Shown here: piece after piece, positions 1 to 64,000 of the stretch
Layout of the letters: each line of letters opens with the position of its first letter
Numbering within the stretch: the stretch's first letter is position 1
Source of the DNA: Elusimicrobiaceae bacterium
GTDB taxonomy: Bacteria; Elusimicrobiota; Elusimicrobia; Elusimicrobiales; Elusimicrobiaceae
Direction: 5' to 3'
NCBI GenBank assembly: GCA_017618215.1
Contig: JAFZUQ010000003.1
Location: 62,001-126,000 of the forward strand
DNA: 64,000 bases
Translations under genes and position numbers: made by a program
The notes under the pieces: generated by a model
What the model saw: the letters and a program-made list of their open reading frames with translations, nothing else
What the model was told of the DNA's origin: nothing
The model's database searches: none

Positions 1-749
1 TTGGCTTCTTCAATTTTGTCTGCCTCAAGCAATGAGTTGGAAACTTCATAACCGAGTGCTTTGTTGAAAGTAAAAGCCATACCGCCGCCAACGATTAAAA
101 CATTAACTTTATCAAGCAAATTATTTAAGACCATAATTTTGTCGGAAACTTTTGCACCGCCGATAATTGCAGCAAAAGGGCGGGCAGGTGTTTCAATTGC
201 ACCGCCTAAAAATTCAACTTCTTTTTGAATTAAATAACCGGCTGCTGCGGGCAAAAATTTTGTAATTGCGCTTGTTGAAGCATGCGCGCGGTGAACTGTA
301 CCAAAAGCCTCTTGAACAAAAACATCACCGAGTTTGGCAAGTTCTTTTGCAAAGTTTTCGTCGTTCTTTTCTTCTTCGGGATGGAAGCGTAAATTTTCAA
401 GCAAGACAATTTCGCCAGGTTTTGCTGCAGCAACTGCTGCCTCGGCTTCAGGCCCAACGCAATCTTTACCGAAATGAACTTTTGTGCCCATAATTTTTTC
501 AACTTCCGGTGCAACGGGTGCTAAAGAAAATTCCGGTGCAACTTTACCTTTAGGGCGGCCAAGATGTGCAATTAAAACAAGTTTGCAACCTTGCCCTAAA
601 AGATATTTTACGGTTTTTTCCGTCGCAGTAATGCGTTTAGGGTTATCAACTTTTCCGTCTTTCAAAGGAACATTATAGTCAACCCTCATTAAAACGGTTT
701 TACCTTTTAAATCTACATCTTGAATTTTTACAATATCATTTAAGTTCAT
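1..749 (-). CDS. pgk: Phosphoglycerate kinase, N-terminal part (cut by window edge)
   Basis: Glycolytic phosphoglycerate kinase, which interconverts 1,3-bisphosphoglycerate + ADP and 3-phosphoglycerate + ATP in the cytoplasm. About 249 residues are visible before the reading frame leaves the window at base 1, so the C-terminal nucleotide-binding half is missing here. Translating the minus strand from the ATG at 749 gives the family's N-terminal signatures VDYNVPL and LIAHLGRPKG near residues 25-70, then LLENLRFHPEE and FGTVHRAHAST. A GGAG ribosome site lies 6 bases upstream of the ATG. It follows gapA on the same strand, but an intrinsic terminator separates the two genes. Confidence 0.96.
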   Translation of the reverse strand, partial: MNLNDIVKIQDVDLKGKTVLMRVDYNVPLKDGKVDNPKRITATEKTVKYLLGQGCKLVLIAHLGRPKGKVAPEFSLAPVAPEVEKIMGTKVHFGKDCVGPEAEAAVAAAKPGEIVLLENLRFHPEEEKNDENFAKELAKLGDVFVQEAFGTVHRAHASTSAITKFLPAAAGYLIQKEVEFLGGAIETPARPFAAIIGGAKVSDKIMVLNNLLDKVNVLIVGGGMAFTFNKALGYEVSNSLLEADKIEEA

Positions 750-761
750 AAAATCTCCTAT

Positions 762-792
762 AAAAAAAGGCGCCCAAAGTGAGCGCCTTTTT
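762..792 (-). terminator. Intrinsic terminator between gapA and pgk
   Basis: A perfect 10-bp stem (764-773 with 783-792) with a 9-base loop is followed on the minus strand by a run of seven U. It lies after the gapA stop and just before the pgk ribosome site. Confidence 0.85.
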
Positions 793-803
793 GATAATTA
801 AAG

Positions 804-1850
<1,047 letters not shown>

Positions 1851-1900
1851 TTATATTTTACAATTTTTTGAAATTACTTGCCACAGGTTTTTTAAGCAAT

Positions 1901-1941
1901 AAAAAACCCCTTGAATTTCAGGAATCATTTTTCAAGGGGTT
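1901..1941 (-). terminator. Intrinsic terminator of the 323-residue exported protein gene
   Basis: An 11-bp stem (1905-1915 with 1931-1941) with a 15-base loop, followed on the minus strand by six U, lies directly after the stop codon of the gene at 1947-2918. Confidence 0.85.
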
Positions 1942-1946
1942 AAAAT

Positions 1947-2918
1947 TTATTTTGCTAAAATGCTCTTTTCAATACGCTTACCTGCAACAGGATCCACAGA
2001 GTTAATTTTACTAATAATTTCTTGTTTGTCTGATTCTGCAAGTAAAATTACTTTATTAGTGCGAGTATTGTCATTGTCGAAATTATCCCATAAATTCGTT
2101 GCATTAGCAAAACCTAACAAATACTTGTTACCGTTTTCTATATAGAATAACGGATCTCCTGCTCTGAGTTTTGCTGATTTCACTTGAGCAAGAATATCTT
2201 TGGTTTTGTCATCTTTATAAACTTCCTTTACTTCTTTTTTATAGCTTTTTCTACCTACGCCAAGATAAGAGTGAAAATTATCTTCATAAGCATTATGGAA
2301 ATCAGCATAAGCAGAGGTATGTTTATCAGTTATATCTACTTCAAAATACCCGTCTTCGAAATTATTCTTAAACTCTGATTCATCAGAAGATTTTACAAAT
2401 GCTAAACCTGCTTTAGGAGCAGAAAGAAAAACAGGGGTTCCTTTTTCATTAACAACTCTTAAAAGAAAGACATTACCGACCTTATAATTATCTGCAGTAT
2501 AAGTTTTACCGGAAACAATAATTTTAAAATTAGAAGCTGAGGAACTGCCCACAGTTCCGGGTATAGGTTTCATTTTTTCACCCTTGGCAAGAAGACATTT
2601 CTTTGAAGCAACTGCCCAAGATTCATCAATTGCTATGGCTATACATTCCCCTTCTTGTAGATCTTCTACATACTTATTGCCGTCCGAATATTTGCTAGGT
2701 GCGTTATATATGTTTTGACGGAACTGAATTACATTAATCAGTCCTGTGGGATCTTCAGAACCAAAAGTCACGTGCTTGGGGGCATAGTTTCCTTCTATTT
2801 CAGTCTTGACAGTTTTGGTTATTGTCTCTTTCATTTCCTTATTGGTGACAATATTCCCCGAAAACAAAGCAGGACCTAAAACAGAAACTAAGAAAAATAA
2901 TGTAAATAATTTTTTCAT
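1947..2918 (-). CDS. Exported orphan protein, possible degenerate trypsin-like fold
   Basis: 323 residues with a clear signal peptide (MKKLFTLFFLVSVLGPALFSG). I do not recognise a family with certainty. Two stretches look like worn-down chymotrypsin-fold landmarks. IAIDESWAVASKKC near residue 100 sits where trypsins have the 'WVLTAAHC' active-site His, which is Lys here. AGDPLFYIENGNKYLLGFA near residue 260 resembles the 'GDSGGPLF...LIGI' segment but lacks the catalytic Ser. If the fold is right, it is a pseudoprotease exported across the inner membrane. The gene stands alone, with its own promoter (TTGAAA-N17-TATAAT) and terminator. The start has AGGAGAT upstream. Confidence 0.75.
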   Translation of the reverse strand: MKKLFTLFFLVSVLGPALFSGNIVTNKEMKETITKTVKTEIEGNYAPKHVTFGSEDPTGLINVIQFRQNIYNAPSKYSDGNKYVEDLQEGECIAIAIDESWAVASKKCLLAKGEKMKPIPGTVGSSSASNFKIIVSGKTYTADNYKVGNVFLLRVVNEKGTPVFLSAPKAGLAFVKSSDESEFKNNFEDGYFEVDITDKHTSAYADFHNAYEDNFHSYLGVGRKSYKKEVKEVYKDDKTKDILAQVKSAKLRAGDPLFYIENGNKYLLGFANATNLWDNFDNDNTRTNKVILLAESDKQEIISKINSVDPVAGKRIEKSILAK

Positions 2919-2950
2919 ATGATCTCCTTTATATTTTAATCTATATCATT

Positions 2951-2992
2951 ATTATAAAAGTTATTCCTTAAAATTTCAAGGGCAATTTATCC
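2951..2992 (-). promoter_or_regulatory. Promoter of the 323-residue exported protein with a weak GGTC-type box
   Basis: TTGAAA (2979-2974), 17-base spacer, TATAAT (2956-2951). The bases before the -35 read GGATAAATTGCCC, so GGAT sits at the same 13-base offset as the GGTC box of the other exported-protein promoters. The box is imperfect. Confidence 0.65.
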
Positions 2993-3011
2993 AAGTTTTA
3001 TAAAACGAACT

Positions 3012-3704
3012 TTATTTATGAACAAATTCAAAGTCAGTATATATATTTTGCAAATTGGGTTCTAATACGTAATAAATACTTGTTCCACCCTCGTATCCAA
3101 ATTCCAATGCTGCATAAGTTTTAATATCCAATGAAATATCATTTCCGTTATATTTAATTGTTTTATTTTGAGTTGAAGGAGTATAATACACATACGGTAC
3201 TAATTTAAAATATTTAGGAGAATATTTTAAGGTTACAGTGGCATTCTTTGTGAGAACTGGAAAACCATTTTTGTCATAATCAATAAGAGCAGAATCATTA
3301 TTATTATTTGACTTAATAGTATAATCTAATTCAAAACGAACCTCTTTACCATTAATAACCATTACAATTGATTTGTTATTATCAATAATTTTATATCCGG
3401 CAGGAATCTCATCTATTACTTCATAATATCCTTTGTTCGTCTTTTCTTCCGGAACGTGTTTTGCAACTCCGTAATCATGATCCATTTGATTTTCATAAGG
3501 TACATATTCTCTAGTAGTGTAATCCTTATCGAAATAATGTTTGTTTCCTCCGACTTCAGTAGACGCCGCTATATCAGTTGCAAATTGTGACACCAAGTTA
3601 GAATATTCCTTAGTAATTTCTTTCACATCAACGGAAGACAGTTCTGCAAATACTGCCGGGCTAAAAAGTACTACGCTAAATAAAATTGCTAAATATTTTT
3701 TCAT
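3012..3704 (-). CDS. Exported orphan protein, 230 residues
   Basis: No family recognised. The signal peptide is MKKYLAILFSVVLFSPAVFA, with a good AxA-type cleavage site after residue 20. The mature part is polar and rich in Tyr, Asn, Lys and Asp, with no Cys and no later membrane segment, so a periplasmic or surface location is likely. A run of beta-prone segments (residues 110-230) suggests a small beta-rich domain. It has its own promoter with GGTC boxes and an AAGGAG ribosome site. It lies next to another orphan exported gene under a similar promoter but is not a recognisable paralogue of it. Confidence 0.75.
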   Translation of the reverse strand: MKKYLAILFSVVLFSPAVFAELSSVDVKEITKEYSNLVSQFATDIAASTEVGGNKHYFDKDYTTREYVPYENQMDHDYGVAKHVPEEKTNKGYYEVIDEIPAGYKIIDNNKSIVMVINGKEVRFELDYTIKSNNNNDSALIDYDKNGFPVLTKNATVTLKYSPKYFKLVPYVYYTPSTQNKTIKYNGNDISLDIKTYAALEFGYEGGTSIYYVLEPNLQNIYTDFEFVHK

Positions 3705-3732
3705 ACAATCTCCTTATACCAAGTATAATCAA

Positions 3733-3798
3733 ATTATAAAACTTATTTCACTTGTTTGCAAGGGTAATTAGACCCATAGAAAAGGACCAAAAGACCTA
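3733..3798 (-). promoter_or_regulatory. Promoter with three GGTC boxes (230-residue exported protein)
   Basis: TTGCAA (3761-3756), 17-base spacer, TATAAT (3738-3733). The box next to the -35 reads GGTCTAATTACCC, starting 13 bases before the -35. Two further copies start at 3788 and 3796 on the minus strand; the outer one contains TAGGTCTTTTGG. The same layout recurs at 12074, 23484, 28244 and 56193. Confidence 0.7.
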
Positions 3799-3831
3799 AA
3801 AATAAAAGCCCCCGCCGTAAAAGCAGGGGCT
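3799..3831 (-). terminator. groEL terminator
   Basis: The stem AGCCCC/GGGGCT (3807-3812 with 3826-3831) extends inward by GC pairs past one C-A mismatch. On the minus strand it is followed by TTTTATTTTT. It lies downstream of the groEL stop. Confidence 0.75.
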
Positions 3832-3855
3832 CTAAACTTACTAGGAATTAAGGAA

Positions 3856-5487
3856 TTACATCATTCCCATTCCGCCCATACCGCCCATCGGTGGCATTGC
3901 GGGTGTATCTTTCTTTTCAGGCTTATCTGCAATTAAGGCCTCAGTTAAAAGAACTGTTGATGCAATTGATGCGGCATTTTCTAAAGCGGTTCTTACCACT
4001 TTTGCCGGATCAACAACACCAGCTTTTAATAAGTCTTCATAAGTATCAGTATCTGCATTAAAACCTTCATTACCTTTGAGGTTGCGGACCCTTTCCACAA
4101 CAACGCTACCGTCTAAACCGGAGTTTTCGGCAATTTGACGTAAAGGTGCGGTTAAAGCTTTTTTGACGATATTGATACCTGTTTGTTCGTCTTCAGTTTC
4201 GCCTTTTAAACCTTCCAAAGCTTTTTCACAGCGAACTAATGCAACACCGCCGCCGGGAACAAGGCCTTCTTCAACGCCTGCTTTTGTGGCGTTTTTTGCA
4301 TCTTCAACTTTAGCTTTTTTGGCTTTAAGTTCGGTTTCAGTTGCCGCACCTACATTGATTACTGCAACACCGCCGGAAAGTTTTGCCAAGCGTTCTTGAA
4401 GTTTTTCTTTATCATATTCAGAAGTAGATAATTCAATTTGTTTCCTGATTTGAGCTGCACGTTCTTCAACAGCCTTTTTGCTACCGCCACCATGAACGAT
4501 AGTCGTGCTTTCTTTGTCAATAATAACGCGTTTTGCTTTACCAAGCATTTCCAAAGTAGCATTTTCGAGTTTTAAACCACGTTCTTCGCTGATTACTTCC
4601 CCCCCCGTTAAAACGGCGATATCAGCAAGCATCTCTTTGCGTCTGTCACCAAAACCAGGGGCTTTAACTGCGCAACCCTTTAAAGTTCCGCGTAAGCGGT
4701 TTACAACCAATGTCGCAAGGGCTTCACCGTCGACATCTTCAGCAATAATTAAGAATTGGCGGCCGCCTTGTACGATTTTCTCCAAAATAGGTAAAAGTTC
4801 ATTCATGGAAGAAATCTTTTTATCTGTAATAATTACAGCACAATCTTCCAAAACGCATTCCATGCGTTCTGAATCTGTTACAAAATAAGGTGAAATATAA
4901 CCGCGGTCAAATTGCATACCTTCAACTACTTCCAAAGTGGTATTTGCGGTTTTACCTTCTTCAACGGTAATAACACCTTCGTAACCGACTTTTTCCATAG
5001 CTTCGGCAATTAAATCACCGATAACTTTATCATTAGCGGAAATTGTTGCAATTTGTGCTTTTTCCTGTTTTGTTTTAACAGGATGCTGCATTTTTTTGAG
5101 TTGCTCTTTAACGGCTTCAACGGCCTTTTCAATACCGCGTTTAACTAAAGTCGGGTTTGCACCGGAAGTAATGTTTTTTATACCTTCGCTGAGTAAAGCA
5201 TTTGCAAGAACTGTGGCTGTTGTTGTACCATCACCTGCAACATCATTAGTTTTTGAAGCAACTTCGCGGATGAGCTGCGCTCCCATATTTTCGAACTTAT
5301 CTTCAAGTTCAATATCTTTTGCAATGGTTACACCGTCATCAATAATGAGGGGTGAACCAAATTTCTTTTCAAGAACTACACTTCTACCGCGCGGCCCAAG
5401 TGTAACCTTAACTGCATCGGCTACTTTTGTAATACCCGCTTTCATTTTTGCGCGGGCTGTTTCGGAAAATACAATTTGTTTTGGCAT
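3856..5487 (-). CDS. groEL: Chaperonin GroEL (Hsp60)
   Basis: The 60-kDa chaperonin subunit, which forms a double-ring ATP-driven folding cage with GroES in the cytoplasm. 543 residues is the normal length. Typical signatures are visible: [15 protein letters not shown] and [17 protein letters not shown] near the N-terminus, [12 protein letters not shown] near residue 86, and the C-terminal Gly/Met tail [12 protein letters not shown]. The gene starts 13 bases after groES and shares its CIRCE-controlled promoter. A run of eight G (plus-strand C at about 4600-4607) encodes the Gly-Gly of LTGGEVI. Confidence 0.99.
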
Positions 5488-5500
5488 ATATAATCATCTC

Positions 5501-5794
5501 CTAACCTAAAATACCGTAAATATCGTCTTGATGCATGATAATATATTTTTCATCATCAATTTTAACTTCACTGCCGGCATATTTGCCGTAGAGAACGATG
5601 TCACCGACTTTAACATCCATCGGCAAACGTTCGCCCTTTTTATTTAAAGCGCCTTTACCTACTGCAACAACTTCCCCTTGCATAGGTTTTTCTTTTGCAC
5701 TGTCCGGGATAATGATCCCGCCTTTAACAACTTCTTTAGGTTCGGCCGGTTTTACAAGAACTCTGTCGCCTAAAGGTTTAAGTTTAATTGCCAT
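5501..5794 (-). CDS. groES: Co-chaperonin GroES (Hsp10)
   Basis: The 10-kDa lid of the GroEL chamber, 97 residues, full length. Motifs [12 protein letters not shown] at the N-terminus and [21 protein letters not shown] at the C-terminus are standard; the mobile loop around residues 18-36 ([18 protein letters not shown]) is intact. It is the first gene of groES-groEL and follows a two-part CIRCE-like regulatory region. AGGAGG precedes the ATG. Confidence 0.99.
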
Positions 5795-5847
5795 ACTGCC
5801 TCCTGTTAATATATGTTTTAATTTTTTGGTTCACGGCTGTTTTATTT

Positions 5848-5922
5848 TTGGCAGCCAAAACCTTACACTGCTAATTAAAGCATTATTTTTGATAATTGTC
5901 AATCCCCTTGCTTGAGTGCTAA
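5848..5922 (-). promoter_or_regulatory. groESL promoter with two CIRCE-like HrcA sites
   Basis: On the minus strand: TTAGCACTC (5922-5914), nine bases, then GATTGACAA (5904-5896), where the right arm contains the -35 TTGACA. A 17-base spacer leads to the -10 TTTAAT (5879-5874). A second element, TTAGCAGTG-N9-GGCTGCCAA (5874-5848), covers the predicted start point. The CIRCE consensus is TTAGCACTC-N9-GAGTGCTAA and is bound by HrcA. The same arrangement precedes hrcA at 35017-35093. Confidence 0.9.
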
Positions 5923-5967
5923 TTATTTTTACGACTCAAACAAGGGAATTGAATAAATATTTTTATA

Positions 5968-6780
5968 TTATTTAAACCAGCTTTTTATATGATCGAGAAA
6001 AGATTTTTCCTGCTTTTGAGAGACATGTACAATAACACATGACGTATTATCTTTACCATCATTAGATGCAGAAATTTTAACTATTTTTTTACATAATTCA
6101 GTAGGTTTTAAATCAGATTTCAGAAGATTCAGCATTTCATTATCCGTTATACCTTTATTGACACCGTCAGAACATAAAACATAAGTATCACCAATTTGAG
6201 GTTTTATATTAATAATGTCACATTTAATATCTTGTTTAAGGCCCAAAGCTTTCATTAATATATTTTGTATACGAGATTTTTCTGCATCTTCTTTTGTCAT
6301 ATTCCCTAATGCTACCTGTTGTTGAACAAATGAGTGATCTGTAGTTATTTGAGATAATGTGCCGTTACGATATAAATATACCCTGCTGTCTCCTATATGA
6401 ACAATTGCCGCATTATTTTCATCTTCTATATATATAGCACTTAAAGTAGTGCCCATGCCGCTACGTTTTATATTTTCTGTAGCCAATGTATATACTCTAT
6501 AGTTAGCTAAAGATGAAGCATATAATAATTTGCGCCCTACCGGCGTATAGGCTGTTTCATAATCTTTAGGAAGTACAATTTTATTTTCTCGCAAATCCAT
6601 CAAAGTTTGTTCCAAAATACTTACAGCTAGATTGCTGGCAATTTCTCCAGCATTATGCCCACCCATACCATCAGCAACGGCACCCAAACAAAGTTCAGGG
6701 GAAATTAAAGTTGAATCTTCATTTTTTTCTCTTATCTTTCCTATATCTGTATAGGATGCAAGTTCTATATCAAATTCCAT
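5968..6780 (-). CDS. PP2C-family Ser/Thr protein phosphatase
   Basis: Metal-dependent protein phosphatase (PPM/PP2C, PrpC/Stp type), 270 residues, cytoplasmic. Visible motifs in order: EKNEDS near residue 20, VADGMGGHNAGEIAS near residue 36 (metal-binding Asp and the DGMGGH loop), HIGDSRVYLYRNG, VLCSDGVNKGITDNEM, and DNTSCVIVHV near the end with the last metal-binding Asp. It overlaps the 3' end of the Ser/Thr kinase gene by 16 bases, the usual writer/eraser pairing; it probably dephosphorylates the kinase and its targets. Last gene of the operon starting at 12010. Confidence 0.93.
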   Translation of the reverse strand: MEFDIELASYTDIGKIREKNEDSTLISPELCLGAVADGMGGHNAGEIASNLAVSILEQTLMDLRENKIVLPKDYETAYTPVGRKLLYASSLANYRVYTLATENIKRSGMGTTLSAIYIEDENNAAIVHIGDSRVYLYRNGTLSQITTDHSFVQQQVALGNMTKEDAEKSRIQNILMKALGLKQDIKCDIINIKPQIGDTYVLCSDGVNKGITDNEMLNLLKSDLKPTELCKKIVKISASNDGKDNTSCVIVHVSQKQEKSFLDHIKSWFK

Positions 6781-9044
6781 CGTTCCTCTCTATACATCAA
6801 CATTTTAAGTATAAACATAAATATACCATACATAACACCCATTATTAGTACAAAGAAAAGCATATTTTGTGCTTTATGATAATACCTAAGCCTTAAAAAT
6901 GATTCTGTTAAAGCAAAATCCCATACAAGAGATTCTATTCTCTCCTTATTTTCTATAGAATAATTCTTTTTCAAACGCTCTATAAAAACATGCCGTCTTT
7001 GTGAAGGTTCTAAATTTATAAGATCATCATAAGATTGTAATATCTGATATTCGTTTAATTGAGAATTTTCCAATAATCTTAATGCTTCTTCAGATAATCC
7101 AGTTTTATCAACCTCATATTCTGTTAATGCTTGTTTAGGCATTTTATTTAATATAGCATAGGCATTACCTGCCCCTTGATATAACCAAACGGAAATAACT
7201 GAAAAAGCAAGTATTACCATTGTAGCCATCCTTATCATCAAATTATCTCTCATGAAAGGCATTAATACTAAAGCAATTAAAGTAAAAATCAACGCGTAAA
7301 GCAGGGGCGTTGTCATTTCACCCGACACGAATTCCGAAGGAGCAAAAAAGTGATATAACGTTATGATAGAAAATACAAATAATATCACGGTAAGCACGCG
7401 GTAAAACAATGGAAAAATATCACAATCGTCTATATATATTGCCATAAAGATAAACAAGAAAGAAAGTACCAACAGATAAGAATATGTCGTTAAATCTCCT
7501 ACCGGTGAACCCAAAGCAGCAAGACCGGCAACTCCCAATAAATAAGCGACGAGGGAAAGTATTAAAGCATATATGGAAATTTTGCTTAATAGCTCAATTC
7601 TGCTAACAATAAGTAAAATAACAATATATGCGCCACAAATTATTCCCCACATTAATTGGCCGGGAGCCATAGTGGAAGACCAAGGTTGTATAAAATATGA
7701 GAATAATCCATCCTCTTTACCTATTACTGTTGAACAAATCATACCTAATTTTAAGAAACATATCACACCGGCAATTAATATTAGAGTAGCAATTATAGTA
7801 TTAAAAAATGCTTTTACTAGAAAGCTATTCTTCTTTAAACTAAATATGCCGGAAGGATCTACTGATTTATTAGTTATAGACGAAAGCCTCTTAAGCTCAT
7901 TTTTTCTTTCTTTAATATAATTATCCGTTTTATTATCTGAAATAGATTCTAAAGAATTCATCTTAACATTATTGTTCTTCATATGTAGATTTGAATCCAT
8001 TTTTTTTACTTCTTCTTTACTTTCATCAAGTTTGGGTAAAACTTCACCTTGTGCCTTTGACACTCTAGCATTATTTCTGGGAGATTCTTTTATATCTTCT
8101 ATTCCTAGTGTAAAACCTACCTCTTCATCAATATTTATATTTTTTGTCGTGTTGATAATTTGATCTGCACGACCTTTTTGAAAAAATGCCAAAGCATCTG
8201 CCGCACTTTGAAAGCGATCATCCGGATTTTTTTCCATCAATTTTTGAATTGCTTGTACAACCCAACCGGGAATGCCTTTACGATATAAATTCATATCCGG
8301 TACAGGTTCACTGATATGTTTTTGTATGATTTCCATTGAATTCTTACCGGTAAAAGGATATTTACCCGTCAGAACATAGAACATACTCGCCCCTAGGGAA
8401 TACAAATCCGCTCTTACATCAATTTCCTTTCCTGCAGCTTGTTCTGGGGATAGAAAATAAGCTGTACCGGCAAGTTCCGTTGTTTTAGTAAAACCTTTTT
8501 CTTGGTCAACTTTCTTAGCGATACCGAAATCAACAATTTTTGGTTGTAAATTTTTTGTTATTAAAATATTTGAGGGTTTAATATCTCTATGTACTATACC
8601 TTTTTGATGAGCTGCCTGTAAACCTTCCAAAACACCGATAAATGTATCTATCACAAAGCCTATCGGTAAATTAGGTCTTTTTCTCACTATGCTTGAAAGG
8701 GGTTCACCATCTATAAAGGACATAACTATAAAATACAATCCCTTTTCCTTACCGACATTATACACCTGGACAATATTTTGGTGATCCAGTTCGGCCACGG
8801 CCCTTGCTTCAGTGAGAAATAAACCAACAGCTTTTTTATCCTTAGCCAAATTAGGACTTAAAATTTTTATACATACAATACGATTTAAAGCTTTATGTTT
8901 AGCTTTAAAAACCGTCCCCATACCACCCCGGCTGATTTTTTCCAATATTACACAACCAGAAATTTCATGCCCTATAAGATTTAATTCTGTTTTTCCAGAT
9001 GGTGAATTAGTGGAAGGTTTAGTTGTATCTTGATTTTTTTCCAT
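6765..9044 (-). CDS. Ser/Thr protein kinase with C-terminal multi-pass membrane domain
   Basis: 759 residues. Residues about 27-290 are a Hanks-type kinase domain: glycine loop SRGGMGTVFKAKH, Lys in VCIKIL, catalytic loop HRDIKPSNIL, DFGIAKK, and activation segment GTAYFLSPEQAAG. A charged linker follows (about 300-395), then roughly eight hydrophobic segments between residues 405 and 750. The kinase therefore faces the cytoplasm in front of a polytopic membrane domain, instead of the single helix plus PASTA or other sensor domain seen in many bacterial kinases. No extracellular ligand domain is recognisable; a soluble loop (about 645-710) lies before the last helix. It overlaps the PP2C gene and follows the tandem-PC4 gene by 29 bases. 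Ribosome site GGGG. Confidence 0.93.
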   Translation of the reverse strand: MEKNQDTTKPSTNSPSGKTELNLIGHEISGCVILEKISRGGMGTVFKAKHKALNRIVCIKILSPNLAKDKKAVGLFLTEARAVAELDHQNIVQVYNVGKEKGLYFIVMSFIDGEPLSSIVRKRPNLPIGFVIDTFIGVLEGLQAAHQKGIVHRDIKPSNILITKNLQPKIVDFGIAKKVDQEKGFTKTTELAGTAYFLSPEQAAGKEIDVRADLYSLGASMFYVLTGKYPFTGKNSMEIIQKHISEPVPDMNLYRKGIPGWVVQAIQKLMEKNPDDRFQSAADALAFFQKGRADQIINTTKNINIDEEVGFTLGIEDIKESPRNNARVSKAQGEVLPKLDESKEEVKKMDSNLHMKNNNVKMNSLESISDNKTDNYIKERKNELKRLSSITNKSVDPSGIFSLKKNSFLVKAFFNTIIATLILIAGVICFLKLGMICSTVIGKEDGLFSYFIQPWSSTMAPGQLMWGIICGAYIVILLIVSRIELLSKISIYALILSLVAYLLGVAGLAALGSPVGDLTTYSYLLVLSFLFIFMAIYIDDCDIFPLFYRVLTVILFVFSIITLYHFFAPSEFVSGEMTTPLLYALIFTLIALVLMPFMRDNLMIRMATMVILAFSVISVWLYQGAGNAYAILNKMPKQALTEYEVDKTGLSEEALRLLENSQLNEYQILQSYDDLINLEPSQRRHVFIERLKKNYSIENKERIESLVWDFALTESFLRLRYYHKAQNMLFFVLIMGVMYGIFMFILKMLMYREERWNLI

Positions 9045-9073
9045 ATCAAAACCCCATTTATTTTTATTTAAAA

Positions 9074-9532
9074 CTATTTATTTTCAGCAAAATAAGCTGC
9101 TGTTTTTGCAAAAAGTTCTTTTATCTCCTTCAATTTTTCTAACGGAAGACGTATGCCTTTTTTAGTCCAACCGGTATAAGCGCTGTCTTCTTGATATTGT
9201 CTTAAATCAAGCCCTTTGGAATTCATATAAGAACTTATCCTTAAAACTATATTTAAACCTTTTCTCTTAGCGAAACGGCCAAGTTCTTTATCTTCAATTT
9301 TAGTTATATCGTCCGGTAAGGCATTTATTGTTTGGGAAACTTTATCAATCATTTCAGGGGAAAGTGTAATACCCGCTTTAGTGGGGCCAGTATAAGTTTC
9401 TGATTTTAAATATTTCCTAACAGAAATATACTTATGGCCCTTAAAGGAATCAACGGAAATTCTGATTTCCGATCCTTCATCAATAGGCAAAACTCCTATA
9501 ACTTGTAAAATTTCAAATGTCGTATTTGGCAT
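9074..9532 (-). CDS. Protein with two tandem PC4 (p15) domains
   Basis: 152 residues made almost wholly of two copies of the PC4/transcriptional coactivator p15 fold. Copy 1 (about 20-70) contains IRISVDSFKGHKYISVRKYL and TGPTKAGITLSPEMIDKV; copy 2 (about 92-148) contains IVLRISSYMNSKGLDLRQYQ and TGWTKKGIRLPLEKLKEI. PC4 domains bind single-stranded DNA as dimers, so a fused pair may act as an intramolecular dimer. It sits between the AsmA and kinase genes (14 and 29 bases away), hinting that it could be a target of the kinase/phosphatase pair; that is inference. Ribosome site AAGGAG. Confidence 0.8.
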   Translation of the reverse strand: MPNTTFEILQVIGVLPIDEGSEIRISVDSFKGHKYISVRKYLKSETYTGPTKAGITLSPEMIDKVSQTINALPDDITKIEDKELGRFAKRKGLNIVLRISSYMNSKGLDLRQYQEDSAYTGWTKKGIRLPLEKLKEIKELFAKTAAYFAENK

Positions 9533-9546
9533 AATATTCTCCTTAT

Positions 9547-11670
9547 TTAAAATAATTTTCCTATACTTGAGGCTACACCTTTCAAACCGCTTGCTACACC
9601 TGAAGCTGTATTTGTGGACACTTTAGCACCACCTTTCAAAATATTCCCAGGAACATTTACCATGGAGGTGACAGAAGAAAGGACATCAACGGAATATTTA
9701 GGATCATTCATTGTACCTTTTATTTTTAACACTATAGGTTTAAATCCTGATCCTTCCGTAACTTTTCCGAGATGCGTGTTAACTTTCATATTTAGTCCTT
9801 CCGAAACTAAATCTATTGTTCCACTGGCTTTAACTGTAAGTAAATTGCTCACTATGGTTGATTTATCTAAATTTATCAAACCATTTTGTATTGTATATGC
9901 TCCTTCAATTTCGCTATAAGTTATCGTATCATTATTTCCAAGGCTTAATTTTTCAAGTTTTGCGACCGAAAACACTTGTTGCAGAACTTTTATTACCGAA
10001 AATGCTGCCTTTATAATCTTAGATGAATTCATTAATTTATTGATATCTCTAATTTCCCCGTTTTCGGAACTGAAAGTTAAATTACCTTGTAGATTGCTTA
10101 AATCATTTGCAAAATTTTTAAGATCTGCTTTCAAAATGAGATTATTTGCCGTAAGAACATTATTGGCAACTTCTTTCACTTTAACATCAGCTTTAATGTT
10201 ATACATCCCGAAATCGTTTTTCTGATCTTGTTGTTTAGTATCTGTTCTTTGTTCTTGCTGCGGTTCTTGTGAAGAAGAGCCTAAAAGTTCATCAAAATTT
10301 ATATCATCTAAGGTAAACTTATCCAAATCCAACATAAAATCAATATTAACAGGCTTTTTCGGTTGATTGTAAGCAATAGAAGTTGTAAACTTAGAATTGT
10401 TATATATACCGCTCATACGATTCGTTTTTATATCCTTAACAGATTTTATTATAACTTCACCATTAAAATTTTTTAATTGTTTATCTGCTATTATAGCGCC
10501 GATATTTTTCAAAGAAATTTTACCTTCGATATTCGGATAGGGTTTTGCAGAAGCAGTTTTTAAATTACCTAAAATTACACCTTCGGGGGCTATTTCTTTA
10601 AGCATTTCTTTTGCACTACTGTAAATATCAGTTAAAGATATGTGGAAATCCGTATTTGCTTTATAAGATAAATCGTCGGAAGAAAAGTCCACATCTGCAA
10701 CATTTTTTATGTAAGAATTGGCAAGCGATATATCTGCTTTAGATATATTTGCTTTACTGCTTTCCAAGTTAACGTCAGCTTTAACGGATAAATCAGCCGA
10801 AGGCAATGCAAATGTCGGTAAATCTACAGGGGTGATAGATTTAATAACCTTATCATTTATACCTTCAATTTTTCCCTCTAAATTAAGTAACGGTTTTGTG
10901 AAATTTTTCATTTGACCTTTAAATGTCATTTTTGCGTTTTGGTATGCTATAACAAATGGGTTTATATCGATATATGCCTTAGACAAATCTAAATTTTCCA
11001 AATCGGCCTTACCTTGTAAACTGATAGTAACGGGGTTAAGTTTTATATCATTCATATCCAAGTAAGTCTTAAAATCTAAATAGAAATAAAAGAAATCATT
11101 TAAAGAAAAGTTTTGTACGCCAAAGTTTAAGTTATCAATATCGAATTTCATCTTTGTTTGTTTATCTTCGTAATGGAAAGAAGAATTTTGTAAATCTATG
11201 CTTTCAGCAAAGACCGAGATATTTGAAGATGAAGATGCTTTCTGTTCTACTTCACTATTTTTTGTTCCGCTTGAAATAAAATTATCGAAATTAAATTTAC
11301 CGTCGACATTCTTAATGATATTTATTTTTACCCCGTTCAAGAGTAATTTATTAACACGAATTTTACCGCTTAACAAAGGTAAAACATCCACTTTTAAAGT
11401 CGCTCCCTCAGCTTCTGCAAAAATACCGTTTTCAAAAGAATCTTCTTCAGAAATTCTAAATTTAGTTATTTTCATCCCTATTAAAGCAAAAGAGGCATCT
11501 TCAAAATCCATTTCGCGATTATAGTTTTGTTTTATAAAATTTTTTGCTGCATTTTTAATTTTATCTGACGGGAAAAAGAAATATAATGCCCCCCCACCGA
11601 TAACAATTAATCCCAGCAGGGCAATAGCTGATATCTTTAGAAATTTAATTAGTTTCTTCATTACTCTCAC
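9547..11670 (-). CDS. AsmA-family envelope protein
   Basis: 707 residues. One N-terminal membrane helix (about 9-30, ISAIALLGLIVIGGGALYFFF) is followed by a long beta-rich periplasmic region. The AsmA layout is visible: the N-terminal segment VLPLLSGKIRVNKLLLNGVKI near residue 95 and a C-terminal part (about 530-680) with GNLTFSSENGEI and KIKGTMNDPKYSVD. AsmA-like proteins are linked to outer-membrane lipid transport and assembly. The listed GTG start (VRVMKK) has GAGG 6 bases upstream; the ATG three codons later is an alternative. It overlaps the end of the DUF1232 gene by 26 bases, so translation is probably coupled. A Gln/Asp-rich stretch (about 475-495) splits the protein. Confidence 0.85.
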   Translation of the reverse strand: MRVMKKLIKFLKISAIALLGLIVIGGGALYFFFPSDKIKNAAKNFIKQNYNREMDFEDASFALIGMKITKFRISEEDSFENGIFAEAEGATLKVDVLPLLSGKIRVNKLLLNGVKINIIKNVDGKFNFDNFISSGTKNSEVEQKASSSSNISVFAESIDLQNSSFHYEDKQTKMKFDIDNLNFGVQNFSLNDFFYFYLDFKTYLDMNDIKLNPVTISLQGKADLENLDLSKAYIDINPFVIAYQNAKMTFKGQMKNFTKPLLNLEGKIEGINDKVIKSITPVDLPTFALPSADLSVKADVNLESSKANISKADISLANSYIKNVADVDFSSDDLSYKANTDFHISLTDIYSSAKEMLKEIAPEGVILGNLKTASAKPYPNIEGKISLKNIGAIIADKQLKNFNGEVIIKSVKDIKTNRMSGIYNNSKFTTSIAYNQPKKPVNIDFMLDLDKFTLDDINFDELLGSSSQEPQQEQRTDTKQQDQKNDFGMYNIKADVKVKEVANNVLTANNLILKADLKNFANDLSNLQGNLTFSSENGEIRDINKLMNSSKIIKAAFSVIKVLQQVFSVAKLEKLSLGNNDTITYSEIEGAYTIQNGLINLDKSTIVSNLLTVKASGTIDLVSEGLNMKVNTHLGKVTEGSGFKPIVLKIKGTMNDPKYSVDVLSSVTSMVNVPGNILKGGAKVSTNTASGVASGLKGVASSIGKLF

Positions 11671-12010
11671 TTATAACCTCAGCATCTATATGAGGTTCTT
11701 CTTTACACTTCGCATTTCTAAAAAATCTAAATTTTTCCAAGTCAGGAGACATCTTATTTAGTATATACACTAGTACAAGTAAATCATCCGCAGCACCTAA
11801 ACCAAACATCGCAATTAAGGGATCTGGTATTAAATCAAACGGAATAAAAACATATGCCAAAAATATTATAATCCAAATAAGACTTCTTTTAGGGAGGGGA
11901 TATCTTCCACAACAAACATTAAAAAACATTAAAGTTGTATCTTTTACATCACGCCACAGTTTAAGCGGATTTACGGTAAATTTTTTATTTTCATCTGGTC
12001 TGTTTTCCAT
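11645..12010 (-). CDS. DUF1232 (YkvA-like) small membrane protein
   Basis: 121 residues from the ATG at 12010. The DUF1232 signature is clear: LAYVFIPFDLIPDPL followed by GLGAADDLLVLVYIL, within about residues 40-85. Two hydrophobic stretches suggest membrane association. Function unknown in the family. A longer frame reaches 12055, but the promoter (-10 at 12022-12017) lies inside that extension, so the ATG at 12010 (MENRPDENKK) is preferred. This places the start codon at the predicted transcription start and makes the mRNA leaderless. It is the first gene of the operon DUF1232-asmA-PC4-kinase-phosphatase. Confidence 0.82.
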   Translation of the reverse strand: MENRPDENKKFTVNPLKLWRDVKDTTLMFFNVCCGRYPLPKRSLIWIIIFLAYVFIPFDLIPDPLIAMFGLGAADDLLVLVYILNKMSPDLEKFRFFRNAKCKEEPHIDAEVISESNEETN

Positions 12011-12046
12011 AATATAATTATATAATGATATACATTGGTTTGTCAA
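12008..12046 (-). promoter_or_regulatory. Leaderless promoter of the DUF1232 gene
   Basis: TTGACA (12046-12041), 18-base spacer, TATAAT (12022-12017), then six bases (TATATT) and the ATG at 12010-12008. There is no room for a ribosome site; transcription should begin at or next to the A of the start codon. Confidence 0.75.
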
Positions 12047-12056
12047 ATGTGACAAA

Positions 12057-12124
12057 GGGCCTATTTCCTTATAGGTCTTTTTGCCCTTGAAAAATATTAT
12101 TAAGCCCCTTAAAATTATAGTATG
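12057..12124 (+). promoter_or_regulatory. Promoter with GGTC boxes (415-residue exported protein), apparently leaderless
   Basis: TTGAAA (12087-12092), 17-base spacer, TAAAAT (12110-12115), six bases (TATAGT), then the ATG at 12122. GGTCTTTTTGCCC starts at 12074, exactly 13 bases before the -35, and a GGGCCTATTT copy lies 16 bases further upstream. It combines the exported-protein box with a leaderless start. Confidence 0.72.
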
Positions 12125-13369
12125 AGAACAGTTAAACTTTTTATAATTTTAACTTTAATGTTATCCTCTACTCTATATGCACAGAATAGAGATCTACAAT
12201 CAGTGGCAGTAAATTTACCCCCCTCTTCAAATACTTGTACTACATTGTCTGCGGAAGAAATTGATGAAATAAATAAAAATATTGCAAATATCTTGGCTGA
12301 AAATTTTGCCCAAAGAAATGGCCTTTCTTTTGACGTGGAAGAATCAAAATCTAAAATAAACTATGAGTGGTGGGCAAGTTCCATATTTACGAATAACCCA
12401 AAACTCCGGTCCTCACTTATAGAAAAATACAAGGCCTATAACGAAATACGCTATAATCGAAATTGGAAAAATTCCCCATATGGGAAGATGAAACCGGAAG
12501 AAATAAGCGAAATAATAAATGATTATTTCAAATCAATACGATCTTTACTAAAACAGAATTCCATATATCGTTCTAACCGCTTCGGCCAAAGTTGTGGTGA
12601 AATAGGTACAATTTTAATCAGTGTTGCAGCTTTTGAAGGATTATTTATGTTAGCTGAAGCTGCCTTACCTTATGCCGCAACAGCTGAAACTTATTCGACT
12701 TTATCTGGTTTTGCATCTATGTTCGCAAGAGAAACGGCAGTATCAACTCCTATATTTATGTCCAGGGCTGGAAATGCTGTTAAGTATATAGGTAGCATTA
12801 TAGGAGGATCATTCCAATTATATTCATCCAGTGCTATTACATCTTTAGTAGGAGATTTCTTCGGCGTTTTTGATAACAGTAATAATTCTGTAGGTGCCCA
12901 GGAAGATGTAAACAGAGCATTAAAACATTCTTTTAACCTTACCGCCCAAATACAAGAAATTAACAGTAACACCGGTTTAACACCCACGCAAAAACAAAAA
13001 AGAATTAATACAAGGTATAAAGAAGCCATAATTAAAATTTATGCTTTAGATTATATGAACACCTATTTGTTGTATGGTGAAAAACCTGAAAAATATTTGT
13101 GGGCAATACTCGATTTAACAACACTTTTACAAAATAGAGGGTCTGTTACTTTTGAAGGTGATTACGGAAGAACTATAGATATTGACTTGACTCCCCGATT
13201 AATGGAAAGAACCCCCGAAATGCAGCAAAGTTTAGAAAAGATTATGAATAGCATCGTATATGGATTTAGAATCCCTGCCTATGGACGATGGTTAAAAGAA
13301 AGGGTAGAAGAACGGGCAATAGAAAATTTTGAAAATTCCGAATATAGATTAAACTACAAATTTGATTAA
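12122..13369 (+). CDS. Exported orphan protein, 415 residues
   Basis: No family recognised. Signal peptide MRTVKLFIILTLMLSSTLYAQ (cleavage after about residue 20). The mature protein is largely helical and polar, with a hydrophobic patch around residues 165-200 (ILISVAAFEGLFMLAEAALP) and a second at about 220-245, which could insert in a membrane or form a buried core. Two Cys (about residues 38 and 159) could form a disulfide. The start codon is fixed by the promoter, which leaves no room for a ribosome site. The gene converges on dacB with only four bases between stops. Confidence 0.75.
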   Translation: MRTVKLFIILTLMLSSTLYAQNRDLQSVAVNLPPSSNTCTTLSAEEIDEINKNIANILAENFAQRNGLSFDVEESKSKINYEWWASSIFTNNPKLRSSLIEKYKAYNEIRYNRNWKNSPYGKMKPEEISEIINDYFKSIRSLLKQNSIYRSNRFGQSCGEIGTILISVAAFEGLFMLAEAALPYAATAETYSTLSGFASMFARETAVSTPIFMSRAGNAVKYIGSIIGGSFQLYSSSAITSLVGDFFGVFDNSNNSVGAQEDVNRALKHSFNLTAQIQEINSNTGLTPTQKQKRINTRYKEAIIKIYALDYMNTYLLYGEKPEKYLWAILDLTTLLQNRGSVTFEGDYGRTIDIDLTPRLMERTPEMQQSLEKIMNSIVYGFRIPAYGRWLKERVEERAIENFENSEYRLNYKFD

Positions 13370-13373
13370 ATCT

Positions 13374-14825
13374 TTATTTATTTGCCAAATAATTTAAGAA
13401 TTTATCTTGTAAGGCAGTTATTTCACGCCCTTTAGCTTTAAAATTGTTTATGAAGAGACAAAAAACAATGTCTTTGCCGTTTCTATCTTTTGTATATCCG
13501 GCAACAGCCCGGGATTTATCTAAAAGTCCTGTTTTTAAAAGTGTTTTGTTTGCAAAAGCTTTTTGTGAAACTCTACTTCCAAAGAAACCCTTTTCATCCG
13601 CGTTGCCTGCAATAACTAAACTATCTTTAAAATCTTTTGCATAAGGTTTTGATAAAATCTTTTCAAGCAAGGTTACCGTTGCTTGGCAAGAAACATTACT
13701 TGAATGTGAAAGACCACTTGCATCATAAATATCGAAATCATCTTTTGAAATACCGATATTTATTAAAGCCTCTTTCATTTTTTCAAGGCCATCTTTTGCA
13801 GTACCTTCGCCGTTTGTATAGGCACTAATATCCCTAAGTAAAACTTCCACATACAAATTATCACTCTTTTTATTTGCATGCTTTACAAGTTCTTTAATCG
13901 TTGGGGAAATATGTGTAAAAAGCAAAATTTTCCCGTCGTAATTTTCCCCCTTTTTTACTTCCGCTTTACCTAAAACTTTTATACCGGCATTTTGTAAGGA
14001 TTCCAAAAAACTTTCCGCAGCAAATTGTGCAGGGTTCGGTAAAGCACCGTAAATTTCATTTTGTTTTTTAGATACAGGCAAAACGCCGTTTAAATTTACG
14101 ATATTGCTAACAGGCTCAAAGGTAGCGTAAACATCTTCCCTTTTAATTCCTGGATCTGCATAAGCATAACTTTTAAACTCAATACCTTTAATTTTAGGCT
14201 CACTAAAAAGCGGCATAATATTTTTTTGCCCTTCTTTTACAGGCGGAAAAACAATTTTGTATTTATTACTTGCAATACTTAAAGCATCTGCTTTTGGCGC
14301 AAAATAATTGCCTATATTTTTAAAACTTGCGCGCCAGGGCAACTGCATTCCGTTAAACAATGAATTATCAGCGTAAATATTGCCTTTTATTTGTGTTATT
14401 CCTTTATCTTTAATAGCCTTAGCCCAAGAAGAAAATAAATCTTTATAATCGGGTTTATCTTTAAAATCTTTACTACCAAAAGAAGGATCTCCTGCACCGA
14501 CCAAATAAATATCACCTTCCAAGATTTTACCTTTTATTTTACCGTCTAAATAGACCTTTGTTTCAAATATTTTATTTGGTCCTAAAATTTCCAGTGCGGA
14601 AGCAGTCGTAAAAAGTTTTAAAACACTTGCGGGTACAAGTAAAATATTTTTATCTTTTACTACAATATCTTTTCCCCCCACATATTTTGCATAAACAGTA
14701 TATACTGCATTATTTAGCGCTGGGGAATTTTCCAAATCGCGCAAAAAATTAACCCCGCTTTCTTGTTTAGAAAACGCGTTAACGCATAAACAACTTAAAA
14801 GCAGGGTTAAAATTAAACGGCGCAT
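13374..14825 (-). CDS. dacB: D-Ala-D-Ala carboxypeptidase/endopeptidase (PBP4, S13 family)
   Basis: 483 residues, exported (signal peptide MRRLILTLLLSCLCVNAFS). The three penicillin-binding motifs are present: SVLK in VPASVLKLFTTASALE (near residue 72), SDN in KKSDNLYVEVLLR (near 320), and KTG in KTGLLDKSRAVAGY (near 430). The large insertion between the first two motifs is typical of PBP4/DacB. It trims or cleaves peptidoglycan cross-links in the periplasm. I use the ATG one base after the clpP stop, not the in-frame TTG further upstream, because the signal peptide begins there. Last gene of the long envelope operon. Confidence 0.93.
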   Translation of the reverse strand: MRRLILTLLLSCLCVNAFSKQESGVNFLRDLENSPALNNAVYTVYAKYVGGKDIVVKDKNILLVPASVLKLFTTASALEILGPNKIFETKVYLDGKIKGKILEGDIYLVGAGDPSFGSKDFKDKPDYKDLFSSWAKAIKDKGITQIKGNIYADNSLFNGMQLPWRASFKNIGNYFAPKADALSIASNKYKIVFPPVKEGQKNIMPLFSEPKIKGIEFKSYAYADPGIKREDVYATFEPVSNIVNLNGVLPVSKKQNEIYGALPNPAQFAAESFLESLQNAGIKVLGKAEVKKGENYDGKILLFTHISPTIKELVKHANKKSDNLYVEVLLRDISAYTNGEGTAKDGLEKMKEALINIGISKDDFDIYDASGLSHSSNVSCQATVTLLEKILSKPYAKDFKDSLVIAGNADEKGFFGSRVSQKAFANKTLLKTGLLDKSRAVAGYTKDRNGKDIVFCLFINNFKAKGREITALQDKFLNYLANK

Positions 14826-14826
14826 T

Positions 14827-15408
14827 TTATTTTTTAAGTGGCAAAATTTCGTCAATTATACCATAGGCCTTGGCTTCTTCGGCAGACATATAATAATTGC
14901 GCTCACTGTCTTGCCTGATTTTTTCTTTAGATTGGCCAGTGTGATGTGCTAAAATATCAAGCAAATGCTCTTTATTTTCGCGCAGTTCTTTTGCCTCAAT
15001 TTCGATATCTGTAACTTGGCCAGATAGACCGCCCCAAATTAAAGGTTGGTGTATCATAATTCTTGCATGCGGAAGCGCATAGCGTTTGCCTTTGGAACCG
15101 GCGGCAAGCAGTACCGCACCAAAACTCATTGCTTGCCCCATACAAATTGTGGTTATCGGTGCTTTAATATATTGCATAGTATCATAAATTGCAAGCCCTG
15201 CCGTTACCACGCCACCGGGGGAATTAATATATAAATTAATTGAACGGGAAGAATCTTCCGCATCCAAATACAAGAGCTGTGCAATAATAATATTTGCAAT
15301 CTCTGTGCCGATTTCACCTTGCGGACCACCGACAAATATAATTCTGTCTTTCAAAAGACGGGAATAAATATCATAAATATTGTTTTTTTCTACTATTGTA
15401 GGTATCAT
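14827..15408 (-). CDS. clpP: ATP-dependent Clp protease proteolytic subunit
   Basis: 193 residues, full length. The catalytic Ser95 is in [14 protein letters not shown] and His120 in [30 protein letters not shown] precedes them. ClpP forms the tetradecameric chamber that works with ClpX or ClpA in the cytoplasm. The start is set at the ATG of MIPTIVEK, with a perfect AGGAGG four bases upstream; a longer frame has no such site. It lies in an envelope operon between an OmpA lipoprotein and dacB, without clpX next to it, which is less common than clpP-clpX. Confidence 0.97.
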
Positions 15409-15416
15409 AAAACCTC

Positions 15417-15944
15417 CTAAAAAACTGATCTCCATGGCCTTGTTGTAAAGCGCATGGTTATACGTCTGTTACAGGCACGGCCAACGGGAGTATCAACTTC
15501 CGTCACAAGTTTTCTGCTACCATGCCCAAAAGTTTTAATAGATTCCGATATAACCCCTCTGGATACTAAATAATTCTTTACTGCAGAAGTTCTTGCACCG
15601 GATAGCCAATCATTATATTCGTCACTTCCGACTTGATCAGAGTATCCCTCTATAATAAGTTTTATTCTGTTATCTGAAGTTAAAACTTCTGCTACTTTAT
15701 CTAAAATTTCATAAGATTTATGCTTTATGACAGTACTGTCGAACTCAAATTCAATAGTTGGAATATTATTGCTCTCCAGCATTTCCCTTGGGGTTTGCTT
15801 TGCCCACTTCTCTTCATGTTTTCTGGTCGGGCACAAAGCACTATTAGTAAGTTTTTCTTCCTCATCATATTTACGAGGTTTATCCCTACCTACACATGCA
15901 CCTAGCAAAATTATTGCAATTAAAGGAAAAATTATTTTCTTCAT
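15417..15944 (-). CDS. OmpA-family (Pal-like) peptidoglycan-binding lipoprotein
   Basis: 175 residues. Lipoprotein signal with lipobox LLGAC (lipidated Cys17). The C-terminal OmpA domain (about 65-170) shows [30 protein letters not shown] and [10 protein letters not shown], the surfaces that hold diaminopimelate in peptidoglycan. It probably tethers the outer membrane to the cell wall, as Pal does; no tol genes are nearby. The start chosen is the ATG with GGGAG upstream; the longer TTG start would add four residues before the Lys-rich n-region. The window's tightly spaced envelope operon surrounds it. Confidence 0.88.
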
Positions 15945-15986
15945 AAACTCTCCCAAATCATAATCATAAATATTATAGCAAAAGTT

Positions 15987-17570
15987 TTACTTCTTTGCTT
16001 TTAAAACCGCTTTAACTAAACCGTCAAATAAGGGGTGAGGATTCATCGGGCTACTCTTAAATTCCGGGTGAAATTGCACCGCAATAAAAAACGGATGGTC
16101 TTTATATTCCACAATTTCCGGCAAAGTGTTTTTATGCCAACCCGTAACGTGTAAACCGACTGCTTCCAAATTATCTACAAATTCCGTATTATATTCATAA
16201 CGATGGCGATGACGTTCTTCAATAAGATTCTTCTTATATAATCTATGTGCTAAAGAGCCTTTTTCCAAAGCACAAGGATAATTACCGAGTCTCATTGTTC
16301 CACCTAGAAGTTTAACTGTTTTTTGTTCTTCCATCATTGCAATAACTGGATGTGTCGTTTTAGGATTAAGTTCAGTGGAATCTGCATCTTTAAGGCCGGC
16401 CAAATTACGTGCCGCTTCAATAACAGTACATTGCATACCTAGGCAAATACCTAAGAAAGGAATCTTATTTTCACGTGCATATTTTATAGTTTTTATTTTC
16501 CCCTCTACACCGCGTTTACCAAAGCCACCTGGAACAATAATACCTTGCACGCCTTTTAAAACTGAAGGGATACTATCAGTTTGCGTATTGACATATTTTA
16601 TTTTCACCTTCACTCCATTAGACATACCTGCCAAATTAAGTGATTCCGCTACTGATTTATAAGCATCATGTAATTCCGCATATTTACCGGCAATAGCAAT
16701 AGTAATTTCTTTACTTACCTTTGCGGCTTTTTTGACAAAGTTAAACCATTTGCCGTCATTTTTTGTTTTGGGTTTTAATCCTAAACGCTTTATAATAAGG
16801 TCAGTCAAATTTTGTTGTTCAAAATTTTCAGGTAATAAATAGATTGAAGGGACGTCTTTCGCTTCAATTACCGCTTCTTCAGGCACACTGCAGAAAAGTG
16901 AAATTTTCTTTTTCATATTCTGCGGTATCGGACGCTCAGAGCGACAAACTAAAACATCAGGCTCCAACCCGATTTCACGCAGTTTTGTAACAGAATGTTG
17001 CGTCGGTTTTGTTTTAAGTTCTCCGGCACTTGCAATATAAGGTATTAAAGTCGCATGCACACACATTACATTTGCCCAACCGCGCTCAAGTTTAAATTGG
17101 CGAGCGGCTTCAATAAAAGGCAAACTTTCCATGTCACCCACTGTTCCACCTATTTCTATGACGGTTACATCAAAATCTTTTTCAAAAGGAATAAAACGGG
17201 ACTTAATTTCATTTGTAACGTGCGGAATAACTTGCACCGTCGTACCGTTATAATCACCTTTTCTTTCCCGGTTAATTACAGTTTGATAAATCGAACCGGC
17301 AGTATTTGTATTATGGCGTGTCATTTCAACACCTAAAAAGCGTTCATAAGTGCCAAGGTCCAAATCTGCTTCCGCGCCGTCTTTGGTAACATAAACTTCC
17401 CCATGTTGATAAGGACTTAAAGTACCGGGATCAACGTTAATATAAGGGTCGCATTTGACCATATTAACTTTTAAGCCCCTAAGCTGCAAAAGTTTTGCAA
17501 TACTTGAACCGGAAATACCTTTACCGAGTGAACTAACAACACCACCTGTAATGAAAATGAATTTTGACAT
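15987..17570 (-). CDS. pyrG: CTP synthase
   Basis: Makes CTP from UTP, ATP and glutamine. 527 residues, both domains present. The N-terminal synthase domain has FITGGVVSSLGKGI and CDPYINVDPGTLSPYQHGEV. The C-terminal class I glutamine amidotransferase domain has the nucleophile Cys in LGICLGMQCTV (near 380) and the His-Glu pair in VQFHPEFKS (near 503). It follows kdsB by nine bases; kdsB consumes CTP, so the pairing is metabolically sensible. Ribosome site AAGGTGG. Confidence 0.98.
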   Translation of the reverse strand: MSKFIFITGGVVSSLGKGISGSSIAKLLQLRGLKVNMVKCDPYINVDPGTLSPYQHGEVYVTKDGAEADLDLGTYERFLGVEMTRHNTNTAGSIYQTVINRERKGDYNGTTVQVIPHVTNEIKSRFIPFEKDFDVTVIEIGGTVGDMESLPFIEAARQFKLERGWANVMCVHATLIPYIASAGELKTKPTQHSVTKLREIGLEPDVLVCRSERPIPQNMKKKISLFCSVPEEAVIEAKDVPSIYLLPENFEQQNLTDLIIKRLGLKPKTKNDGKWFNFVKKAAKVSKEITIAIAGKYAELHDAYKSVAESLNLAGMSNGVKVKIKYVNTQTDSIPSVLKGVQGIIVPGGFGKRGVEGKIKTIKYARENKIPFLGICLGMQCTVIEAARNLAGLKDADSTELNPKTTHPVIAMMEEQKTVKLLGGTMRLGNYPCALEKGSLAHRLYKKNLIEERHRHRYEYNTEFVDNLEAVGLHVTGWHKNTLPEIVEYKDHPFFIAVQFHPEFKSSPMNPHPLFDGLVKAVLKAKK

Positions 17571-17579
17571 AATACCACC

Positions 17580-18332
17580 TTATTTTTTTATATTTTTTTT
17601 GGCATAAGCCCTAGCTCTAATTAAGTCTGCCGGGGTATCAATGGCAGGGCCTGCCTTTTCAATTAAGATTGATTTAATTATTAAACCGTTTTCCAAAGCA
17701 CGCAGTTGCTCTAATTTTTCCAAATTTTCCAAGGTACTTTTTGGAAGTTTAACAAATTTCTTTAAAGCGGCTTCTTTATAGCCGTAAATACCGCAATGGA
17801 TATAAAAAGGAACTTTAGCGGTTTCCCTTGTTATTTCTCTCTTAAAAGGAATAACTGAACGAGAGAAATAAAGTGCCTGTTTTTTAGCTGTTAAAACAGC
17901 TTTTACATGGCTTGGTTCGATAACTGTTTTTTCATCCAAAGTAGGGTAACAAGCAGTAGAAATATCAGCTTGTTTATCCTTTTTTAAAAGATTAACAACA
18001 TTTTTGATTGTCGATACCTGTACAAAAGGTTCATCCCCTTGCACGTTGACAATATATTTATAGTTGTGTTTTGTTTTTTTGTATGCTTCAAAAACTCTGT
18101 CAGTCCCGCTTTGGCATTTGGAACTTGTTATTACGGCTTTTGCATTAAATTTTTTAGCAGCTTCTACAATTTTATCATTTTCGGTAGCAATCAAAACATC
18201 ACCGACTTTTGCATTTTTACAGGCTGTGTAAACCCATTCAATAATGGTTTTGCCATCAATTTCCGCTAAAACTTTAGCAGGTAAACGCGTTGAACTATAA
18301 CGTGCGGGAATAACAATTAAAGTATCTTTCAT
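17580..18332 (-). CDS. kdsB: 3-deoxy-manno-octulosonate cytidylyltransferase (CMP-KDO synthetase)
   Basis: Activates KDO with CTP to CMP-KDO for LPS inner-core synthesis. 250 residues, normal length. The N-terminal nucleotide motif IPARYSSTRLPAKVLAEIDG is at about residues 7-26; NVQGDEPFV near residue 95 carries the metal-binding Asp; FSRSVIPF and HCGIYGYKEAAL follow. Its start overlaps the rfaE1 stop by four bases (ATGA). Its presence implies a KDO-containing LPS. Confidence 0.97.
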   Translation of the reverse strand: MKDTLIVIPARYSSTRLPAKVLAEIDGKTIIEWVYTACKNAKVGDVLIATENDKIVEAAKKFNAKAVITSSKCQSGTDRVFEAYKKTKHNYKYIVNVQGDEPFVQVSTIKNVVNLLKKDKQADISTACYPTLDEKTVIEPSHVKAVLTAKKQALYFSRSVIPFKREITRETAKVPFYIHCGIYGYKEAALKKFVKLPKSTLENLEKLEQLRALENGLIIKSILIEKAGPAIDTPADLIRARAYAKKNIKK

Positions 18333-19324
18333 TTATTCAAAACTCCTTTTATTTCTTCTCTCGTAACTGTGGCAGTACCAAGTTTTGCAACGACAAGTCC
18401 TGCCGCCTCATTTGCAATAAAAGCTGCATCTTTTAAACTTGCACCGCAGGCTAAAGCAAGTGTTAAAACAGATATAACCGTATCGCCTGCGCCGGTAACA
18501 TCAAAAACCTCTTTTGCAGTTGCTTTAATGGTGGTAACTTTCGGATTTTTACTCTGTTCAAATAAGCTCATGCCTTGCGCGCTGCGGGTAATTAAAATTG
18601 AATCGGCTTTCAAAGTTTTCAATATTTTTTTACCTAAATCTAAAATTGATTTTTCGTCTTTTTTGGGTGGTAACCCCATGCCTTCCCAAGCCTCTTTTGT
18701 ATTTGGTGTCATACAGGTAATATTTTTGTATTTCAAAAAATTATCAATCTTAGGATCGACACAGACCGGAATATTTTTTTCGCGACAGGCTTTAATAATA
18801 TCTTGTATATTATGATCGGACAACATACCCTTTCCGTAATCGGACATTATTACACCTTTTGCAGTCTTTAAAGCTTCTTTAAAATTAGCTAAACATTCTG
18901 AAGAAATTTCTTTATTTATACGTGCTTTTGATTCTCTGTCAACCCTCACTACTTGCTGTCGTTCTGCAATAACGCGTACTTTTTGTGTTGTTGGGCGTGT
19001 TTCATCAATAACCATTTTACTGACGTCTGCACCTTTTCCATCCAAAAATTGTTTTAAAATTATACCATTTGCATCATCACCTACAACCGAAATAACTTTT
19101 GGTTTTGCCCCTAAAACTGCCAAATTTACGGCAACGTTTCCTGCACCGCCGGCGACAAAATCTTCCTGCTCAACATTTACTACAGGTACAGGTGCTTCAG
19201 GTGAAATACGGCTGACACTTCCTTTGACAAAATGATCAAGCATTACATCACCAATAACTATGATTTCTTTGCCTTTAAATTTATCTATCAAAGCATTATA
19301 TTTTTTTAGTTCTGCAGCTTTCAT
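18329..19324 (-). CDS. rfaE1: D-glycero-beta-D-manno-heptose-7-phosphate kinase (HldE domain I type)
   Basis: PfkB-family sugar kinase of the ADP-heptose pathway, making heptose 1,7-bisphosphate. 331 residues correspond to the kinase half of HldE only; the adenylyltransferase half is absent, so it must be a separate gene elsewhere. Visible: VIGDVMLDHFVKGSVSRISPEAPVPV at about residues 21-46, AGGAGNVAVNLAVLGA, and the PfkB signature DVTGAGDTVISVLTLALA near residue 275 with the catalytic Asp in GAGD. Its product is the substrate of GmhB, encoded two genes upstream. Confidence 0.94.
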   Translation of the reverse strand: MKAAELKKYNALIDKFKGKEIIVIGDVMLDHFVKGSVSRISPEAPVPVVNVEQEDFVAGGAGNVAVNLAVLGAKPKVISVVGDDANGIILKQFLDGKGADVSKMVIDETRPTTQKVRVIAERQQVVRVDRESKARINKEISSECLANFKEALKTAKGVIMSDYGKGMLSDHNIQDIIKACREKNIPVCVDPKIDNFLKYKNITCMTPNTKEAWEGMGLPPKKDEKSILDLGKKILKTLKADSILITRSAQGMSLFEQSKNPKVTTIKATAKEVFDVTGAGDTVISVLTLALACGASLKDAAFIANEAAGLVVAKLGTATVTREEIKGVLNK

Positions 19325-20448
19325 AAATTCCCACCTTTTTTATAAGAGTATAATTCCGCTTTAACCGATCCTATAAAAACTTCCACCTCCAATTTTACGG
19401 GTAGACGATATTCATCATCGGTCAACCAAACTTTTAAACTTTTACCTTTAACAACAAAAATACTTTCCCCACTTATCATAGGTTCAACGACTATACAGTT
19501 AAAAGTGCCTGCTTTGGTTTTAATTTTTTCTTTACCATGAACAATTACTTTTAGAGGATATTGCTTGTTCACATTAACTATATCAAAATAAATGGTATCT
19601 TGCAAAGAAATTTTGGGATTTCTAACGTAATATAACGCGCTTAAAACATCAAATACTTCGATACCTGTAAAGGGCGTAGTAAATTTGTACAGTTCGCCCC
19701 TCTTATTCTGTTTATACATATCGTAATAATTATTTTTATAATCAAAATTGAGCCACTCATCACGTTTATAAGAACCTTCACGCACGCTTTGCCAATAACC
19801 TAAAGATTTTGATAAATCTGATTTTATCCAAGACATATTTATGTCACGTACTTTAAACATTTTATCTATTACAGGGTAAGATTTGGCAAGTGTTTCAATT
19901 TGATAGGCGTAATCTTTACCGTTATACAGAATTTTATCGGCTTTAATTGTAGCTTCCCCAGCGGTGACAAAAGCCCAGGATATTTTATAATTTAATTCTT
20001 CACCAAACCAAAGCGGGGGTTTACCTTCCGGGGTAAAAGTAGAAACTTGCATAAAATACCAAGGGTGGGTTAAACGTCCGTCATCAGTTTTTAAAATTTC
20101 TTTAGGCGGGTTTTTAGGATCCAGTTTAACTTCGGTAGTTGTTATTTCCGTAGGCTTTACGGGGACATTTTCTTGTTTTATTTCCTCTTTAACGGTTGAT
20201 TTTGTTTCTTGTTTAACCTCTTGCTTTATTTCAGTTTTCGAAGATGTTTGTTTCGGTTTTGATTCTTGCTTGGGTTCTTGTTTTTCTACTTTGACTTCTG
20301 TTTTCACTTCCGAAGCTTCAGTCATAAATTCTTGAGCGGCAACTTGTTGCTCTTGCACTTTAACATCTTGGTTCGGCATTTCTTTCTGTGCAGTCTTGCA
20401 AGCACAAATAAATATGAAACAAAAAATTACAAAGAAAAACTTTTTCAT
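19321..20448 (-). CDS. DUF3108-type lipoprotein
   Basis: 375 residues. Lipoprotein-type signal ending in ICAC (Cys17), then a low-complexity Lys/Glu/Gln/Thr-rich stretch (about 18-110), then a folded domain resembling DUF3108 (about 130-370): FGEELNYKISWAFVTAGEA, a middle VRDINMSWIKSD region and a C-terminal VWLTDDEYRLPVKLEVEVF. The charged stretch probably spans the periplasm or cell wall. Function unknown; its position between rfaE1 and gmhB, with four-base overlaps on both sides, points to the outer membrane or LPS. Confidence 0.82.
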   Translation of the reverse strand: MKKFFFVIFCFIFICACKTAQKEMPNQDVKVQEQQVAAQEFMTEASEVKTEVKVEKQEPKQESKPKQTSSKTEIKQEVKQETKSTVKEEIKQENVPVKPTEITTTEVKLDPKNPPKEILKTDDGRLTHPWYFMQVSTFTPEGKPPLWFGEELNYKISWAFVTAGEATIKADKILYNGKDYAYQIETLAKSYPVIDKMFKVRDINMSWIKSDLSKSLGYWQSVREGSYKRDEWLNFDYKNNYYDMYKQNKRGELYKFTTPFTGIEVFDVLSALYYVRNPKISLQDTIYFDIVNVNKQYPLKVIVHGKEKIKTKAGTFNCIVVEPMISGESIFVVKGKSLKVWLTDDEYRLPVKLEVEVFIGSVKAELYSYKKGGNL

Positions 20449-21011
20449 AAAACCTCTTCACTTAAAATATAATTTGCTGCACCTTTTAAATCGGCACAAT
20501 GTTTAAAATTTCCCAGTTCCGTTTTATATTTTTTTGCCTGCTTTCTGCCGTTGCCGGTTAAAACCAAAACACCTTCTACACCGATATTTTCGGCAAATTC
20601 CATGTCACTTTTTTTATCGCCTATCATAAAACATTTTTTAGGGTTTAATTTATAACCCTTGATAATTTGTTTACCCATTTTCGGTAAAGGTTTGCGGCAA
20701 TTACAATTTTCATTTGGTGCATGTGGGCAATAACTTATACCTTCAATTTTAATGCCCTTCAATTTCTTAAGCATCGCACTCATAACAGCAAGCATTGTGT
20801 CTTCATCAAAATAACCGCGCCCTATACCGGATTGATTTGAAATAATAAATAATTTATATCCTGCTTCATATAGTTTTTTAAGTCCTGCCAAAGTGTTTTT
20901 ATAAAGCACAACTTTCTTAGGGTCAGATAAATATACACCGGGTTTTTCAAAAATAACAGTACCATCCCTATCTAAAAAAACGGCTTTGTTTGATGTATTT
21001 TTAATCGGCAC
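20445..21011 (-). CDS. gmhB: D,D-heptose 1,7-bisphosphate phosphatase
   Basis: HAD-family phosphatase that removes the 7-phosphate in ADP-heptose synthesis. 188-189 residues from the GTG start at 21011. The HAD motif I is AVFLDRDGTVIFEKPG at about residues 9-24; FIISNQSGIGRGYF is motif II; the GmhB zinc loop is CPHAPNENCNCRKPLPKMG; GDKKSDMEFAENIG holds motif IV. I choose GTG (VPIKNTSNKAVFLD) because GGAGG/AGGGG lies just upstream and it removes a 31-residue extension that lies inside the acyltransferase gene. It overlaps that gene by 11 bases. Confidence 0.93.
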   Translation of the reverse strand: MPIKNTSNKAVFLDRDGTVIFEKPGVYLSDPKKVVLYKNTLAGLKKLYEAGYKLFIISNQSGIGRGYFDEDTMLAVMSAMLKKLKGIKIEGISYCPHAPNENCNCRKPLPKMGKQIIKGYKLNPKKCFMIGDKKSDMEFAENIGVEGVLVLTGNGRKQAKKYKTELGNFKHCADLKGAANYILSEEVL

Positions 21012-21921
21012 GGACTTTCCCCTCCTCCATAGCTTTACGGGCTTCTGCCTCTCGTTTCCATCTGTTATGTGCCCAAAGCCAATCAGTAGGATGATTAAGG
21101 ACATTTTGTTCCAATTTCGCCTGTAAAACTTTTGTAAAATCTGCTACAGCTTGAGTAGAATACTCAACTTTCGGCGGATAGATTGTTTCTGTACAATGTG
21201 CTACAAGTTTATCCCCATCACGATAAAATTCAAGACAATGCACAGGTACACCTGTTTTTAAAGAGAGCACAGCCGGCATTGGGGAAACTTCTGCCGGCCT
21301 ATTCAAAAAATTCATATAAAATTTTGAGGATATTACACTTTGGTCTGCTAAAATTGCGAGTAAAGTACCTTTTTTTACTGCTCTGAAAGAAGCAAAAAAC
21401 GGATTATGCGAACTTATCAAAGTACTGCCGAAAATGCTTCTTAGTTTAGTGATATATTCGTCTACATATTTATTATTCTGCGGGTAAGCTACAAAGGCCA
21501 TTTTTTTTGTTTTTATTGCTGTTGCAAGGCCAAGTAATTCCCAATTTGCGAAATGTCCTAAAAGCAAAATACCGCCTTTACCTTCGGCATTATCTTTGAA
21601 AAAGCTTTCGCAATTTTCGAAACGAAACTTTGTAAGTATTTCTTCCTTACTCAAATGAATGGCATGAGCGAATTCCGTTACGATACGGCCGATATTTACC
21701 CAAGATTTTCGGGCTATTTCCATGCATTCTTTTTCACTTTTATCTGGGAAAGTTTTTTGAATATCACTAATGCTTCTCTTATATCGGTTTGGCATAACCT
21801 TAGTGAGAACAATACCCATAAACTCCCCAAATTTGATAAGGAGATTTCTTGGCATTAAGCCTAAAATGAAAATTAAAAATCTGAGCCCCAAATACTCAAG
21901 GTAGTGGCAAAGGTTCTTCAT
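21001..21921 (-). CDS. Lipid A biosynthesis (LpxL/HtrB-type) acyltransferase
   Basis: 306 residues. Membrane-bound acyltransferase of the LPLAT/HtrB family that adds a secondary acyl chain to lipid A. The catalytic H-x4-E motif is in LLGHFANWELLGLA (near residue 128). An N-terminal hydrophobic segment (about 7-25) anchors it, and the C-terminal DWLWAHNRWK is a family hallmark. First gene of the nine-gene envelope operon that ends with dacB. Whether it is LpxL or LpxM cannot be told from the sequence alone. Confidence 0.9.
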   Translation of the reverse strand: MKNLCHYLEYLGLRFLIFILGLMPRNLLIKFGEFMGIVLTKVMPNRYKRSISDIQKTFPDKSEKECMEIARKSWVNIGRIVTEFAHAIHLSKEEILTKFRFENCESFFKDNAEGKGGILLLGHFANWELLGLATAIKTKKMAFVAYPQNNKYVDEYITKLRSIFGSTLISSHNPFFASFRAVKKGTLLAILADQSVISSKFYMNFLNRPAEVSPMPAVLSLKTGVPVHCLEFYRDGDKLVAHCTETIYPPKVEYSTQAVADFTKVLQAKLEQNVLNHPTDWLWAHNRWKREAEARKAMEEGKVRAD

Positions 21922-21988
21922 ATTAAATATTATACAAAACTAATAGCGCGCGTGCGTAGGAAAATGGAATGCTTATTCGTGCAAGCAA

Positions 21989-22017
21989 TAAAAAAGGGCT
22001 GTCTGGAACAGCCCTTT
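21989..22017 (-). terminator. Terminator of the paired exported-protein genes
   Basis: A perfect 10-bp stem (21993-22002 with 22008-22017) with a five-base loop is followed on the minus strand by six U. It ends the 23419-22035 transcript just before the LPS operon. Confidence 0.85.
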
Positions 22018-22034
22018 CGGTTAAGTGAAAACCA

Positions 22035-22814
22035 TTATTGGTTATATTGTTGCTCCCATTGTTGCATTTTTTCTTCGGTAATTCCACTAAGTATTTGACC
22101 GATATTCTCATTTACTTTTTGATATTTAGCTATTTTAGCTTTTTCAAATAACGCCAATATTTGTTTAGCTATTTCATATTTTCTGTTTTGTTCTAAAATC
22201 TTTTCATAGGATTTAACATAAGGTGTAGTTGTATATTCCAAATCAGCCATGATTTCTTTAGTTTTCTTAATATACCTATCATATTCACTTTCGGGCATAC
22301 CTGAATTTATTAAAAATTCAATAAAAGATGTATCTTTTAAGTCGTCTATACAAATCCACGATATAAAAAGCTCTATAGCTGAGTCGCTAATCTTACCCCA
22401 AATATTCCTTTTATTTAATAGAAATTCAAATTTCTTAAAGTCTAAACTATTATAAAATCGTTCTGGATCCCCCGGTTGAGAGTCTGACACCAAATACATA
22501 TCAAACATTCTTTTTTCTATGTACTTATCAGTTAACCCGTTGTCAATCATAAATGCAAATACTTCAAAATTTGAATGACGAAGTATTTTCCTAAACAAAT
22601 TTGCACTCAGTTCTGCATTTTCATTAATTCTGTCCATACCCGCACGATCTACGTAATATTTTATACATTCCAAATCGTTATCATATACGAAATCTTCTAA
22701 CATGTTCTCCCAATCATAGTAAAACCATTCATGATGTCCATCATTGCACCTATTTGCCATGCTTGGCAAGACACTCCCTATTAAAATCAATAATGCTAAT
22801 AAAAGTTTTTTCAT
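22035..22814 (-). CDS. Exported orphan protein, paralogue of the next upstream gene
   Basis: 259 residues, signal peptide MKKLLLALLILIGSVLPSMA. It shares with the upstream 193-residue protein the signal-peptide sequence and the block DTSFIEFLIN plus MPESEYDRYI near residue 170, and a similar C-terminus ending in a Gln/Gln/Tyr-rich tail. The N-terminal half (about 30-120, with YYVDRAGMDRIN and FEVFAFMIDNGLTDK) looks like very degenerate ankyrin-type helical repeats, which I cannot confirm. It follows the paralogue by 23 bases, has AAGGAG upstream, and ends at a terminator. Confidence 0.72.
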   Translation of the reverse strand: MKKLLLALLILIGSVLPSMANRCNDGHHEWFYYDWENMLEDFVYDNDLECIKYYVDRAGMDRINENAELSANLFRKILRHSNFEVFAFMIDNGLTDKYIEKRMFDMYLVSDSQPGDPERFYNSLDFKKFEFLLNKRNIWGKISDSAIELFISWICIDDLKDTSFIEFLINSGMPESEYDRYIKKTKEIMADLEYTTTPYVKSYEKILEQNRKYEIAKQILALFEKAKIAKYQKVNENIGQILSGITEEKMQQWEQQYNQ

Positions 22815-22837
22815 GGTTTACTCCTTTTATAAATCAA

Positions 22838-23419
22838 TTAAAAACTATATTTTTGATTGATTTCTTGCATTTTTGTTTCTGTGTTATCACGAAGTATTTT
22901 TTCAATGTTAGCATTGACTTTAGAAGCTTTCTCATACATTTTTTCTTCTTTAACTTGGTCAAATAATTCTAAAATTGCTTCACATGTTTCATATTCTTGC
23001 ATGGAAAAGCCCTCATAAGATTCGCCGTCATCAGAACTTAATTTTTTAAATATTCTATCGAATTTATCCATTCTTTCTTGGGCAAAATGAATATACCTAT
23101 CAAATTCACTTTCAGGCATATCTTGATTAATTAAAAATTCAATAAAAGAAGTGTCACGCAACTGGTTTATACTTGTATTTACAATTTTCTTAACGGTTGA
23201 ATCATTAATTGATTTCCACACAGTATCATCACTTTTATTTAAAAGTAATGGAATTGCGGTCATAGTAGATGATTTTAAATCCCTGTTTTGAACATAATCG
23301 GTTAATGCTGTTTCAAGAGCGTCATCCACAACACTTGAAAAATGAACTCTATTGTTTTGTGCCATAGTCGGCAAAACACTGCCTACTAAAATTGTTAATG
23401 CTAATAATAATTTTTTCAT
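22838..23419 (-). CDS. Exported orphan protein, 193 residues
   Basis: Signal peptide MKKLLLALTILVGSVLPTMAQ. Mature part helical and charged, no Cys. The block DTSFIEFLIN-QDMPESEFDRYI (about 100-122) is shared with the downstream gene, so the two arose by tandem duplication, with the downstream copy longer. The C-terminus (EKMYEKASKVNANIEKILRD) is predicted helical. It has its own promoter with three GGTC-type boxes and an AGGAGG ribosome site, and it is the first gene of the pair. Confidence 0.75.
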   Translation of the reverse strand: MKKLLLALTILVGSVLPTMAQNNRVHFSSVVDDALETALTDYVQNRDLKSSTMTAIPLLLNKSDDTVWKSINDSTVKKIVNTSINQLRDTSFIEFLINQDMPESEFDRYIHFAQERMDKFDRIFKKLSSDDGESYEGFSMQEYETCEAILELFDQVKEEKMYEKASKVNANIEKILRDNTETKMQEINQKYSF

Positions 23420-23442
23420 AGTTTCCTCCTATTTCTACTTAT

Positions 23443-23532
23443 ATTATCACAAAAAAACGGTTTATTAACAAGGGAATTTAGACCTATGAAAGCATCTCAT
23501 TTAGGCCCAAATATAAGTACCCAAAAGACCTA
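23443..23532 (-). promoter_or_regulatory. Promoter with three GGTC-type boxes (paralogous exported proteins)
   Basis: TTGTTA (23471-23466), 17-base spacer, GATAAT (23448-23443) preceded by TGT (extended -10). GGTCTAAATTCCC starts 13 bases before the -35. Two more copies lie 23 and 46 bases further upstream (GGGCCTAAAT, TAGGTCTTTTGG), on one face of the helix at about two-turn steps. Confidence 0.75.
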
Positions 23533-23542
23533 TGTATAAAAT

Positions 23543-26377
23543 TTATTTTTTTATACTTTCCAACTCGGCTTTTAAGTATTTACCGGTATAACTGGGGCTT
23601 TTAACAACTTGCGGAACAGAGCCTTCCGCTACGATATAACCGCCCTTGTCCCCCCCTTCGGGGCCGAGGTCGATTATCCAATCCGCGGTTTTAATAATAT
23701 CAAGGTTATGTTCAATTACCAAAACTGTGTTTCCTTGATCACTTAAGCGGTGCAACACTTTAAGCAATTTATCAATATCGGCAAAATGCAAGCCGGTTGT
23801 AGGTTCATCTAATATATATAAGGTATCCCCGGTTGCACGGCGGGAAAGCTCATCAGCAAGTTTAACCCTTTGTGCTTCACCGCCCGATAAAGTGGTAGCA
23901 CTTTGACCTAATTTAATGTAACCTAAACCTACATCTTGCAAAGTTTTTAAAGTTTTTTTGATTTTTGGAATATCGGCAAAAAAGTCAACTGCTTGGTCAA
24001 CAGTCATTTCCAAAACATCGGAAATATTTTTGCCTTTAAATTTGACTGTAAGTGTATCTTCATTAAATCTTTTACCATCACATTCCTCGCACTTAACATA
24101 AATATCGGGCAAAAATTGCATTTGAATTTTTATAATACCATCGCCCTCGCACTTTTCGCAACGGCCGCCTTTGATATTGAAACTAAAGCGCCCGGCTTTA
24201 TAGCCGCGCCTTTTGGCCTCTGGCATTTGTGCAAAAAGTTCACGTATTGCGGTAAACACGCCCGTATAAGTTGCCGGGTTTGAGCGAGGAGTTTTGCCTA
24301 TCGGGGTTTGGTCCACAATAATAACCTTATTAATATTCTCAAGTCCTTTAATGTCTTTATGTGCACCAGGTTGCTCTTTAGAGCCGTAAAATTTTTTGGC
24401 AAGCGCATTGTATAAAACATTATGTACCAAAGTTGATTTACCGGAACCGGAAACACCTGTCACGCAAACAAATAAACCCAGCGGAATTTTGACATCAATA
24501 TTTTTTAAATTAAATTGTTTTGCACCGCGTACCTCAAGCCATTTTTTAGACGGTTTTTTAGGGTTTAAATTCGGTAAAATTTGTTTTGTTCCGTTTAAAT
24601 AAGCCGCGGTTATTGAGTTCTTATTTTTAATGAATTCTTTAAGGCTGCCTTCGGCAACAATTTGACCGCCGTTTAAACCTGCCGCAGGGCCAAGTTCAAC
24701 AAGATGGTCCGCCGCGAGCATAGTGTCCTTATCATGCTCAACAATTATTAAGGTATTGCCAAGGTCTCGTAGCTTTTTAAGTGTTTCAATAAGACGGTCA
24801 TTATCGCGTGAATGCAAACCTATCGTAGGCTCATCAAGCACATAAAGAACGCCTGTTAAACCACTGCCGATTTGCGTTGCCAGGTGTATACGTTGCGCCT
24901 CTCCACCGGAAAGTGTTTGAGACTTCCTGTTTAAAGTTAAATAAGAAAGTCCCACACTATGCAAAAAACCAAGACGCGCGCGAATTTCTTTTAAAACCTG
25001 TTTGGCTATCAATTCCTCACGCTCAGTTAATTTTAAATTGTTAATAAAATCAAGTGCTTGCTCCACTTGCATTTGTGAAATTTCCGCAATATTTTTACCG
25101 TTAATTTTGACCGCAAGAGCCTCTTTATTTAAACGCGCGCCATGGCAAACAGGGCATTCAATTTCACGCATAAATCTTTCATAAACCGCTTCGCGCACGA
25201 ATTCGCTTTCGCTATCGCTGTTTCGGCGTTTTAAATTGTTTATTACCCCCTCAAAGGGTGCATCATTACCGGTCCATGAAACTTTATAATCTACATCTTC
25301 GCCGCCGAATAAAATAATTTCTTGCTGCTTGCGCGGAAGGTCTTTCCACGGTGTAGTCATTGAAATATGTTGGCGGCGACAAACTGAAGATAAAATTTCA
25401 TAATAATAACCTGCCCAAGAATTTTTCCAACGGTTAGTTTTATTTGTTACAGGGGAACTCCAGGCATAAATTGCACCTTCTGAAATTGACAGAGTTTTAT
25501 CCGGTACTACCAAATCTTCATCAATTTCAATTTTAAGGCCAAGCCCATTACACTCCTGGCAAGCACCTTGCGGTGCATTAAAGGAAAACAAACGCGGCTC
25601 CAAATCAGTAAAACCTATGCCACAATGCGCACAAGCATTATTTTCGCTATAAGTAAAAGTTTTACCGTTTTCCAAAACACGAACTAAACCTTTTGAATAT
25701 TTTGTGGCAAGTTCTAAAGCTTCGGTTAAACGTTCTTTTTCTTCTTCAGAAATTATAATTTCGTCAACAATTAAATCAAGATTATGCTTTTTATAGCGTG
25801 CTAAAACGGGTGGATTTGCCAAATCATACTCTTCCCCGTTTGCTAAAATTTTTACAAAACCCTCTTTTTTAAGGCGAGCAAAAAGTTCTTCGTAAGTTCC
25901 CTTTTTTCCTTGCACTAAAGGTGCTAAAATCGTGACCGTTTTACCATTATATTTTTTTAAAATATCTTCGCAAATTGCCTGCAAAGAATATTGCTCAACA
26001 GGCCTGCCGCACTCCGGGCAATAACGTTTGCCGATACGCGCGAAGAGCAAACGCAAATAATCATAAATTTCAGTAACGGTTGCAACCGTGGAACGAGGAT
26101 TACGGGCAGGCGCACGTTGTTCAATGGAAATAGCAGGCGAAAGACCTTCAATTAAATCAACATCAGGTTTTTGCATCAAGTCCAAGAACTGACGGGCATA
26201 AGCAGACATACTTTCCACATATCTTCTTTGCCCCTCCGCGTAAATTGTGTCAAAGGCAAGTGAACTTTTGCCTGATCCGGATAAACCGGTCATCACAATC
26301 ATTTTACCACGCGGTAATTTTAAAGTAACATTTTTTAGATTATTTGTCCTTGCACCTGAAATTAAAATATTTTCCAT
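23543..26377 (-). CDS. uvrA: Excinuclease ABC subunit A
   Basis: Damage-recognition ATPase of nucleotide excision repair, 944 residues, full length. Two ABC modules: Walker A GLSGSGKSSLAFDTIY near residue 31 and GVSGSGKSTLVHNVLY near residue 640; signature LSGGEAQRIHLA and LSGGEAQRVKLA; Walker B VLYVLDEPTIGLH and TLYILDEPTTGLH. Zinc-binding Cys pairs include CPECGRP, CAHCGIGF and CEKCEGDG...CEEC. Not in an obvious operon; it diverges from the membrane protein at 26422. Ribosome site AGAGG. Confidence 0.99.
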   Translation of the reverse strand: MENILISGARTNNLKNVTLKLPRGKMIVMTGLSGSGKSSLAFDTIYAEGQRRYVESMSAYARQFLDLMQKPDVDLIEGLSPAISIEQRAPARNPRSTVATVTEIYDYLRLLFARIGKRYCPECGRPVEQYSLQAICEDILKKYNGKTVTILAPLVQGKKGTYEELFARLKKEGFVKILANGEEYDLANPPVLARYKKHNLDLIVDEIIISEEEKERLTEALELATKYSKGLVRVLENGKTFTYSENNACAHCGIGFTDLEPRLFSFNAPQGACQECNGLGLKIEIDEDLVVPDKTLSISEGAIYAWSSPVTNKTNRWKNSWAGYYYEILSSVCRRQHISMTTPWKDLPRKQQEIILFGGEDVDYKVSWTGNDAPFEGVINNLKRRNSDSESEFVREAVYERFMREIECPVCHGARLNKEALAVKINGKNIAEISQMQVEQALDFINNLKLTEREELIAKQVLKEIRARLGFLHSVGLSYLTLNRKSQTLSGGEAQRIHLATQIGSGLTGVLYVLDEPTIGLHSRDNDRLIETLKKLRDLGNTLIIVEHDKDTMLAADHLVELGPAAGLNGGQIVAEGSLKEFIKNKNSITAAYLNGTKQILPNLNPKKPSKKWLEVRGAKQFNLKNIDVKIPLGLFVCVTGVSGSGKSTLVHNVLYNALAKKFYGSKEQPGAHKDIKGLENINKVIIVDQTPIGKTPRSNPATYTGVFTAIRELFAQMPEAKRRGYKAGRFSFNIKGGRCEKCEGDGIIKIQMQFLPDIYVKCEECDGKRFNEDTLTVKFKGKNISDVLEMTVDQAVDFFADIPKIKKTLKTLQDVGLGYIKLGQSATTLSGGEAQRVKLADELSRRATGDTLYILDEPTTGLHFADIDKLLKVLHRLSDQGNTVLVIEHNLDIIKTADWIIDLGPEGGDKGGYIVAEGSVPQVVKSPSYTGKYLKAELESIKK

Positions 26378-26421
26378 AACAAACCTCTAATTAAATTATA
26401 TAATTTATAAAGAGGAGTTTT

Positions 26422-27492
26422 ATGAACGCCATAAAAAAACATATTTGGGTTATTTTGAGTTGCCTTATATCCATATCGGCCTTGGTGTGGTTTATTTATA
26501 ACGGTAAAGATAATTTTCTCAAAATATGGCACGAAGTTAATACTTTTTACTTAATTTTGGCTTTCTTAGCTTCAGCCGTAATTTATGTTTTTATGGGCTT
26601 ATCACTATGGGAAACTTTAAAACTACTCGGCCGTAAAATACATATTGGCGCTTGCATGAGTATTGCTTTCGTTTCCACTACCGTAAATTATTTAGTTTCA
26701 ACCATGGGTGTTAGCGGTTTTGCTTTGCGCGCTCATTTACTTGGTAAACGCGGTATTCCTTTAGGTATCAGCGTTATGGCAAGTATAGTCATAACTGTTC
26801 TTTTATATGTAGTTTTATTTGCAATTATCTTGCAAGGAACTTTACTTTTAGTGCTTTCAAGCGGAATGTCGAGGGAACAAATTGTACGGAGCTTTGTTGC
26901 GGTGATCTGTATCGCTTTAGTAGGTGCAGCGGTAACGGCATTTTTCTTTAATAGTGAATTCCGATATAAAGGTCTTCGCAGAATATTTATGTACACAAAT
27001 AAAGTAATATATAAACTTTTCGGAGCATTAATACCTAAAAACAACTTCTCCGCTTTTACTACACAACTTGATAACGGTATAAAAACCATACACAAAAATA
27101 AAAGCAAAATGACAGCTACCATTTTATACGTTTGCGGCGATTGGATTTTTACGATTTTGATTTTATATCTTGCATTTTTAGCTATTGGGATAAAAATAGG
27201 TATAGGCATATTACTTGCCGGCTTTGCGGTTGGTATGGCAACTACTTTAATACCTGTTTTGCCGGGTGGTATAGGCGCTATGGAAATTGCTATGGCAACA
27301 GTATTTTCTCAAGCAGGTATTGATTGGGATACTGCCTTAATGGCTGCTTTAATTTACCGCGTTGTCTATTATATTATCCCTGGCATTATCAGTATTTTTG
27401 TGTATTGGGGTTTAAAACTCTCAGAACCCAATCCAATTCGGACAAACAGAACTCAAGAATATCTTGAGAAACACTCAAAAGGGGCTATATAA
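26422..27492 (+). CDS. Flippase-like membrane protein (UPF0104 / lysylphosphatidylglycerol synthase TM family)
   Basis: 356 residues with about eight membrane helices. Family landmarks are YLVSTMGVSGFALRAHLL near residue 92 and the C-terminal GFAVGMATTLIPVLPGGIGAMEIA (near 270-293), the Pro/Gly signature of the MprF flippase-like YbhN/AglD group. No synthase domain is attached, so a role in moving a lipid or glycolipid across the membrane is plausible but unproven. It heads a short operon with the CheY-like protein, whose ATG follows its stop directly. Ribosome site AGAGGAG. Confidence 0.85.
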   Translation: MNAIKKHIWVILSCLISISALVWFIYNGKDNFLKIWHEVNTFYLILAFLASAVIYVFMGLSLWETLKLLGRKIHIGACMSIAFVSTTVNYLVSTMGVSGFALRAHLLGKRGIPLGISVMASIVITVLLYVVLFAIILQGTLLLVLSSGMSREQIVRSFVAVICIALVGAAVTAFFFNSEFRYKGLRRIFMYTNKVIYKLFGALIPKNNFSAFTTQLDNGIKTIHKNKSKMTATILYVCGDWIFTILILYLAFLAIGIKIGIGILLAGFAVGMATTLIPVLPGGIGAMEIAMATVFSQAGIDWDTALMAALIYRVVYYIIPGIISIFVYWGLKLSEPNPIRTNRTQEYLEKHSKGAI

Positions 27493-27867
27493 ATGGCAAA
27501 GATAATTTTAATTGAAGATTCTAAAACTTTAGCACAAATACTAAAACCTGCCTTGGAACTGAGAGGGCACGAAGTAATTTGGATTAATGACGGCAGGCGT
27601 GCAGTCTTTGAAATTAAAAAATTTAAACCAAACATTATTTTGCTTGATTTAATGCTGCCGCATGTAAATGGTTTTGAAATTTGCCAGGCAGTAAAAAGTG
27701 ATATGGCTTTAATAAAAATACCTGTTATAGTAATGTCTACATTAACAGGGCATGAAGATGTCGAACGCGCGAAAAATGCAGGAGCAGACTATTTTATTTC
27801 AAAGCCATACGACTTAAAACAAACATTAGCGGAAATTTTAAAATTTATCCCAAACGAACAAGAATGA
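27493..27867 (+). CDS. Single-domain response regulator (CheY-like)
   Basis: 124 residues, receiver domain only. Acid pocket Glu-Asp in ILIEDSKTL near residue 7, phospho-acceptor Asp in IILLDLMLPHVNGFE near residue 53, Thr/Ser switch in VIVMSTLTGHE, and Lys in YFISKPYDL near residue 107. No output domain. It starts immediately after the membrane-protein stop and overlaps the ORF6N-like gene by four bases, so that protein may be its partner or output. Confidence 0.93.
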   Translation: MAKIILIEDSKTLAQILKPALELRGHEVIWINDGRRAVFEIKKFKPNIILLDLMLPHVNGFEICQAVKSDMALIKIPVIVMSTLTGHEDVERAKNAGADYFISKPYDLKQTLAEILKFIPNEQE

Positions 27868-28217
27868 ATTTTAGAATAATAAGAAATATACAAGTTATAA
27901 CAGATTCCGATTTGGCAAATGCTTTAGACTTATTGCCGAAAAGTTTTATATCTTTTTTTAAAAGAAATATCTCCGTTTTTCCGCAACAAACTTATTTTAA
28001 GTTAACTGAAAATGAAAAACAAGATTTGGTAAAAAACTATTGTGTTACCCATGCCGAACGTTTACGTTATGCAAAACGTTTGCCTTATGTTTTTACTCCG
28101 AACGGTGTTGTTCTTTGTATTTTCCTTCTAAAAAAATGCAAAAAAGCCGCAGAACTCCGCATGAAGTTACTTACCTCAAATAATCAAGACGAAATCATAA
28201 ATACCCTATCAAAATAA
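27864..28217 (+). CDS. ORF6N-like domain protein
   Basis: 117 residues. The sequence resembles the ORF6N domain usually seen in phage and mobile-element antirepressors: RNISVFPQQTYFKLTENEKQDL (about 34-55) matches the 'RN..RFP.dFmFqLt..E' segment, and RLPYVFTPNGVVLCIFLLK (about 72-90) matches the 'yaFTEqGvamL' segment. Here it follows a response regulator in a chromosomal operon, translationally coupled by ATGA, with no phage genes near. It may bind DNA or act as an adaptor. The assignment is by eye; moderate certainty. Confidence 0.62.
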   Translation: MNFRIIRNIQVITDSDLANALDLLPKSFISFFKRNISVFPQQTYFKLTENEKQDLVKNYCVTHAERLRYAKRLPYVFTPNGVVLCIFLLKKCKKAAELRMKLLTSNNQDEIINTLSK

Positions 28218-28218
28218 T

Positions 28219-28254
28219 AGGACCAAGGACCTATTTTTATAAGGGTCCTTTTGC
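28219..28254 (+). terminator. Possible terminator of the ORF6N operon, overlapping a GGTC box
   Basis: AAGGACC (28225-28231) pairs with GGTCCTT (28244-28250) across a 12-base loop, followed by TTTTG. The right arm is also the GGTC box of the next promoter, so the hairpin may instead be an inverted pair of regulator sites. Confidence 0.5.
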
Positions 28255-28285
28255 TCTTGAAATAATTTCTATTTAATGTCATTAT
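28225..28285 (+). promoter_or_regulatory. Promoter with GGTC box (503-residue exported protein)
   Basis: TTGAAA (28257-28262), 17-base spacer, weak -10 CATTAT (28280-28285) preceded by TGT. GGTCCTTTTGCTC starts at 28244, 13 bases before the -35. An inverted copy (GGACC) lies at 28227-28231. Confidence 0.65.
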
Positions 28286-28302
28286 ATAGTAAGGAATGAT
28301 TT

Positions 28303-29814
28303 ATGAAATTGAAATACTTACTTTTTATAATATTTTCTTTAATATTAATTTTACCAATGAATGCTTGGGATATTAATTTTGATTTTAAAAAAGAGCAACA
28401 AGAAATTTCAAATGTTATCCAAAATTCCCAAGTAGAAAATGCCAAAAAAGAAATGCTGGACGCTTTAGCGCGAGTAAATAGATCAAAAGAAATAAGAGAT
28501 CCAGAAGCAATAATGAATTTTGGTAAATCAATGAAAATGAATATGAAATTCCTACCTAAAAATGAGAGAATGCCCTTTTTAAAGCAGTTAAGAGCAGGGT
28601 TAGTTGATGAAACGCTTAAATTAAAAGCCGATTATTATTTTATAGCGGAAGAAGCCCTAGCAAAGCCTAATTTTACTAAAACAACAGTCGTAAAATCAGC
28701 AGAAACTTTTGTTGATAAACTATATAAAATTTTGTTCTCCGGTAATTCTCAAAAACTTGAAAATGCTACAAGAATTTTAAAACAAGATATAATAAAATTG
28801 GTATCACAAGGAGATGTGGAATTATTTGAAACTTTTATAAAGACATATACCTTGCAAGCTAACAAATATGGACTTATGTCAAGATCTTTAAACCTTTTTC
28901 TTTATGAATTGATGAACCATAATTTACCGTTAACTTTAATGAAAAATACAACTGTTACTAAGGAGGCCTTAGTAAGAAACACTATTCCAATATTACTGAG
29001 AAATTTTTCTTGGAAAAAGTTTGTAACAGAACATCAAGGAACGATATTGCAAGATTTATTTAATTCCCAACAGGCAAATAAGTTTCATTTATCGAACTTT
29101 ACAAAAATGATAGGTGACACTTATCTAGATAAAGCGATGTCCCAGGCAGAACGGGAATTACAGTCAAAGATATCTGTTTTAGCGAATATGTCTCGTATAG
29201 CAGAACACAGATACCAAGAATTAAAACCAAAAGCATCCCATGGCTTTGTTGGGGAAAGAACTTTATTTAGAAGAGTATCCCTTGGGGATAATTTCGGAGG
29301 AGATCTTACTCCTCAAAATGCTAAAGAATTATCAAGGATGATTCGAACTATTCCGGCATCAAAAATGGAACATGTTTTACCGAATGCAAAAGAATGGATT
29401 AAAAGTTTTTCCAGTTGGGCTAAATCAAGCATTAAATCAAAAGGAAATACCATACTTACAATCACAACAATGATTGCCTTAGTAGCAGCAGAAGAATTTA
29501 TAAAATCTTATACGAGTTATAACCCTTCAGAAAGTTATTTAAATTCAATAGATGAAATAACTGACAACCTTAGTATTGGTAATAATATAAAATTAGTTTA
29601 TAATACTGTTTATGATAATAATTTTGCCAAACATTTCTCTGCTTATACTGAAGAAGGCAATTTAACAGAAGATGAACAACTTGCATACATGGAAACATTT
29701 GACAATTTTGAAACAGCAATCTATGCAAGTTATTTCCAAAACAGTGATAATATTACCACCGAAAAAGCTTGGCAATGCTTTGCTTTAAATGAAAATTGCA
29801 CTAACGAAATTTAG
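28303..29814 (+). CDS. Exported orphan protein, 503 residues
   Basis: No family recognised. Signal peptide MKLKYLLFIIFSLILILPMNAW. The mature protein is almost all helical, rich in Lys, Glu, Asn and Leu, with coiled-coil-like stretches (about 30-110) and one hydrophobic segment late in the chain (about 383-400, ILTITTMIALVAAEEF). Size and layout (signal, long helical part, late hydrophobic patch) recall the 415-residue protein at 12122, without clear sequence identity. Ribosome site AAGGAAT. It converges on dxr with 12 bases between stops. Confidence 0.75.
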   Translation: MKLKYLLFIIFSLILILPMNAWDINFDFKKEQQEISNVIQNSQVENAKKEMLDALARVNRSKEIRDPEAIMNFGKSMKMNMKFLPKNERMPFLKQLRAGLVDETLKLKADYYFIAEEALAKPNFTKTTVVKSAETFVDKLYKILFSGNSQKLENATRILKQDIIKLVSQGDVELFETFIKTYTLQANKYGLMSRSLNLFLYELMNHNLPLTLMKNTTVTKEALVRNTIPILLRNFSWKKFVTEHQGTILQDLFNSQQANKFHLSNFTKMIGDTYLDKAMSQAERELQSKISVLANMSRIAEHRYQELKPKASHGFVGERTLFRRVSLGDNFGGDLTPQNAKELSRMIRTIPASKMEHVLPNAKEWIKSFSSWAKSSIKSKGNTILTITTMIALVAAEEFIKSYTSYNPSESYLNSIDEITDNLSIGNNIKLVYNTVYDNNFAKHFSAYTEEGNLTEDEQLAYMETFDNFETAIYASYFQNSDNITTEKAWQCFALNENCTNEI

Positions 29815-29826
29815 TAATAAAATAAT

Positions 29827-31020
29827 TTATATATTTTCTTTTTTGTAAGCGAGTGTTTTTATGCTTTCTTCAGCGGTAAGTTTGGCCCAATCATTAATTT
29901 CTACTGCACCATGTAAAGTTAAAGGCCCGGAAGTAGGTTTAAACAAATTAATTGTGTAAGCAATAACTTTTGCGATATCCGTAAATAGAATTTTACCATC
30001 TAAAAATGCAGCAACTGCTACTTCATCAGCACCATTTACAACAGCGGGGTAGCCCCCCCCTTTTTTTATTGCATCAAGCATAAGTGAAAGGCAGGGAAAG
30101 CGCGAAAAATCAGGCTCATAAAAATCAAGATGTTCCATTTCAAGTAAAGTTAATTTATTGACGGGCGAAGATAATCTTTGCGGATAAGTTATGGCATATT
30201 GTATCGGCAAACGCATATCAGGGTTGGATAAATCTGCCAAAATTGAGCCGTCATCATATTCTACTGCGGAATGTACTATTGACTGCGGATGTATAACAAT
30301 TTTTACCTTCTTAAGCGGTAAATTAAAAAGGTGCATAATTTCAATAGTTTCAAAACCTTTGTTCATTAATGTGGCGGAATCAACGGTAATTTTTTTACCC
30401 ATTTTCCAGCGTGGATGTTTTAGGGCTTGTTCCGGGGTAACTTCGTCTAAAGAACCCTGATATTTAAAAAACGGACCGCCGGATGCGGTAAGTAAAATTT
30501 TTGAAATAGCTTGCGCCTTATGATAATTATGGCTATCCACATTTTCAAGGCATTGAAAGACGGCAGACGGCTCAGAATCAACCGGTAAAATTGTTGCGTT
30601 CCACCTTTGGCATTCTTGCATTATTGTAGCACCGGCCATCACAATAGGCTCTTTATTTGCAAGCGCAATAGTTTTGCCTGCTTTAATGGCGGAAATTAAT
30701 GGCGCAAAACCAATGCTTCCAACAAGGCCATTAATAATTAAATCGGCATCAGGCAAAGAAGCCAAAAAATTTAAACTTTCAATATCCGGGGCAAGAAGTT
30801 TTGTTGTTTCGGGCATTTGGGGCCTAACTTGCATATAACTGTCTCTATCGTAGACAACCGCATAAATCGGCGCGAAAGTTTTAACCTGCTCCAAAAACAA
30901 TTTTGTGTTTTTGTTGGCAGTTATTGCAAGTACCTTAAAATTAGGGCCTAGGTTTTTAATTACATCTAAAGCTGATACGCCTATCGAACCTGTTGAACCC
31001 AAAACAACAATATTTTTCAT
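29827..31020 (-). CDS. dxr: 1-deoxy-D-xylulose 5-phosphate reductoisomerase
   Basis: Second enzyme of the MEP isoprenoid pathway: DXP + NADPH to MEP. 397 residues. NADPH-binding VLGSTGSIGVSALDVI at the N-terminus, ALANKEPIVMAG near residue 120, metal-site PVDSEPSAVFQCL near 147, and KKITVDSATLMNKGFE near 208. A run of eight G after seven A (plus 30053-30067) codes for the KKGGG of the C-terminal part. The start overlaps the cdsA stop by one base (TAATG). MEP products feed undecaprenyl phosphate for envelope synthesis. Confidence 0.97.
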   Translation of the reverse strand: MKNIVVLGSTGSIGVSALDVIKNLGPNFKVLAITANKNTKLFLEQVKTFAPIYAVVYDRDSYMQVRPQMPETTKLLAPDIESLNFLASLPDADLIINGLVGSIGFAPLISAIKAGKTIALANKEPIVMAGATIMQECQRWNATILPVDSEPSAVFQCLENVDSHNYHKAQAISKILLTASGGPFFKYQGSLDEVTPEQALKHPRWKMGKKITVDSATLMNKGFETIEIMHLFNLPLKKVKIVIHPQSIVHSAVEYDDGSILADLSNPDMRLPIQYAITYPQRLSSPVNKLTLLEMEHLDFYEPDFSRFPCLSLMLDAIKKGGGYPAVVNGADEVAVAAFLDGKILFTDIAKVIAYTINLFKPTSGPLTLHGAVEINDWAKLTAEESIKTLAYKKENI

Positions 31021-31841
31021 TATTTAATCATATAAAGCGCGACATAATAAATTATCGGCGCTGTTAAAATAAAACCGTCAAATCTATCAAAAATACCGCC
31101 ATGCCCTGGTAAAATATTTGAGGAATCTTTTACCCCTGCACTACGTTTTATAAGGCTTTCCGCTAAGTCTGAAATTTGGGAAATTACCGATATTAAAACA
31201 CCCAAAATTAAAGCTTGGTTTAAAGTTAAATAAGCAGGTATAAATAAATCCCAGAAAAATAAAGTCGCACCGGTGCCGAAGATAACCGCAGCAATGGCCC
31301 CTTCCCAACTTTTCTTCGGGCTGACAGATTTACTTAAGCGATGTTTACCAATCCATGTACCAATTAAATATGCAAAACTGTCCGCTATCCAAATTGTATA
31401 GAACAAAATGTATGTAAAATATTCACCGTAAGGCCCAAGTTCTCGAAGTGATACCAAATGCACTAAGGCCCAAGGTATAAGCATTACACCTAGAAAAGTA
31501 TTTGCAACTCTTTCAATGGAACGTTTTGGGGATAAAATTTCCACAAATAAAACGCCAAATAAAGTTATGGCGATAAAAAAGTTTGGCAAGTACACTGCGG
31601 CACTGCCCTCAACAACAGGCATAGTGCCAACGGTGGCCCCAATCATCATTAAAAAGCCAAACACTATTAAAGAAATTCTATTTACCGGTTTTTTTGCCGT
31701 AAATAAGATGACCCCATATTCATATAAACAAAGGAGTGTGATGGCAGCAATAAATGCCATGTAGAAAATGCCACCGTAATAGATGGCAGCGATTACTAGT
31801 GGTATACCGACTAGGGCGGTTAATATTCTTGGTAATAACAT
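31020..31841 (-). CDS. cdsA: Phosphatidate cytidylyltransferase (CDP-diglyceride synthase)
   Basis: Integral membrane enzyme making CDP-diacylglycerol from phosphatidate and CTP. 273 residues, about seven to eight membrane helices. The family signature is intact near residues 225-255: SLIKRSAGVKDSS followed by LPGHGGIFDRFDGF; SPKKSWEGAIA is also typical. The ATG at 31841 lies exactly six bases after an extended -10 (TGC-TAAAAT), and no ribosome site is visible, so the mRNA should be leaderless. It is co-transcribed with dxr, as in many bacteria. Confidence 0.96.
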   Translation of the reverse strand: MLLPRILTALVGIPLVIAAIYYGGIFYMAFIAAITLLCLYEYGVILFTAKKPVNRISLIVFGFLMMIGATVGTMPVVEGSAAVYLPNFFIAITLFGVLFVEILSPKRSIERVANTFLGVMLIPWALVHLVSLRELGPYGEYFTYILFYTIWIADSFAYLIGTWIGKHRLSKSVSPKKSWEGAIAAVIFGTGATLFFWDLFIPAYLTLNQALILGVLISVISQISDLAESLIKRSAGVKDSSNILPGHGGIFDRFDGFILTAPIIYYVALYMIK

Positions 31842-31856
31842 AATAACATTTTAGCA
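31839..31856 (-). promoter_or_regulatory. Leaderless extended -10 promoter of cdsA
   Basis: TGC (31856-31854), TAAAAT (31853-31848), six bases (GTTATT), then ATG (31841-31839). No good -35 is seen at the usual distance. Confidence 0.65.
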
Positions 31857-32065
31857 AATTTGGATGACTTTATCATTAACGAAAATAGGTAGTCTGCAAA
31901 AACTATTCTTTGCTGTTTAATTCTTTTTTGCTAATTTTAACTTTTCTTCTCCTAGCGTACCGCAAACTCACTTCGTTCGTTTTACTTCTTGGTACACGTC
32001 GTCAAAGTAAAAATCAAAATTTCCTCAAAAATACTTGCCGGACTTGAGTGTGCGGTTTGGCTAGC

Positions 32066-33796
32066 CTACCTTCCGCCGCCGCCAAGGCCACCCTTGCCAA
32101 TGGGTATCGGAATATTCCCAACCATAGGAGTACTGCCTTGTAAAACTGCAGAAATAGCAAATAATAAACCGACATTTAATGCTGTTGAAGAAACAAGCGG
32201 GCCGTAAGTATCTTGCAAGCGGAAATCAATTTTATTTTTAAACTTTTTAAACCACTCGCTTTCCATACCAAAAGCATAAGCATAAGGCAAATAATCGCAA
32301 AATATCTGCCCTGCTACCGAGGGTTTTGAAAGTGCTGCGCGTCTCTTTTCTGCGGTAGTCATATAGCGTTTAAAAGCGGCGAGTTCATCACGCAAGACGG
32401 CACCGTCAATCATTAAATTATTTACGAGATGTTCAAAAAGAGCAGTTAAAAAACAGGTTACTATTATCGCAATAACATTAGGATCTGCCAAGACACTCGG
32501 CGATAACAAAGTGGAAATACCTATCATATTCAAAATCAAAGCCGAAGCAACAAGAATAACAATGCGCCAAATATTTTTGGTATATATACCAATGGCAAGC
32601 GGTATCAAAAAGTTTATTATACCCCAAAAAAGGACTTCGGAAACTACTCCTTGCATATAAAAGTAAAAAATAATTGCCCCAAAGAACACTATCGGAAAAA
32701 GCATATAAACGAAATTATTTATTACATAATTATCTATTTTACCCTCATAATAATAGTTTATTGTAAGCAAACCCTTTTCCAAATATGTATGGGAACTTTT
32801 ATTAAGTTTAAATTCAGATGGTAAACACATAAGTAGGCGTATTTCATCTTCATCTAAAACACTACGTGGATTATCTATCTTTTCGCAATGCGGCGCACCT
32901 CTTTTAGGGAAAGTAATTTTTATTTTCCCCTTCACTATTAAGGATGCAAAAACCGTTGCCAAATTTTTAGTACTAAAAGGCCCATTTAAAAAATAACTTA
33001 CAAAACCGGCGGAAACATTTTTGGGCGGTGAAAATCTCGTCGGGAAAAGTTTTTCTTCCGGGTCGCGCCCTACAAGATACCATATTATAAAGTAATATAT
33101 GATTATAAGTAAGCAGACAAAAACCGGCATATATTTTATTTCGTACCATTTAAATTTAAACACACCTTTTTTTACCGGAAGATAAACACTAAAAGTTTGA
33201 CCTTCTTTTAAAGGTTTTTGAAGTTCAAAAGTAAAAATATTTTTTTCTAAGCGGTTAAAATTTTTTATTTTTTCTTTAGCATTTTCCACAGCAATATAAG
33301 TAGTGATTTTTTCTGTTATAGGTTTTACTTCATAAGGTAGCGTGAGGTAAAAAGAAGTTTTTTCTATCGGCAAATTCCATGCACCGCCAGTAACGGGCCA
33401 GAGCAAGGCATCATGCGTGAACGTAGGTCTCATCACATTACTTAGAATATAAGTTAAAACGTAATTATGTTCGCCAATTTCTAAAAGATCGTCTGTACCA
33501 AAATTTATTGTTAAACTGTTTTGGGTTTCTTCTGTATTATATGGGTGTTTTTCCCCATCTAAAGTAAGGCTCTCTACATGGATATTTTGGCCTTTTGCTT
33601 TTGGCAAAATACGGAATAAACCGTGTTCAATTTGATTATGCTCCGCCGTAAAAGTTATATATTCTTCAACGTCAGCGGAATTATTTTCCATTAAATTAAA
33701 ATGGACTTCAAAATTATTTATTTTTTCTTCCGCCGCGCACGGTAAAGCAAAACACAAACAAAGCACAACTGCCAAAACTTTAAATAAATTTTTCAT
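32066..33796 (-). CDS. DUF2207 membrane protein
   Basis: 576 residues. Signal peptide (MKNLFKVLAVVLCLCFALPCAA), an extracytoplasmic N-terminal domain (about 25-215) with HGLFRILPKA and VLTYILSNVMRPTFTHDAL, a first membrane helix near 225-245, a cytoplasmic part, a pair of central helices, and a Gly-rich C-terminal tail (GKGGLGGGGR). This is the usual DUF2207 plan; function unknown. The ATG lies six bases after an extended -10, so it is probably leaderless. About 220 bases downstream to cdsA hold no gene and only a weak GTACC/GGTAC inverted repeat. Confidence 0.87.
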   Translation of the reverse strand: MKNLFKVLAVVLCLCFALPCAAEEKINNFEVHFNLMENNSADVEEYITFTAEHNQIEHGLFRILPKAKGQNIHVESLTLDGEKHPYNTEETQNSLTINFGTDDLLEIGEHNYVLTYILSNVMRPTFTHDALLWPVTGGAWNLPIEKTSFYLTLPYEVKPITEKITTYIAVENAKEKIKNFNRLEKNIFTFELQKPLKEGQTFSVYLPVKKGVFKFKWYEIKYMPVFVCLLIIIYYFIIWYLVGRDPEEKLFPTRFSPPKNVSAGFVSYFLNGPFSTKNLATVFASLIVKGKIKITFPKRGAPHCEKIDNPRSVLDEDEIRLLMCLPSEFKLNKSSHTYLEKGLLTINYYYEGKIDNYVINNFVYMLFPIVFFGAIIFYFYMQGVVSEVLFWGIINFLIPLAIGIYTKNIWRIVILVASALILNMIGISTLLSPSVLADPNVIAIIVTCFLTALFEHLVNNLMIDGAVLRDELAAFKRYMTTAEKRRAALSKPSVAGQIFCDYLPYAYAFGMESEWFKKFKNKIDFRLQDTYGPLVSSTALNVGLLFAISAVLQGSTPMVGNIPIPIGKGGLGGGGR

Positions 33797-33811
33797 ACTA
33801 ATATTATATCA
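33794..33811 (-). promoter_or_regulatory. Leaderless extended -10 promoter of the DUF2207 gene
   Basis: TGA (33811-33809), TATAAT (33808-33803), six bases (ATTAGT), ATG (33796-33794). No Shine-Dalgarno sequence fits. Confidence 0.72.
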
Positions 33812-33823
33812 ATATTACACTAA

Positions 33824-34924
33824 CTAACTTTCTTTTTTATTTTTACTTTCCTGCGCTTTACGCAAAATATCCGCAATTTCAGTATACCCCTTATCAACAG
33901 CATAATCTAAAGCCGTTTTACCATATTCACCTTTATCCAAATCTGCACCCTTAATATTTAAATTTGCACCTTTGTCAACTAAGATTTTAACAATTTCCGT
34001 GTGACCATTTTTAGCAGCGTAAATCAAAGCCGTACCGGGATAAGTTCCATCTACCTTTGAGTCTAAATTCGCCCCGTGATCAACTAACATCTTAACAATT
34101 TCTGTATAACCACTTTCAGATGCGCACGTTAGAGCCGTCTCACCGATACTAGCAGTTGCTCCGTCTAGATATGCACCTTTATCTATTAAAATTTTTGCAA
34201 TTTCTGTATAACCTCTACAAGTTGCCGCAATCAAAGGCGTACTACGTAGTTCGAAATCTACACTTACATTTGCCCCCTTATTTACTAATATTTCAACAAT
34301 TTCTTTATCCCCTTTTTCAATTGCTTCCATTAAAGCTACACTAGAAAACCCACAATAGCTTTCCAAATTGGCGCCTTTATCTACTAAAATCTTAACGATT
34401 TCCTTATGACCTTTCCAAATTGCAACACACAAAGGCGTGTAATCACTTACACCTAAATAAGGTGTCCAATCTTTTTCATTAAACCTCCCCTCAATATCTA
34501 AATTTGCCCCTTTATCTGCTAAAATTTTAACAACTTCTTTATGGTCCTCATAAACAGCATAAATCAAAGCCGTTTTGCCTTGATTATCCCTAATATTTAA
34601 ATTTGCACCTTTGTCAATTAATTCTTTAACTTTAACTAAATTACCGTTTTCGGCCTCTTTCATTAAATCCGTTCTGCCTTCTTCATCTTGTTTGTTAATA
34701 TCTTTTTTGTCTAAAGGTTCTTCAGTAATTGTTTTTGTTTCAGTTAAAGCATTTTGATTCTCATCCATTTTGTTAATATTTTCTTCAACTGTGGGTTTTT
34801 GAGTAGTCGTTTGTATCTTTGTTTCTGTTTTAACAGAAATAATTTTTTCCTCTTTAGATTTTTTGCAACCGGTAACACATAAAATTAACGCAACAAAAAA
34901 ACTTATCATTATTTTCGTTTTCAT
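33824..34924 (-). CDS. Ankyrin-repeat lipoprotein, 366 residues
   Basis: Lipoprotein signal with lipobox CVTGC (Cys20), a polar Lys/Thr/Glu-rich linker (about 21-75), then about eight ankyrin repeats to the C-terminus. Repeats show the GHTEIVKILVDKGANLN consensus, e.g. near residues 110-125, 170-185, 235-250 and 315-330. Near-identical repeats at DNA level suggest recent repeat expansion. It is predicted to sit on the outer or inner membrane facing the periplasm and to bind protein partners. Promoter TTGACA-N17-CAAGAT lies upstream; ribosome site AGGAG. A smaller relative is at 39991-40488. Confidence 0.92.
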   Translation of the reverse strand: MKTKIMISFFVALILCVTGCKKSKEEKIISVKTETKIQTTTQKPTVEENINKMDENQNALTETKTITEEPLDKKDINKQDEEGRTDLMKEAENGNLVKVKELIDKGANLNIRDNQGKTALIYAVYEDHKEVVKILADKGANLDIEGRFNEKDWTPYLGVSDYTPLCVAIWKGHKEIVKILVDKGANLESYCGFSSVALMEAIEKGDKEIVEILVNKGANVSVDFELRSTPLIAATCRGYTEIAKILIDKGAYLDGATASIGETALTCASESGYTEIVKMLVDHGANLDSKVDGTYPGTALIYAAKNGHTEIVKILVDKGANLNIKGADLDKGEYGKTALDYAVDKGYTEIADILRKAQESKNKKES

Positions 34925-35016
34925 AAAATCTCCTTTGATTTATAAACATATCTTGCAAAATTTCAATTTTATTGTCAAGCAAACTTTTCCAAAACCAACA
35001 ATACGCCGTCGGTAAA

Positions 35017-35093
35017 TTAGCACTCTAAAAAGGGGATTGACAATTTTGAAAATATTATATACAATATTAGCAGTCGCTTAAACAGGTTGCTAA
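35017..35093 (+). promoter_or_regulatory. hrcA operon promoter with two CIRCE-like HrcA sites
   Basis: TTAGCACTC (35017-35025), nine bases, GATTGACAA (35035-35043); the right arm contains the -35 TTGACA (35037-35042). A 17-base spacer leads to the -10 TACAAT (35060-35065). A second element TTAGCAGTC-N9-GGTTGCTAA (35067-35093) covers the predicted start point and matches CIRCE at 15 of 18 arm positions. The left arms of the two elements are 50 bases apart. Confidence 0.92.
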
Positions 35094-35130
35094 AAATAAG
35101 TACCTTAAATGACGAAAAGAAAGGTTAATT

Positions 35131-36228
35131 ATGAGAATACTAAAACCGGAAGTTGTAAAAGACAGGGAAGAAAAAATCCTTAGGATGATTATCCAGGAAT
35201 TTGTGGAAAACAGAAAACCCGTCGGCTCGGAACTGGTAGCCCAAAAGGGTTTAAAAGGTGTGTCCAGCGCAACTATAAGAAATATAATGAAAAAGCTTGA
35301 AGACGACGGCTTTTTATATCAGCCGCATGCTTCCGGCGGAAGAATCCCGACCGATAAAGCTTATAGGTTTTACGTAGATTACCTTTCAAAAATACAAAAA
35401 TTAGCGGTAAAAGAGCGTCAAAGAATTGAGGAAGAGTATAAACAAAATGTCGGCGAAGTGAATCGCCTTATGACACAGACTTGCAAAATGCTGTCTGCTT
35501 TAACTCACTCGGCAGGGTTTGTCCTGCAAAACAGTGTGGAAGAATCCACTGTTCAACGCCTTGATTTTATTCCGCTTGGGCCATACAATGTTTTAGCAGT
35601 TTTAGTGACGGAAGAAGGCACAATAAAACATTGGCCGGTAAGGGTGAGGAAACCCATTTCCCCGGCACGCCTTGTAATGATAAATGCGTTTATTAATGAC
35701 GAGATTTCCGGTAAAAGTTACCGCTCCGCACAACGCATTTTATGGACAGCCTTAAACCAAGGGCAGTGTGACCCTGAAGGCTTAACAGAGCTTGCCTACA
35801 ATATATTAAAGGAATTGTCCGAACACCAAACGAATGCGGACCAATTATATATTGAAGGTTTAAGTGAACTTATAGATGCAGTTTCCCCCGAAGATTTTAC
35901 GGACTTCGGCCAAATGATGCGCGTCATAGAAGAACGCGATAAATTTGCCTTGCTTTTAAATGAAAAAATGCAAAATTTGCAAAAAGCGGACGGGCAAAAC
36001 CAAGTATCAGTAACAATCGGGGAAGAAAACAAAATGCAGGAACTGAAGAATTTAAGCATAATCTCCTCTGCCTGCAAAGTGGGTGGCAAGACTGTGGGGC
36101 TTATCGGCATAGTAGGGCCGAAGCACATGGAATATACGAAAATGATTTCTCTTGTCAACTTTATAGGCCAAATGCTCGGCAGCACAATTACAAATTGGCG
36201 CACTGAACTAGAGGAAAAGGAAGGTTAG
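35131..36228 (+). CDS. hrcA: Heat-inducible transcription repressor HrcA
   Basis: Repressor of the CIRCE regulon; folds with GroEL help, linking chaperonin load to repression. 365 residues. N-terminal winged helix (about 15-75) includes VGSELVAQKGLKGVSSATIRN and HASGGRIPTDKAYRFYVD; the C-terminal GAF-like and dimerisation part ends with GIVGPKHMEYTKMISLVNF. Its own operon and groESL carry the CIRCE-type sites in this window, so it is very likely autoregulated. grpE starts one base after its stop. Ribosome site AAAGG. Confidence 0.97.
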   Translation: MRILKPEVVKDREEKILRMIIQEFVENRKPVGSELVAQKGLKGVSSATIRNIMKKLEDDGFLYQPHASGGRIPTDKAYRFYVDYLSKIQKLAVKERQRIEEEYKQNVGEVNRLMTQTCKMLSALTHSAGFVLQNSVEESTVQRLDFIPLGPYNVLAVLVTEEGTIKHWPVRVRKPISPARLVMINAFINDEISGKSYRSAQRILWTALNQGQCDPEGLTELAYNILKELSEHQTNADQLYIEGLSELIDAVSPEDFTDFGQMMRVIEERDKFALLLNEKMQNLQKADGQNQVSVTIGEENKMQELKNLSIISSACKVGGKTVGLIGIVGPKHMEYTKMISLVNFIGQMLGSTITNWRTELEEKEG

Positions 36229-36229
36229 A

Positions 36230-36841
36230 ATGTCAAAAAAGAAACTTAAAGAGGAACTTGAAGAAGAACTTGTTGAAGAACATGAGCCGCTTCAAGATGA
36301 GGAAGAAGAAATAACAGAACAAGAGCAAGAACCTCTTAACAAAGAACTTGAGAAAGAAAAAGCCAAAGCCCAAAATTATTTGGACCAGCTTCTCCGCCTT
36401 CAAGCAGACTTTGAAAATTACCGAAAGCGTACGGAAAAGGAAAAACCTTTACTTATCTCTTTTGGTAAAGCTGAGGTTTTAAAATCGCTCTTGCCGATGT
36501 ACGATAATTTACTCAAAGCAAAGGGGGAGTTTAATAAAGAAGGAGTTGACTTAAAACATTTACAACACGGGCTTTCAATGATTTTGGAAGAAGTTGAAAA
36601 ATCTTTTAAAGCCCAAGGTTTGAAGGTTTTAGACGGCATAGGTAAGCCCTATAACCCGATGACCCAAGAAGTTATCACAACTGTGCCAAGTCCTTCTAAA
36701 GACGACGGCAAAGTTTTGCAGGAACTTGTAAAAGCGGTGGAACTTGACGGTAAAATCATCAGGCCCGCGCAAGTTGTAGTTTGCAAAGGTGCCGACGTTA
36801 AGGAAGACAAAGCACAAGATAATAAAGAAGAAAATAAATAA
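36230..36841 (+). CDS. grpE: Nucleotide exchange factor GrpE
   Basis: Releases ADP from DnaK. 203 residues: an acidic, Glu-rich N-terminal tail (about 1-45), the long helix with LLRLQADFENYRKRTEKEK near residue 60, and the C-terminal beta wing with GKPYNPMTQEVITTVPS near 140. Second gene of hrcA-grpE-dnaK, one base from hrcA and 18 bases from dnaK. Under HrcA/CIRCE control through the operon promoter. Confidence 0.97.
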   Translation: MSKKKLKEELEEELVEEHEPLQDEEEEITEQEQEPLNKELEKEKAKAQNYLDQLLRLQADFENYRKRTEKEKPLLISFGKAEVLKSLLPMYDNLLKAKGEFNKEGVDLKHLQHGLSMILEEVEKSFKAQGLKVLDGIGKPYNPMTQEVITTVPSPSKDDGKVLQELVKAVELDGKIIRPAQVVVCKGADVKEDKAQDNKEENK

Positions 36842-36859
36842 GATTTAAGGAGAAAATAT

Positions 36860-38728
36860 ATGTCTAAAATTATTGGTATTGACTTAGGAACATCAAATAC
36901 GGCAGCAGCCGTTATGGAAGGCGGTAAGCCGACCATTATCCCTTCAGCGGAAGGTAATTCTATCGGCGGTAAGGCTTTCCCCTCTTACGTAGCATTTACT
37001 AAAGACGGGCAACGCTTAGTCGGTGAACCGGCAAGAAAACAAGCTGTTTTAAACCCGGAAGGTACCGCAACCGCTTTTAAACGCCGCATGGGTGAAAATT
37101 ATAAATTTAATTTGCGCGGTAATGAGTTTACCCCCCAACAACTTTCGGCTTTCGTATTACAAAAAGTTAAAAAAGATGCTGAAGCATTTTTGGGTACAAC
37201 AGTTGAAAAGGCAGTTATTACGGTTCCTGCTTATTTTAACGACAACCAACGCCAGGCAACAAAAGATGCCGGTAAAATCGCGGGGCTTGAAGTCGTCCGC
37301 TTATTGAATGAACCGACAGCTGCAGCACTCGCTTACGGTATTGATAAAACAGGTAAAGACCAAAAGATTTTGGTATTTGACCTCGGTGGTGGTACTTTGG
37401 ATGTTACAATTATGGAAATGAGCAGTGAAGGTACCTTTGAAGTTCTTGCAACTTCAGGTGATACAAAACTCGGCGGTACCGATATGGATAATGCCATAAT
37501 TGATTGGTTAGTTGATGACTTTAAGAAAACAACCGGTATCAATTTAGCTAACGATAAACAAGCCATGATGCGCTTAAAAGATGCCGCGGAAAAAGCAAAA
37601 ATTGAACTTTCCACTACAATGGAAACAGATATTAATTTGCCTTTCATCACATCTGACCAAAACGGTCCAAAACACTTGGAAACAAAACTCTCACGTGCTA
37701 AACTTGAAAGTTTAGTCCGCCCGACAGTTGAACGCTGCGGCGCTTCAATTGACAGAGCAGTAAGTGACAGTAAACTTTCCATGAACAATATTGATAAAAT
37801 CATCATGGTCGGCGGTCCGACACGCATGCCTATCGTTCAAGAATATGTTGAAAAGCATGTCGGCAAAAAAATTGAACGCGGTATTGACCCGATGGAATGC
37901 GTGGCAGACGGTGCTGCAATTCAAGCCGGTGTTTTAACGGGTGATGTTAAAGATATTCTCTTGCTTGACGTTACGCCGCTTTCACTCGGTCTTGAAACTT
38001 TGGGCGGTGTCATGACAAAACTTATTGACAGAAACACCACAATCCCTGTAAAGAAAACCCAAGTATTTTCAACTGCAGCAGATAATCAACCGGCAGTAAC
38101 GGTTAATGTCTTGCAAGGCGAACGCCCTATGGCAAAGGACAATGTACCACTTGGTAAATTTGATCTTGACGGTATTCCGCCAGCCCCACGTGGCGTTCCG
38201 CAAATTGAAGTTACTTTTGATATTGACGCAAACGGTATATTAAAAGTATCTGCAAAAGATTTGGGCACTAATAAAGAACAACATATTACTATCAGCGCAC
38301 CAAATAAACTTAGCGAAGAAGAAGTAAATAACTTCGTAAAGCAAGCGGAAAAGTTTGCAGACGAAGACAAGAAAACTAAGGAAAGAATTGAAGCCAAGAA
38401 CGAGGCTGATACAGTCCTCTACACGACAGAAAAGGCCTTGAAAGATCATGGCGATAAAATCGGCCAAGAGGATCGCCTTAAAATTGATCAGGCACTTTCC
38501 GAACTTAAAGAAGCCCTCAAGACTGATGATACAGACCGCATCAAAAAGGCAAAAGATGCTGCTTTAGAGGCAAGCCAAAAATTGGGTGAAATTATTTATA
38601 AAGAAGCCCAAGCAAAAGCAAACCCTCAAGCAAATGCAGGTGCAGCAGGTGCTCAAGCACAGGCAAACCCGCAAGGTGAAGCAAAAAAAGATGATGTAGT
38701 TGAAGCAGAAGTTGTTGACGGTAAATAA
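36860..38728 (+). CDS. dnaK: Chaperone DnaK (Hsp70)
   Basis: ATP-dependent chaperone, 622 residues. Nucleotide-binding signatures [18 protein letters not shown] (about 4-21), [17 protein letters not shown] (near 170) and [17 protein letters not shown] (near 313); the linker [14 protein letters not shown] leads to the substrate-binding domain. The C-terminal tail is Ala/Gln/Asn-rich and ends with acidic [17 protein letters not shown] ribosome site. Followed by a strong terminator before dnaJ. Confidence 0.99.
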
Positions 38729-38736
38729 GTGTGATT

Positions 38737-38772
38737 TAGCCCCTGCCGATTATTGGCAGGGGCTATTTATTT
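38737..38772 (+). terminator. Intrinsic terminator between dnaK and dnaJ
   Basis: A perfect 11-bp stem (38737-38747 with 38755-38765), seven-base loop, then TTTATTTT. It lies eight bases after the dnaK stop and 14 bases before the dnaJ start codon, so dnaJ depends on read-through or its own promoter. Confidence 0.85.
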
Positions 38773-38785
38773 TGAGTGTGTGATT

Positions 38786-39916
38786 ATGGCAAAAGCAGAT
38801 TATTATGAAACTTTAGGCGTTAGCAGAAACGCAAGCGAAGACGATTTAAAAAAGGCATACCGCCGTTTGGCATTAAAATACCACCCGGACAGAAACCCAT
38901 CCCCGGAGGCGGAAGAAAAATTTAAACAAATTAATGAAGCCTATGAGGTCTTATCAGACCCTAAAAAGAAACAAATTTATGATACTTACGGCGCAGATGC
39001 CGTAAATAACGGCGGCTTTGGCGGCGGCTTTCAGGGCGCAGGTTTCGGCGGCTTTGAAGATATTTTCAGTTCGGTTTTCAGTGATATGTTCGGCGGATCC
39101 TTTGGCGGCGGATTTGGCGGTAAACGCAAACGCGCGCGCCGCGGAAACGATTTACAACAAAAAGTTGAAGTTACTTTAGAACAAGCCTATACCGGCGTGG
39201 AAGAAGAAGTTACATATACCCGCATTGATACTTGTGATGTTTGCCATGGAACAGGTGCGGAAGAAGGCTCAAGCACCAAAACTTGCCCGACGTGCAGGGG
39301 CTCAGGTGTTGTGCAATTCAGCCAAGGGTTTTTCTCCATGCGCCAACCCTGCCCCGATTGCGGCGGCCAAGGCACAATTTTAGAACGCCCTTGCAAAGCA
39401 TGCAAAGGCAGCGGCAGAACAAAAAAGAAAAACACTTTAAAAATCAAACTTCCCGCAGGTGTAAAAGAAGGCAGTGTTTTGCGTGTTGCAAATGGCGGCG
39501 ATATTGGCACACTTGACGGAGGATACGGCGATTTATATTTGCAAGTTAAAGTTAAGCCGCATAAAATTTTTGAACGCGACGATTCCGACTTAATTTTAAA
39601 TACGGAAATTTCTTACCCGCAAGCGGTTTTGGGCGGTGAAATCAAAGTTCAAAATTTAATGAAAGAAGAAATAACCGTGAATATTCCCAAAGGCTCAACT
39701 GATGGTTCTGTACTCTCGCTTGAAGGGCAAGGCATGCCTGTTTTGGAACGTGCAAACAAAAAAGGCGCAATGCGTGTTGTGCTAAATATTAAAGTACCCA
39801 AGAAAATTACGCCGCGCCAAAAAGAACTTTTGGAAGAACTTGCCAAAACTTTTGACGACGATATTAAGACAACAAAAAAAGGCTTATTTGACAAATTATT
39901 CAGTTGGTTTTTGTAA
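38786..39916 (+). CDS. dnaJ: Chaperone DnaJ (Hsp40)
   Basis: DnaK co-chaperone, 376 residues from the ATG at 38786. J domain (about 4-70) with HPD in [14 protein letters not shown]; Gly/Phe-rich linker (about 75-115); four CxxCxGxG zinc motifs ([32 protein letters not shown], about 150-215); then the C-terminal substrate domain. A frame extending upstream to a TTG at 38753 is rejected because it would start inside the terminator stem. No strong ribosome site is seen (GAGTG only). Confidence 0.97.
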
Positions 39917-39943
39917 ATATTCTTTACTAAGTTTACACACATA

Positions 39944-39971
39944 AAAAAGGGCTAATTACTCAGCCCTTTTT
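39944..39971. terminator. Bidirectional terminator between dnaJ and the ankyrin lipoprotein
   Basis: A 10-bp stem AAAAAGGGCT/AGCCCTTTTT (39944-39953 with 39962-39971) flanked by A and T runs, between two convergent genes; it can serve both strands. Confidence 0.85.
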
Positions 39972-39990
39972 AAATGTTTTGTTGAATATA

Positions 39991-40488
39991 TTATTCTTTT
40001 GCGCCTGCGGCTTTAAGAAGTTTAATTATTTCTTTATTTCCTCTTTCTGTGGCTATCTCAAGTGCGGTATTCCCGTCTTTAGTATTAGCATTCACATCGG
40101 CACCAGCTTTTATTAATTGTTTGACTATTTCAATATTGTCAACTGCAGTTGCTATCATCAAAGGCGTAAAATTATCACTTTTTACATTAACATCAGCACC
40201 TACTCTAATTAATTCTTCTGCTACATCTGAATATCCCTCACCTATTGCTATTATTAATGCCGTAAAGCCCGAAGAATTATCCTTTGCATTCACATCTGCC
40301 CCAACTTGAATCAATTGTTTCACTATATCCAAATTACCATTTCCACTTTCCAATAACAATTTAGTATTAATATCAATTTCATTATAAGTACAATTATTTG
40401 TACATTGTATATTTCTCTCTTTAGCACTTTGACATCCTATCGCAATAAAACATGTTAAACAACAAACAAATGTTCTCAAAATACGCAT
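39991..40488 (-). CDS. Ankyrin-repeat lipoprotein, 165 residues
   Basis: Lipobox AIGC (Cys19), a short Cys-containing spacer, then about four ankyrin repeats (about 45-165) with GNLDIVKQLIQVGADVN, GYSDVAEELIRVGADVN, NIEIVKQLIKAGADVN and GNKEIIKLLKAAGA. Same overall plan as the 366-residue protein at 33824 but with different repeats, so it is a family member and not a recent copy. Likely membrane-anchored in the periplasm; binding partner unknown. Ribosome site AAAGGAG. Confidence 0.9.
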   Translation of the reverse strand: MRILRTFVCCLTCFIAIGCQSAKERNIQCTNNCTYNEIDINTKLLLESGNGNLDIVKQLIQVGADVNAKDNSSGFTALIIAIGEGYSDVAEELIRVGADVNVKSDNFTPLMIATAVDNIEIVKQLIKAGADVNANTKDGNTALEIATERGNKEIIKLLKAAGAKE

Positions 40489-40509
40489 AAATTGCTCCTT
40501 TTATAATTT

Positions 40510-42042
40510 TTATAACAACTCGGAAACTTCCAAAACTTCGCCGCGGGATTGTAACTCTCGCAAGGCAAGTTCTACTTTTAACATGGCAACGCAATCATCT
40601 TCGTTATACATCAAAACTTTTTTAAGGGCTTCTTCATTCCCCTCATTAAGCCACTTGGTAAAATAAACCATACTGTCCATCGCACCGCAATCTTTTTGGC
40701 GCCAATTAAAACCCAAAGCGGGTGCGGCGGCCTTTAAAGATAAACTCGGCGAAGGTAAGTAAAAAGCCTTTTCCACTTCAATTTTTAAATCAAGGCAAAC
40801 TGAAACTAAATGCTCAAGTTCCGCCTTAATATTTGGGTATTTATTGCAAAGTGCTTTCATTTTTTTAACTTCATATTCCGTCCAATGATAGAGCGCAACA
40901 TCCGGCCCACAATCCGCAACATAATTTGCAAATTGTTTGAAAATTATTTCTTCTTCCTTTTCTTCCCTTGCGATAAAGGGGACAAATCTGTTTTCTTCTT
41001 TATCCCAGACACCGATTAAGTAAATAAAGGAAGAATTATTTTCCTGAAATGTTTCTGTAGCCTCAAAATCAAAATATAAATTGCGCTTTTTAGTCGGCGG
41101 TGGAAATTTCCCTTTTGCCCTTAAAACAGGTTTATTTTTAACAAAAGCCAAAGCGTGCGCGTAAGTTAAAACAGGGGTATTATCCGGGAAAGTATCATCA
41201 GATAATAACTCTTTTATTTTTTCAAAACCTGCAGCAACAATATCATCATAAGTATTGATATTATTTTTACGCAGAATCTCACGCATGGTAACATTTAAAT
41301 GCGGAATTAAAACTAAATCATGCTTTTCAAAAACATATTTGTTTGCATAAATTCGCCACGGGGAAAGCGCGCCCTTGGGCGGTTTATTGGCTTCGGGTAC
41401 TGTTTCCCCCCGCCTTATAGAATGATATAAAGTTGCCGCATTTTTCGCACGTTCCATAACACGCGCACAAGTTAAAATTTGTTCTTTTGCTTTAAAAATA
41501 AATAATGCTTCACCGGCATCATAGCCCTGAATTTCCGTTAAAATTTTATTTAAAAGCGTGGTTTGAAGTGCATAATGTTCCTTCATTTCCCCGGCGCGTT
41601 TAAGCTGCACTATTTTATAATGATAAGCACCAAAAACACTTTGCCCTGCATTTACTTTTAACAAGAAATTTACACCGCCGTAAAGGCCTTCTTCACTTCT
41701 TAAATCCCACAAAGTTCCGCCGATAATACCCTCTGCCCCGTCTTGCATAGCCTGCAAAGTGTTAATAAATTTTTCATTATCATTACCGCTAATTACAACC
41801 GGGTTAGAACAATGGTCATAAATCCAATGGTCGCGCACCAATTTGTCGGTTTTACCGCGTAAACTTTCGTATAAATTAGGTTCTTCGACTGCTTCTTCTT
41901 TAGGGGCATGAAAGTGACACCAAAGCCCGAAAGGGTCTTCCAAAATTTGATACATTTTCCCGGCGGGTAAATCTTCTTTCCCCGGCGTTCTACCTGCACT
42001 GAAAGTATTAAAAAGCTTCTGAAATAAATAAATATTTTCCAT
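40510..42042 (-). CDS. RecB-like/RNase H-like putative nuclease (TM0106 family)
   Basis: 510 residues. The C-terminal half is an RNase H-like 3'-5' exonuclease fold: LYFDFEATETF (near 330) supplies the DxE motif, and YNEDDCVAML (near 485) the last acidic motif. The N-terminal half resembles the RecB-like module of TM0106-family proteins, but the expected acidic residues look replaced (VNFLLKV for the D motif, YKIVQLKRAGE for the 'vvDxK' motif), so this half may be inactive. A helix-hairpin segment (LRKNNINTYDDIVAAG, near 260) lies between. Last gene of a six-gene operon, three bases after the TPR gene; no clear ribosome site. Confidence 0.8.
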   Translation of the reverse strand: MENIYLFQKLFNTFSAGRTPGKEDLPAGKMYQILEDPFGLWCHFHAPKEEAVEEPNLYESLRGKTDKLVRDHWIYDHCSNPVVISGNDNEKFINTLQAMQDGAEGIIGGTLWDLRSEEGLYGGVNFLLKVNAGQSVFGAYHYKIVQLKRAGEMKEHYALQTTLLNKILTEIQGYDAGEALFIFKAKEQILTCARVMERAKNAATLYHSIRRGETVPEANKPPKGALSPWRIYANKYVFEKHDLVLIPHLNVTMREILRKNNINTYDDIVAAGFEKIKELLSDDTFPDNTPVLTYAHALAFVKNKPVLRAKGKFPPPTKKRNLYFDFEATETFQENNSSFIYLIGVWDKEENRFVPFIAREEKEEEIIFKQFANYVADCGPDVALYHWTEYEVKKMKALCNKYPNIKAELEHLVSVCLDLKIEVEKAFYLPSPSLSLKAAAPALGFNWRQKDCGAMDSMVYFTKWLNEGNEEALKKVLMYNEDDCVAMLKVELALRELQSRGEVLEVSELL

Positions 42043-42045
42043 AAA

Positions 42046-43872
42046 TTAAAATCCCGCTTGTGCCATTTGTTCTAGATATTCATTTATTTGTTGCATTTGT
42101 TTTTCAATTCTTTGCCTTTCGGCTTGATCCTCAATTTCACCAAGTTTTTGTTCATAACCTTGCAAGGCATTTTGGAAATCTTGCCTGGTTTTTGCATAAT
42201 CGCCGTTATTGGCATCAATTTGAGCAGAAATAGTCCACAAATCAGGATTGGTATTATCAATTTCCATGGCTTTATCTAAATATTTTTTTGCGGCATCAAA
42301 ATCACCGCTTTGCGCCAAAGAATTCGCGGCAGCCGTTTGGGTTTTTAAATCTCTCGGTTGCTTTTCAGCGGCAATCATAAACATTTTATTTGCTTCCTTC
42401 ATATTGCCTTGCCCCTGATAAGCCAACCCTAAATTAAAGGCATTAGGTCCGTCAGGATTTTCAGCATAAAGTTGGTTAAATAAATTTACCGCCCTGTCAT
42501 AATCACCTTTATAAAAAGCATTTGAGGCTTCGGCAAAACGTTGGTTTGTCCTCGCTGAAATTTCTTTACCTTCAAGCAATTGATATTTGGTTTTTGCATC
42601 TTCCGCAGCCATATTATTACCTGCCTGCTTAGCGATATTTGCGGCATCAAGATATGCTTTTTTGGCTTGTTCGGTTTGGCCTAAACTGTTAAACAAATCC
42701 CCCCTGCTGATAGCAGCTTGATAATTATTTGGATTTAAATCAAGTGCTTTATTTAGGTCTGCAAAGGCTGATTTATAATCCCCGTTTTGGTAATTCGCTT
42801 GCGCACGGTGATAATATAAAGAATCATTATCCGGGAAATTATTTATTGCTGAATCTAATACGGCCCTTGCGCCTTCAAAATCTTTGTTAGCCAACATTTT
42901 GTGTGCTTTTACAATACTTTGTAAAGCCGTACCTTTAAGCAAATCTTGCTTTTTTATTTTAGGTGCTTTAATATCTTTTTGCTCAACTATATCTTTAAAA
43001 GTTGGGATAGGTTCGTCTTGAACAGGCGCAGGTGTTTCCGGTTTTGGTACCTGTGTTGAGAAACCTGAAAAAGCAGACAAAATATCATCATTTTTCGGCA
43101 TATAATTTTTGAAATCTTTTAAAGTTTCACTTTCTGAAGCATGTTTTAAAGAATTAGAAATCTTATCCATCGTCTTTTTATTTATAGGGATATTATTTTT
43201 ATTTTGTACCGACGGTTTTTTTGTCGTAGGTGTAGTTTGCAATGCTTGGCTTGGCATATTTTTGATTAACATTTTCGAAATATTTCCTGCCTGTTTTGCC
43301 GCACCTAAATTACCTTCTTTTTTATAAAGATCACGGGCTTTTTGGAAATCTCTATTTGCCGCCTGATAATTACCTAAATTCAAATTTGTTACTGCACGGT
43401 TATAATAATTATCTGCTTTACCGGAAAGTTGCGCAGCGGCGGTAAAATCTTGCTCGGCTTTATCAAAATCGCCGGCATTAAATTCCATTTCCGCACGCAT
43501 TTGATAATAATTTGGATTTTTAGGATCTATTGAAATTGCTTTGTTTATTGCTTCTATTGCAGCCGGTAAATTACCCTGCCTTTGTAAAATCTGTGCTTTT
43601 AAAGCGTGGACATTTGCATCTTGCGGGCGGTATTTCAAAATTTCATCTAAAGATTTTATAATATCTTCAGGCTCTTTTGCTTTGGATAAATTTAATACAG
43701 CCTCCCGTAATTTTTCCTGAACATCATTTTGATAATTTTGCTGTTGCCTTATTTTGTTTAATGTATTATTAGACTCTTGTTGGACTGTATTCCCATTTTC
43801 CTGTTTTAAAAGCATTACAGCACCGAATGCGATTATTATACCTATTAAAATTCCTAAAATAAATTTTTTCAT
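42046..43872 (-). CDS. TPR-repeat protein, membrane-anchored
   Basis: 608 residues. One N-terminal membrane helix (FILGILIGIIIAFGAVML), then two blocks of tetratricopeptide repeats: about 70-200 (e.g. NLPAAIEAINKAISIDPKNP) and about 315-590 (e.g. DYKSAFADLNKALDLNPNN), separated by a Pro/Lys-rich linker (about 205-310). It is probably a periplasm-facing scaffold anchored in the inner membrane. Four bases from the PD-(D/E)XK nuclease gene. Ribosome site AAGGTG. Confidence 0.9.
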   Translation of the reverse strand: MKKFILGILIGIIIAFGAVMLLKQENGNTVQQESNNTLNKIRQQQNYQNDVQEKLREAVLNLSKAKEPEDIIKSLDEILKYRPQDANVHALKAQILQRQGNLPAAIEAINKAISIDPKNPNYYQMRAEMEFNAGDFDKAEQDFTAAAQLSGKADNYYNRAVTNLNLGNYQAANRDFQKARDLYKKEGNLGAAKQAGNISKMLIKNMPSQALQTTPTTKKPSVQNKNNIPINKKTMDKISNSLKHASESETLKDFKNYMPKNDDILSAFSGFSTQVPKPETPAPVQDEPIPTFKDIVEQKDIKAPKIKKQDLLKGTALQSIVKAHKMLANKDFEGARAVLDSAINNFPDNDSLYYHRAQANYQNGDYKSAFADLNKALDLNPNNYQAAISRGDLFNSLGQTEQAKKAYLDAANIAKQAGNNMAAEDAKTKYQLLEGKEISARTNQRFAEASNAFYKGDYDRAVNLFNQLYAENPDGPNAFNLGLAYQGQGNMKEANKMFMIAAEKQPRDLKTQTAAANSLAQSGDFDAAKKYLDKAMEIDNTNPDLWTISAQIDANNGDYAKTRQDFQNALQGYEQKLGEIEDQAERQRIEKQMQQINEYLEQMAQAGF

Positions 43873-43876
43873 ATTA

Positions 43877-44629
43877 TCACCTTATTTCATCAGATTTTAT
43901 ATATCGTTCCGGGTGGATTGAATGTGGGCAACGCATATGCATTAAACATTGTGTACAAGATTTTGTACAAGGCGGAAAATCATTCCCTTCAAGTTTTTCA
44001 CCGATTTCTATATATTTTTCCAAGACTTCATCTTCATTTACTTTTTCAAAAGGAATTGAAAATATTTTATTCAAAGCTACAAAATAAATACTTGCCTTGC
44101 CTTGTGTTTTGCCCCAAGCACGTTTTGCACCAATAATGTAAAGCGCAAGCTGAAGTGATTTCGTTACATCAAAATTTTCATTTATTTTAGCATCAGTTTT
44201 ATAATCAATTACATGGTAAGTACCGTCTGGTAATTTTTCAAAACGATCGATTTTACCTCTGAATTTCCAACCATGATGTTCAAAAATAAATTCCTTTTCG
44301 CAACCTAAAATTTCACTCTTTCTATCTTTTTCGCGTTTGGCATAATCTTCAATAATTCTTTTGCCTTTTAAGTAATATTCCATCTGTTCAGCAGCACTCG
44401 AGTAACCTGCCCCTAAAAAGCAACGATTATAATAAACAAGCAAACTTTCCGGGTTATTTGAACTGGTATGATATTCTTCAAGTGTTCTGTGTATTGATAC
44501 CCCCAGCGAAGTTACCGGAACAAGCCCTTCCCTTTTGCCTTCGATATATTTCAGTTTATATAAAAAAGGGCAAAAAGTATAAGTCGCTATCTTAGAATAA
44601 TTGAGCTCATGATAATTATTGGGTATCAT
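43877..44629 (-). CDS. PD-(D/E)XK nuclease with C-terminal Cys cluster (RecB/Cas4-like fold)
   Basis: 250 residues. Family layout is complete: YSKIATYTFCPFLYKLKYI with the first Cys, GVSIHRTLEEYH near residue 44, KFRGKIDRFE near 120 (catalytic Asp), VIDYKTDAK near 137 (Asp-x-Lys), and a C-terminal Cys group CTKSCTQCLMHMRCPH near 225. With the first Cys, these can hold a 4Fe-4S cluster as in AddB and Cas4-type nucleases. No CRISPR array or cas gene is near, so a repair role is more likely. It overlaps rsmD by four bases. Confidence 0.87.
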   Translation of the reverse strand: MIPNNYHELNYSKIATYTFCPFLYKLKYIEGKREGLVPVTSLGVSIHRTLEEYHTSSNNPESLLVYYNRCFLGAGYSSAAEQMEYYLKGKRIIEDYAKREKDRKSEILGCEKEFIFEHHGWKFRGKIDRFEKLPDGTYHVIDYKTDAKINENFDVTKSLQLALYIIGAKRAWGKTQGKASIYFVALNKIFSIPFEKVNEDEVLEKYIEIGEKLEGNDFPPCTKSCTQCLMHMRCPHSIHPERYIKSDEIR

Positions 44630-45201
44630 TTATATTGCAAGAAGTGAACGGTGGTATCGCCGTACTTTTCCTCCCGTATAATTTGCAAAATTTCAGGTAC
44701 TTCAAAAGTTTCTTTCTTATGATGCTGCGCAACAATAAGACCTTTGGGAGCAAGCAATTTTGACTCGGCAATTTGCTGTAAAACCGGCCCGGTAAAAAAC
44801 AAAGGTGTATTTTTTATATCCCTGTAAGGAGGGCCCATAAAAATGATATCGTAACCATCCCCCTCACAGTAGGCGGAAAGCCATGCAAGTGGTTTTAACA
44901 AATCCGCTTTTAAAATTGTTGCTCTATCACTAAAACCCAAATGATCTGCATTTCTTTTAATTGCTTTTAAACAAGCAATTTCTTTTTCAGCGGAAACAGT
45001 TTTTAAGGCCCCGCGAGACAAGGCTTCCATGGAAACATTACCCGTCCCTGCAAACAAATCCAAGAACACTGCGCCTGTAATTCTCGGGCGCAGAATATCA
45101 AAAACGGACTGTTTTATCCTGTCAGAAATCGGCTTGACTGGGAGTTTTTTTGAAACGGAAAACAATTTCCTCCCGCGTGCCGTACCGGCGATAATTCTCA
45201 T
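44626..45201 (-). CDS. rsmD: 16S rRNA (guanine-N2)-methyltransferase RsmD
   Basis: SAM-dependent methyltransferase for G966 of 16S rRNA (E. coli numbering). 191 residues, full length. N-terminal MRIIAGTARGRKLF and KPISDRIKQSVFDIL, SAM-binding VFLDLFAGTGNVSMEALSRGA near residue 45. The catalytic tetrad, normally (N/D)PP(Y/F), reads GPPY here (IIFMGPPYRD, near 121), an unusual Asp-to-Gly change. Three bases after the response-regulator stop. Confidence 0.92.
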   Translation of the reverse strand: MRIIAGTARGRKLFSVSKKLPVKPISDRIKQSVFDILRPRITGAVFLDLFAGTGNVSMEALSRGALKTVSAEKEIACLKAIKRNADHLGFSDRATILKADLLKPLAWLSAYCEGDGYDIIFMGPPYRDIKNTPLFFTGPVLQQIAESKLLAPKGLIVAQHHKKETFEVPEILQIIREEKYGDTTVHFLQYK

Positions 45202-45204
45202 AAA

Positions 45205-45852
45205 CTAAATATGGGCAATGCCTTCTTTAATCGCGTAACGAATAAGTTCCGCTTGCTTATGAATATTAAGTTTCCTCATAATGTTATTTCTGTGAACATG
45301 AATGGTATTCAAGGAAAGTTTAAATTCTTCGGCAATTCTTTTACTGCTAAAACCTTCGGAAATAAGCTGTAAGATTTGGCGTTCCTTATGGGTTAAATGG
45401 CCTTTAGGCACACGACGTCCATCAGTTGAATTATCCAAAAAACCTCTTATCAAATATTTAGCAACTTGAGAGCAAAGGAAGAACTTTCCTGCACACACTT
45501 CATCTATTGCTTCAATTATTTCGTTTATTGTTGCTTCTTTAACCACAAAGGCATTTGCACCTGCTTTAACAGCATTCTCAACAGATACTCTATCATCAAA
45601 CATACTTAATATGATAATTTTTGCATTAGGCTGTATCTTTACTAATTTTTGTGTTGCATCAATACCGTTTAAAATGGGCATAGAAATATCAACGATATAA
45701 ACATCTGCCTTTTGTTCTTTTGCTACTTGTAAAAGTTCTTTACCGTTTGAAACTTCGGCAACAACTTTTATGTCCGATCTTTTTCTTTCTAATACAGAGC
45801 GTATACTCTGCCTAACGATGACGTGGTCATCAGCCATTACTACTTTTATCAT
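45205..45852 (-). CDS. NarL/LuxR-family response regulator
   Basis: 215 residues. Receiver domain (about 1-120): Asp-Asp in VVMADDHVIV, phospho-acceptor Asp in VYIVDISMPILNGID near residue 55, Lys in FVVKEATI near 105. LuxR-type helix-turn-helix (about 148-212): LTHKERQILQLISEGFSSKRIAEEF and NTIHVHRNNIMRKL. It starts three bases after the histidine kinase, so the two form a two-component pair. Its targets are unknown. Ribosome site AAAGGT. Confidence 0.95.
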   Translation of the reverse strand: MIKVVMADDHVIVRQSIRSVLERKRSDIKVVAEVSNGKELLQVAKEQKADVYIVDISMPILNGIDATQKLVKIQPNAKIIILSMFDDRVSVENAVKAGANAFVVKEATINEIIEAIDEVCAGKFFLCSQVAKYLIRGFLDNSTDGRRVPKGHLTHKERQILQLISEGFSSKRIAEEFKLSLNTIHVHRNNIMRKLNIHKQAELIRYAIKEGIAHI

Positions 45853-45855
45853 AAG

Positions 45856-46920
45856 CTACCTTTTATAATTAAACTTAGGACACCTGATTGAGATTGTTGT
45901 ACCTTTCCCAAGTTTACTAGTTAATTTCATTGTACCTTTCAAAGATGCAATGTTTTCTTTCATTCCTTCAAGCCCTAGGCTTTTTACACTTCTGTGGGCT
46001 TGGAGTTTAAAACCTTTTCCATCATCTTTTACCGTAAGGTAAAGATATGATTTATCTTCCTTTAATTCTACCGTCAATTTTTTTGCTTTGGCATATTTGA
46101 TAGTATTGCTTAAGGCTTCTTGTACTGCCCTATACAACACTAACTTGGTATCTTTAGATAACACAGTTTTATCTTTGATTTTATAAGAATATTTTATTTT
46201 TATAGTCTCGGTTTGGGATATCTTTTCCAGCAACTCTTTTATAGAGGCATCTAAACCTACAGAGTCTAATTGCAATGGGCGCAAAGAAGTTATAATTTCT
46301 TTCATAGAATGTACAGAATCTTTAATAGCACCCTCCAGCGCACTCAAACTTTTAAGAGCATCTTTTAAACTTTTTTTAGTTATATCTTCTTTTAAAATTT
46401 CAATCAGCGCATTGGTGCGTATAGAAAAATTACCCAGTTGATCATGTATAGCAGATGTTACCAAACGCTTTTCTTCTTCCCTTGCCTGCATTATTATACG
46501 AACAAAACTTTGCCCTGTTTTTTCCGCCAAAATCATTTTATCCCCTCTGACAAATAATCCGTCAAGCTGGCTGATGACAAAAAGTAGAGAAGATATTTTA
46601 CCGGCCTCACTACTTAATGGAATAATTAAAGTACGAAAAAATGTAGGCACATATTTGCTTTCAAACCACTGATAGGAAACACTTTTACCCGTAAAGGCAG
46701 TCTCACGGGCATAGCGGTGGATATCATTTGTTTTGATGCTTTCCTTAAAATATTTATCAAAGATATTATGCAAACCGTAAATATATGAATAGTTACCATA
46801 CTTATCTAAAAGATACACGCAAACATAATGCCCTGTAAAACCGATATCCGTTGCCCTTTCTTTAATGACATAAGGTATAGGTAGTTTCCCACTAACAATG
46901 GCTTTCTTTGTTGGTTTCAT
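45856..46920 (-). CDS. Cytoplasmic histidine kinase (HisKA_3 type)
   Basis: 354 residues, no membrane helix. The N-terminal part (about 1-145) looks GAF/PAS-like and may sense a cytoplasmic signal. The dimerisation box has the phospho-acceptor His in TSAIHDQLGNFSIR (near 160). The ATPase domain (about 255-350) has EALSNTIKYAKA (N box), VKDDGKGFK (G1), SLGLEGMKENI and GKGTTISI (G2). Typical NarX/DegS-like partner for the adjacent regulator. No clear ribosome site; TAAAAT lies nine bases before the ATG, so a leaderless or very short leader is possible. First gene of the six-gene operon. Confidence 0.92.
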   Translation of the reverse strand: MKPTKKAIVSGKLPIPYVIKERATDIGFTGHYVCVYLLDKYGNYSYIYGLHNIFDKYFKESIKTNDIHRYARETAFTGKSVSYQWFESKYVPTFFRTLIIPLSSEAGKISSLLFVISQLDGLFVRGDKMILAEKTGQSFVRIIMQAREEEKRLVTSAIHDQLGNFSIRTNALIEILKEDITKKSLKDALKSLSALEGAIKDSVHSMKEIITSLRPLQLDSVGLDASIKELLEKISQTETIKIKYSYKIKDKTVLSKDTKLVLYRAVQEALSNTIKYAKAKKLTVELKEDKSYLYLTVKDDGKGFKLQAHRSVKSLGLEGMKENIASLKGTMKLTSKLGKGTTISIRCPKFNYKR

Positions 46921-47022
46921 ATATAAGATATTTTACTATATTTTAATTAGAAAATATAATCTATTTTTAAACATTCAATAGTTATTTTACGACAGATTGA
47001 TTAGAAAATTTATTTTTGAATA

Positions 47023-47517
47023 CTAATCGTTTGTGTTTTTATTTTGAAAACCTTCTAATTCTTTTATCAAATTTGTCAAAATCGGATAAAGATTATTAAT
47101 ATACTCGTTTTCAAAAGATGTTAACCGTTTTTCAAGATTTTCGGCTAAAGATTTCAGTTCATTATAATGTTTTTCTTCCAAAAGACGGTTTTCCTCTAAA
47201 TTATAAGTAAAATCTTTCACCTTATCTTTTAAATCAAAAATTTCACGGGCAGATAATGCATCTGTTTTTGAGAAAAGTTTTTGCACTTGTTGAACAGCAT
47301 TTGCTTCTTCTTTAACACCTTCAAAAAATTCTTGCACCGTATTTTGATTAGAATCTTCTTTTTCGGTCACTTTATCAAGAACAGGCTCTTTTTCAGCTAG
47401 TTCAAATTCCTCTTCCCAAGAAAAATCATTTTCCTGTGAATCATTCTCTTTATACTTTGCTATAAAGTAAAAGAGTAAACCTAAACAGAATAAAAAACCG
47501 AGTGAATATATAGCCAT
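47023..47517 (-). CDS. Small membrane-anchored coiled-coil protein
   Basis: 164 residues. One N-terminal hydrophobic segment (MAIYSLGFLFCLGLLFYFIA), an acidic stretch (about 25-60), then a long charged helix with coiled-coil character (about 85-150, with LEENRLLEEKHYNELKSLAENL). No family recognised. The start codon is six bases after an extended -10, with no ribosome site, so it appears leaderless. It stands alone on the minus strand, about 100 bases upstream of the histidine kinase gene. Confidence 0.75.
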   Translation of the reverse strand: MAIYSLGFLFCLGLLFYFIAKYKENDSQENDFSWEEEFELAEKEPVLDKVTEKEDSNQNTVQEFFEGVKEEANAVQQVQKLFSKTDALSAREIFDLKDKVKDFTYNLEENRLLEEKHYNELKSLAENLEKRLTSFENEYINNLYPILTNLIKELEGFQNKNTND

Positions 47518-47532
47518 ATATTTATGATAGCA
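47515..47532 (-). promoter_or_regulatory. Leaderless extended -10 promoter of the coiled-coil protein gene
   Basis: TGC (47532-47530), TATCAT (47529-47524), six bases (AAATAT), ATG (47517-47515). Confidence 0.62.
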
Positions 47533-47579
47533 AATTTTTTTTAGTTATGCTCAAATTTTCTAATTTAGATTTAACCCAC

Positions 47580-47619
47580 TTGACGAAACGGTAAAAAACT
47601 ATTACAATTGAATTGTAAT
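47580..47619 (+). promoter_or_regulatory. Promoter with overlapping inverted repeat (first Cys-motif gene)
   Basis: TTGACG (47580-47585), 17-base spacer, TACAAT (47603-47608). The perfect inverted repeat ATTACAAT-TGA-ATTGTAAT (47601-47619) overlaps the -10 and start point, a position suited to a repressor. Confidence 0.68.
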
Positions 47620-47640
47620 TTACTTTTAAGGAGAACGAAC

Positions 47641-48111
47641 ATGAAAAATATATTCTTAACAATATTTACTGCAATGGTAGCACTCACTTTAACAGTAACA
47701 GCTAAAGCTGCTTTGACATGTGGTGTACCCGGTACTGAAGGTTTACCCTCATGCAGCGCTGTAGCTAACCCTAATGAGAAATGTTGCATACCACCCGTAT
47801 ATAAGGGAATAAAAACTGTTGTTAAACCCGGAAATAAAACTACACTTGTAAATAGTCCAAATAATACTGCTGTTCAAAACCCGTCATATGCACAGTATAC
47901 ACAAAACAATGAAAACTTTGATATGGCCCCTACCCCGGTTACACCCGGTATAGTACCGAATAAAATTGAAGCAGCACCTGTAGCACAGGTTCAAGTAGCA
48001 CCGAACCAAACGGCAGAAACAGCTACATCTGGTACACCATCTGCTCCCGCAGCACCTGCACCTACATCTGCCGTTTCTGCATCAGCTGTTAAAGTAAGCA
48101 GTTCAAAATAA
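47641..48111 (+). CDS. Exported Pro/Ala-rich protein with a C..C..CC motif
   Basis: 156 residues from the ATG with AAGGAG upstream; the frame extends 33 bases further without support. Signal peptide MKNIFLTIFTAMVALTLTVTAKA. The mature N-terminus carries C-x10-C-x9-CC ending in NPNEKCC (about 26-48). The rest is low-complexity, rich in Pro, Ala, Thr and Asn, and ends in a Ser/Val/Lys tail. No family recognised. The Cys motif is shared with the next gene, pointing to a small secreted, disulfide-bonded family. Ends at a terminator. Confidence 0.75.
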   Translation: MKNIFLTIFTAMVALTLTVTAKAALTCGVPGTEGLPSCSAVANPNEKCCIPPVYKGIKTVVKPGNKTTLVNSPNNTAVQNPSYAQYTQNNENFDMAPTPVTPGIVPNKIEAAPVAQVQVAPNQTAETATSGTPSAPAAPAPTSAVSASAVKVSSSK

Positions 48112-48120
48112 TTTAAAAAT

Positions 48121-48156
48121 AAAAAACACCCTCGTCAAACGGGGGTGTTTCTTATT
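48121..48156 (+). terminator. Terminator of the first Cys-motif gene
   Basis: Stem AAACACCC/GGGTGTTT (48124-48131 with 48143-48150), then TTTCTTATTT. Confidence 0.8.
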
Positions 48157-48161
48157 TCCCC

Positions 48162-48212
48162 TTGACAAAATAAAAATATTCCATTATAATTATTTTGTGA
48201 ATTACAAATAAT
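48162..48212 (+). promoter_or_regulatory. Promoter with inverted repeat (second Cys-motif gene)
   Basis: TTGACA (48162-48167), 17-base spacer, TATAAT (48185-48190), close to consensus. An imperfect inverted repeat ATTATTTTGT-GAATT-ACAAATAAT (48189-48212) covers the predicted start point, as in the neighbouring gene. Confidence 0.75.
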
Positions 48213-48227
48213 ATAAAGGAGAAACCT

Positions 48228-48749
48228 ATGAAAAAATTATTATTATCTCTTACGGCTGTGGCACTTCTCGGTGTAGTAGCTTCTGCACAAGAGTTACACG
48301 GCAGTGGTACACATGGTTTGTGGCTTTGCCATGATCCAGGAGCCCCTTCTATACAATGTGATGATGAATCTACACCTAGACCTTCTCAAAAATGTTGTTG
48401 GAAAAATGACCCTTTTATTGTCCTGAAAGGAGAAGGAGGTAGAGGCGCTAAAATCGGTAAGGGTACCAAAGGCGGTAGATCTTCTTGCCAAGAACGCACC
48501 GCAGTTTTGCCAATTGAAAACCGCCCTCTTTGTAGAGAATGCTCTACAGTTCAAGATGATGGCCACGGCAATAAAACAATTAAATATTGTGAAAACGCAA
48601 CTACTGACCCTAATGCAGCTAAAAGATGCTGTTGGAGAAGTCGCCCAGCAAAAGGCAACAACAATGGTGTTAAAGGTGTAAGTACACCAAAAGCTCCAGC
48701 TGTCTCTGCAGTGAAAAGCGCAAAAGGAAAAGTTTCAGCTAAAAAATAA
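48228..48749 (+). CDS. Exported Cys-rich protein with two C..C..CC motifs
   Basis: 173 residues, signal peptide MKKLLLSLTAVALLGVVASA. Two copies of the Cys pattern: C-x9-C-x11-CCW (about 34-57, PRPSQKCCWKND) and C-x15-C-x12-CCW (about 103-133, DPNAAKRCCWRS). Between them lies a Gly/Lys/Arg-rich basic stretch; the C-terminus is Lys/Ala/Ser-rich. No known family recognised. Even Cys number per motif suggests disulfides, hence periplasm or surface. Ribosome site AAGGAG. Strong promoter and a perfect terminator, so probably a well-expressed single gene. Confidence 0.78.
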   Translation: MKKLLLSLTAVALLGVVASAQELHGSGTHGLWLCHDPGAPSIQCDDESTPRPSQKCCWKNDPFIVLKGEGGRGAKIGKGTKGGRSSCQERTAVLPIENRPLCRECSTVQDDGHGNKTIKYCENATTDPNAAKRCCWRSRPAKGNNNGVKGVSTPKAPAVSAVKSAKGKVSAKK

Positions 48750-48760
48750 AGATATTAATA

Positions 48761-48797
48761 AAAACACCCTCACTTAAGTGAGGGTGGTTTTATTTTT
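48761..48797 (+). terminator. Terminator of the second Cys-motif gene
   Basis: A 9-bp perfect stem CACCCTCAC/GTGAGGGTG (48765-48773 with 48778-48786) with loop TTAA, followed by a T-rich tract. The convergent pepT may use it too. Confidence 0.85.
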
Positions 48798-48811
48798 CTT
48801 TATAAACAAAA

Positions 48812-50050
48812 TTATTTTACCGCTTTTTCACACAAACAAATAATTGCATTTATAATTTTACTCATTTGGTCCAAAGAAGCCCATTCAAAAGGACCATGAG
48901 GTGTAGCATAACCGGCATCCAAATTAGGTGTAATTAGCCCCATATAAGTAAGCCTTGCACCATCCGTACCACCGCGAATAGGTGCACCATCCGTATCAAG
49001 CCCGCATTCTTTAAAAGCCTCTTTAGCAAGTTTGACTGCTGTAGGGTTTTTATCAATTATCGGACGCATATTTTTGTAAGTATAAGTCGTCTTCACTTCA
49101 ATTTGCGAACCAGGATATTTTTTGCGGATATCAGCTACAATATTTTCAAATTCAGAAATCATTGCACGCAATTCTTTTTCCTCAAAAGAACGCACCATCA
49201 CGCTTGCTGTTGCAGTAGCAAAATCTGCTCTACTTTCTGTAAAAGTTAAAAAACCTTGACGACCTTCAGTTGTTTCGGCAAGTTTATTTTCAGGCCATTT
49301 GGAAATTATATCAGCTAAAATTCTGACAGGATTTTCCATTATCCCTTTTGCTTGCCCCGGGTGTGCCAAAACACCTTTAATAAAAATATCTACGGTTGCG
49401 GCATTAAAATTTTCGTAAGCAATACCATCCCCGCATTCGCCATCAAGGGTATAAGCAAAATCCGCACCAAAGGCAGGAACATCAAAATTATCCGGCCCGC
49501 GTGCAATTTCTTCATCCGGGGTAAAAGCAATTCTTATATCACCGTGTTCAATTTCAGGATGGGCAGTAAAATATTTTAACATCTCCATTATTATGGCAAT
49601 ACCGGCTTTATCATCTGTACCAAGTAAAGTATCCCCGGCGGAAGTTATTATATCATGCCCTACACATTTTTTTAAAGCTGGGGAGAGTTCCGGTTTCAAA
49701 ATGACACCAAGTTCTTTATTGATTACAAGTTCCCCCCCATTATAATTGGGGTGCAAACAAACTTTTACTTTTCGGCCGATCGTACCTTCCGGGTAAGTAT
49801 CCATGTGTGCGAGAAAACCTATAACAGGATATTTACCTTTAATATTTGCCGGAAGTTTCGCCGTTAAATGGCAAGTAGGCGCTAATTTTATATCTTTTAA
49901 GCCCAATTTTTCCAAATCTGCTTTAAGAACTTTTGCGAATTCCACTTGTGTTTGGGTTGACGGAGTAGTTTTTGATTTAAAGTCACTTCCGCTTTCAATT
50001 TGTGCATACTTTGTAAATGTTTCTAATACTTGTTTTTTAAAGTTTATCAT
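48812..50050 (-). CDS. pepT: Peptidase T (tripeptide aminopeptidase)
   Basis: M20-family dizinc aminopeptidase that releases the N-terminal residue of tripeptides in the cytoplasm. 412 residues, normal length. Zinc and catalytic residues: His-x-Asp in FLAHMDTYPEG (near residue 80), Asp in LLGTDDKAGIA (near 142), Glu-Glu in FTPDEEIARGP (near 178), Asp in YTLDGECGDG, and the late His in GYATPHGPFEW (near 385). Start supported by GGAAA upstream of the ATG. Suggests peptide use as nutrient. Stands alone. Confidence 0.96.
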   Translation of the reverse strand: MINFKKQVLETFTKYAQIESGSDFKSKTTPSTQTQVEFAKVLKADLEKLGLKDIKLAPTCHLTAKLPANIKGKYPVIGFLAHMDTYPEGTIGRKVKVCLHPNYNGGELVINKELGVILKPELSPALKKCVGHDIITSAGDTLLGTDDKAGIAIIMEMLKYFTAHPEIEHGDIRIAFTPDEEIARGPDNFDVPAFGADFAYTLDGECGDGIAYENFNAATVDIFIKGVLAHPGQAKGIMENPVRILADIISKWPENKLAETTEGRQGFLTFTESRADFATATASVMVRSFEEKELRAMISEFENIVADIRKKYPGSQIEVKTTYTYKNMRPIIDKNPTAVKLAKEAFKECGLDTDGAPIRGGTDGARLTYMGLITPNLDAGYATPHGPFEWASLDQMSKIINAIICLCEKAVK

Positions 50051-50123
50051 AATTCAGTTTCCAATATATCTCAAAATTTCGTATAATTAATATAGTAATA
50101 TTATAAAATATTTTGAGGTTAAA

Positions 50124-50579
50124 ATGAAAAGTTTATTCCTTATTATTATTTCCTTTGTCTTCTTATGTTCCTGTACTACCTTGCAAGAAATGCACCAAAC
50201 CGCAAATTGCCAGTATGACCTAGCCGGCGTTGAAGTAACAGAATATTCACTTGATAATTTATCGGCAGATATTGGCCTTGCCATAACAAACAAAAGCAAA
50301 ACAACAAATGCAAAAATGAAACGTTTTTCCGGAAAAGTCTATTTAAATGATACTCCCTTAACAGACGTTAATTTAGGGGAGTTTTTAGTTGAACCGCAAA
50401 CAACAAAAGTTGAAAAGGTTTCTATAAATGTACCTTTTTCACAAGTGGGTAAAAATATAATAGGGCTTGTGCTTGCAAATTCCAACTCTATAAAATATAA
50501 AGTTGTCGGAACGATTTATTTTGAATCACCGATCGGCGAAATACCTATACCGGTAGTTTTTGCCAGATCGGATAAATAA
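50124..50579 (+). CDS. LEA14-like (WHy domain) lipoprotein
   Basis: 151 residues. Lipobox FLCSC (Cys17), then a single beta-sandwich of the LEA_2/WHy type (about 35-145), with the alternating pattern YSLDNLSADIGLAITNKSKTT and VYLNDTPLTDVNLGEFLVEP. Family members are linked to stress tolerance; the exact role is unknown. It ends 22 bases before hydC on the same strand with no terminator between, so it may be co-transcribed with the hydrogenase. Ribosome site GAGG. Confidence 0.78.
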   Translation: MKSLFLIIISFVFLCSCTTLQEMHQTANCQYDLAGVEVTEYSLDNLSADIGLAITNKSKTTNAKMKRFSGKVYLNDTPLTDVNLGEFLVEPQTTKVEKVSINVPFSQVGKNIIGLVLANSNSIKYKVVGTIYFESPIGEIPIPVVFARSDK

Positions 50580-50601
50580 TTTAAAATTAGGAGGACATTA
50601 A

Positions 50602-51087
50602 ATGTCAAATGAAACTACAGCTTCAAAAGTAGACTTAACTGCCATAATAAACAAGTGGAAAAATGTTGAAGGCAGTTTGGTTATGATGCTGCATTCTGTT
50701 CAAGATGCATGCGGGTATGTACCAAGGGAAACAGCCATGGAAATTGCTAAACAAACAAATATTCCTTTAGCAAAAATTTATGAAGTGCTTACATTTTATC
50801 ACTTCTTCAAATTAACTCCACCTGCAAAATATCAAATTTCTGTTTGCACCGGTACAGCCTGTTATTTAAAAGGTGCACCACAACTTTTAGCGGAAATTGA
50901 GAAAGTAATCAATGTTAAAGCAGGTCAAACTTCGGAAGACGGTAAATTTTCTGTCCAAGCACTCAGATGCATCGGTTGCTGCGGTCTTGCACCGGTAATC
51001 TCAATTAACGGTAAAATTCACGGCCAGGTAAAACCGGCTGATATTAAAGGTATTTTAGAAGAAACCATAAAAGGTGAGGCTAAGTAA
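50602..51087 (+). CDS. hydC: NAD-dependent [FeFe] hydrogenase, gamma subunit (NuoE-like)
   Basis: 161 residues, a thioredoxin-fold 2Fe-2S subunit. Cluster ligands: CTGTACYLKGA (near residues 87-92) and RCIGCCGLAPV (near 128-132). The N-terminal helical part (KVDLTAIINKWKNVEGSLV, YEVLTFYHFF) is typical of NuoE/HydC. It passes electrons within the HydABC complex. First of the three hyd genes, two bases before hydB. AGGAGG ribosome site. Confidence 0.95.
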   Translation: MSNETTASKVDLTAIINKWKNVEGSLVMMLHSVQDACGYVPRETAMEIAKQTNIPLAKIYEVLTFYHFFKLTPPAKYQISVCTGTACYLKGAPQLLAEIEKVINVKAGQTSEDGKFSVQALRCIGCCGLAPVISINGKIHGQVKPADIKGILEETIKGEAK

Positions 51088-51089
51088 CC

Positions 51090-52949
51090 ATGAACAATAA
51101 AATAAATAAGATTAAAGAAAACTTTAATAAGCAATATGCCAAAATTAAAAACCGTGTTGTTATTTGCGGCGGTACAGGGTGTATTGCAGGCGGTTCTCAA
51201 AAAGTTTATGAGGCCTTCCAAGAAGAATATAAAAAACGCGGTTTGGATTTCTGCTTAGAAATTACAGATGGTTGCCGTGAAAATTCTACTTATATTTCAA
51301 AAAGCGGTTGCCAAGGCTTTTGTGCACAAGGGCCGCTTGTAAGCGTCGGTGAAATTTTTTATACGAAAGTTAAACCGGAAGATGTAAAAGAAATTGTTGA
51401 AAAAACAGTTTTGAAAGGTGAAGTCGTTGAACGCTTGCTTTATACGAACCCCGTTGACGGCAAACATTGCAAAACACATGAAGATATTCCTTTCTACAAA
51501 AAACAACATCGCATTTTACTTGCAGACTGCGGTAAAATTAACCCGGAAGATATTAATGAATACATTGGTCACAACGGTTATCAAGGTTTACTTAAAGCAT
51601 TTGAAATCGGCCCTGAAGGCGTAATTGAAGAAATGAAGAAAAGCGGCCTTCGCGGACGCGGCGGTGCAGGTTTCCCCACCTGGCTTAAATGGGATTTAAC
51701 AAGAAAACCGAAAAGCAAAGTCAAATACATGATTTGTAACGGTGACGAAGGCGATCCGGGTGCTTATATGGACCGCTCCTTGCTCGAAGGTAACCCCCAC
51801 TCAGTCGTAGAAGGTATGATTATTGCCGGTTATACAATCGGTGCGACACGCGGTTTATTTTATATCCGCGCGGAATATCCTCTTGCCATTAAACGCATTC
51901 AAAAAGCAATTGATGACTGCTATAAAATGGGCCTTTTAGGTAAAAATATTTTAGGTTCAAAATTCAGTTATGACCTTGAAATCAGATACGGCGCAGGTGC
52001 TTTTGTGTGCGGTGAGGAAACCGCTTTGATTACCTCTATTGAAGGTAACCGCGGTACACCTAGACCGAAACCGCCATTCCCTGCCACTTGCGGGCTTTGG
52101 GGTAAACCGACGGCCATTAACAATGTTGAAACACTTGCCAATATACCTTATATTATGACAAAAGGTGGAGATTGGTACGCACAAATGGGTGAAGGTAAAT
52201 CCAGAGGTACCAAAGTTTTTGCTATGACCGGTAAAGTTAAAAATACAGGTCTTGTTGAAGTCCCGATGGGTATTACCGTTAGGGAAATTGTTTACGATAT
52301 CGGCGGTGGTCCGCTAAAGGGCGATAAAGCAAAAGCAGTCCAAACAGGCGGCCCTTCCGGCGGTGTTATTGACCCTGAACACTTTGACATGCATATAACC
52401 TATGAATCTTTGCAAGAAATCGGTGCAATTATGGGTTCAGGCGGTTTTATCGTTATGGATGAAACAGATTGTATGGTAGATATTGCAAAATTCTATCTTG
52501 ATTTCTGTGTTGATGAATCTTGCGGTAAATGCGCCCCATGCAGAATCGGCGGATATCAAATGCTTCAAATTCTTAACCGAATCACCGAAGGTAAAGGGAA
52601 ACCGGAAGATGTTGATAAACTTAAAGATATTGCACACGCAATGCAAAAAGCCTCACTTTGCGCTTTAGGTCAAACTGCACCAAACCCGGTCCTATCGACT
52701 TTAAAATTCTTCCCCGAAGAATATGCAGAACATATCAATGAAAAACATTGCAAAACAGGTAAATGTTCAAAGCTTGTCCGCTATGAAATAACCGATAAAT
52801 GTATCGGTTGCGGTATGTGCAAACGCTCTTGCCCTGCAAGTGCTATTACGGGCGAAGTCAAACAAAAACACGTAATTAATCAAGAAAAATGTATTAAATG
52901 CGGTCTTTGTTTCAATAATTGCAAATTTAAAGCAATAGTTAAAAAATAA
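51090..52949 (+). CDS. hydB: NAD-dependent [FeFe] hydrogenase, beta subunit (NuoF-like, FMN)
   Basis: 619 residues. In order: N-terminal thioredoxin-like 2Fe-2S domain (about 20-110; VVICGGTGCIAGG, SGCQGFCAQGPLV), NuoF core with FMN/NADH loops GLRGRGGAGFPTWLKW (near 185) and CNGDEGDPGAYMDRSLLEGN (near 215), 4Fe-4S site ESCGKCAPCRIGG (near 478), and a C-terminal two-cluster ferredoxin domain (CIGCGMCKRSCPASAI and CIKCGLCFNNCKF). This is the HydB plan of trimeric electron-bifurcating hydrogenases: NAD(H) is used at FMN and electrons are shared with ferredoxin and HydA. Cytoplasmic. Confidence 0.97.
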   Translation: MNNKINKIKENFNKQYAKIKNRVVICGGTGCIAGGSQKVYEAFQEEYKKRGLDFCLEITDGCRENSTYISKSGCQGFCAQGPLVSVGEIFYTKVKPEDVKEIVEKTVLKGEVVERLLYTNPVDGKHCKTHEDIPFYKKQHRILLADCGKINPEDINEYIGHNGYQGLLKAFEIGPEGVIEEMKKSGLRGRGGAGFPTWLKWDLTRKPKSKVKYMICNGDEGDPGAYMDRSLLEGNPHSVVEGMIIAGYTIGATRGLFYIRAEYPLAIKRIQKAIDDCYKMGLLGKNILGSKFSYDLEIRYGAGAFVCGEETALITSIEGNRGTPRPKPPFPATCGLWGKPTAINNVETLANIPYIMTKGGDWYAQMGEGKSRGTKVFAMTGKVKNTGLVEVPMGITVREIVYDIGGGPLKGDKAKAVQTGGPSGGVIDPEHFDMHITYESLQEIGAIMGSGGFIVMDETDCMVDIAKFYLDFCVDESCGKCAPCRIGGYQMLQILNRITEGKGKPEDVDKLKDIAHAMQKASLCALGQTAPNPVLSTLKFFPEEYAEHINEKHCKTGKCSKLVRYEITDKCIGCGMCKRSCPASAITGEVKQKHVINQEKCIKCGLCFNNCKFKAIVKK

Positions 52950-52958
52950 AGGTGAATT

Positions 52959-54704
52959 ATGATTAAAGCAACTATAAACGGAAAACCTGTAGAAGTAAAA
53001 GAAGGCACTTCAATTTTAGAAGCAGCTAAAGCAGCGAATGTTAAAATTCCTACTTTATGTCACCATGAGGACCTTGAAGCAACCGGCGGTTGCGGCCTTT
53101 GTATCGTAAGAGTAGAAGGCTCAAATAAAATGCTCCGCGCTTGCACCACGGCAATAACCGAAGGTATGAAAATTATTACCCATGATCCGGAACTTATTGC
53201 TGTCAGAAAAAGTGTTCTTGAACTCATCATGTCAAACCACCCCAAAGATTGTTTGACTTGCGCAAAAAACCAACAATGCGAACTTCAAAATTTGTGTGCG
53301 GAATTCGGTATTAGGGAAAATCACTATCCCAATATTTTAAACATCCGCCCTACTTACAAAGATAACAGCGCAAAAGGTATTTGCATTGATACAGCAAAAT
53401 GTATTCAATGCGGTCGCTGCGTTCAAGTTTGCCAAAAAGTTCAAAATGTTTGGGCTTTATCCTTCCAACACAGAGGTATCAAAACAACACTTCGCCCTGC
53501 AGGCGTCGATTTAAAAGATTCACCTTGTGTTAACTGCGGTCAATGTGCAGCGCACTGCCCTGTTGGTGCAATCGTAGCACAAGATGATACACAAAAAGTT
53601 TGGGATGCATTACGCGATCCTAATAAACATTGTGTAGTTCAATTCGCACCGGCAGTACGTGTTGCAATCGGTGAAGCTTTTGGTTATCCCGTCGGCAAAA
53701 ACTTAACCGGCGAATTAACTGCTGCACTTTATGAACTTGGTTTTAATGCAGTTTTAGATACTAACTTCGGTGCTGATTTAACAATCTTGGAAGAAGCTTC
53801 AGAGTTTAAACACCGCTTAACAAACAACGGCGTTTTACCCTTGATTACAAGCTGCTGCCCTGCATGGGTTGACTATCTTGAAAAATATCATAACGATATG
53901 TTAGATAATGTTTCAAGCGCAAAATCACCGCATGAAATGGTCGGTGTACTTGCAAAAACCTATTATGCAAAACAACATAATTTAGATCCGAAAAATGTTT
54001 TCGTAGTCTCAGTTATGCCCTGCACAGCAAAGAAATTTGAAATCGGCCGCAGCAAAGAACTATCAAGCAGCGGTTACCCGGATGTCGACGTTTCCTTAAC
54101 CACCCGCGAAATTGCCCGCATGATCAAACAGGCAGGTATTGAATTTAATAAACTTACCCCCCGCAAAGGTGATCATATCTTGGCAGAATATACCGGTGCT
54201 GCTACAATCTTCGGTGCAACCGGCGGTGTTATGGAAGCTGCTTTAAGAACAGCATATTTCCTCGTTACAGGTGAAAATGCAAAGAATATTGACTTCAAAA
54301 AAGTCCGCGGTTTAAAAGGTATTAAAGAAGCCAAAATTGACGTCAAAGGCACAGAAGTCCGCGTTGCAGTTGCACACGGTCTTGGTAATGTAGGAAAACT
54401 TTTGCAAATCGTCAGAAAAGCCAAAGAAGAAGGTAAAGAACTTCCTTATCACTTTATCGAAGTTATGGCTTGCACAGGCGGTTGTGTTGCCGGCGGCGGT
54501 CAACCTTTCGGTGTAACAAATGAACTTCGCGCAGCAAGAGCAAAAGGCTTATATAATGAAGATGCCCACATGAAACTTCGCTGCAGCCATGATAATGAAG
54601 CCGTTAAGAAATTATATAAAGATTTCTTAGGTGAACCTTTACATGGTAAAGCACACGAGTTATTGCACACACATTATACGGCAAGAAAGAAATACCAAAA
54701 ATAA
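52959..54704 (+). CDS. hydA: [FeFe] hydrogenase catalytic subunit
   Basis: 581 residues. N-terminal 2Fe-2S domain (Cys34, 45, 48, 62), His-ligated 4Fe-4S (His94, Cys98, 101, 107), two 4Fe-4S (Cys148-158 and Cys190-200), then the H-cluster domain. The three H-cluster motifs are intact: TSCCPAW (Cys299 for proton transfer, Cys300 ligand), MPCTAKKFE (Cys355) and MACTGGCVAGGGQP (Cys505, 509). Numbering of the first two matches clostridial CpI. It makes H2 from reduced ferredoxin plus NADH with HydB and HydC. Unlike the Thermotoga-type HydA there is no extra C-terminal 2Fe-2S domain. Maturases HydEFG are not in the window. Confidence 0.98.
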   Translation: MIKATINGKPVEVKEGTSILEAAKAANVKIPTLCHHEDLEATGGCGLCIVRVEGSNKMLRACTTAITEGMKIITHDPELIAVRKSVLELIMSNHPKDCLTCAKNQQCELQNLCAEFGIRENHYPNILNIRPTYKDNSAKGICIDTAKCIQCGRCVQVCQKVQNVWALSFQHRGIKTTLRPAGVDLKDSPCVNCGQCAAHCPVGAIVAQDDTQKVWDALRDPNKHCVVQFAPAVRVAIGEAFGYPVGKNLTGELTAALYELGFNAVLDTNFGADLTILEEASEFKHRLTNNGVLPLITSCCPAWVDYLEKYHNDMLDNVSSAKSPHEMVGVLAKTYYAKQHNLDPKNVFVVSVMPCTAKKFEIGRSKELSSSGYPDVDVSLTTREIARMIKQAGIEFNKLTPRKGDHILAEYTGAATIFGATGGVMEAALRTAYFLVTGENAKNIDFKKVRGLKGIKEAKIDVKGTEVRVAVAHGLGNVGKLLQIVRKAKEEGKELPYHFIEVMACTGGCVAGGGQPFGVTNELRAARAKGLYNEDAHMKLRCSHDNEAVKKLYKDFLGEPLHGKAHELLHTHYTARKKYQK

Positions 54705-54720
54705 AACCTTAAATAATTCA

Positions 54721-54752
54721 AAACCCCTGTGGAAACACAGGGGTTTTTATTG
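54721..54752. terminator. hydCBA terminator (GAAA-loop hairpin)
   Basis: An 11-bp stem (54721-54731 with 54736-54746) with a GAAA tetraloop, then TTATTG. On the minus strand the flanking run is shorter, so it mainly serves hydA. Confidence 0.88.
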
Positions 54753-54774
54753 TATTTTTATTTTAGAAATATAT

Positions 54775-56130
54775 TTACATAAATTGTTCTGTTAATATTT
54801 CGTGTAAGCATTGCTTACCATATTCCCTAAGTTGTTGCGGTGATAATAAACTAGGATTACTCCCATTATATTCTATTATAATTTTGGCAAAATTTTCCGC
54901 ATCTTTCAGATATTTACTTTTAATAAAGTCAGTCGCTTCTTTTGTAAGCATAAGTTTAGCATAATCATCGGTATTATATGTCTTGGAAAGGTTACGGAAG
55001 AAAACAGCTACTTCCCCCACCTCTATTTGAGTAATATCCGTTTGTTTCCGATATTTCACAGGCTCCATGTCAGATATTTTATGAATTTTACGATATATAT
55101 CATCAGTTTCAATTATTTGCTTTACTGTGGTGGTTAATTCAGCCAATGAAGGTACTTCCGTTTCGCCTGGAAATGTATCTTTTATATGTTGAAATTCATG
55201 AGAAGCAACAAGGGCAAGAGGCAAATATCCCCCCCTTGCTTCGTTTCTGATATTTAATTGTTTTTGAGAACGTAAAAAAATCGTCAAATACCAATTACCT
55301 TCACCTGTAAAACTAACTATTCTACCATCAACATCTTTAATTGCCGGACTATTAGAGAAATCACTACTCCACGACGTGGCGAATTTAAGCCACTCATCAG
55401 CTTGTTTTTGGGTAATGCCATATTTTTTCAGATCATTATATAAAATTTCTTTGGAAATAATATCTGCCTTTTCTGCATCTTCAATAGGAATCATATGGTC
55501 TACTCCATCATTATTATAAAGTGCAAATGTAAACCACAAATAAGCATCATCATTTCCAAACCTTTTTTGCAACTCAAAAAAAGAATCGGCATATACCGCC
55601 AGTAACGGGAAATGTTCATCTATACGTCCGACTTGCAAATGGGACGGTTTACCGTCATTATAAATTAAATTATAAAATGCGAAATAGGCTTTGGCTGTTG
55701 ATGCTTTATTCAAATCGGGGGTACCGTCTTTATTCCATACAATTTGACGATAGAAATTCATATAGTATCTGAAATCAGAATCATTATCTTCTGACAATGC
55801 TGATTTTATTATATCGTAATAATTAGAAACCGGTAAGTTTACTTCTTGCCCAATTAAATCAGACGAAATATATGGTATCATTTGCTTATTTCTGTAATCA
55901 ATTTGCCTCGGTGCGGCGGAAGGATGCTCTTCTTTCATTTTAAATAACAATTCCCTACCTCTTGCAAATACTTCATCCGGCATTATGAATTCCTTATAAA
56001 TGCCTTGTTGATAATTCGTTCTTTGCATAATTTCTTTATTTACCGCAGAATTTTGTTGTGCTTGAAGCGGACAAAATATGCCAGACCATAATATAATATT
56101 TATTACACTTATAATTATCTTTCTTATCAT
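54775..56130 (-). CDS. Exported protein with HExxH motif, possible metallopeptidase
   Basis: 451 residues from the ATG with GAGGAG upstream; a 19-codon upstream extension lacks support. Signal peptide MIRKIIISVINIILWSGIFCPLQA. Near residue 320 lies ALVASHEFQHIKDTF, an HExxH zinc-site pattern inside a helix, with acidic residues about 20-25 downstream (SLAELTTTVKQIIETDD) that could supply the third ligand. The rest matches no family I know. A periplasmic or secreted metallopeptidase is plausible, not proven. It has a promoter with two GGTC boxes, so it belongs to the orphan exported-protein set. Confidence 0.72.
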   Translation of the reverse strand: MIRKIIISVINIILWSGIFCPLQAQQNSAVNKEIMQRTNYQQGIYKEFIMPDEVFARGRELLFKMKEEHPSAAPRQIDYRNKQMIPYISSDLIGQEVNLPVSNYYDIIKSALSEDNDSDFRYYMNFYRQIVWNKDGTPDLNKASTAKAYFAFYNLIYNDGKPSHLQVGRIDEHFPLLAVYADSFFELQKRFGNDDAYLWFTFALYNNDGVDHMIPIEDAEKADIISKEILYNDLKKYGITQKQADEWLKFATSWSSDFSNSPAIKDVDGRIVSFTGEGNWYLTIFLRSQKQLNIRNEARGGYLPLALVASHEFQHIKDTFPGETEVPSLAELTTTVKQIIETDDIYRKIHKISDMEPVKYRKQTDITQIEVGEVAVFFRNLSKTYNTDDYAKLMLTKEATDFIKSKYLKDAENFAKIIIEYNGSNPSLLSPQQLREYGKQCLHEILTEQFM

Positions 56131-56151
56131 ATATAACTCCTCATTATTATA

Positions 56152-56218
56152 ATTATAAGACTTTTGATAGAACCACGAAAGAGTCAAAAGACCTAAATGA
56201 AATTCGCCAAAAGACCTA
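56152..56218 (-). promoter_or_regulatory. Promoter with two GGTC boxes (HExxH protein)
   Basis: A poor -35 TTTCGT (56180-56175), 17-base spacer, perfect -10 TATAAT (56157-56152). GGTCTTTTGACTC starts 13 bases before the -35, and TAGGTCTTTTGG starts one box 23 bases further up. The weak -35 with good boxes suggests activation and not only repression. Confidence 0.72.
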
Positions 56219-56304
56219 TTTCAAAATTTTTATTTTTCTAAATTTTTATAAATTTAAAGAAGCAAATTTTTATCATATAATTTTATTTTTGTTTAAAAAA
56301 ATTA

Positions 56305-56328
56305 AATTTAAAAAATATTTTTTAAATT
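56305..56328. repeat. 24-bp perfect A/T palindrome
   Basis: A perfect palindrome of A and T only, centred between 56316 and 56317, inside a very AT-rich intergenic stretch (about 56220-56360) upstream of the 49-residue peptide gene. Confidence 0.6.
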
Positions 56329-56365
56329 AATTTCCCGACGATAAAAAACAATTTTAAAAAAATAC

Positions 56366-56395
56366 TTGCAAAATATTTGAAAAATGTTGTATAAT
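56366..56395 (+). promoter_or_regulatory. Promoter of the 49-residue membrane peptide gene
   Basis: TTGCAA (56366-56371), 18-base spacer, TATAAT (56390-56395). Only eight bases separate the -10 from the ATG at 56404. Confidence 0.65.
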
Positions 56396-56403
56396 TTTTA
56401 TGT

Positions 56404-56553
56404 ATGATAAAAGAAGCTTTAAACAACAACAAAATTTTTAACAACGCTTTAGATATTAAAAGCGCCGTAGTTTCTTTTATTAGCCTTTCTATTATTGGTA
56501 TGTTTATGTTTAACATGTTTATTAAATTTATTCCAATAACAGCGAGGCCTTGA
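56404..56553 (+). CDS. Small membrane peptide, 49 residues
   Basis: A short frame with a polar N-terminus (MIKEALNNNKIFNNALDIKS), one membrane-length hydrophobic segment (about 21-43, AVVSFISLSIIGMFMFNMF) and a short tail ending ITARP. It is bracketed by its own promoter and a terminator, so a transcript of roughly 210 bases is expected. The -10 ends eight bases before the ATG, leaving no ribosome site; it may be leaderless, or the transcript may act as a small RNA. No family recognised. An opposite-strand frame of 79 codons covers the same bases but has no promoter. Confidence 0.55.
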   Translation: MIKEALNNNKIFNNALDIKSAVVSFISLSIIGMFMFNMFIKFIPITARP

Positions 56554-56583
56554 TAAAACAAATTTTAAATTTTATTTCTTAAG

Positions 56584-56616
56584 ACCCCGCTGATAAAAAA
56601 GCGGGGTTTTTATTTT
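56584..56616 (+). terminator. Terminator of the small membrane peptide transcript
   Basis: Stem ACCCCGC/GCGGGGT (56584-56590 with 56601-56607) with a 10-base loop, then TTTTATTTT. Confidence 0.85.
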
Positions 56617-56862
56617 GGAGGTTGCCGCCAACTTATAAACAAGGGCAAACGAAAAATTTAAAGCAGTAAAAGATGTAAAAGCAGTAGACAGTAGTACAAG
56701 TAGTAAAGGTTAGGACAAAAAAACTATATTAAAAATCGAACCTGACCTAAAAAATGAAGAGTAGTAGTAAGTAAGGGAAACTAAATAATATTTTTAACGG
56801 TCAATCTTCCCGTTAAAGAAAAGGCATAGCCAACCTGAAACTATTAAATAAAGGAAAATAAA
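56617..56862 (+). other. Long structured leader upstream of the basic exported protein gene
   Basis: About 245 bases with no gene. It is purine-rich with repeated AGTAGTA words, and holds GGTTG/CAAC at the 5' end, a GGTTAGG/CCTGACC pairing (about 56709-56757), and an 8-bp stem TTTAACGG/CCGTTAAA about 50 bases before the start codon, followed by GGC-ATA-GCC. No clear promoter was found, so the start of transcription is unknown. It could be a regulatory 5' leader; no known riboswitch class was recognised. Confidence 0.4.
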
Positions 56863-57498
56863 ATGAAAACACAAAAAATAGTATTAGCGTTAGCATTAGT
56901 AGCAGTAACACCAGCCGTATTAGCAGCACAAGATTATGTTGGCGGCCCAGGCAGCAAAATGTTATATATAGCAGATAATGCTCTTTCAAGAATTAGAGAA
57001 AGTACCAAAGAGCAAAATGACAAAAATGAGCCCCAAAAACAAGAACCGGTGCAGAAAAAACAAAATGATACAACAGTTAATTATGCTACCGTTCCGGCTT
57101 ATTATCCTTATGGTGGCCGTGAAGGCCATATGTTGGTACAAGAAGATGTTCATAAAAAGAAAAATAATAAACATCACAGAGATACAACTGACAGAAAAAA
57201 TAATACAAGAACACACGAAAGAACCGATACAGCAACACGTAGAACAAGCAGCACCTATACCTATACCGGAATTGAAGGCCATAGGGCAGCCCTAGGAAAT
57301 GCTGTAAGAGATGCAAAACGAGATTCAACCCCGGTTCCTACACATGTAAAGGATCTTGATACTGTCTCCAAAAGCCATCAAGTAACTCTTGATAAGAAAA
57401 CGGAAAACAAAAATACAAAGCAAACACATAAAACTTTCCGCTCTTATCTAAATGAAATCGGTAACGCAGTTATTCAAGAAATACCGTACATGAAATAA
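56863..57498 (+). CDS. Basic exported protein with YxYxGxEGH repeats
   Basis: 211 residues. Signal peptide MKTQKIVLALALVAVTPAVLAAQ. The mature protein is very polar and basic (Lys, Arg, Thr, Asn, Asp, His) with almost no hydrophobic core, so probably disordered. Two short related motifs stand out: YYPYGGREGHMLVQ (near residue 80) and YTYTGIEGHRAAL (near 134), both followed by charged stretches. The C-terminus (FRSYLNEIGNAVIQEIPYMK) is the only amphipathic part. No family recognised. Possible nucleic-acid or polyanion binder outside the inner membrane. AAGGAAA precedes the ATG; a terminator follows. Confidence 0.75.
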   Translation: MKTQKIVLALALVAVTPAVLAAQDYVGGPGSKMLYIADNALSRIRESTKEQNDKNEPQKQEPVQKKQNDTTVNYATVPAYYPYGGREGHMLVQEDVHKKKNNKHHRDTTDRKNNTRTHERTDTATRRTSSTYTYTGIEGHRAALGNAVRDAKRDSTPVPTHVKDLDTVSKSHQVTLDKKTENKNTKQTHKTFRSYLNEIGNAVIQEIPYMK

Positions 57499-57510
57499 AT
57501 TAACTTACAC

Positions 57511-57539
57511 AAAACCCCGTCGTTAAGACGGGGTTTTTT
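57511..57539 (+). terminator. Terminator of the basic exported protein gene
   Basis: An 11-bp perfect stem (57511-57521 with 57527-57537), loop GTTAA, followed by T residues. Confidence 0.88.
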
Positions 57540-57554
57540 ATTATCCAAATTCTA

Positions 57555-59075
57555 TTAATCATTAGGAATAGTATTTTCAAAAGCGAGGAAGATTTCCGCA
57601 ATATCTTCAGGTGTTTTAGCGGATATTAAACGTTCCCTCACAAATTGTGTGGAAGATACCGCCGCAAGTTCCGCAAGTATTTTAAGTTGAAAAGCAGGTT
57701 CTTTAAAAGGTGTTAAAATCAAAAATATAAGTTTAACATTATTGCTTGTACCATCGAATAAAATACCTTTTTTGGATATACCCACGCTAACCAAAGGTTT
57801 TGCTAAAGAAGCCACCCTTGCGTGAGGGAAAGCAACACCCTTTTCTAAAGCACAAGACATTATTTGCTCACGCTTTAAAATAAATTCTTTAGCTTGCTCT
57901 TTGGCGAATGTAGGTTGTTGTTTGTATAAAGCGTTTAACATTTCTTCAAAAGCGGCTTCTTTTGTGGTAGATTTTAAGTTAATAACACAAGCACCGGGTA
58001 CCAAAAAATTACTTATTGAAAGGGCATTTGGCTTTTCATACTCATCACGTATTTCGCCGACAAGTTCCTCCAAAACATCTTCCAAAGTAAGAAGGCCCAC
58101 AACTTCTTCTTTTGCATTTTTAATTAAAGCTTGGTGGTTTCTATTCGTCTGAAATTCCCTTAAAGCGGCTTCAACTGGTGTATGCTCATCAAGCATTAAA
58201 AGTTTATAAGTAAACCGTTCTTCAATGGGCTGCAAAGATTTTTCACTTAAAGATTCCAAGGACATTTCTTTAATTAAAACATACTCTTTTGCATCGTCAA
58301 TGGTTTCAGTATAAAGCGGATAGCGGGAGTATTTGCGTTTATTTATAATTTCCAGATTTTGCGGCCAGGTATTTGATTTTTTTAAAGCTGAAATTCTTAC
58401 ACGCGGCGTCATAATTTCTTTGACTTTCACTTGCTCAAAATCAAACAAATTTTCAAACATCATCAGGCGGCGTAAGGAAAATTTTCCCCCTTCCTGAGAT
58501 TTTGAAAACATCATCCTAAGTTCTTCTTGTGAGAGTGGTGTCTCCTGATGATGTGGATTTACACCTATTAAATCTAAAGTTTTATAAGCAACCCAAACCA
58601 AAATATTTTTGAAAACATTTGTGACTACATAAAAGTAATGCAAAGGAACGATTATATATTTCAAAACTTGCTCAGGATATTTTATGGCAAGGAGTTTCGG
58701 CACTTGCTCACCGTATACAACATGCAAAGAGGTAATTATCAAGAAAGCCAAAGTAAAGGAAATTAAATGTAAAGCAGCGGACGGCAACATCGGCACGATA
58801 TTCGGCATCAACCAAGATAAAACTTTACCGATACTCGGCTCACCAACCCAACCCAATGCCAAACTTGTCATGGTTATGGCAATTTGAATAGCGGAAAGAT
58901 ACTCATCAATATTTTCATGCGCTTTCAGCATTAATTTTTCTTTATATCCGCCGCTTTTAGCAAGTTCTTGCAAACGAGTGTGTCGCACTTTTACAAGTGC
59001 AAATTCCCCAAGCACGAAAAATGCATTAAGTAATATTATTAGGAGTGCCAATAATATAAAGAGAAGTGTAAACAT
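57555..59075 (-). CDS. CNNM-CBS membrane protein fused to a PTS EIIA domain
   Basis: 506 residues from the ATG at 59075. An N-terminal CNNM (DUF21) membrane domain with about four helices (1-190) includes NAFFVLGEFALVKVR and ITMTSLALGWVGEPSIGK. A CBS pair follows (about 215-335; VKEIMTPRVRI, VVGLLTLEDVLEELVGEIRDE), the core of CorC/HlyC-type proteins tied to Mg/Co efflux. Instead of the usual CorC_HlyC domain, the C-terminus (about 355-500) is a PTS EIIA type-2/PtsN-like domain with the phospho-acceptor His in KGVAFPHARVASL. The gene could put ion transport under PTS phosphorylation. The ATG is six bases after an extended -10, so it appears leaderless; a longer upstream frame would include that promoter. 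Confidence 0.88.
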   Translation of the reverse strand: MFTLLFILLALLIILLNAFFVLGEFALVKVRHTRLQELAKSGGYKEKLMLKAHENIDEYLSAIQIAITMTSLALGWVGEPSIGKVLSWLMPNIVPMLPSAALHLISFTLAFLIITSLHVVYGEQVPKLLAIKYPEQVLKYIIVPLHYFYVVTNVFKNILVWVAYKTLDLIGVNPHHQETPLSQEELRMMFSKSQEGGKFSLRRLMMFENLFDFEQVKVKEIMTPRVRISALKKSNTWPQNLEIINKRKYSRYPLYTETIDDAKEYVLIKEMSLESLSEKSLQPIEERFTYKLLMLDEHTPVEAALREFQTNRNHQALIKNAKEEVVGLLTLEDVLEELVGEIRDEYEKPNALSISNFLVPGACVINLKSTTKEAAFEEMLNALYKQQPTFAKEQAKEFILKREQIMSCALEKGVAFPHARVASLAKPLVSVGISKKGILFDGTSNNVKLIFLILTPFKEPAFQLKILAELAAVSSTQFVRERLISAKTPEDIAEIFLAFENTIPND

Positions 59076-59090
59076 AAAAACATTATAACA
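59073..59090 (-). promoter_or_regulatory. Leaderless extended -10 promoter of the CNNM-EIIA gene
   Basis: TGT (59090-59088), TATAAT (59087-59082), six bases (GTTTTT), ATG (59075-59073). Divergent from the promoter region of the 1434-residue protein. Confidence 0.72.
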
Positions 59091-59096
59091 AATAAA

Positions 59097-59146
59097 TAGG
59101 TCTTTTGGGTACCCCCCTTGAAATTTTGGCAATTGTATGTTAAACT
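59097..59146 (+). promoter_or_regulatory. Putative promoter of the giant surface protein with GGTC box
   Basis: TAGGTCTTTTGGGTAC (59097-59112) is identical over 16 bases to the outermost box at 23532-23517. TTGAAA at 59118-59123 is followed after 17 bases by a weak TAAACT (59141-59146). Here the GGTC starts 19 bases before the -35, not 13. Confidence 0.5.
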
Positions 59147-59431
59147 ATAAGTGTAGTATGAGTCTGACATTGTATAAGTTGAGCAGTTGACATCCTTTGT
59201 ATTTTTAACTTTAACCGTTCGGTTAGAGTGTAAGAAGCAGGCTCGTTGTTATTTTGGTATTTAACAATTTGTGCCATCTAGTCACTAGGTGGCAGAAAGT
59301 AGTCAAGCAACACATAAAGCAACTGTGAAACAAAACAGTCAAGCCCACACGATAACAACAGTAAGTAGTAAAAATAACTTTTTGCTCGGGTAATTTTCCC
59401 TAATGAGCGGAAAGACACAAGGAGGCATATT
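59147..59431 (+). other. Long structured 5' leader of the giant protein gene
   Basis: About 280 bases with no gene. Three hairpins are visible: TAACCG/CGGTTA (59212-59225); a 9-bp stem GCCATCTAG/CTAGGTGGC with a TCA loop and one G-U pair (59273-59293); and a nested GCTC-GGG/CCC-GAGC structure (59384-59408) just before the AAGGAGG ribosome site. A second possible -35 (TTGACA) is at about 59187. No known riboswitch class recognised. Confidence 0.45.
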
Positions 59432-62400
59432 ATGCCAAACAAAGATAGTTTCACGTTTAGTGATAAACTGAGGAAGAGTAAATCTGTACCTCTCTCTAAA
59501 CGTTTGCCCTCAATAGTTGGGGGCCAGAACAAGCAAAAGCGTACATTAGTACAGCGCGCGCAACGCGATTTACCTTTTATATTGGTAGCGGTACTTGCTT
59601 TGCTTTTGTTACCGTTTTTAAGTAGAACCGGTAGCGATGATATCGCCAGCACAGGCGATTTTGCATGGAACAGTTTAGCTGATGAACGTTCTTTTGTAGA
59701 AGGTGGCGGTGCTGATATTATGCCCGCGGGTTCAATGCAGGACCCGTTGGACCTTATTTTGCGCCCGAGAAGCGACCTTGAAAGTTCAAGCGTAACAATG
59801 GGTACTGATGCATCAAAAAGCGCTTACGGTTCCGGTTCCAGAATCGGCTCCGATGACGAATATGGTGACGGTACAGGCGACGGTTATAGTAGCAGGAGCA
59901 GAAGTTATTCCTCCACAGGCAGTTCAACCACGAAAAGACCTGACTATAATACCCGCAAAAGTTACGACGAATCATATACAACCAAAACTACCAAAAAACC
60001 TGCCACAACAAAATACGGCCAAAAAACACGTGCAGGCGTCCGCAAAAGTTTTGAAAGAAAAGCCACTGACATAAACAGGGCTTTGCGTATTTCCCAAATG
60101 CCCGGCTCAAGAGGCGGATCACCGATAAGCCATAATTTACCTATAGGCCAAGGTCCCAATAAAGGTTCGGGTACTGCTTTTAGGGAAGGTGTCAGGCCTA
60201 TTGCTTTACAACCTATGGAAGCACGTGGCGGAGTAGGCCGCAGTATGACAGGTGAAAACTTGTATGCCGAAGCAGCCCGTTCAAGAAATGCAATGAATGC
60301 CGGCGGCCCGGCAAAACAAAACTTACTTGCCGCTCAAATGCGTGACGTAGACGGTAAACTTACCCCAGAAGGCCCCGGTTTCGGTGGCCCCGGCCCCGGC
60401 GCAAGTGTCAGGCCCGGTGCTGGCGGTAATGGCCCCGGCAATCATAACGGTTACCATGTAGATAAACCCTGGTGGTGGGATATGATGCAAACCCGCAGCC
60501 AAAAAATGTGGGACTTACTATATTATAAACCCCGTGAAATTTGGTACACCAACATGTACAATTATGCCTCACAACTTATGAACTGTTTATTCACCGGTAA
60601 TAAAGACGGTGATGTATCTACTATGTTTGGTAAAAAAGCCGGGGATGATGACATGATTTGTGAAGGGGCAGCTATGATGTCTCTCGGTGATTATGTGGAA
60701 AGATTTAGCAGTTCAAAAACCACAAAAACAAAAGAAGGAGGCTCCGAAACCCTATCTGACGGGGAAGGTGCTCGTGAACGATGGTATCAAGACTGTGAAA
60801 GAGCACACGGAACACCGACATTAAAAGAAGGAAAACGTAAATCTTTTCTCCAAACTCGTTTTGAATGCGTTGGTTTAGATTGGGGATGGTTTAAAGGTAT
60901 ATTCAAAGCAAAATCATACGGTGCAGATTGTTCTCATGTTAATAATGACCCATTGGAATTCACTTATTCCGTAACCAAAAACGGCAAGACAAAAGAACGC
61001 CTTGAAAAGAAGGCTATTGTCGCCTTGGTTGCAAAAGTTAACGACGACAATGCTAAAGGTGAAAAACGCCATATATTAGAAGGAACTGAAAACTATTATT
61101 ATAAGTTAAAAGGGCAAGAAATTGTTGTTTGGGCAGATATGGCTACATCCGTAAAAGCAACCAAAGAACAATTAGGTAATATTCGTGACGCGAATATTTG
61201 TACACTCACTAAAGTAATAGGTTTTGTTCCTAGAGCTGACAGAGGTGTCGTTGAAAAACAAATTGACAAGGCAAACTATCGCAGGATATTTGACAAACAA
61301 GATTACGACGAATTCGATGACAATTACACAAAACAAAATCCTGTTGAAGTTGATAAAAACGGTACTATAACAAAACGATATACTAGAAGTAAGGAAATAG
61401 AGACAAGACAAAATAAGGCAATTAAAGATAATGATAAGGATAGTTGGTATAGTGAATCCGATGTCAATAACTTGGCCCGTTTCCGCTCTCAAATACAAGC
61501 GGCACAACGTATTTGTCTGGGCAAAGCCACCAACTCAGATGTTCACCCGCTTACATTAAACGGTGTGTATGACCTTGCTGACTTTGTATCAGAAGACGGG
61601 CTTTTCAACTCCGGTGTTAAAAAGAATAGTTATAAAGAATGTACAATCTGGGATAAAAAACCTGAGTTTACCAAGTGGATTAATACTGAAGGATGTGATG
61701 GCGTTACCGAACAACGCATTCAAATCATGGAAAATGTCACATTTAAAGCCAAAATTACTGATTCTAAAGACAAACATGTTTATGCAGTATTGGTTGACCA
61801 GATTGACCAACAAAGCAAAGCCAGAGTTGCTTATGTGGTGGATTATGAATTGAGTGATAATAAAGCCTTAAGAAAATGTGAAGAAGGTAGTAAAGACTGT
61901 ACATATCAATTCAATGTTGATTCCGCAACTTTGGGTATAACTGCCACAGATGTAAAAGATCCTGATGGCGGCGGTACTACCTTCCGCGGTTCAGGTGTGA
62001 TTTTCTGGATTGTTACACAAGGTAATGCCACATTTAAAGCACATCAAGGAGATTTTGTTGCCGACAACACACACATGGTCAAAATTGATGACTTAATTGA
62101 ATCAAGCCAATCATTAATATCTGAAACTTGCAGGTACAGATGGTGTAATGATTTGGCAAGTTGCCCTGTGGACAAAACCCCTGCAGCAGATAATTACTGC
62201 GTGGAAGGTGATGAGGCATACGAAGCAGTACAAGTATCTTTAGGTGATAAAAAAGTAATGGTAAAGACGAACCAAAAACCTATAGAGATGTCTGAAGAAA
62301 AATTAAAGGAATTAGAAGAATGCGTTATGTTATGTCAGGGTTCGGACGGAGTACATATCTGCGATAAAAACGGTATTCCGGATGATAATCAACCGCCATG

Positions 62401-63736
62401 TCCTTTAAGTGAAATGGAGCCTCAAATAACCATCCCGCAATGCCATGGTTGTTGTGAATATACGACATCTGATGGAGAAACCAATAACTATAAGAGTGTT
62501 GAAATAAATGGCAAGCATTATATTGTTGATGCAACACCAAGTGATTGTGAAAATAAAAAGAACAATAAATGTACACCTGCAGCTTGGAGCAAAGAAGGCG
62601 ACGACCTTATAGTGTATGATATTGGTATGAATCCTTATGATCCAAAATGCCTCAAGTTTGTTCCTGGGGGATCAAAAGAACCCTTTGAGACTTGTACAGG
62701 TAACGGTTGCCCTCCTGGTCCGGTCAAGTTGACTGCTTTTGGTCCGAAAGATAGTGATTCTTTTACCTTGATACATGAGCAATCTTATACTATGGGGCCG
62801 AACCTTGATCCGAACCCCGGCACAGGTATGACTAAGGATCCGCAGTTCTTTGAATTGTTCCCGCAACTTACATTACAAAAAATTGAGGACATTCCGGAAA
62901 TTGATTTGAGTGATTGTAACGTATGCGATTCCGTTGATTATGACAATGTATGGGTAACACCTAGAAATAATATAGATAAGACTATTTCAGCTAAAATTAA
63001 AAATTGTTTAGATCAAATTGAAACGCTAAAAAACAGTCTCCCTGCGGATAAACAACATCTCATTGCTGATAAGTTTGATAAACTATACTTCTATGGTTAT
63101 GCCAGCAAACGCGGTTCACATGATCCGCATATGATACCAGGTGCAGACCGAATAGGATGTACAACAAGTAAACATGGTGATGGTTCCATAACAGGACGCA
63201 AACACACTATGTGGGACCCAGGCTACGAGGAATTAGGTGATTGTAACAAGGCCTTAAGTGAGGATAGAAACCTCTATATTATGGCACAAGCTGCTATAGA
63301 TTCCGGAAGACCAGAGAATATCACCATTGACAAGACATCTTCTGAGAAATATTTAGCCCATACCAACGATGATACTCCCTTCAAAGGCTTTAGCAACACC
63401 AAAGCTGCACGCGGAGTTAATATTATACGCTCTACACAAAGACTTGATAGAAATTATATCAAAGACTTAGTGTCAGATACGCCAAAAGGGTTTACCTTCA
63501 TATCAAGGCCATGTGGTTCAGACGGTGCAATCTATGATTATAATGTAGATGTAAATACTGGTTTAGCGGATAGATATGTCGTAGTAACCTTAATTGGCAA
63601 TGATGATGCTGAAGAACGCTGTCAAGACAACAACAGAATGACTTGTAGTATAGCCGAAAAAGAACTTGCCGATATTGTAAGAAAACTTAACAGTGCTCTT
63701 GGAACGAATAAAATAAAATTCAATCCTAAGAATTAG
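59432..63736 (+). CDS. Giant membrane-anchored surface protein candidate, 1434 residues
   Basis: No family recognised over most of its length. Basic cytoplasmic N-terminus (1-48), one membrane helix (about 49-66, PFILVAVLALLLLPFLS), then a Ser/Gly/Arg/Tyr-rich low-complexity stretch to about residue 340, a Trp/Tyr-rich segment (about 346-385, PWWWDMMQTRSQKMWDLLYY), and a long Cys-containing part with many spaced Cys pairs. Near the C-terminus, LYFYGYASKRG (about 1222) and ALSEDRNLYIMAQAAID (about 1277) loosely recall an OmpA-like domain; this is weak. It should be anchored in the inner membrane with about 1370 residues outside. Ribosome site AAGGAGG; long structured leader upstream; terminator downstream. 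Confidence 0.82.
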   Translation: MPNKDSFTFSDKLRKSKSVPLSKRLPSIVGGQNKQKRTLVQRAQRDLPFILVAVLALLLLPFLSRTGSDDIASTGDFAWNSLADERSFVEGGGADIMPAGSMQDPLDLILRPRSDLESSSVTMGTDASKSAYGSGSRIGSDDEYGDGTGDGYSSRSRSYSSTGSSTTKRPDYNTRKSYDESYTTKTTKKPATTKYGQKTRAGVRKSFERKATDINRALRISQMPGSRGGSPISHNLPIGQGPNKGSGTAFREGVRPIALQPMEARGGVGRSMTGENLYAEAARSRNAMNAGGPAKQNLLAAQMRDVDGKLTPEGPGFGGPGPGASVRPGAGGNGPGNHNGYHVDKPWWWDMMQTRSQKMWDLLYYKPREIWYTNMYNYASQLMNCLFTGNKDGDVSTMFGKKAGDDDMICEGAAMMSLGDYVERFSSSKTTKTKEGGSETLSDGEGARERWYQDCERAHGTPTLKEGKRKSFLQTRFECVGLDWGWFKGIFKAKSYGADCSHVNNDPLEFTYSVTKNGKTKERLEKKAIVALVAKVNDDNAKGEKRHILEGTENYYYKLKGQEIVVWADMATSVKATKEQLGNIRDANICTLTKVIGFVPRADRGVVEKQIDKANYRRIFDKQDYDEFDDNYTKQNPVEVDKNGTITKRYTRSKEIETRQNKAIKDNDKDSWYSESDVNNLARFRSQIQAAQRICLGKATNSDVHPLTLNGVYDLADFVSEDGLFNSGVKKNSYKECTIWDKKPEFTKWINTEGCDGVTEQRIQIMENVTFKAKITDSKDKHVYAVLVDQIDQQSKARVAYVVDYELSDNKALRKCEEGSKDCTYQFNVDSATLGITATDVKDPDGGGTTFRGSGVIFWIVTQGNATFKAHQGDFVADNTHMVKIDDLIESSQSLISETCRYRWCNDLASCPVDKTPAADNYCVEGDEAYEAVQVSLGDKKVMVKTNQKPIEMSEEKLKELEECVMLCQGSDGVHICDKNGIPDDNQPPCPLSEMEPQITIPQCHGCCEYTTSDGETNNYKSVEINGKHYIVDATPSDCENKKNNKCTPAAWSKEGDDLIVYDIGMNPYDPKCLKFVPGGSKEPFETCTGNGCPPGPVKLTAFGPKDSDSFTLIHEQSYTMGPNLDPNPGTGMTKDPQFFELFPQLTLQKIEDIPEIDLSDCNVCDSVDYDNVWVTPRNNIDKTISAKIKNCLDQIETLKNSLPADKQHLIADKFDKLYFYGYASKRGSHDPHMIPGADRIGCTTSKHGDGSITGRKHTMWDPGYEELGDCNKALSEDRNLYIMAQAAIDSGRPENITIDKTSSEKYLAHTNDDTPFKGFSNTKAARGVNIIRSTQRLDRNYIKDLVSDTPKGFTFISRPCGSDGAIYDYNVDVNTGLADRYVVVTLIGNDDAEERCQDNNRMTCSIAEKELADIVRKLNSALGTNKIKFNPKN

Positions 63737-63757
63737 CATTACTTAAGCAAACCACTT

Positions 63758-63794
63758 TCCCCTGCGGCGCTTTACAAACCGCGGGGGATTTTTA
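63758..63794 (+). terminator. Terminator of the giant protein gene
   Basis: A 10-bp stem (63758-63767 with 63779-63788) with one G-U pair, followed by TTTTTA. Confidence 0.85.
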
Positions 63795-63827
63795 TATTAT
63801 CCTCACCCGTCGAAAAATTAATTTTAT

Positions 63828-63857
63828 TTGCACTTACGCCGAAATATTTGCTATAAT
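63828..63857 (+). promoter_or_regulatory. Promoter of tRNA-Tyr
   Basis: TTGCAC (63828-63833), 18-base spacer, TATAAT (63852-63857) preceded by TGC (extended -10). The start point would lie about 50 bases before the mature tRNA. Confidence 0.72.
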
Positions 63858-63915
63858 TAATTATCAAGTTTAGGAAGTATTTAAACTTTTTTTAGTTCTT
63901 TGTTTTTTAAATTTA

Positions 63916-63999
63916 GGTTGGGTGGCTGAGTGGTCAAAAGCAACGGTCTGTAAAACCGTCGGGCTACGCCCTACATAGGTTCGAATCCTATCCCAACCA
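63916..63999 (+). tRNA. tRNA-Tyr (GTA anticodon)
   Basis: Acceptor stem GGTTGGG (63916-63922) pairs with CCCAACC (63992-63998), discriminator A at 63999. Anticodon loop CTGTAAA with GTA at 63950-63952 in a five-pair stem ACGGT/ACCGT. A long variable arm follows and the T loop GGTTCGAATCC is standard, as expected for a class II bacterial tRNA-Tyr. CCA is not encoded. Confidence 0.97.
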
Positions 64000-64000
64000 A

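What the first reader, a model, noticed from the sequence alone, without database searches (positions are those of the whole stretch)
27493..28217. CheY-like receiver coupled to an ORF6N-like protein
ORF6N domains are known mainly from phage antirepressors. Here a minimal ORF6N-like protein overlaps a stand-alone receiver by ATGA and follows a flippase-like membrane gene, with no phage genes nearby. It may be a split response regulator: receiver in one chain, output in another.
Basis: inference. Interest (0 to 1): 0.6.

Follow-up and report, generated by a model that had tools for sequence, protein, structure and literature searches.

The report
Host-domesticated ORF6N protein beside a receiver
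In one genus of gut Elusimicrobiaceae, a small protein of a family best known from phage switches has settled permanently next to a much older stand-alone signalling receiver; it is a real, selected gene, but it joined the receiver late and nothing yet shows that the two work as one regulator.

Summary
27493-27867 encodes a stand-alone receiver (Response_reg, 78 bits) and 27864-28217 a 117-aa ORF6N protein (PF10543, 50.1 bits, cut-off 27.8), overlapping by ATGA, directly after a flippase-like gene. Comparison adds three things. (1) ORF6N sits at this locus in all 16 genomes of the genus in which the receiver was found; it is under purifying selection (dN/dS 0.03-0.11) and its tree matches the flippase+receiver tree: one acquisition, then vertical inheritance. 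(2) The receiver is far older: it is in all 51 good genomes of the family, mostly without ORF6N. The deeper gene order is flippase - hexapeptide protein - receiver - endonuclease-III-like - TPR; the slot after the receiver has been EndoIII-like, empty, and here ORF6N. (3) The pair can be parted: insertions split it in G010 and apparently G009, and the receiver shows only two genus-specific fixed changes. The modelled fold (pLDDT 88.7) matches viral KilA-N-type proteins; the protein is basic and lacks the usual C-terminal tail. Best reading: a host-domesticated DNA-binding regulator co-expressed with an orphan receiver. A 'split response regulator' stays possible (about 0.25) but unshown.

The parts
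27493..27867 (+). stand-alone CheY-like receiver, 124 aa; E8, D9, D52, S82 and K104 conserved
   Evidence: Pfam Response_reg 78 bits; E8, D9, D52, S82/T83, K104 invariant in 45 orthologues compared; one orthologue per genome across the family, with one partial exception
27864..28217 (+). tail-less ORF6N protein, 117 aa, basic (net +9), predicted winged-helix-like DNA-binding fold
   Evidence: Pfam PF10543 50.1 bits; genus-wide at this locus; dN/dS 0.03-0.11; model pLDDT 88.7, BFVD KilA-N proteins TM 0.70; charge
27864..27867 (+). ATGA stop/start overlap of receiver and ORF6N
   Evidence: sequence; gap -4 in 8 of 16 genomes, +4 to +6 in 5, interrupted or wide in 3
26422..27492 (+). flippase-like membrane protein (LPG_synthase_TM / TIGR00374), first gene of the group
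   Evidence: Pfam 116 bits, NCBIfam TIGR00374 103 bits; same position across the family
26393..26406 (.). palindrome AAATTATATAATTT in the divergent uvrA/flippase promoter region; holds a TATAAT on each strand
   Evidence: conserved in g1 and in sister genera without ORF6N; the 16-base form occurs once in this genome
28225..28250 (+). hairpin just after ORF6N, possibly a weak terminator (short T tail)
   Evidence: fold of 28214-28262: -12.4 kcal/mol, z -1.9; not found by the terminator scan; inconclusive

Best explanation
The 117-aa gene is a host-domesticated ORF6N protein. Shown: an ORF6N gene entered an old chromosomal gene row, between an orphan receiver and a TPR gene, once in the ancestor of this genus, and has since been inherited vertically under purifying selection, without the C-terminal tail that typical ORF6N proteins carry. 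Inferred: it is a small basic DNA-binding protein (winged-helix-like KilA-N/Bro-type fold) that acts as a transcriptional regulator, made together with the flippase and the receiver (ATGA overlap or spacing of at most 6 nt in 13 of 16 genomes; in one clade its ribosome-binding site lies inside the receiver gene). The receiver is an older, phosphorylatable single-domain regulator whose long-standing neighbours are the flippase, the hexapeptide protein and the TPR protein; it probably keeps its older job. Most likely ORF6N works on DNA on its own and shares only expression with the receiver; direct control by the phosphorylated receiver is possible but secondary.
For: Family. Genus-wide at this locus and genus-only: (this type scores 112-209 bits in the genus; the next best in 295 genomes of the phylum is 73 bits). 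Purifying selection. Congruent trees of ORF6N and flippase+receiver. Insertion point between receiver and TPR: G008 keeps receiver-ORF6N-TPR and G009 keeps ORF6N-ATGA-TPR; TPR is still found in 16 of 18 genomes of the genus, in most at another place. Older gene orders without ORF6N. Fold. Basic charge and ribosome-binding site within the receiver gene.
Against: No DNA binding or target site is shown. The one strongly conserved palindrome in the operon promoter is equally conserved in genera without ORF6N, so it is not evidence of an ORF6N operator. PDB-side structural matches are middling (Z up to 6.8), and the best are eukaryotic DNA-binding or chromatin domains. Tight coupling to the receiver in 13 of 16 genomes could mean more than co-expression. 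The source of the ORF6N gene (phage or chromosomal) is not resolved; no close viral relative was found.
Confidence: 0.55

Rival explanations
1. Split response regulator: the receiver, phosphorylated in trans by a histidine kinase, binds the ORF6N protein and switches its DNA binding, so that input and output are two chains made from one operon.
For: Pair present in all 16 genomes of the genus in which the receiver was found; ATGA or at most 6-nt spacing in 13 of 16; receiver phosphorylation residues invariant; single-domain receivers that bind DNA-binding proteins are known (McvR, PMC8995066); one genus-specific fixed change (H57) lies in the loop next to D52.
Against: Receiver conserved family-wide without ORF6N; only two fixed genus-specific changes in it, no sign of a remodelled face; adjacency broken in G010 and apparently G009; in G009 the ATGA overlap is with TPR; 27 other ORF6N loci have no receiver nearby.
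Confidence: 0.25
2. Anti-mobile-element or phage-control role: the domesticated ORF6N interferes with repressor/antirepressor switches of incoming phages or prophages, and its place beside the receiver is incidental.
For: ORF6N belongs to the Bro network of phage-associated DNA-interacting domains (PMC10111431; phrog_4792); small stand-alone relatives of such domains could act as decoys (inference).
Against: Vertical inheritance at one fixed chromosomal locus under strong constraint; no prophage genes around; no defence-type context seen in the window.
Confidence: 0.12
3. ORF6N is a passenger: a slowly decaying leftover of a mobile element with no function.
For: A truncated second copy of the ORF6N start, a Bro-N gene and an IS-like gene lie near the gene in G009; the tail is lost; the G013 copy departs from the family after residue 65, close to a contig end.
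Against: dN/dS 0.03-0.11 at near-saturated dS and 28 invariant residues among 13 full-length proteins.
Confidence: 0.03

Closest known systems
ORF6N-domain proteins (PF10543), Bro-network DNA-interacting proteins of phages and bacterial chromosomes
   Same: Covers the ORF6N profile 5-82 of 86 above the curated cut-off; conserved K and RN in the second predicted helix; modelled fold like viral KilA-N and antirepressor proteins
   Different: Only 117 aa, lacks the C-terminal helical tail, often ending in IGF, of the longer relatives; fixed NYC..HAERLRYAKR..P block in place of the usual loop; fixed chromosomal locus, not phage-borne
Single-domain response regulators acting through partner proteins (McvR PMC8995066; EpsW PMC12802240)
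   Same: Receiver alone, intact phospho-acceptor site, must act through another chain; McvR binds DNA-binding proteins
   Different: No interaction tested here; the putative DNA-binding partner is an ORF6N protein that arrived after the receiver
Fungal SBF cell-cycle regulator with KilA-N domain (PMC4862756)
   Same: A Bro-network-type DNA-binding domain taken up by a host lineage and kept in host regulation (the abstract reports acquisition of SBF by horizontal gene transfer)
   Different: Different domain of the network, different host; function here unknown

Membership tests
ORF6N domain (PF10543) | score over the curated cut-off across the domain | tested here: met
   50.1 bits vs 27.8, profile 5-82/86; G008 orthologue 55.2 bits
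ORF6N domain (PF10543) | KilA-N/Bro-like modelled fold | tested here: met
   model pLDDT 88.7; BFVD KilA-N DNA-binding domain proteins TM 0.70, prob 1.00
Phage antirepressor | C-terminal partner domain and phage or prophage context | tested here: not met
   117 aa, ends just after the domain; chromosomal gene row
ORF6N domain (PF10543) | binds DNA | not testable with these tools
   only basic charge and fold
Single-domain response regulator | receiver domain without output domain; acidic pair, phospho-Asp, S/T and Lys | tested here: met
Single-domain response regulator | is phosphorylated by a kinase | not testable with these tools
   no histidine kinase gene beside it; HATPase_c proteins elsewhere in the genome, one of them within the window
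Split response regulator (receiver + separate output chain) | physical, phosphorylation-dependent interaction of the two chains | not testable with these tools
   read-through single-chain model was low confidence in the ORF6N half
Split response regulator (receiver + separate output chain) | pair inherited together wherever the receiver is | tested here: not met
   receiver in 51/51 good family genomes, ORF6N beside it only in one genus
Split response regulator (receiver + separate output chain) | pair conserved within the lineage that has it | tested here: met
   both genes in 16/16 genus genomes with the receiver; adjacent in 14, separated in G010 and on different contigs in G009

The most novel reading that the evidence does not exclude
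A phage-type DNA-binding protein has been recruited as the output half of a two-chain response regulator: an ancient orphan receiver gained a new transcriptional output in one gut genus by acquiring a neighbouring ORF6N gene, without gene fusion.
Probability: 0.22. Interest if true: 0.65.

Novelty: new variant of a known kind. Interest (0 to 1): 0.36.

Why it matters
It is a clean case of a phage-associated regulatory domain becoming a fixed host gene in a bacterium: one acquisition, 16 genomes, strong constraint, known insertion point. If the receiver controls it, it would show how two-component pathways can gain new outputs through neighbouring genes rather than by domain fusion. It also warns that ATGA coupling alone does not make a functional pair: the slot after this receiver has held different genes in different lineages.

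Tried and rejected
Palindrome AAATTATATAATTT in the uvrA/flippase promoter as an ORF6N operator: rejected as specific evidence, because it is equally conserved in sister genera without ORF6N. Decaying passenger gene: rejected by dN/dS. Recent phage origin: no close viral relative in IMG/VR and only 28-33% matches in INPHARED. Search for solved structures by sequence: nothing. Modelling receiver and ORF6N as one chain, by reading through the stop in three genomes where they are in frame: ORF6N half low confidence with only three sequences, uninformative. Foldseek against PDB: no confident match; the VIA-align second look gave winged-helix-type and chromatin-factor domains at Z 5 to 6.8 only. 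G006's ORF6N hit was set aside: it is an ordinary phage-type fragment at a contig end, not this gene. Literature on ORF6N: five papers in the library hold the word; their titles and abstracts show none on a receiver partner.

Full report
What is there. The window lies in a 1.34-Mb genome assembly of the Elusimicrobiaceae (the named relatives are Elusimicrobiaceae MAGs). At 26422-28217 three genes lie head to tail on the + strand: a flippase-like membrane protein, a stand-alone receiver and a 117-aa protein. The third is a true ORF6N protein: 50.1 bits against a cut-off of 27.8, with a weaker link to phage antirepressors in PHROGs. It is the only ORF6N found in this genome.

How conserved. Among 18 genomes of the genus, the receiver was found in 16 and this ORF6N type in the same 16; G006 and G007 are incomplete and gave neither. 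Three of the 16 ORF6N reads are cut by contig ends (G001, G010) or depart from the family near one (G013). Spacing is -4 (ATGA) in eight genomes, +4 to +6 in five, 158 nt in G008, 2387 nt in G010 with a reverse-strand gene between, and on separate contigs in G009, with an IS-like gene, a Sel1-type repeat protein and a Bro-N protein before ORF6N. Pairwise dN/dS of ORF6N within three clades is 0.03-0.11, like that of the receiver (0.02-0.16) and about that of the flippase or slightly above; dS is high in many pairs, so the values are rough, but the constraint is clear. The ORF6N tree has the same main clades as the flippase+receiver tree. So the gene was gained once and kept.

How old. The receiver has an orthologue in all 51 good genomes of the family; ORF6N is beside it only in this genus. 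A profile of the genus proteins scores 112-209 bits in the genus and at most 73 bits elsewhere in 295 genomes of the phylum; the 15 best outside matches that were fetched are mostly longer proteins (about 170-220 aa) of the ordinary ORF6N type. In the sister genera the order is flippase - hexapeptide (gamma-carbonic-anhydrase-like) protein - receiver - TPR protein. In another family of the same order, and in two deeper genera of the family itself, an EndoIII-like HhH-GPD glycosylase gene sits between receiver and TPR. The slot after the receiver has therefore changed hands: EndoIII-like, empty, ORF6N. In this genus TPR remains directly after ORF6N in G008 and G009 but has moved elsewhere in most others; the window's clade and the G003/G004/G016 clade have also lost the hexapeptide gene. 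The clade of G008 to G010 branches first in the rooted tree, with weak support.

What it probably does. The ORF6N model is confident (pLDDT 88.7) and resembles viral KilA-N DNA-binding-domain proteins (TM 0.70, probability 1.00). VIA-align lists DNA-binding or chromatin-associated domains of winged-helix type at Z 5 to 6.8, which is middling. The proteins are basic, +6 to +10 in the full-length ones. Canonical relatives continue for some 50-90 residues into a helical tail that often ends in IGF; here the chain stops soon after the domain. DNA binding is thus inferred from family and fold, not shown. In one clade (G001, G005, G012, G015, G017) an AAAGGAG ribosome-binding site for ORF6N lies within the last codons of the receiver gene, which points to translational coupling.

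Is it a split response regulator? The receiver has all phosphorylation residues and no output domain, no kinase gene sits beside it, and the genome holds seven HATPase_c and seven receiver matches in all. Single-domain receivers that act on DNA-binding proteins are known (McvR, PMC8995066) and one acts on a polysaccharide enzyme (EpsW, PMC12802240), so the mechanism would not be new in kind. But the receiver long predates ORF6N, shows only two genus-specific fixed changes (H57 for K/R and I63 for V), and tolerates separation from ORF6N. None of 27 other ORF6N loci shows a receiver within about 1.5 kb (some are cut by contig ends). I put the split-regulator reading at about 0.25 and an independent DNA-binding regulator, co-expressed with the receiver, at about 0.55.

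Promoter. The 44-bp gap between uvrA and the flippase holds AAATTATATAATTT, conserved in nearly all genomes examined in g1, g2 and g3, including those without ORF6N. It holds TATAAT on both strands, so a symmetric divergent promoter is the simplest reading. The 16-base form occurs once in this genome.

Verdict. It is a well-documented domestication of an ORF6N gene with an unknown target, beside an older orphan receiver.

Noticed in passing
window 26393-26406: Palindrome AAATTATATAATTT in the uvrA/flippase divergent promoter is conserved across three genera (including a genome whose size fits E. minutum) while the flanks are not; a symmetric double TATAAT or an operator of an unknown factor. 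The 16-base form occurs once in the genome.
   Followed up: partly
L114 4208-5344, L115 5094-6185, L116 4756-5901, L118 4746-5852: After leaving the receiver operon, the TPR gene lies directly after pilT in G017 and G005 and at the end of a pseudopilin gene row in G000 and G014, hinting that receiver and TPR may relate to type IV pilus functions.
   Followed up: partly
L071 909-3111: In G009 a truncated second copy of the ORF6N start, a Sel1-type repeat protein and a Bro-N gene lie before ORF6N: two members of the Bro network side by side after insertions.
   Followed up: partly
window 28303-29814: 503-aa protein with a signal-peptide-like start and no confident Pfam match, found after ORF6N only in the window's clade and evolving fast (45-49% identity where the flippase has 89-93%).
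   Followed up: no
G000:C11, around 1506 (L162): An open frame of 6730 aa that gives a weak receiver-domain match in a 1.34-Mb genome; a giant protein worth a look.
   Followed up: no
L192 2521-3270, L196 2710-3429, L096 3389-4036, L088 about 5434-6140: An EndoIII-like HhH-GPD glycosylase gene sits between receiver and TPR in another family of the order and in two deeper genera of this family, next to a signalling protein.
   Followed up: partly

Follow-up and report, generated by a model that had tools for sequence, protein, structure and literature searches.

LacS of streptococci and lactobacilli is a secondary transporter for lactose with a covalently attached EIIA domain that is phosphorylated by HPr (PMC10710835). 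This source, a 2023 review, presents LacS as the one case in which a bacterial transporter is controlled through phosphorylation of the transporter protein. Control of cation transport by an EIIA domain of the PtsN family is described in PMC11808508 and PMC13104625, where E. coli PtsN acts on YcgO, TrkA and KdpD as a separate protein binding in trans. On YcgO it probably acts via CorC: unphosphorylated PtsN binds the transporter, likely at its putative CorC domain, K+/H+ antiport is inhibited, and phosphorylation weakens the binding (PMC11808508). The function of CorC_HlyC is termed unknown in PMC12421838; in MtCorB the CorC domain touches CBS2, as judged by hydrogen exchange (PMC8242095).

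We have analyzed a gene of an Elusimicrobiaceae bacterium, situated in a stretch of DNA of 64,000 nucleotides that we call the window, in which elements of these systems are joined in a single protein. Its transmembrane domain and CBS pair follow one another in the same order as in MtCorB and PaeA (PMC8242095, PMC12421838), but an EIIA domain stands in place of CorC_HlyC, and one of the Mg-coordinating Ser residues is Val. The covalent EIIA domain is shared with LacS; however, LacS carries sugar, belongs to the GPH family and has an EIIAGlc-family domain (PMC10710835), whereas the fusion has a CNNM cation transporter, a PtsN/fructose-family EIIA, and a CBS pair between them. Unlike E. coli PtsN, the EIIA of the fusion is built in, in the CorC slot (PMC11808508, PMC13104625). 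The EIIA-equipped transporter is already known as a kind, and it is the CNNM family and the PtsN-type domain that are new to it. No description of a CNNM-CBS-EIIA fusion was found in searches of an open-access library of papers. We propose, with a probability of about 0.62, that the protein is a CNNM/CorB-type transporter, probably an exporter, regulated via its covalent PtsN-like EIIA domain, which would serve as a PEP-fed phospho-switch in the CorC_HlyC slot. Should the domain function in the way that its sequence indicates, LacS (PMC10710835) would no longer be the only kind of transporter controlled by phosphorylation of the transporter itself, and central carbon metabolism would be directly connected to cation homeostasis.

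The features of the gene are collected in Table 1, and the coordinates of the initial annotation proved exact. The starts of its relatives lie within a few residues of the ATG given there, while the mechanical open reading frame extends upstream to a TTG at 59132.

Table 1. Coordinates in the window of the fusion gene, its domains, its active-site codons and an adjacent palindrome
Feature	Position	Strand	Remarks
CNNM-CBS-EIIA fusion gene	57555..59075	-	Start codon ATG at 59075; stop codon ends at 57555; product of 506 aa
CNNM/DUF21 transmembrane domain, aa 8-199	58479..59054	-	Pfam and Foldseek
CBS-pair (Bateman) domain, about aa 200-342	58050..58478	-	Fold and Pfam second CBS
PTS EIIA (PtsN-like) domain, aa 352-503, in the CorC_HlyC slot	57567..58022	-	Pfam and structure match
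H418 codon (CAC 57824-57822), predicted phospho-acceptor	57822..57824	-	E. coli PtsN H73 equivalent
R402 codon, conserved active-site Arg adjoining E403	57870..57872	-	
Q463 codon, replaces second active-site His	57687..57689	-	E. coli PtsN H120
Terminator-like palindrome	57511..57537	.	Listed on +; 11-pair stem with T tail

The initial annotation described a CNNM-CBS core fused to a PTS EIIA domain, and the Pfam matches for CNNM, CBS and PTS_EIIA_2 are all above their curated cut-offs. CNNM (residues 8-199) is matched with E = 1.9e-43 and 148.7 bits against a cut-off of 28.4, CBS (residues 291-339, the second of the pair and the only one that Pfam reports) with E = 7.9e-8, and PTS_EIIA_2 (residues 364-496) with E = 1.4e-24 and 87.1 bits against a cut-off of 27. 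At the C-terminus the fructose and PtsN EIIA models of NCBIfam match below cut-off.

Does the C-terminal domain fold as an EIIA, or does it adopt the CorC_HlyC fold, the outcome that would have spoken against the annotation? An AlphaFold model built with 42 sequences has a mean pLDDT of 89.7 and a pTM of 0.60; these values support the prediction of each single domain but do not fix how the domains are oriented to one another. With Foldseek, the front of the model finds MtCorB (7m1t) as its best match (E 4e-18), the middle finds CBS pairs of CorC (7cfh_A, TMt 0.88), and the end finds PtsN (1a6j, TMt 0.90; 2a0j, E 9e-8). VIA superposition of the C-terminal domain on PtsN 3urr_A gives Z = 21.8 and an rmsd of 1.8 Å over 149 aligned residues. 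The C-terminus is predicted to fold as EIIA and not as CorC_HlyC: PtsN structures stand there among the Foldseek and VIA matches listed (50 each), and Pfam gives no match of the protein to CorC_HlyC (PF03471) up to E = 10. The initial annotation is right that EIIA has taken the place of the domain usually found at this end, and sequence and predicted structure confirm a fusion of a CNNM/CorB-family transmembrane domain, a CBS pair and a PtsN/fructose-family EIIA.

The relatives refute both chance and an artefact of mis-assembly or of a frameshift that ran two genes together; nothing was found in favor of such an artefact, and we give it practically no weight. Of the 90 fusion loci retrieved, 88 encode the protein without a break in the reading frame, and the fusion occurs in other phyla as well; of the remaining two loci, L014 is without the first 96 residues and L013 (G044:C17), the broken copy of genome G044, is decayed, its frame interrupted by stops. 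Among 294 sampled Elusimicrobiota genomes, 94 carry the fusion along its length, all in the class of the window, with the match in G277 ending at query residue 475; partial matches were found in G247, G229 and G179. In the same survey of the phylum, one genus (g2) gave no match to the fusion, its genomes having CNNM-CBS matches alone or none. Outside the phylum, 32 of 294 Planctomycetota genomes have the fusion, with one more (G301) having it at a contig edge, as do 2 of 140 Myxococcota genomes. Among the matches listed in a scan of GTDB contigs, it is carried by the Planctomycetota MAGs L126, L128-L131, L146 and L175 (the last at a contig edge) and by the Myxococcota MAG L132. Phylum labels are those of the record titles or of the phylum drawn, and the binning of MAGs is taken as given.

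In a tree of CNNM-CBS sequences, a branch with an SH-aLRT of 92 (not starred) has 41 fusions of the three phyla on the same side, and in trees of the EIIA domain a topology uniting all 37 fusion domains is not rejected (p-AU 0.724), L105 being placed apart from the other fusions in the free tree. A single fusion event, followed by spread or loss, is allowed by these trees and not proven.

The active site of the EIIA domain was examined in the 88 full-length, uninterrupted Elusimicrobiota fusions, with residues mapped onto E. coli PtsN by alignment. The motif GVAFPHAR, read as an intact phospho-His motif in the initial annotation, is indeed present, and its His, H418, aligns with PtsN H73. This residue is His in 88/88 Elusimicrobiota fusions and in 23/23 rows of planctomycetal and myxococcal fusions, an invariance that points to strict constraint on the phospho-acceptor. 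E403 is likewise Glu in all 88, and R402 is Arg in 87. The behavior of position 463, the equivalent of PtsN H120, is different. It is Gln in 85 of the 88 fusions, with His in L086 and L087 and Tyr in L105; by this alignment most of the lineage of the window no longer has the second active-site His. The corresponding residue was compared in 54 rows of non-fused EIIA of the class, which comprise domains beside HPr kinase, APC permeases or hydrogenase-4-like genes, a KdpD-fused domain, a fructose-type protein and others. It is His in 46 of these, Tyr in 7 and Arg in 1, so that within the class Gln is observed in fusions only (85/88 versus 0/54). The planctomycetal and myxococcal rows, which include pairs from the same genome (e.g., L211 with L128 and L216 with L132), carry Gln there in 10 cases and His in the other 13. 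The second His is usual and not universal in PtsN/fructose EIIA, and was not used for excluding membership of the family.

A phospho-switch requires a donor, and absence of any EI or HPr had been named as grounds for rejecting the proposal. The genome of the window (1.34 Mb, 92.8% complete) encodes EI, HPr and HPr kinase, which rules out a lack of phospho-donor. HPr kinase, a sorbose/mannose-family EIIA/EIIB/EIIC/EIID set and an HPr of 91 aa share a single run of genes; at another site a glucose-type EIICB has an EIIA(Glc)-HPr-EI protein as its neighbor. Of 80 chosen genomes of the class, 78 have EI, 78 have HPr and 78 have HPr kinase, and EI was found in all 8 fusion-bearing genomes of other phyla that were among the matches listed in the scan of GTDB contigs. 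Since EI and HPr are nearly universal, their co-occurrence with the fusion is uninformative (HPr in 36/37 genomes with the fusion versus 41/43 without). HPr kinase alone was not found in the fusion-bearing G082. Among the 80 genomes of the class, one with the fusion, G197 (97% complete), is without EI and HPr, and HPr kinase was not found there either; the genes are close together in relatives, and a single assembly gap could account for their absence.

The arrangement of these genes varies within the class. In G010 (L046) a stand-alone ptsI has ptsH on one side and a lepA-like gene on the other; it is missing from the corresponding spot in the genome of the window (L041 9523-11622, G000:C9) and in G013 and G243 (L044, L053). 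Each of the latter three genomes has a single EI match, within a long multidomain frame, which in the genome of the window is that of EIIA(Glc)-HPr-EI.

These results bear on two other accounts of the domain. It might still work as a phosphoryl donor, serving the EIIB of some sugar permease and owing its link with the transporter to an accident of fusion, and the EIIA acceptor residues are indeed kept. We consider this very unlikely: the second active-site His is replaced in nearly all of the Elusimicrobiota fusions, and the permeases found beside the PTS genes in the genome of the window belong to the glucose or the sorbose/mannose family and have EIIA domains of those same families. Alternatively, the domain could be a structural or dimerising tail that is never phosphorylated, as the one altered active-site residue and the missing EI and HPr of the fusion-bearing G197 might indicate. 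Structure alone, however, would not demand an H418 that is invariant across three phyla, nor an Arg402 and a PHAR loop that are largely kept, and we regard a purely structural role as improbable. Phosphorylation is likely to regulate the fusion.

What is transported, and what else might the protein sense? We have mapped onto the fusion, by alignment, the residues of MtCorB that coordinate Mg or form its pi-helix, namely S21, S25, S71 or N, G110-E111 and P114 (PMC8242095). The equivalents are N17, V21, about S71, G122-E123 and P126. N17, E24, E123 and P126 are each found in 88/88 fusions and G122 in 86/88; the replacement of the Mg-site S25 by V21 is equally general, Val being present in 86/88. 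This substitution would fit a transporter of polyamines rather than Mg2+, one resembling PaeA in its export function and under the same PTS control, a possibility that is compatible with our preferred explanation. PaeA is also the best match of the front part in NCBIfam, with GldE and CorC-type families next, but its 147.3 bits compare with a cut-off of 500, and none of the subfamily matches comes near its cut-off. The Glu and Pro of the pi-helix, and the Gly conserved in the Mg2+ transporters, are moreover retained, and we hold polyamine transport to be possible but doubtful.

The CBS pair keeps the residues predicted to contact ATP: among the 88 fusions, the equivalents are conserved at S250 in 84, R251 in 88, T330 in 80 (Ser in the other 8), D333 in 87 and T223 in 65. 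Might the signal then run in the opposite sense? A CNNM-CBS part bound to Mg-ATP or to ions could gate the access of P~HPr to H418, such that the fusion would tune the PTS phosphate pool or its partners. The retention of the ATP contacts is in keeping with this, as is the occurrence of EIIA domains of the class on or beside other signalling parts (KdpD in L057, and operons of hydrogenase-4 type). Yet one membrane transporter would be a weak lever on a soluble phosphorelay, and in the known cases of LacS and YcgO control runs from the PTS to the transporter. We find such reverse signalling unlikely.

We favor a phospho-switch that acts on the transporter, which would give the coupling of cation transport to PTS phosphorylation state that the initial annotation suggested. 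Phosphate would pass from PEP through EI to HPr, and P~HPr would phosphorylate H418. In the EIIAGlc H75Q case, loss of the second His blocks donation, not acceptance. Leaning on this mutant, and because the second active-site His is Gln463, we infer that P~H418 is not passed to an EIIB and that the domain is a terminal acceptor reporting the PEP/PTS state. This acceptor-only reading does not cover the whole family, since 13 of the 23 planctomycetal and myxococcal rows retain the His. The unphosphorylated EIIA would pack on the CBS pair and restrain the CNNM dimer, and phosphorylation would release it. This direction of control is suggested by analogy with unphosphorylated PtsN on YcgO, and the opposite direction is nearly as likely. 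As the CBS pair retains its ATP-contact residues, the fusion would read adenylate charge and PEP simultaneously. Against this explanation we count the missing donors of G197, the fact that Gln463 is not general, the broken copy in G044, the genus without the fusion, Val21 and the match to PaeA.

Besides the fusion, no CNNM was found in the genome of the window, and no PF03471 either. Across 80 genomes of the class, CorC_HlyC occurs in 0 of 46 with an intact fusion and in 7 of 34 others (Fisher p = 0.0015, calculated on 7/33 with G044, the bearer of the broken copy, left out). The mutual exclusion is suggestive only, because six of the seven CorC_HlyC genomes belong to one genus and the PF03471 matches are weak (two below cut-off). 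G010 has a second CNNM in addition to the fusion. With EIIA filling the slot of CorC_HlyC, and PtsN reported to bind a transporter via CorC in trans, the fusion offers a handle on the role of that domain. By analogy, it may be a covalent form of the E. coli circuit in which PtsN silences a transporter via CorC. More speculatively, CorC_HlyC might be a docking site for PTS EIIA proteins and the fusion its covalent, receptor-free form, belonging to an old system of three phyla in which PEP sets cation export and possibly one of the few outputs of the permease-less PTS of planctomycetes; we offer this tentatively, as a doubtful extension.

Other EIIA_2 domains of the same class are attached to, or lie beside, transport functions. 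They differ from the fusion in the protein families concerned, in keeping the second His (L057, L043) and in their place in the EIIA tree. In L043 (6091-8558, G000:C6) the gene directly beside that of a stand-alone PtsN-like EIIA encodes an amino acid permease of the APC type, likely another EIIA-transporter pair. The same arrangement is seen in L052, L058, L278, L280, L283, L286, L289, L291, L293 and L295-L297, giving 13 APC-linked rows. In L057 (1158-3608, G168) a KdpD sensor region and a C-terminal PTS_EIIA_2 form one open reading frame of 816 aa, a cis version of the PtsN-KdpD contact of E. coli; a histidine kinase domain is absent from its Pfam listing. In L049 (3290-4093), L051, L060 and 10 other rows the EIIA adjoins, by eye, genes for membrane subunits resembling those of hydrogenase-4 or complex I, and some of these domains have an excisionase-like helix-turn-helix in front, also judged by eye. 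It is possible that these proteins are PTS-controlled regulators of energy conservation. A distinct group (L050, L056, L277, L279, L285 and L288) has the motif ACPH(I/V)R, Tyr at the position of the second His, and longer frames.

The neighborhood of the fusion gene revealed no functional link and no operon across the 88 loci. One neighbor family is common to up to 34 of them, mostly in convergent orientation, and shared neighbors include frames named by eye as SecG-like and phosphoglycerate-kinase-like. The palindrome of Table 1 sits between the convergent gene at 56863-57498 (+) and the fusion; it is weak statistically, as the region has two terminator-like sites where shuffling leads one to expect 1.3. 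A perfect TATAAT at 59082-59087, absent from the list of the promoter scan and read by eye, ends six bases ahead of the ATG, hinting at a leaderless transcript. The divergent neighbor at 59432-63736 encodes a protein of 1434 aa with low-complexity and Cys-containing stretches.
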